From: Lachnospiraceae bacterium UBA5902
GTDB taxonomy: Bacteria > Bacillota > Clostridia > Lachnospirales > Lachnospiraceae
Direction of reading: 5' to 3'
Length of the DNA stretch: 11,762 nt
Assembly: GCA_002431865.1 (NCBI GenBank)
Contig: DJEI01000030.1
Span: 7,743 to 19,504, forward strand
Within the stretch, counting starts at the first letter, position 1. Every line of letters starts with the position of its first letter. Positions 1-11,762 of this stretch are shown piece after piece. The position numbers and the translations under genes are program-made. The notes below the pieces were generated by a model that ran no database searches, had not been told where the DNA came from, and was given only the letters and a program-made list of their open reading frames with translations.

Positions 1-26
1 TAATTGATATACATGAGTCTTTTTTT

Positions 27-60
27 ACCTGACGGATATATTTTCAATCGCAGGTGTTTT
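27..60 (+). terminator. Weak hairpin upstream of the antiporter gene, possible terminator of an upstream gene
   Basis: ACCTG (27-31) can pair with CAGGT (51-55), and CG (33-34) with CG (49-50), leaving one bulged A and a 14-base loop. Four T residues follow (57-60). A run of seven T residues lies just before it (20-26). The stem is short and the T-tract is short, so this may be chance. The rest of 1-100 holds no gene I can support. Confidence 0.2.
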
Positions 61-100
61 GGCTGACGGTACTGCTGTGGAGAGAAAAAAGGAGGAAATC

Positions 101-1102
101 ATGGAAAAATTCATTAACAACGCCCCATTTGCCCTTGTGCTTTTAATTCTTGTGATAGGCTTTGTCCTGCTGATTAAAGGTGCGGACTTCTTTGTGGAGG
201 GAAGTTCCAGCGTGGCGAAGCGGCTGCATGTGCCGTCGATCATTATCGGACTTACCATCGTTGCGATGGGAACATCCCTTCCGGAAACCGCAGTCAGTGT
301 GTCTGCATCCCTTGCAGGCAACAATGAGCTTGCAGTCAGCAATGTTGTCGGTTCCAATATTTTTAATCTGATGGTCGTCATTGGCGTGTGCGCAATATTG
401 GCAACGGTCAATGTTGCAAAGGAAACAATCAGGAGAGATATCCCATTATCCCTTATTTGTGCCGGACTTTTGATGCTTCTTGGGATTGTCGGACTTGGCG
501 ACAAGACCGGTATGACGCTTGGACATCTGGATGGTGTGATATTCATAGTACTTTTTGCATGTTACATTATCTACATGATCCGGACTGCGATGAAAGCAAG
601 TAAGGAAGGTAAGAAGGTTGAGATCGAAGGTGGATCGGACGAGGAGATCAAGCTTGTTTCCGTTCCTGTGAGTATACTGTTTATCATTGGCGGCGCAATC
701 GCAATTGCTGTCGGCGGAGATGTGACGGTTGATGCTGCATCCAGAATCGCAAGCGATCTCGGTATGAGCCAGACACTGATCGGGCTTACGATGGTTTCAA
801 TCGGAACATCGCTTCCGGAGCTTGTTACATCTATCGTGGCAGCCAGAAAGAATGAAGTGGATATGGCACTTGGAAATGCAATCGGTTCCAATATATTCAA
901 TATACTTATGGTGCTTGGCATTGCATCGGCGATCAGTCCGATCAGCATCATTCAGGAGAACATTATCGATTTATGTGTATTAATTGCATTTACTGTGCTG
1001 GTATGGATATTTGCAGCAACCAGAAAGAAAATCGGCCGGGTGGAGGGCCTGTGTATGGTTGCGCTTTACGCGGCATATGCGGTTTATATCATTATAAGAT
1101 AA
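101..1102 (+). CDS. Calcium/sodium antiporter (CaCA family, YrbG-like)
   Basis: A 333-residue integral membrane protein that probably exchanges Ca2+ for Na+ or H+ across the cytoplasmic membrane. It has the internal duplication of the CaCA superfamily. The first alpha repeat carries GTSLPE at residues 57-62 and a GSNIFN motif about 30 residues later. The second carries GTSLPE at 235-240 and again GSNIFN. The acidic residues in these motifs bind the cation in characterised family members. The halves are joined by a charged cytoplasmic loop (SKEGKKVEIEGGSDEE), and about ten hydrophobic segments are visible. Length is usual for bacterial members. I chose the ATG at 101 because AAAAGGAGG lies directly upstream; a TTG at 59 in the same frame has no ribosome binding site and would add 14 hydrophilic residues. 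The next gene follows after 16 bases, suggesting one operon. Ion specificity cannot be read from the sequence. Confidence 0.93.
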   Translation: MEKFINNAPFALVLLILVIGFVLLIKGADFFVEGSSSVAKRLHVPSIIIGLTIVAMGTSLPETAVSVSASLAGNNELAVSNVVGSNIFNLMVVIGVCAILATVNVAKETIRRDIPLSLICAGLLMLLGIVGLGDKTGMTLGHLDGVIFIVLFACYIIYMIRTAMKASKEGKKVEIEGGSDEEIKLVSVPVSILFIIGGAIAIAVGGDVTVDAASRIASDLGMSQTLIGLTMVSIGTSLPELVTSIVAARKNEVDMALGNAIGSNIFNILMVLGIASAISPISIIQENIIDLCVLIAFTVLVWIFAATRKKIGRVEGLCMVALYAAYAVYIIIR

Positions 1103-1118
1103 ATGGGAGACAGGACGA

Positions 1119-1808
1119 ATGATATTATTTTTCAAAGTATTTTTTACCGAATTTATAGCAGAGATGGGCGATAAAACACAGCTGATGTTGATCGCGCTTA
1201 CTTCAAAATATAAATTAAGAGACATTATATTTGGAACAGGGGTTGCAATTCTTGTGCTGAATGGACTTGCCGTGCTGGCAGGTGGACTTGTCAGCGAGTT
1301 TGTACCGGAATGGGTGATCAAGTCGGTCGCGGCACTCGCATTCCTTTACTTTGCCGCATCTACGATTGCTGGTGACGATGAAGAAGAGGAAGAAGGCGGC
1401 AAGACGAAGATCAAGTTCGCGCCGCTTGCCGTGTTCTGTACATTTTTTGTCGCAGAGCTTGGCGATAAGACACAGCTTACTGCTATCACATTTGGCGCAA
1501 ATGAAGGTATAGGTGCCGCATTTGTTGTATGGATTGGCTGTTCACTCGGACTTTTTGCTGCTGACATGCTCGGCATGCTGGTCGGGTATCTGTTGAAGAG
1601 CAAGACACCGGACGGACTGCTGAGTGTTCTTGCGTTTGTGATCTTCTTGATCTTCGGCGTGTACACATTGTATCAGGGATTGAAGCTGATACATGCAAGC
1701 GTTTCTCCGATTCCAGTGATTCCGGTACTCGTAGCTGTAACGGTTGTATTTGCCGGATTGTGTGTATTCCTCTTTGTGAGAAGAGAGAAAAAGAAGAAGG
1801 CTGCTTAA
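1119..1808 (+). CDS. GDT1/TMEM165 family (UPF0016) cation exporter
   Basis: A 229-residue membrane protein of the UPF0016/GDT1 family, whose studied members export Mn2+ or transport Ca2+. The family signature E-x-G-D-K-T occurs twice, at residues 15-20 (EMGDKT) and 113-118 (ELGDKT), as expected for two inverted three-helix repeats that meet in the membrane to form the cation site. The repeats are separated by an acidic cytoplasmic linker (GDDEEEEEGG). The C-terminus ends in a short basic tail (RREKKKKAA). The start at 1119 has GGGAG at 1105-1109 with 9 bases of spacing. It lies 16 bases after the Ca2+ antiporter gene, which supports a shared role in divalent-cation export. No yybP-ykoY manganese riboswitch, which often precedes such genes, is visible in the 118 bases upstream of the two genes' start region. 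Family assignment is firm; the metal is inferred. Confidence 0.92.
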   Translation: MILFFKVFFTEFIAEMGDKTQLMLIALTSKYKLRDIIFGTGVAILVLNGLAVLAGGLVSEFVPEWVIKSVAALAFLYFAASTIAGDDEEEEEGGKTKIKFAPLAVFCTFFVAELGDKTQLTAITFGANEGIGAAFVVWIGCSLGLFAADMLGMLVGYLLKSKTPDGLLSVLAFVIFLIFGVYTLYQGLKLIHASVSPIPVIPVLVAVTVVFAGLCVFLFVRREKKKKAA

Positions 1809-1824
1809 GATAATACCCCCACTG

Positions 1825-2706
1825 GTGCATTTGCGAAGAAATAACAAAATTCGGTCCATACATTCTTCGCTGAAGATAGAAGCGAATTCTTTGTCCTTGT
1901 CAGAGGTTCGGGACGTTATAAACGGACATCTGGTTCTTGGCAACCAGAAGGAAATTCAGGAAGTAAAAAACGCATATGAAGCATATAGGCATATTTCGGA
2001 CATCAATCCGTTCAGCATAACAGATCTAAAAAAAGTACATGGAATTATGACATACCGAACGGTCAATGAATCGGGAGCTTTCAGAAAAGGCGATGAAGGA
2101 GTATTTTCCGGAGATAAATGCATTTTTGTGGCACCGCCGCCACAGATGGCAGACAGTTTGATGAATGATTTATTTACATGGATGAAGAAAAATGAAGGTT
2201 TGATTCATCCGCTTATATTAGCGGCAGTATTTCATTATGAATTTGTAGTTATTCATCCTTTCTCAGATGGAAATGGAAGAATGGCAAGATTGTGGCATAT
2301 GGCTATCCTGTATCGCTGGAGAAATATTTTTGAGTATATTCCATTGGAGTGCCAGATAGAAAAATATCAGACAGAATATTATGACGCAATCGCACAATGT
2401 CATGTCAATGGTAATTCCAATAGCTTTATCGAATTTATGCTGGAGATGATTTGCCAGATTCTTGACGAAGTGATCGCACAGATTCGCAAATCAGACTCTG
2501 GAACGTCAGAATATGTAAAACGTATGTTAGATGTGATGGAGTATGATATACCATATACATCAAATGCCATTATGAAAGCACTGGGATTGCGGTCGAAAGA
2601 AACACTTAGAAAAAATTATATCAATCCGGCAATTGAACTGGGGATTATCAGAATGACGTTACCTGATAAACCGAATAGTAAGAATCAAAGATATGTGAAG
2701 CAATAA
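1825..2706 (+). CDS. Fic family protein (probable AMP-transferase), N-terminus apparently truncated
   Basis: Fic-domain proteins transfer AMP or a related moiety to a hydroxyl side chain of a target protein. The catalytic motif HPFSDGNGR is complete at residues 144-152, followed by M-A-R. An N-terminal S-S-L-K-I-E-A-N segment (14-21) matches the position of the class II inhibitory motif S-x-x-x-E-[G/N]; Glu19 is present, but Ala follows instead of Gly or Asn. The C-terminal ~70 residues resemble a winged-helix domain. From memory, relatives carry some 40-50 more residues before this point. The reading frame here is open back only to 1780, inside the end of the upstream transporter gene, and residue-like homology (IIPPLVHLRRNN) continues upstream of the GTG at 1825. 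That GTG has no ribosome binding site. Base composition is lower in GC than cobD (23 of 60 G+C at 2341-2400). The start is therefore uncertain; the gene may be a 5'-truncated remnant. Confidence 0.8.
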   Translation: MHLRRNNKIRSIHSSLKIEANSLSLSEVRDVINGHLVLGNQKEIQEVKNAYEAYRHISDINPFSITDLKKVHGIMTYRTVNESGAFRKGDEGVFSGDKCIFVAPPPQMADSLMNDLFTWMKKNEGLIHPLILAAVFHYEFVVIHPFSDGNGRMARLWHMAILYRWRNIFEYIPLECQIEKYQTEYYDAIAQCHVNGNSNSFIEFMLEMICQILDEVIAQIRKSDSGTSEYVKRMLDVMEYDIPYTSNAIMKALGLRSKETLRKNYINPAIELGIIRMTLPDKPNSKNQRYVKQ

Positions 2707-2735
2707 CGGTTTCATAAAAATGTGAGGAATAAAAC

Positions 2736-3830
2736 ATGGAATATAACTATAAGCATGGTGGTGATGTCTACCGAAATCCAATTGAATATGATTTTTCCAT
2801 CAACATCAATCCTCTCGGTATGCCGCTTGCGAGTATTCAGGCAGCGCACGAGGGAATCGTGCTGACCGGCAGATATCCCGATTACAAGGCGGAGCAGTTG
2901 TGCAATGCGATTGCGAAGGCGAAGCAGATACCAGCGGAGCGGATCATTCCGGGAAATGGCGCGGCTGAGCTTCTGTTTGCACTGGGACAGACACTTTCTG
3001 GAAAGGCGTTAACATTCGCGCCGACATTTACCGGATACGCGGAAGCGGTTGCAGCTGGCGGGGGTGAGATGTGCCATGCAGGATGCGAGGATGCGGATGG
3101 ACGCGTTGATGATATGAGCGGACAGGATAGGCTGCAGTTTGATTCTGAAACCGTGATTCAACGTCTGCTTGCAAAACTGGACGATTCAATCCGCCTCGTA
3201 TTCCTATGCAATCCGAACAATCCAACCGGGACATTATTTACACGGGAACAGATTCTGCGCGTGCTTGCGAAGGCGGAGGAGATGCAGGCGTATGTCTGTG
3301 TGGATGAGTGCTTTCTGCCGTTTTTGGAGGAGGAAGCAGCGTACAGTATGATGCCTTATCTGGCGAAACATCCGCGTCTGCTGGTGCTCCGTGCATTCAC
3401 GAAGATTTACTGTATGGCAGGACTTCGACTTGGGTATCTGGCTTGCGGGGATACAGAGCTGCAGTCAGAAATTCGCGCAAGGATTCAGCCGTGGAACACG
3501 TCGATTCCGGCACAGATGGCGGGTATCGCGGCATTGTCAGATATGGAATATCTGGCGAAGACATGTGAGAATCTACAGGAGGAACGCGCATATCTTGTAC
3601 CGCGTCTGCGTGAGCTGGTGACGGAGGTGTATGATGGATATGGGAATTTTCTGTTATTCCGTGATGAACCGGACTTGAAAGAGCGGATGCTTGACGTGGG
3701 AGTCCTGGTTCGTTCGTGTGATGATTTTGAGGGACTTGATGATACATATTTTCGTATCGGAATCCGTTCCCATAGTGAGAATCAGGAATTCATTCGCAGA
3801 TTGGCTAGTGTGAAAAATGTGGTAAAATAA
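2736..3830 (+). CDS. cobD: Threonine-phosphate decarboxylase CobD
   Basis: A PLP-dependent fold-type I enzyme of 364 residues that decarboxylates L-threonine O-3-phosphate to (R)-1-amino-2-propanol O-2-phosphate, the linker between corrin ring and lower-ligand loop in cobalamin. The N-terminal HGGDVYRN followed by DFSININPLG is characteristic of CobD rather than of its close relative HisC. Visible PLP-site elements are NPNNPTG at 159-165, Asp190 (in VDECFLPFL) and the Schiff-base lysine K223 in AFTKIYCMAGLRLGY. A C-terminal GIRS motif supplies the expected carboxylate-binding arginine. The ATG at 2736 is preceded by TGAGGA at 2722-2727. The gene lies between two Fic-domain genes, with cobQ and the adenosyltransferase gene downstream on the same strand, which supports the cobalamin assignment over histidinol-phosphate aminotransferase. 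Confidence 0.92.
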   Translation: MEYNYKHGGDVYRNPIEYDFSININPLGMPLASIQAAHEGIVLTGRYPDYKAEQLCNAIAKAKQIPAERIIPGNGAAELLFALGQTLSGKALTFAPTFTGYAEAVAAGGGEMCHAGCEDADGRVDDMSGQDRLQFDSETVIQRLLAKLDDSIRLVFLCNPNNPTGTLFTREQILRVLAKAEEMQAYVCVDECFLPFLEEEAAYSMMPYLAKHPRLLVLRAFTKIYCMAGLRLGYLACGDTELQSEIRARIQPWNTSIPAQMAGIAALSDMEYLAKTCENLQEERAYLVPRLRELVTEVYDGYGNFLLFRDEPDLKERMLDVGVLVRSCDDFEGLDDTYFRIGIRSHSENQEFIRRLASVKNVVK

Positions 3831-3885
3831 ACCTAGACTTATATATAGTAGTGAAAAAAGAAATTATAAAATTATATTAGATAGT

Positions 3886-4599
3886 GTGAGAGGATCGCAA
3901 AGAACGCCCGGAAAAATCCGAACGACACAGAATTGGATAGGACCAAGAGGATGTACGATTGAGGGAGCAACATTTATTCCGCCAGATCCAGAAGAAGTTT
4001 ATGGATTGCTTATAAATTTATACGATTATATGAATGATGCGTTTACAGATCCTTTGTTGGTAAATGTTGCTTTATCCCATATGCAGTTTGAGACGATTCA
4101 TGCATATAAGGATGGAAATGGACGGCTTGGCAGAGCGTTGATTCCGGTACAAATGGCAATGATGGATGAAAGTACTCTGATTTTGTACATGTCAGAGATT
4201 CTCGAATTATATAAGCCATCTTATCAGAGATATCTTATGGAATGCAGAAGAGGTAATATTGCAGGATATATTAAATTCTTTTTACAGTGTGTGATTGATC
4301 AGTGCAATTCATATACTAACAAACTGGAACGAATTAAGGTGATTTACAAAGAAGATATGGAGACAATTAAGCAGATAAAAGGAAATTCGATATATAGAAT
4401 TATGCCTGTGATTATGAAGCAGATTGTGTTTAATAAAAAAGAAATACAGGATCTGTCAGGGGTATCTGTGAATGTTGTGTCAAGGATAATAGATCAGCTA
4501 GTAGATTTACATGTGATTGTACCAGATTCCACGGTTTCGAAAAAAGGATATCGATATCAAAGAATATATGAAGTGTTCGTTGGAACAAATGAGTTTTAA
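3886..4599 (+). pseudogene. Fic family protein, N-terminally truncated remnant (open 237-codon frame)
   Basis: The frame encodes the catalytic part of a Fic protein. The motif at residues 72-80 is HAYKDGNGR followed by L-G-R, with Ala-Tyr where the consensus has Pro-Phe. The segment RTTQNWIGPRGCTIEGATFIPP and the C-terminal winged-helix-like region ending in VFVGTNEF match a family that, from memory, is roughly 350-370 residues long, so about the first 110 residues are missing. Recognisable sequence continues upstream of the GTG at 3886 (NYKIILDS, from about 3862) but the frame is closed by TAA at 3823-3825, and cobD occupies the bases before that, so the missing part is not nearby. There is no ribosome binding site before 3886. 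Composition is strikingly AT-rich (18 of 60 G+C at 4261-4320, against 31 of 60 at 4981-5040 in cobQ). No stop or frameshift interrupts the remaining frame, so a short product cannot be excluded. Confidence 0.72.
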
Positions 4600-4604
4600 A
4601 TGAC

Positions 4605-4610
4605 AAGGAG
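4605..4610 (+). promoter_or_regulatory. Ribosome binding site that fixes the cobQ start
   Basis: AAGGAG lies 7 bases before the ATG at 4618. An in-frame ATG at 4600 directly abuts the Fic remnant's stop codon (4597-4599) but lies before this site and has no site of its own, so 4618 is preferred. Confidence 0.75.
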
Positions 4611-4617
4611 ACACAAA

Positions 4618-6189
4618 ATGGCAAAATCAATTATGATCCAGGGCACGATGTCCAACGCTGGAAAATCCCTCATTGCGGCAGGACTTTGCCGTATATTCAA
4701 ACAGGATGGCTACAAGGTTGCCCCATTCAAATCCCAAAATATGGCGTTGAATTCCTATGTGACAAGTGAGGGTCAGGAGATGGGACGAGCACAGGTTGTA
4801 CAGGCGATGGCAGCAGGCGTGGAACCATCTGTGCGGATGAATCCGATTCTGCTCAAGCCGACAACCGACATGGGTTCGCAGGTGATCGTGCAGGGACAGG
4901 TTGTCGGAAATATGCGGGCGATGGATTATTTTGCGAAGAAAAAAGAATATATTCCGGTGATTCGGGAAAGCTACGAGCAGCTTGCCGCAGATCATGATAT
5001 CATTGTGATCGAGGGCGCTGGAAGTCCTGCGGAGATCAATCTGAAACAGGATGATATCGTGAATATGGGAATGGCGAAGATTGCAGATGCACCGGTGCTT
5101 CTGGTTGGCGACATCGACCGCGGAGGTGTATTTGCGCAGCTGATCGGTACGGTAATGCTCCTGGAACCGGAGGAGCAGGCACGAATCAAAGGCCTGATCG
5201 TGAACAAATTCCGGGGCGATAAGAGAATATTAGATCCGGGCATCACGATGCTGGAAAAACGTGCCGGAAAGCCGGTGCTTGGCGTGGTACCGTATGCAGA
5301 TGTCGATATCGAGGATGAGGATTCTCTTGCAACGAGCCTGGAAGAGACACATGTACAGGCGGAGATTGATGTGGCTGTGATCCGGTTCCCGCGTATTTCA
5401 AATTTTACAGATATGCAGGCGCTCAGCATGGAATGGGATGTGTCGGTGCGCTATGTGACAAAGCCGTCAGAGCTTGGAGAACCGGATGCCATTTTGCTTC
5501 CGGGCACTAAGAACACGATTCAGGATCTGCTCTGGCTGCGGGAAAGCGGACTGGAAGCAAAGATTACACGGCTGGCGAAGAAGGGAACAATCGTGTTCGG
5601 TATCTGTGGCGGGTATCAGATGCTTGGCGAAGCTTTGATGGACCCATTGCAGACAGAGAGTGCGCTTGGAAGTGTGCGAGGCATGGATTTGCTGCCGGTT
5701 ACAACCGTGTTCGAAGAAGAAAAACAGTTGGAGAACCGCACATACCGGATTGGAATGCTGGATGGAGAGTTTGCATCGCTTAGTGGGGAAAAAGTCGCTG
5801 GTTATGAGATTCATATGGGGCGGACGGAAATTGCGGGCAGCAATGTGACATCACAGCAATCGGATACGAAAATCATTGCCGGTGATTCCGTATACACCAT
5901 GAAAACTACAACCCCAATTTATCCTTTCATCAGCGATTCAGCAGGAAACATACTTGGCTACACGGCAGGAACTGTGGCGGGCAGTTATATCCATGGCATA
6001 TTCGATGAGGTTGCATTCCGCGAGGCATTTATCAGGCTGTTGTATGCACGCAAAGGGAAAACTAGGGGAGAAAGTCAATATTTGACCATGCAGGAATACC
6101 GGGAGCAGCAGTTTGACAAGCTGGCACAGATTCTGCGGGAAAGTCTTGATATGGAGAAAATCTACGAAATTCTGGGACTTTGCAAATGA
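4618..6189 (+). CDS. cobQ: Cobyric acid synthase CobQ (glutamine-hydrolysing)
   Basis: A 523-residue cytoplasmic amidotransferase that uses ATP and glutamine to amidate the b, d, e and g carboxyls of adenosylcobyrinic acid a,c-diamide, giving adenosylcobyric acid. The N-terminal dethiobiotin-synthetase-like half begins with the nucleotide-binding GTMSNAGKS at residues 9-17, followed by APFKSQNMALNS, a CobQ hallmark, and later DIDRGGVFAQ. The C-terminal type 1 glutaminase-like half has the nucleophile C330 in FGICGGYQMLG and the catalytic-type His459 in GSYIHGIFD. Length is usual for CobQ. The start follows the AAGGAG at 4605-4610. The gene begins 18 bases after the Fic remnant ends, so the remnant is transcribed with it unless an unseen promoter intervenes. 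cobO follows after 76 bases. Confidence 0.96.
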   Translation: MAKSIMIQGTMSNAGKSLIAAGLCRIFKQDGYKVAPFKSQNMALNSYVTSEGQEMGRAQVVQAMAAGVEPSVRMNPILLKPTTDMGSQVIVQGQVVGNMRAMDYFAKKKEYIPVIRESYEQLAADHDIIVIEGAGSPAEINLKQDDIVNMGMAKIADAPVLLVGDIDRGGVFAQLIGTVMLLEPEEQARIKGLIVNKFRGDKRILDPGITMLEKRAGKPVLGVVPYADVDIEDEDSLATSLEETHVQAEIDVAVIRFPRISNFTDMQALSMEWDVSVRYVTKPSELGEPDAILLPGTKNTIQDLLWLRESGLEAKITRLAKKGTIVFGICGGYQMLGEALMDPLQTESALGSVRGMDLLPVTTVFEEEKQLENRTYRIGMLDGEFASLSGEKVAGYEIHMGRTEIAGSNVTSQQSDTKIIAGDSVYTMKTTTPIYPFISDSAGNILGYTAGTVAGSYIHGIFDEVAFREAFIRLLYARKGKTRGESQYLTMQEYREQQFDKLAQILRESLDMEKIYEILGLCK

Positions 6190-6197
6190 GAATAAAG

Positions 6198-6239
6198 TGA
6201 TTCCTGTGTAAAGGATCGTGGATTAAACTACAGGAATCA
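6198..6239 (+). repeat. Perfect 10-bp inverted repeat between cobQ and cobO
   Basis: TGATTCCTGT (6198-6207) and ACAGGAATCA (6230-6239) are exact reverse complements separated by 22 bases. Together they fill much of the 76-base gap. The RNA could form a 10-bp hairpin, but no U-tract follows, so this is not an ordinary intrinsic terminator. The cobO ribosome binding site (AAAAGGAGA, 6252-6260) lies just beyond it. It could be an operator, an mRNA processing or stability element, or chance. Confidence 0.6.
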
Positions 6240-6265
6240 ACAATTGATTATAAAAGGAGACAGAT

Positions 6266-6814
6266 ATGATACAGATCTATCATGGAGATGGAAAAGGAAA
6301 GACGACAGCCGCTGTAGGACTGGCTGTACGCGCGGCTGGAAATGAGCTTCCGGTGTTATTCGTGCAGTTTTTGAAGGATGATACATCTGGTGAAACCGCC
6401 ATGCTGCAAAAGCTTGGCATCGAGACATTGCATGCCCCACAGATGTATGGATTTGTGAGCTGGATGAATGAGGAGGAGCTTGCAAAGACACGCGCGTATT
6501 TTGCAGATATGCTGGCGCAGGTCGGGACCTGGATTAAAAAACAGAAAAAACAGCATGACAACCAGCAGGAGAAAAAAACAGTTGCGGCGGTTGTTGTTTT
6601 GGATGAAGTTTTGCATGCTGTAAAGTATGGGTTACTTGATGAGAGTACATTGATGGAAGTGCTGTCGTGCAATCAGGCGCAGATCGAATTCATTCTGACT
6701 GGGCGGAATCCATCGGACAAGCTTCTGGCACTTGCGGATTATGTCACGGAAATGAAAAAAGAAAAGCATCCGTATGAGCAGGGAATTTCTGCCAGAAAAG
6801 GGATAGAATTCTAA
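6266..6814 (+). CDS. cobO: Cob(I)yrinic acid a,c-diamide adenosyltransferase (CobA/CobO/BtuR type)
   Basis: A 182-residue ATP:corrinoid adenosyltransferase that transfers the 5'-deoxyadenosyl group of ATP to Co(I) of the corrin ring. The P-loop GDGKGKTTAA sits at residues 7-16, close to the N-terminus as usual, since the family's flexible N-terminal extension is often short in Firmicutes. Later motifs are VVLDEVLHAVKYGLL (Walker B-like acidic pair), ILTGRNPSDKLLALADYVTEM, and the C-terminal KHPYEQGISARKGIEF typical of the family. A lysine- and glutamine-rich stretch (KKQKKQHDNQQEKK) is inserted before the Walker B region; relatives are variable there. AAAAGGAGA precedes the ATG by 5 bases. 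With cobQ and cobD upstream it forms a partial adenosylcobalamin pathway. Confidence 0.94.
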   Translation: MIQIYHGDGKGKTTAAVGLAVRAAGNELPVLFVQFLKDDTSGETAMLQKLGIETLHAPQMYGFVSWMNEEELAKTRAYFADMLAQVGTWIKKQKKQHDNQQEKKTVAAVVVLDEVLHAVKYGLLDESTLMEVLSCNQAQIEFILTGRNPSDKLLALADYVTEMKKEKHPYEQGISARKGIEF

Positions 6815-6864
6815 TGGCTGTTGTGATAAAATAAAACCAATCATCGACAAAAACAGGAGCGCGC

Positions 6865-8397
6865 ATGGAAGCACATCAGTTACCTTCGGGAACGTATCTG
6901 GAACAGAACAAATATTACATTGAGCGGGTACTTGGAGATGGCGGATTTGGAATTACGTATCTTGGGTATGATGTGAAGCTGCAGCGGAAGGTTGCAATCA
7001 AAGAATTCTATATGCGCGGGTACTGCTACCGGAATCCCGGAGATCCAAATGTTTACACCGAGGCAGGCGAAAAACGTGAGAGCTTCGAGAAGATGAAACA
7101 GCAGTATATTGAGGAAGGTCGTGTGCTGGCTGCCTTGGGAGAGCAGCCTGGAGTGGTAAATGTCTACACGTTTATTGAAGAGAACAACACAGCTTACCTT
7201 GTCATGGATTTTGTGGAAGGACAGTCGCTGGATGCGTATGTGAAAGGCCGGGGAGGCAGGTTATCTGTGTCCGAGACTCTGGCAATCATGCGTCCGGTTA
7301 TCCGTGCGTTGGCGGGTGTACATAAACGAGATGTGATTCATCGGGATATCAGCCCGGACAATATCATGATCACACATGACCGAAAGGTGAAACTGATTGA
7401 TTTTGGCGCTGCGCGAATGTATGGAAATTACAATTATCTCCGCGTGCAAAAGGGTGGATATTCACCAATCGAACAGGTGACACCGGGAGCACAGATTGGA
7501 CCGTATTCCGACGTATATGCGCTTTGTGCGACGATGTATAATTGCATGACCGGGGTGAAGGTGCCGCGTGCCGTCGATCGGGCAAAGCAGGACAGACTTG
7601 TGCCGCCATCTGCGATGGGACTTGTGATCGCACCGCAGGAGGAAGCTGTTTTGATGCAGGGACTTGCAATTGATCCGGCACAGAGGTATGCAAATGCGGA
7701 GCAGTTGTATCAGGCATTGTACGAGACGTCGATGGAGCAAACAGGAAGCACATCCATGATGACGCACAGTGGAATATCTCAGATGTTGTCGGATATGCAG
7801 GCAGACCGGAAAAAGAAGGAACATAGAAAAAAGCAGATTGGTATGGTCTGTGGTATTGTTCTGTTGTTAGGTATTGGGACTTTTGCATATTTTCAGAGGA
7901 AGCAGAATGGGGATGAGACAACGGCTGCATCCGAGGCAACGACACAGCAGATCTTACAGACGGAGACAGACGTGAGTCCGGTGGAGGAAGTGGATTGCAC
8001 GGCTTATGCGCAGGAGTTTTATGATTTATGTGCGAAGCAGCACGAAGCAAAGGGGAATACTCTGACACAGAGGGATGAATTTACAGTTGCTGCAAAAGAG
8101 ACAGCGGCAAAAAGCGCGGCGTTGGTATATACCAGCATGGATGAATTAAATGCCGCGTTAACGGAGCTTGGCAATCAGGCGATTGCCACATATAAAATAC
8201 CGAATACCGGATGGGTGACATATACATTTTCTTTAAAGGAAGATGTCACGATGATAAAAAAGGCATTGGATACTTATATTGCACAGATGAACGAGGAAAA
8301 TCAGGGGACCGTGGATCTGGATAATTGTGCGTATCTTGGCGTCAGCGTGGCGCGTGCGCAGGATGGTACATATTTCTGGGCAGTATTTTATCAATAA
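6865..8397 (+). CDS. Membrane-anchored Hanks-type serine/threonine protein kinase
   Basis: A 510-residue kinase. The kinase domain covers about residues 15-290: glycine loop GDGGFG at 24-29, ATP-binding K46 in VAIKEF, HRDISPDN at 159-166, DFG at 179-181, and SPIEQ at 200-204 where most kinases have APE. Ser163 replaces the lysine of the usual HRDLKPEN; I believe this form is common in a clostridial subgroup. After a charged stretch (DRKKKEHRKKQ) comes a single membrane helix at about 325-343, so the kinase is cytoplasmic and residues about 345-510 lie outside. This outer part has no PASTA repeats. Its pattern, ending in YLGVSVARAQDGTYFWAVF, faintly resembles a CAP/SCP domain. AGGAG at 6854-6858 supports the ATG at 6865. 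A hybrid histidine kinase gene follows after 47 bases with no terminator between, suggesting cotranscription. Kinase identity is firm; substrate and signal are unknown. Confidence 0.92.
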   Translation: MEAHQLPSGTYLEQNKYYIERVLGDGGFGITYLGYDVKLQRKVAIKEFYMRGYCYRNPGDPNVYTEAGEKRESFEKMKQQYIEEGRVLAALGEQPGVVNVYTFIEENNTAYLVMDFVEGQSLDAYVKGRGGRLSVSETLAIMRPVIRALAGVHKRDVIHRDISPDNIMITHDRKVKLIDFGAARMYGNYNYLRVQKGGYSPIEQVTPGAQIGPYSDVYALCATMYNCMTGVKVPRAVDRAKQDRLVPPSAMGLVIAPQEEAVLMQGLAIDPAQRYANAEQLYQALYETSMEQTGSTSMMTHSGISQMLSDMQADRKKKEHRKKQIGMVCGIVLLLGIGTFAYFQRKQNGDETTAASEATTQQILQTETDVSPVEEVDCTAYAQEFYDLCAKQHEAKGNTLTQRDEFTVAAKETAAKSAALVYTSMDELNAALTELGNQAIATYKIPNTGWVTYTFSLKEDVTMIKKALDTYIAQMNEENQGTVDLDNCAYLGVSVARAQDGTYFWAVFYQ

Positions 8398-8419
8398 AGA
8401 ACAGGAAACCATAAGAAAA

Positions 8420-8443
8420 AAGGAGAACATGGGGGATTTTTGA
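8420..8443 (+). promoter_or_regulatory. Ribosome binding site and four-codon reading frame ahead of the hybrid kinase
   Basis: AAGGAG at 8420-8425 is followed after only 3 bases by ATG (8429), which opens a four-codon frame (M-G-D-F, then TGA at 8441-8443). The hybrid kinase ATG at 8445 lies one base after this stop and 19 bases from the AAGGAG, too far for direct use. Either the kinase starts by translational coupling or through the weak GGGGGA at 8431-8436, or one extra base in the G5 or T5 run has separated the original start from the gene. Confidence 0.4.
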
Positions 8444-8444
8444 A

Positions 8445-10088
8445 ATGGATAAAAACGGGGATTTTAAGGAATCGTCAAATGACAAATTGAATCATGCCAT
8501 CGCATCTATGTGCGATGAATGGTTGTTGATTGAGGAGATTGATCTGGAAGAGGACACGTTTGAAATTCTGCACGATAATTTGAAGAAGCAGGGGATTCCG
8601 ATACCACGGAATTGCAGTTACAGCCAGCAGAATTTTGAGATACAGGAGCTGGTTGCACCAGAATATCAGGAATATCGATATAATTTCTGTGGGCGGGATA
8701 ATCTGCGTAAACTTTTGAAGCACAGCGATACTCAGGAATGTGAGTATATTATATGCACAGGAGAAAATGTATGGCGCAGAGATGTGTTCAAGGTAGTGGA
8801 ATGGAAAGATGAGGAACCGAAGATTTTAAACTGGTTCCATATGAATATTGACAGCAAGAAGTCTGCGGAGTTAAAGCAGCGTCAGGCGATTCAGGATGCG
8901 TATCTGCAAAGTGAGCAGGCGTATGCAATCAAAAATATGTATCTCAAGCGGCTCAATGAGGAATTGCAGATGCCGATCAATATGATTGTCGGAAATGCAT
9001 CCGTTGCGCGGACATTTGTCACGAATCCGGAACGTGTGACCGCGTGTATCGAGGAGATTTCCCTGTCAGCAAAGGCAATCTTCCGTATGGTGCGTCAGAT
9101 GATCAATACAGACGCGATACAGCAGGGGACGACGCTGTTACAGATGCAGCAGACATCTGTAGAAAATCTGTGGAGAAATACGCTTGATATTGTCAAGCCA
9201 TCCATGCGGCTTCGGCGACACACAATGCATCTGGACATGGCACAGCTTTACCATCGCAATGTGATTGGAGATGTGGAGAAGCTGCAGCAGATATTATTAA
9301 ATTTATTGCAAAATGCAATTGACTACACGCCATATCGGGGTGAGATATTTTGTGGGATCAAAGAGAAACCGATGGACAAAACGACCGGATACTTTGAATT
9401 TTATGTGCAGGACAATGGAGTCGGTATGTCTGAGGAGTTTCGGAAAATTATGTTCGAGCCATTTGCAAGAGAGCATTCAGACCGGATTGAGCGTGTGGAA
9501 GGCTCTGGCTTGGGGCTGATGATCGTGCAGAATCTGGTTCGGCTGTTGGATGGAGAAATTGAGGTTGAGACGAAGACCGGTTGTGGGACGAAGATTACAG
9601 TTGGAATGAAACTGCGGTATGGAACAGAGTCCAAGGATGCCGCAGGAGAGATTCAGTATTTTGACTGGAGCGATTGGGAAGCTGCGTGTGAGAGGAAAAC
9701 AATGTTTTCCGGACAGCATGTGCTGGTTGTAGATGATAATGATATTACCGCTTCGATTGAGGAGCAGATTTTGACAGAACATGGACTTGCCGTCGACCGT
9801 GCAATCAATGGTGAGGATGCAATCTGTATTTTTGAACGGTCACCAGTGCATTACTATGATCTGATATTGATGAATATGGGATTGCCGTTTATGGATGGTT
9901 ATGCAACAACGATGGGCATACGACAGCTTCGCGAGGATGGAAGGACGGTTCCAGTGATTGCGTTGTCTTCCCGGTTATATGCAGACGATGAGTTTCATGG
10001 AGAAGAATATGGAATGAAAGCATGGCTTCAAAAACCTGTTAGTGCAAGGAAGCTGATGGAAGCCGTGTGCAAATATATATCAAATTAA
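8445..10088 (+). CDS. Hybrid sensor histidine kinase/response regulator lacking both phospho-acceptor residues
   Basis: A 547-residue soluble protein with no membrane segment. Residues ~25-145 form a PAS-like sensor region (inferred from pattern). Residues ~160-225 form a HisKA-like helical pair; in the H-box (LNEELQMPINMIVG) the phosphorylated histidine is replaced by Glu172, five residues before the conserved Pro177. The ATPase domain (~270-395) looks complete: N-box around N290, G1 box D323-NGVGM, G2 box GSGLGL at 353-358. The C-terminal receiver (~425-545) keeps D430-D431, S508 and K530, but the acceptor aspartate is Asn477 (codon AAT at 9873), four residues before the conserved Pro481. 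The protein should thus bind ATP but cannot carry out a normal His-Asp relay; it may act through partner binding, as other pseudo-histidine kinases do. It follows a Ser/Thr kinase gene and precedes an acyl-CoA synthetase gene. The start codon is not fully certain. Confidence 0.9.
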   Translation: MDKNGDFKESSNDKLNHAIASMCDEWLLIEEIDLEEDTFEILHDNLKKQGIPIPRNCSYSQQNFEIQELVAPEYQEYRYNFCGRDNLRKLLKHSDTQECEYIICTGENVWRRDVFKVVEWKDEEPKILNWFHMNIDSKKSAELKQRQAIQDAYLQSEQAYAIKNMYLKRLNEELQMPINMIVGNASVARTFVTNPERVTACIEEISLSAKAIFRMVRQMINTDAIQQGTTLLQMQQTSVENLWRNTLDIVKPSMRLRRHTMHLDMAQLYHRNVIGDVEKLQQILLNLLQNAIDYTPYRGEIFCGIKEKPMDKTTGYFEFYVQDNGVGMSEEFRKIMFEPFAREHSDRIERVEGSGLGLMIVQNLVRLLDGEIEVETKTGCGTKITVGMKLRYGTESKDAAGEIQYFDWSDWEAACERKTMFSGQHVLVVDDNDITASIEEQILTEHGLAVDRAINGEDAICIFERSPVHYYDLILMNMGLPFMDGYATTMGIRQLREDGRTVPVIALSSRLYADDEFHGEEYGMKAWLQKPVSARKLMEAVCKYISN

Positions 10089-10104
10089 GGAGTCGCAAAA
10101 GAAA

Positions 10105-11739
10105 ATGCCAGTTACAGAGTACCTAGAGAGAAATGCCAGATTGTACCCGGATGAGGTTGCACTGGTGGAGCTGAATCCGGATGAGCCGGATACGAGAAGA
10201 ACTTCTTGGAAGGAGTTTGAACTGATACAGCCATCGAGATTTGAACCATATCGAAGAGAGATTACATGGAGTGTCTTCGATGAGAAGGCAAACCGGTTTG
10301 CAAACATGCTGATTGGAAGAGGCATCAAGAAGGGTGATAAGGTTGCGATTTTGATGTACAACTGTCTGGAGTGGCTGCCGATCTATTTCGGTGTCTTGAA
10401 GACAGGAGCTATCGCGGTACCGTTTAATTTCCGGTATGATGCGGATGAAATCTTATACTGTGCAGAGCTGGCAGAGGTTGATATGATCGTGTTTGGTCCG
10501 GCGTTCATCGGACGAATCGAGGCAAATGCAGAGCGCCTTTCCAAGGGTAGACTGCTGATTTACGTCGGGGACAACTGTCCGGATTTTGCGGAGAGCTATC
10601 ACCAGCTTGTGGCAGATTGTTCGAGTCATGCACCGAATGTAGAGATCACAGATGATGATTTTGGAGCGATTTATTTTTCATCAGGAACGACAGGATTTCC
10701 GAAGGCAATTTTACATAAACACCAGAGTTTGACGCAGGCAGCGGAGATGGAGCAGAAGCATCACGGCACGAGCCGGGACGATACGTTCCTGTGTATCCCG
10801 CCGCTGTACCATACGGGTGCGAAGTTCCATTGGATGGGAAGTCTGGTGGCAGGCAGCAAGGCGGTGCTCTTAAAGGGTACAAAGCCGGAGACGATTCTCT
10901 CCGCGGTATCGAGTGAGCATTGTACGATCGTCTGGCTGCTCGTTCCGTGGGCGCAGGATATTCTGGATGCGCTGGATCGTGGCGACCTGAAGTTAGAGGA
11001 TTATGAGCTTTCCCAGTGGCGGCTCATGCATATCGGCGCGCAGCCGGTACCGCCATCACTGATCAAGCGTTGGAAAGAATATTTTCCACATCACCAGTAC
11101 GATACGAACTACGGACTTTCCGAGTCAACCGGACCGGGCTGTGTGCATCTGGGTGTGGAGAATATACATAAGGTCGGTGCAATCGGGGTGCCGGGCTATC
11201 GTTGGGAATGTAAGATTGTGGACGAGAACGGCGTGACGGTACAACAGGGCGAAGTCGGAGAGCTCTGTGTCAAGGGACCGGGCGTGATGACCTGTTATTA
11301 CAGAAATGAGGAAGCAACCGCAGAAACGATCAAGGACGGCTGGCTGTTCACCGGAGATATGGCAAGACAGGATGAGGATGGATTCTATTTCCTTGTTGAC
11401 CGGAAGAAGGATGTCATCGTCAGTGGAGGCGAAAATATCTATCCGGTACAGATTGAGGATTTTCTGCGCAAGCATGACAAGATCAAGGATGTGGCAGTCA
11501 TCGGACTTCCAGACCGCCGGCTGGGTGAGAAGACAGCCGCTATCATCGAGATCAAGGACGGCATGACATGTACAGAGGAAGAAATCGAGAACTTCTGCCT
11601 GGAACTACCAAGATATAAGAGACCAAAGCAGATTATTTTCCATGAGATTCCTCGAAATGCGACCGGAAAGATCGAGAAGCCGAAGCTGCGTGAGATGTAC
11701 GGCGCAGACAAGCTGGTAGAGAAGGAAAATGAGGCATAA
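10105..11739 (+). CDS. AMP-forming acyl-CoA synthetase (class I adenylate-forming enzyme)
   Basis: A 544-residue ANL-superfamily ligase that activates a carboxylic acid as acyl-AMP and transfers it to CoA. The core motifs are present: the phosphate-binding loop SSGTTGFPK at 192-200, the A5 motif YGLSEST at 336-342, TGD with D418, the hinge region D432-R-K-K, SGGENIYP, and the C-terminal catalytic lysine K522 in NATGKIEK. An N-terminal insertion (about residues 33-50, ELIQPSRFEPYRR) matches a clostridial subgroup I recall as annotated long-chain-fatty-acid or generic acyl-CoA ligase. Substrate cannot be told from sequence. AAGGAG at 10087-10092 precedes the ATG by 12 bases, slightly long. It begins 16 bases after the hybrid kinase gene, so the two are probably cotranscribed. 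Codon use is GC-richer than in the Fic genes. Confidence 0.93.
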   Translation: MPVTEYLERNARLYPDEVALVELNPDEPDTRRTSWKEFELIQPSRFEPYRREITWSVFDEKANRFANMLIGRGIKKGDKVAILMYNCLEWLPIYFGVLKTGAIAVPFNFRYDADEILYCAELAEVDMIVFGPAFIGRIEANAERLSKGRLLIYVGDNCPDFAESYHQLVADCSSHAPNVEITDDDFGAIYFSSGTTGFPKAILHKHQSLTQAAEMEQKHHGTSRDDTFLCIPPLYHTGAKFHWMGSLVAGSKAVLLKGTKPETILSAVSSEHCTIVWLLVPWAQDILDALDRGDLKLEDYELSQWRLMHIGAQPVPPSLIKRWKEYFPHHQYDTNYGLSESTGPGCVHLGVENIHKVGAIGVPGYRWECKIVDENGVTVQQGEVGELCVKGPGVMTCYYRNEEATAETIKDGWLFTGDMARQDEDGFYFLVDRKKDVIVSGGENIYPVQIEDFLRKHDKIKDVAVIGLPDRRLGEKTAAIIEIKDGMTCTEEEIENFCLELPRYKRPKQIIFHEIPRNATGKIEKPKLREMYGADKLVEKENEA

Positions 11740-11750
11740 AGGTAGCTTGA

Positions 11751-11762
11751 ATGCAGGATTTA
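11751..11762 (+). CDS. Probable start of a further gene, cut by the window edge
   Basis: An ATG at 11751 (reading M-Q-D-L to the window end) lies 8 bases after AAAGG (11738-11742), which overlaps the synthetase stop codon. Position and spacing fit the next gene of the same operon. Four codons are too few to identify it. Confidence 0.4.

Follow-up and report, generated by a model that had tools for sequence, protein, structure and literature searches.

A hybrid histidine kinase without either phospho-acceptor as a probable member of a pseudo-histidine kinase family in a Lachnospiraceae genus

Introduction

A histidine kinase that lacks the His of its DHp helices, or a substitute for it, does not relay phosphate in the usual way. 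The question raised by the locus described here is what such a protein does when the Asp of its receiver domain is missing as well. The window, an 11,762-nucleotide stretch of DNA from Lachnospiraceae bacterium UBA5902, contains a gene (pHK, for pseudo-histidine kinase) in which the two phosphotransfer residues are replaced by Glu172 and Asn477. According to passages of PMC12632262, Asp is missing from 2.0% of PF00072 domains and His from 0.9% of HisKA domains. We compared pHK with its relatives, examined the selection acting on it and the genes that surround it, and weighed the roles that these data allow.

Results

The open reading frame, the Pfam matches (HATPase_c at residues 275-390, 7.7e-25; Response_reg at residues 426-541, 1.7e-17), the alignments to relatives and the codons themselves bear out the initial annotation of pHK as a hybrid histidine kinase with Glu172 and Asn477 at the acceptor positions. 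The residues described there as retained, D430/D431, S508 and K530 of the receiver and the N, G1 and G2 boxes of the ATPase domain, were all found. No Pfam match to HisKA (PF00512) was obtained at E up to 0.1, and the AF2 model of the protein is of middling confidence (pTM 0.42). Considered as a canonical HisKA hybrid kinase, pHK lacks the His and the receiver Asp and has the N, G1 and G2 boxes of HATPase_c; considered as a pseudo-histidine kinase, it keeps the kinase fold, has lost the acceptor and is encoded by a gene under selection.

Table 1. Coordinates of the genes, protein domains and acceptor codons in the window.
Feature	Position	Strand	Basis and remarks
cobD/hisC-like aminotransferase	2736..3830	+	Pfam Aminotran_1_2; upstream of cobQ in 4/4 pHK genomes
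cobQ, cobyric acid synthase	4600..6189	+	Pfam CbiA + GATase_3; upstream of cobO in 4/4 pHK genomes
cobO/btuR, corrinoid adenosyltransferase	6266..6814	+	Pfam 3.5e-53
Ser/Thr protein kinase (STK)	6865..8397	+	Pfam Pkinase 1.6e-32; HRD and DFG motifs; 47 bp upstream of pHK
pHK (pseudo-histidine kinase)	8445..10088	+	547 aa, ATG start; PAS-like, DHp, ATPase (CA), linker, receiver
N-terminal PAS-like domain, residues 1-143	8445..8873	+	predicted; PAS-fold strand/helix order in the model
DHp dimerisation helices, residues 144-262	8874..9230	+	model and structural matches
HATPase_c (CA) domain, residues 263-395	9231..9629	+	Pfam 7.7e-25
Receiver domain, residues 425-547	9717..10085	+	Pfam Response_reg
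Codon GAG = Glu172, phospho-His column	8958..8960	+	alignment to His-bearing relatives
Codon AAT = Asn477, receiver Asp column	9873..9875	+	alignment to relatives
Acyl-CoA synthetase-like AMP-binding enzyme	10105..11739	+	Pfam AMP-binding 1.3e-73; 16 bp downstream of pHK

Alignment of the H-box, which reads SHDIRTP in His-bearing relatives and NEELQMP in pHK, places Glu172 in the phospho-His column, and sequence alignments to PDB chains gave the same placement. By structural alignment ranges, with the offset obtained by arithmetic and internal gaps unseen, residue 172 corresponds to Y550 of DivL and, depending on the chain, to H260 of HK853 or a position at most one residue away. The relatives were drawn from three protein searches (the best 120 of 1894, 120 of 236 and 120 of 840 matches). 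Among these listed matches, His is present in none of the 46 clade relatives that can be read at this column, which carry Glu (32), Gln (9), Lys (3) or Thr (2); a further relative, P0041 (48% identical to pHK), is left out of the count, being partial and unreadable at the His column. His is absent from all 40 of the listed matches P0001-P0040, which are 44-95% identical to pHK. Glu occupies the column in the divergent protein of genome G021, and Gln in the five relatives of that protein, P0123-P0127. By comparison, proteins of the same set that fall outside the clade and have a readable kinase core carry His in 360 of 363 cases, the rest having Asn, Gly or a gap.

A change from His (CAY) to Glu takes two base changes, so a single read error cannot produce Glu172; with 46/46 readable listed relatives also without His, decay or sequencing error at this column is rejected. 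No conserved His column was found within DHp residues 140-235 in the 35 clade rows of alignment A3, and a shifted acceptor is thus not seen. P0016 has a His at +1 of the lost position, which is absent from the other rows. The suggestion that Glu172 mimics a charged state is disfavoured, because the column is occupied across the clade by acidic, basic and neutral residues.

In a tree of 117 kinase cores, constructed by a quick method without bootstrap and with the His column excluded, the 23 non-redundant members of the clade group together on a single branch (SH-aLRT 98.6). Two changes between His and non-His occur on this tree, one for the pHK clade and the other for L077, an isolated case of Asn. 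Left out of the final tree were the probable chimaeras P0003 and P0032, two long-branched rows of L095 and L101, and L029, which has a gap at the His column; L029, L077 and L101 are rows outside the pHK clade. The clade may be larger than this, since the candidate step of the profile A5 search misses members: P0122-P0127 do not appear among its matches listed (best 120 of 840) even though they belong to the clade. With regard to orthology with DivL, the nearest relatives outside the clade among the matches listed are hybrid kinases at about 31% identity; in a sequence search of the PDB, DivL was one of 285 matches and at 3e-17 scored below canonical kinases such as HK853 (3e-22).

Within the genus, a clade member was found in 4 of 37 genomes (E up to 1e-100), many of the 37 being incomplete, and the other matches were His-bearing kinases. 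Among 397 genomes of the family (334 genera), taking the best three candidates per genome at E up to 1e-105, the sole clade member was the window's own, and the 11 other matches all carry His. A second draw from the family, made from G021, added only the G021 protein, which is P0122 and is publicly recorded as a 'response regulator' of a Lachnospiraceae bacterium. All relatives among the matches listed in a contig scan were at 33% identity or less, and a viral scan gave seven partial matches, none of them close. The best reading of these data is that pHK is one member of a pseudo-histidine kinase family in a Lachnospiraceae genus.

Several unusual kinases were encountered during the searches. 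In P0003 a LuxR-type regulator is joined to pHK within the receiver, and in P0032 pHK is fused to a PF01416 (TruA-like) domain; each protein lies on one short contig and is probably an assembly chimaera. The sub-clade P0123-P0127, with Gln for His, keeps the DxxT phosphatase motif and has Asp-Glu as its acidic pair in four of five members. A second His-less hybrid kinase, of 1454 aa, is encoded in the same genome as pHK on contig C34 (L198:4908-9272, minus strand); its H-box reads MSNEIKTP, with Asn for His, its receiver Asp is kept (VFMDLSMP), and its long N-terminal sensor resembles a beta-propeller as judged from the sequence. In a Mucispirillum record, a hybrid kinase gene (L077:2584-5154, plus strand) whose product has Asn in place of the His (VSNDMRTP) lies next to a sister gene that carries His.

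We examined conservation of the ATP site and the selection acting on the gene. N290, D323, G325, G327, G355 and G357 are identical in all 23 lineages among the matches listed. G353 is present in pHK and is Ala in G021. Asp replaces N286 in P0033 and P0037, and N324 in P0123-P0127. The CA domain has 35 of 133 columns invariant in alignment A2, the largest share among the five parts of the protein. Whole-gene dN/dS (NG86) was 0.062, 0.092 and 0.075 for the pairs among genomes G000, G035 and G006, at pairwise dS values of 1.6-2.1 that are near saturation. For the two pairs with G000, dN/dS was 0.033 and 0.081 in the DHp helices, 0.107 and 0.151 in the receiver, and 0.54 and 0.46 in the linker; in the CA domain it was 0.036 for one pair, dS being saturated in the other. 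Comparison of pHK with its G021 counterpart gave a dN/dS of 0.34 at a dS near 2. Given the six core ATP-site residues kept and whole-gene values of 0.06-0.09, we reject the decay reading, and the initial view of a conserved pseudo-kinase stands on the clade-wide absence of His, the invariant ATP-site residues and the low dN/dS taken together. Together with the constraint upon the DHp and CA domains, the kept ATP-site residues suggest a continuing importance of nucleotide binding and of the dimer core.

The receiver gave a different picture. Its alignment, MNMGLP in pHK vs MDxxxP in relatives, puts Asn477 in the Asp column. Among the matches listed, Asp is kept in 18 of the 23 non-redundant clade lineages and Asn is found in five, these being the pHK of the window, P0036, the G021 protein, P0123 and P0125, the last two close to each other. 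P0001, which is 95% identical to pHK and represents a cluster of 732 members, retains Asp, and the 39 readable receivers of P0001-P0040 (again among the matches listed) have Asp in 38 cases and Asn in one (P0036). The loss of His and Asp as one conserved pair, as initially supposed, is thus not supported: comparison with homologues confirms that His is absent throughout the clade, with Glu, Gln, Lys or Thr in its place, and does not confirm a consistent Asn477. Judged from the sequences, the two acceptor losses in pHK have separate histories. On the tree the Asp/Asn state changes at least five times, loss and regain not being distinguishable from the tree.

When only the last receiver of each protein is counted, the 93 His-bearing rows of the tree have Asp in 91 cases and are unreadable in two, giving Asn in 0/91. 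The internal (first) receiver of His-bearing P0110 has Asn at the Asp column by profile alignment, so that Asp loss also occurs in internal receivers of His-bearing kinases. Other profile matches and internal receivers have Gly (L069, L084, L087, L089, L093, L097), Glu (L049) or Ile (L061) at this position, some of them perhaps misaligned; in L069, L084 and other His-bearing two-receiver kinases, as in P0110, the internal receiver is seemingly without Asp and the last receiver has it. Clade receivers show further changes: the acidic pair of P0015, P0033 and P0040 includes a residue that is not acidic, P0038 lacks Lys530, and P0123-P0127 have Arg or Gln in place of the Pro at D+4.

A potential complication is that the window comes from a draft genome (estimated completeness 87.7%, 111 contigs), in which Asn477 could represent a single-base error or a strain variant. 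The presence of Asn in the same column of four other lineages speaks for a real recurrence. All five cases in the clade are Asn, one transition away from Asp (GAY), and mutation bias may therefore explain the letter. Such a pattern would be expected if a kinase unable to supply phosphate depends less on phosphorylation of its receiver.

The N-terminal domain matched no credible Pfam family even at E up to 5, a result that does not mean that a PAS fold is absent, and fold searches barely cover residues 1-150 of pHK. W110, R112, D113 and H132 are found in 23/23 clade lineages among the matches listed; the 36 His-bearing rows of alignment A3 have mostly Tyr, Ile, Ala or Gly, and Ser, respectively, at these positions. 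W130 is also present in all 23 listed lineages but is not specific to the clade. The shared W/R/D/H signature suggests one ligand or contact common to the clade.

In G000, G035 and G006 the genes occur in the order cobD-like, cobQ, cobO, Ser/Thr kinase, pHK and acyl-CoA synthetase, with gaps of 50, 47 and 16 bases from cobO onward in the window; the name cobD is suggested by the context of this aminotransferase gene, and in our reading of the sequence the Ser/Thr kinase probably has one transmembrane segment. G021 has a longer cluster that ends cobD-like, cobQ, cobO, pHK, with pHK 14 bases after cobO. The Ser/Thr kinase gene thus lies between cobO and pHK in three of the four genomes with pHK and is not at that place in G021, and pHK adjoins cobO or sits one gene away in all four. 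Another 11 genomes of the genus carry cobO, and the stretch examined around it contained no pHK in any of them; three of the contigs (L162, L166, L168) end within about 1.3 kb beyond cobO. A genome-wide search of the same 11 at E up to 1e-100 likewise found no clade member. The gene order could stem from common descent within a single genus and accordingly does not establish function; as a lead, the adjacency to cobO points towards a possible role in cobalamin use. Rfam gave no match in the five loci searched. Promoter-like sites numbered 7 against a chance mean of 9.2 (no excess), and terminator-like sites 7 against 4.4 (slightly above chance).

Two further features of the neighbourhood were observed. 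The acyl-CoA synthetase gene (window 10105-11739) is 98.7 and 98.9% identical to its counterparts in G035 and G006, with dN/dS of 0.006-0.012, whereas pHK, the Ser/Thr kinase, cobO, cobQ and the cobD-like gene are 77-91% identical to theirs. Fic-domain genes at 1825-2706 and 3886-4599 lie on either side of the cobD-like gene; the product of the second is 237 aa long here and 391 aa long in G006, and in G035 neither gene was found at this location.

Discussion

We consider it about an even chance (roughly 0.5) that pHK serves as a regulator gated by ATP and controlled by its sensor domain, working by binding to a partner kinase or response regulator and not by phosphate relay. In such a mechanism the PAS-like domain would bind a signal, the DHp-CA core would take a conformation set by ATP binding or turnover, and the partner would dock on the dimer helices or on the receiver, by analogy with DivL-CckA/DivK or RetS-GacS. 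In Asp-bearing lineages another kinase or an Hpt protein may still pass phosphate to the receiver; in the window genome and the four other lineages with Asn, this phosphate input is predicted to be gone. The window genome has a reading frame of 342 aa that contains an Hpt domain. Catalysis in trans, then phosphatase activity, a changed substrate and finally a relic would follow in our ranking of the alternatives.

Since DivL binds ATP weakly and the clade keeps its core ATP-site residues, the parallel with DivL is imperfect and pHK might catalyse phosphorylation in trans. Dimeric kinases are known to autophosphorylate in trans, and pHK could be a working half-kinase whose CA domain phosphorylates the His of a canonical partner in a mixed dimer. 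The pHK genome has 15 HisKA matches, of which 14 carry the H-box His, and such a donor role is consistent with the invariance of the core ATP site in 23/23 listed lineages and with the CA domain having the largest share of invariant columns. The alteration of N286 or N324 in some members argues against it, and on balance we regard this role as unlikely.

A second alternative is that pHK is a phosphatase-only regulator, its DHp helices dephosphorylating a response regulator in the absence of kinase activity. The relevant motif (D/E-x-x-T/N following the His position) is absent from pHK, which has E173 and M176, and is lost in 14 of the 23 listed lineages; the other nine, among them the whole sub-clade P0123-P0127, retain D/E at +1 and T at +4. 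PMC12632262 states, in the portions relevant here, that HisKA domains can act as phosphatases without the His, and also argues that His-less kinases do not in general have this role. Given that the motif is absent here and present in 9/23, the clade may not be uniform, and its survival in those lineages would fit phosphatase activity in part of the clade; as an account of pHK, a phosphatase-only role is improbable. More improbable still is a change in chemistry, by which the core would phosphorylate Ser, Thr or another substrate, or would itself be phosphorylated by the neighbouring Ser/Thr kinase. Precedents for changed chemistry come from plant ethylene receptors and phytochromes, and the Ser/Thr kinase gene, with its catalytic motifs, occupies the same place 47 bp upstream in three genomes; in G021, however, it is not adjacent. 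Least probable and strongly disfavoured is an inactive paralogue that is drifting: the receiver is eroded in parts of the clade (Asn in 5/23 listed lineages and losses in the acidic pair, Lys530 and the D+4 Pro), but whole-gene dN/dS is 0.06-0.09, no match listed contains an internal stop, gene order is identical in three genomes, and the core ATP site is kept across lineages down to 34% identity.

The ATP-gated regulator can be extended into a more specific and rather doubtful scenario, a phosphate-free switch that arose stepwise: His would have been lost once in an ancestor and Asp up to five times, and a corrinoid-sensing PAS-like domain would gate ATP binding through the invariant W/R/D/H residues, the output controlling the neighbouring cobalamin metabolism.

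The clade provides a natural series of kinases in which, among the matches listed, His is lost throughout, the receiver residue is Asp in 18 lineages and Asn in five, the phosphatase motif is kept in nine and lost in 14, and the ATP site is retained in 23/23. With this series it can be tested which parts of a kinase matter without phosphotransfer, and whether ATP binding alone carries a signal.

Pseudo-histidine kinases and pseudo-receivers are known kinds of protein, represented by DivL, RetS, ChrS and CCNA_03265; the pHK family and its pattern of double loss look new, and no description of the clade was found in the open-licence papers searched. RetS of Pseudomonas aeruginosa keeps its His and has a membrane sensor. 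DivL of Caulobacter crescentus, which among the pseudo-histidine kinases met in the literature is the one worked out in detail, to our knowledge has no receiver. Excerpts of PMC4211667 describe weak ATP binding by DivL, in contrast to the core ATP-site residues kept in the pHK clade. The laboratory-evolved ChrS pseudokinase of Corynebacterium glutamicum is inactive and acts via a heterodimer with its paralogue; its ATPase domain carries a frameshift, according to sections of PMC9491836, whereas that domain is the best conserved part of pHK. CCNA_03265 of Caulobacter is described in part of PMC11481889 as a hybrid kinase that has lost His and kept the receiver Asp; it resembles 18 of the 23 listed lineages in this respect and differs, besides coming from another organism, from the five that have lost Asp. 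Pseudo-receivers likewise form no phospho-Asp, and here one is joined to a pseudo-kinase, in part of the clade only. What is unusual in the pHK clade, set against these systems, is the retention of the ATP site throughout together with a repeated second loss in the receiver.
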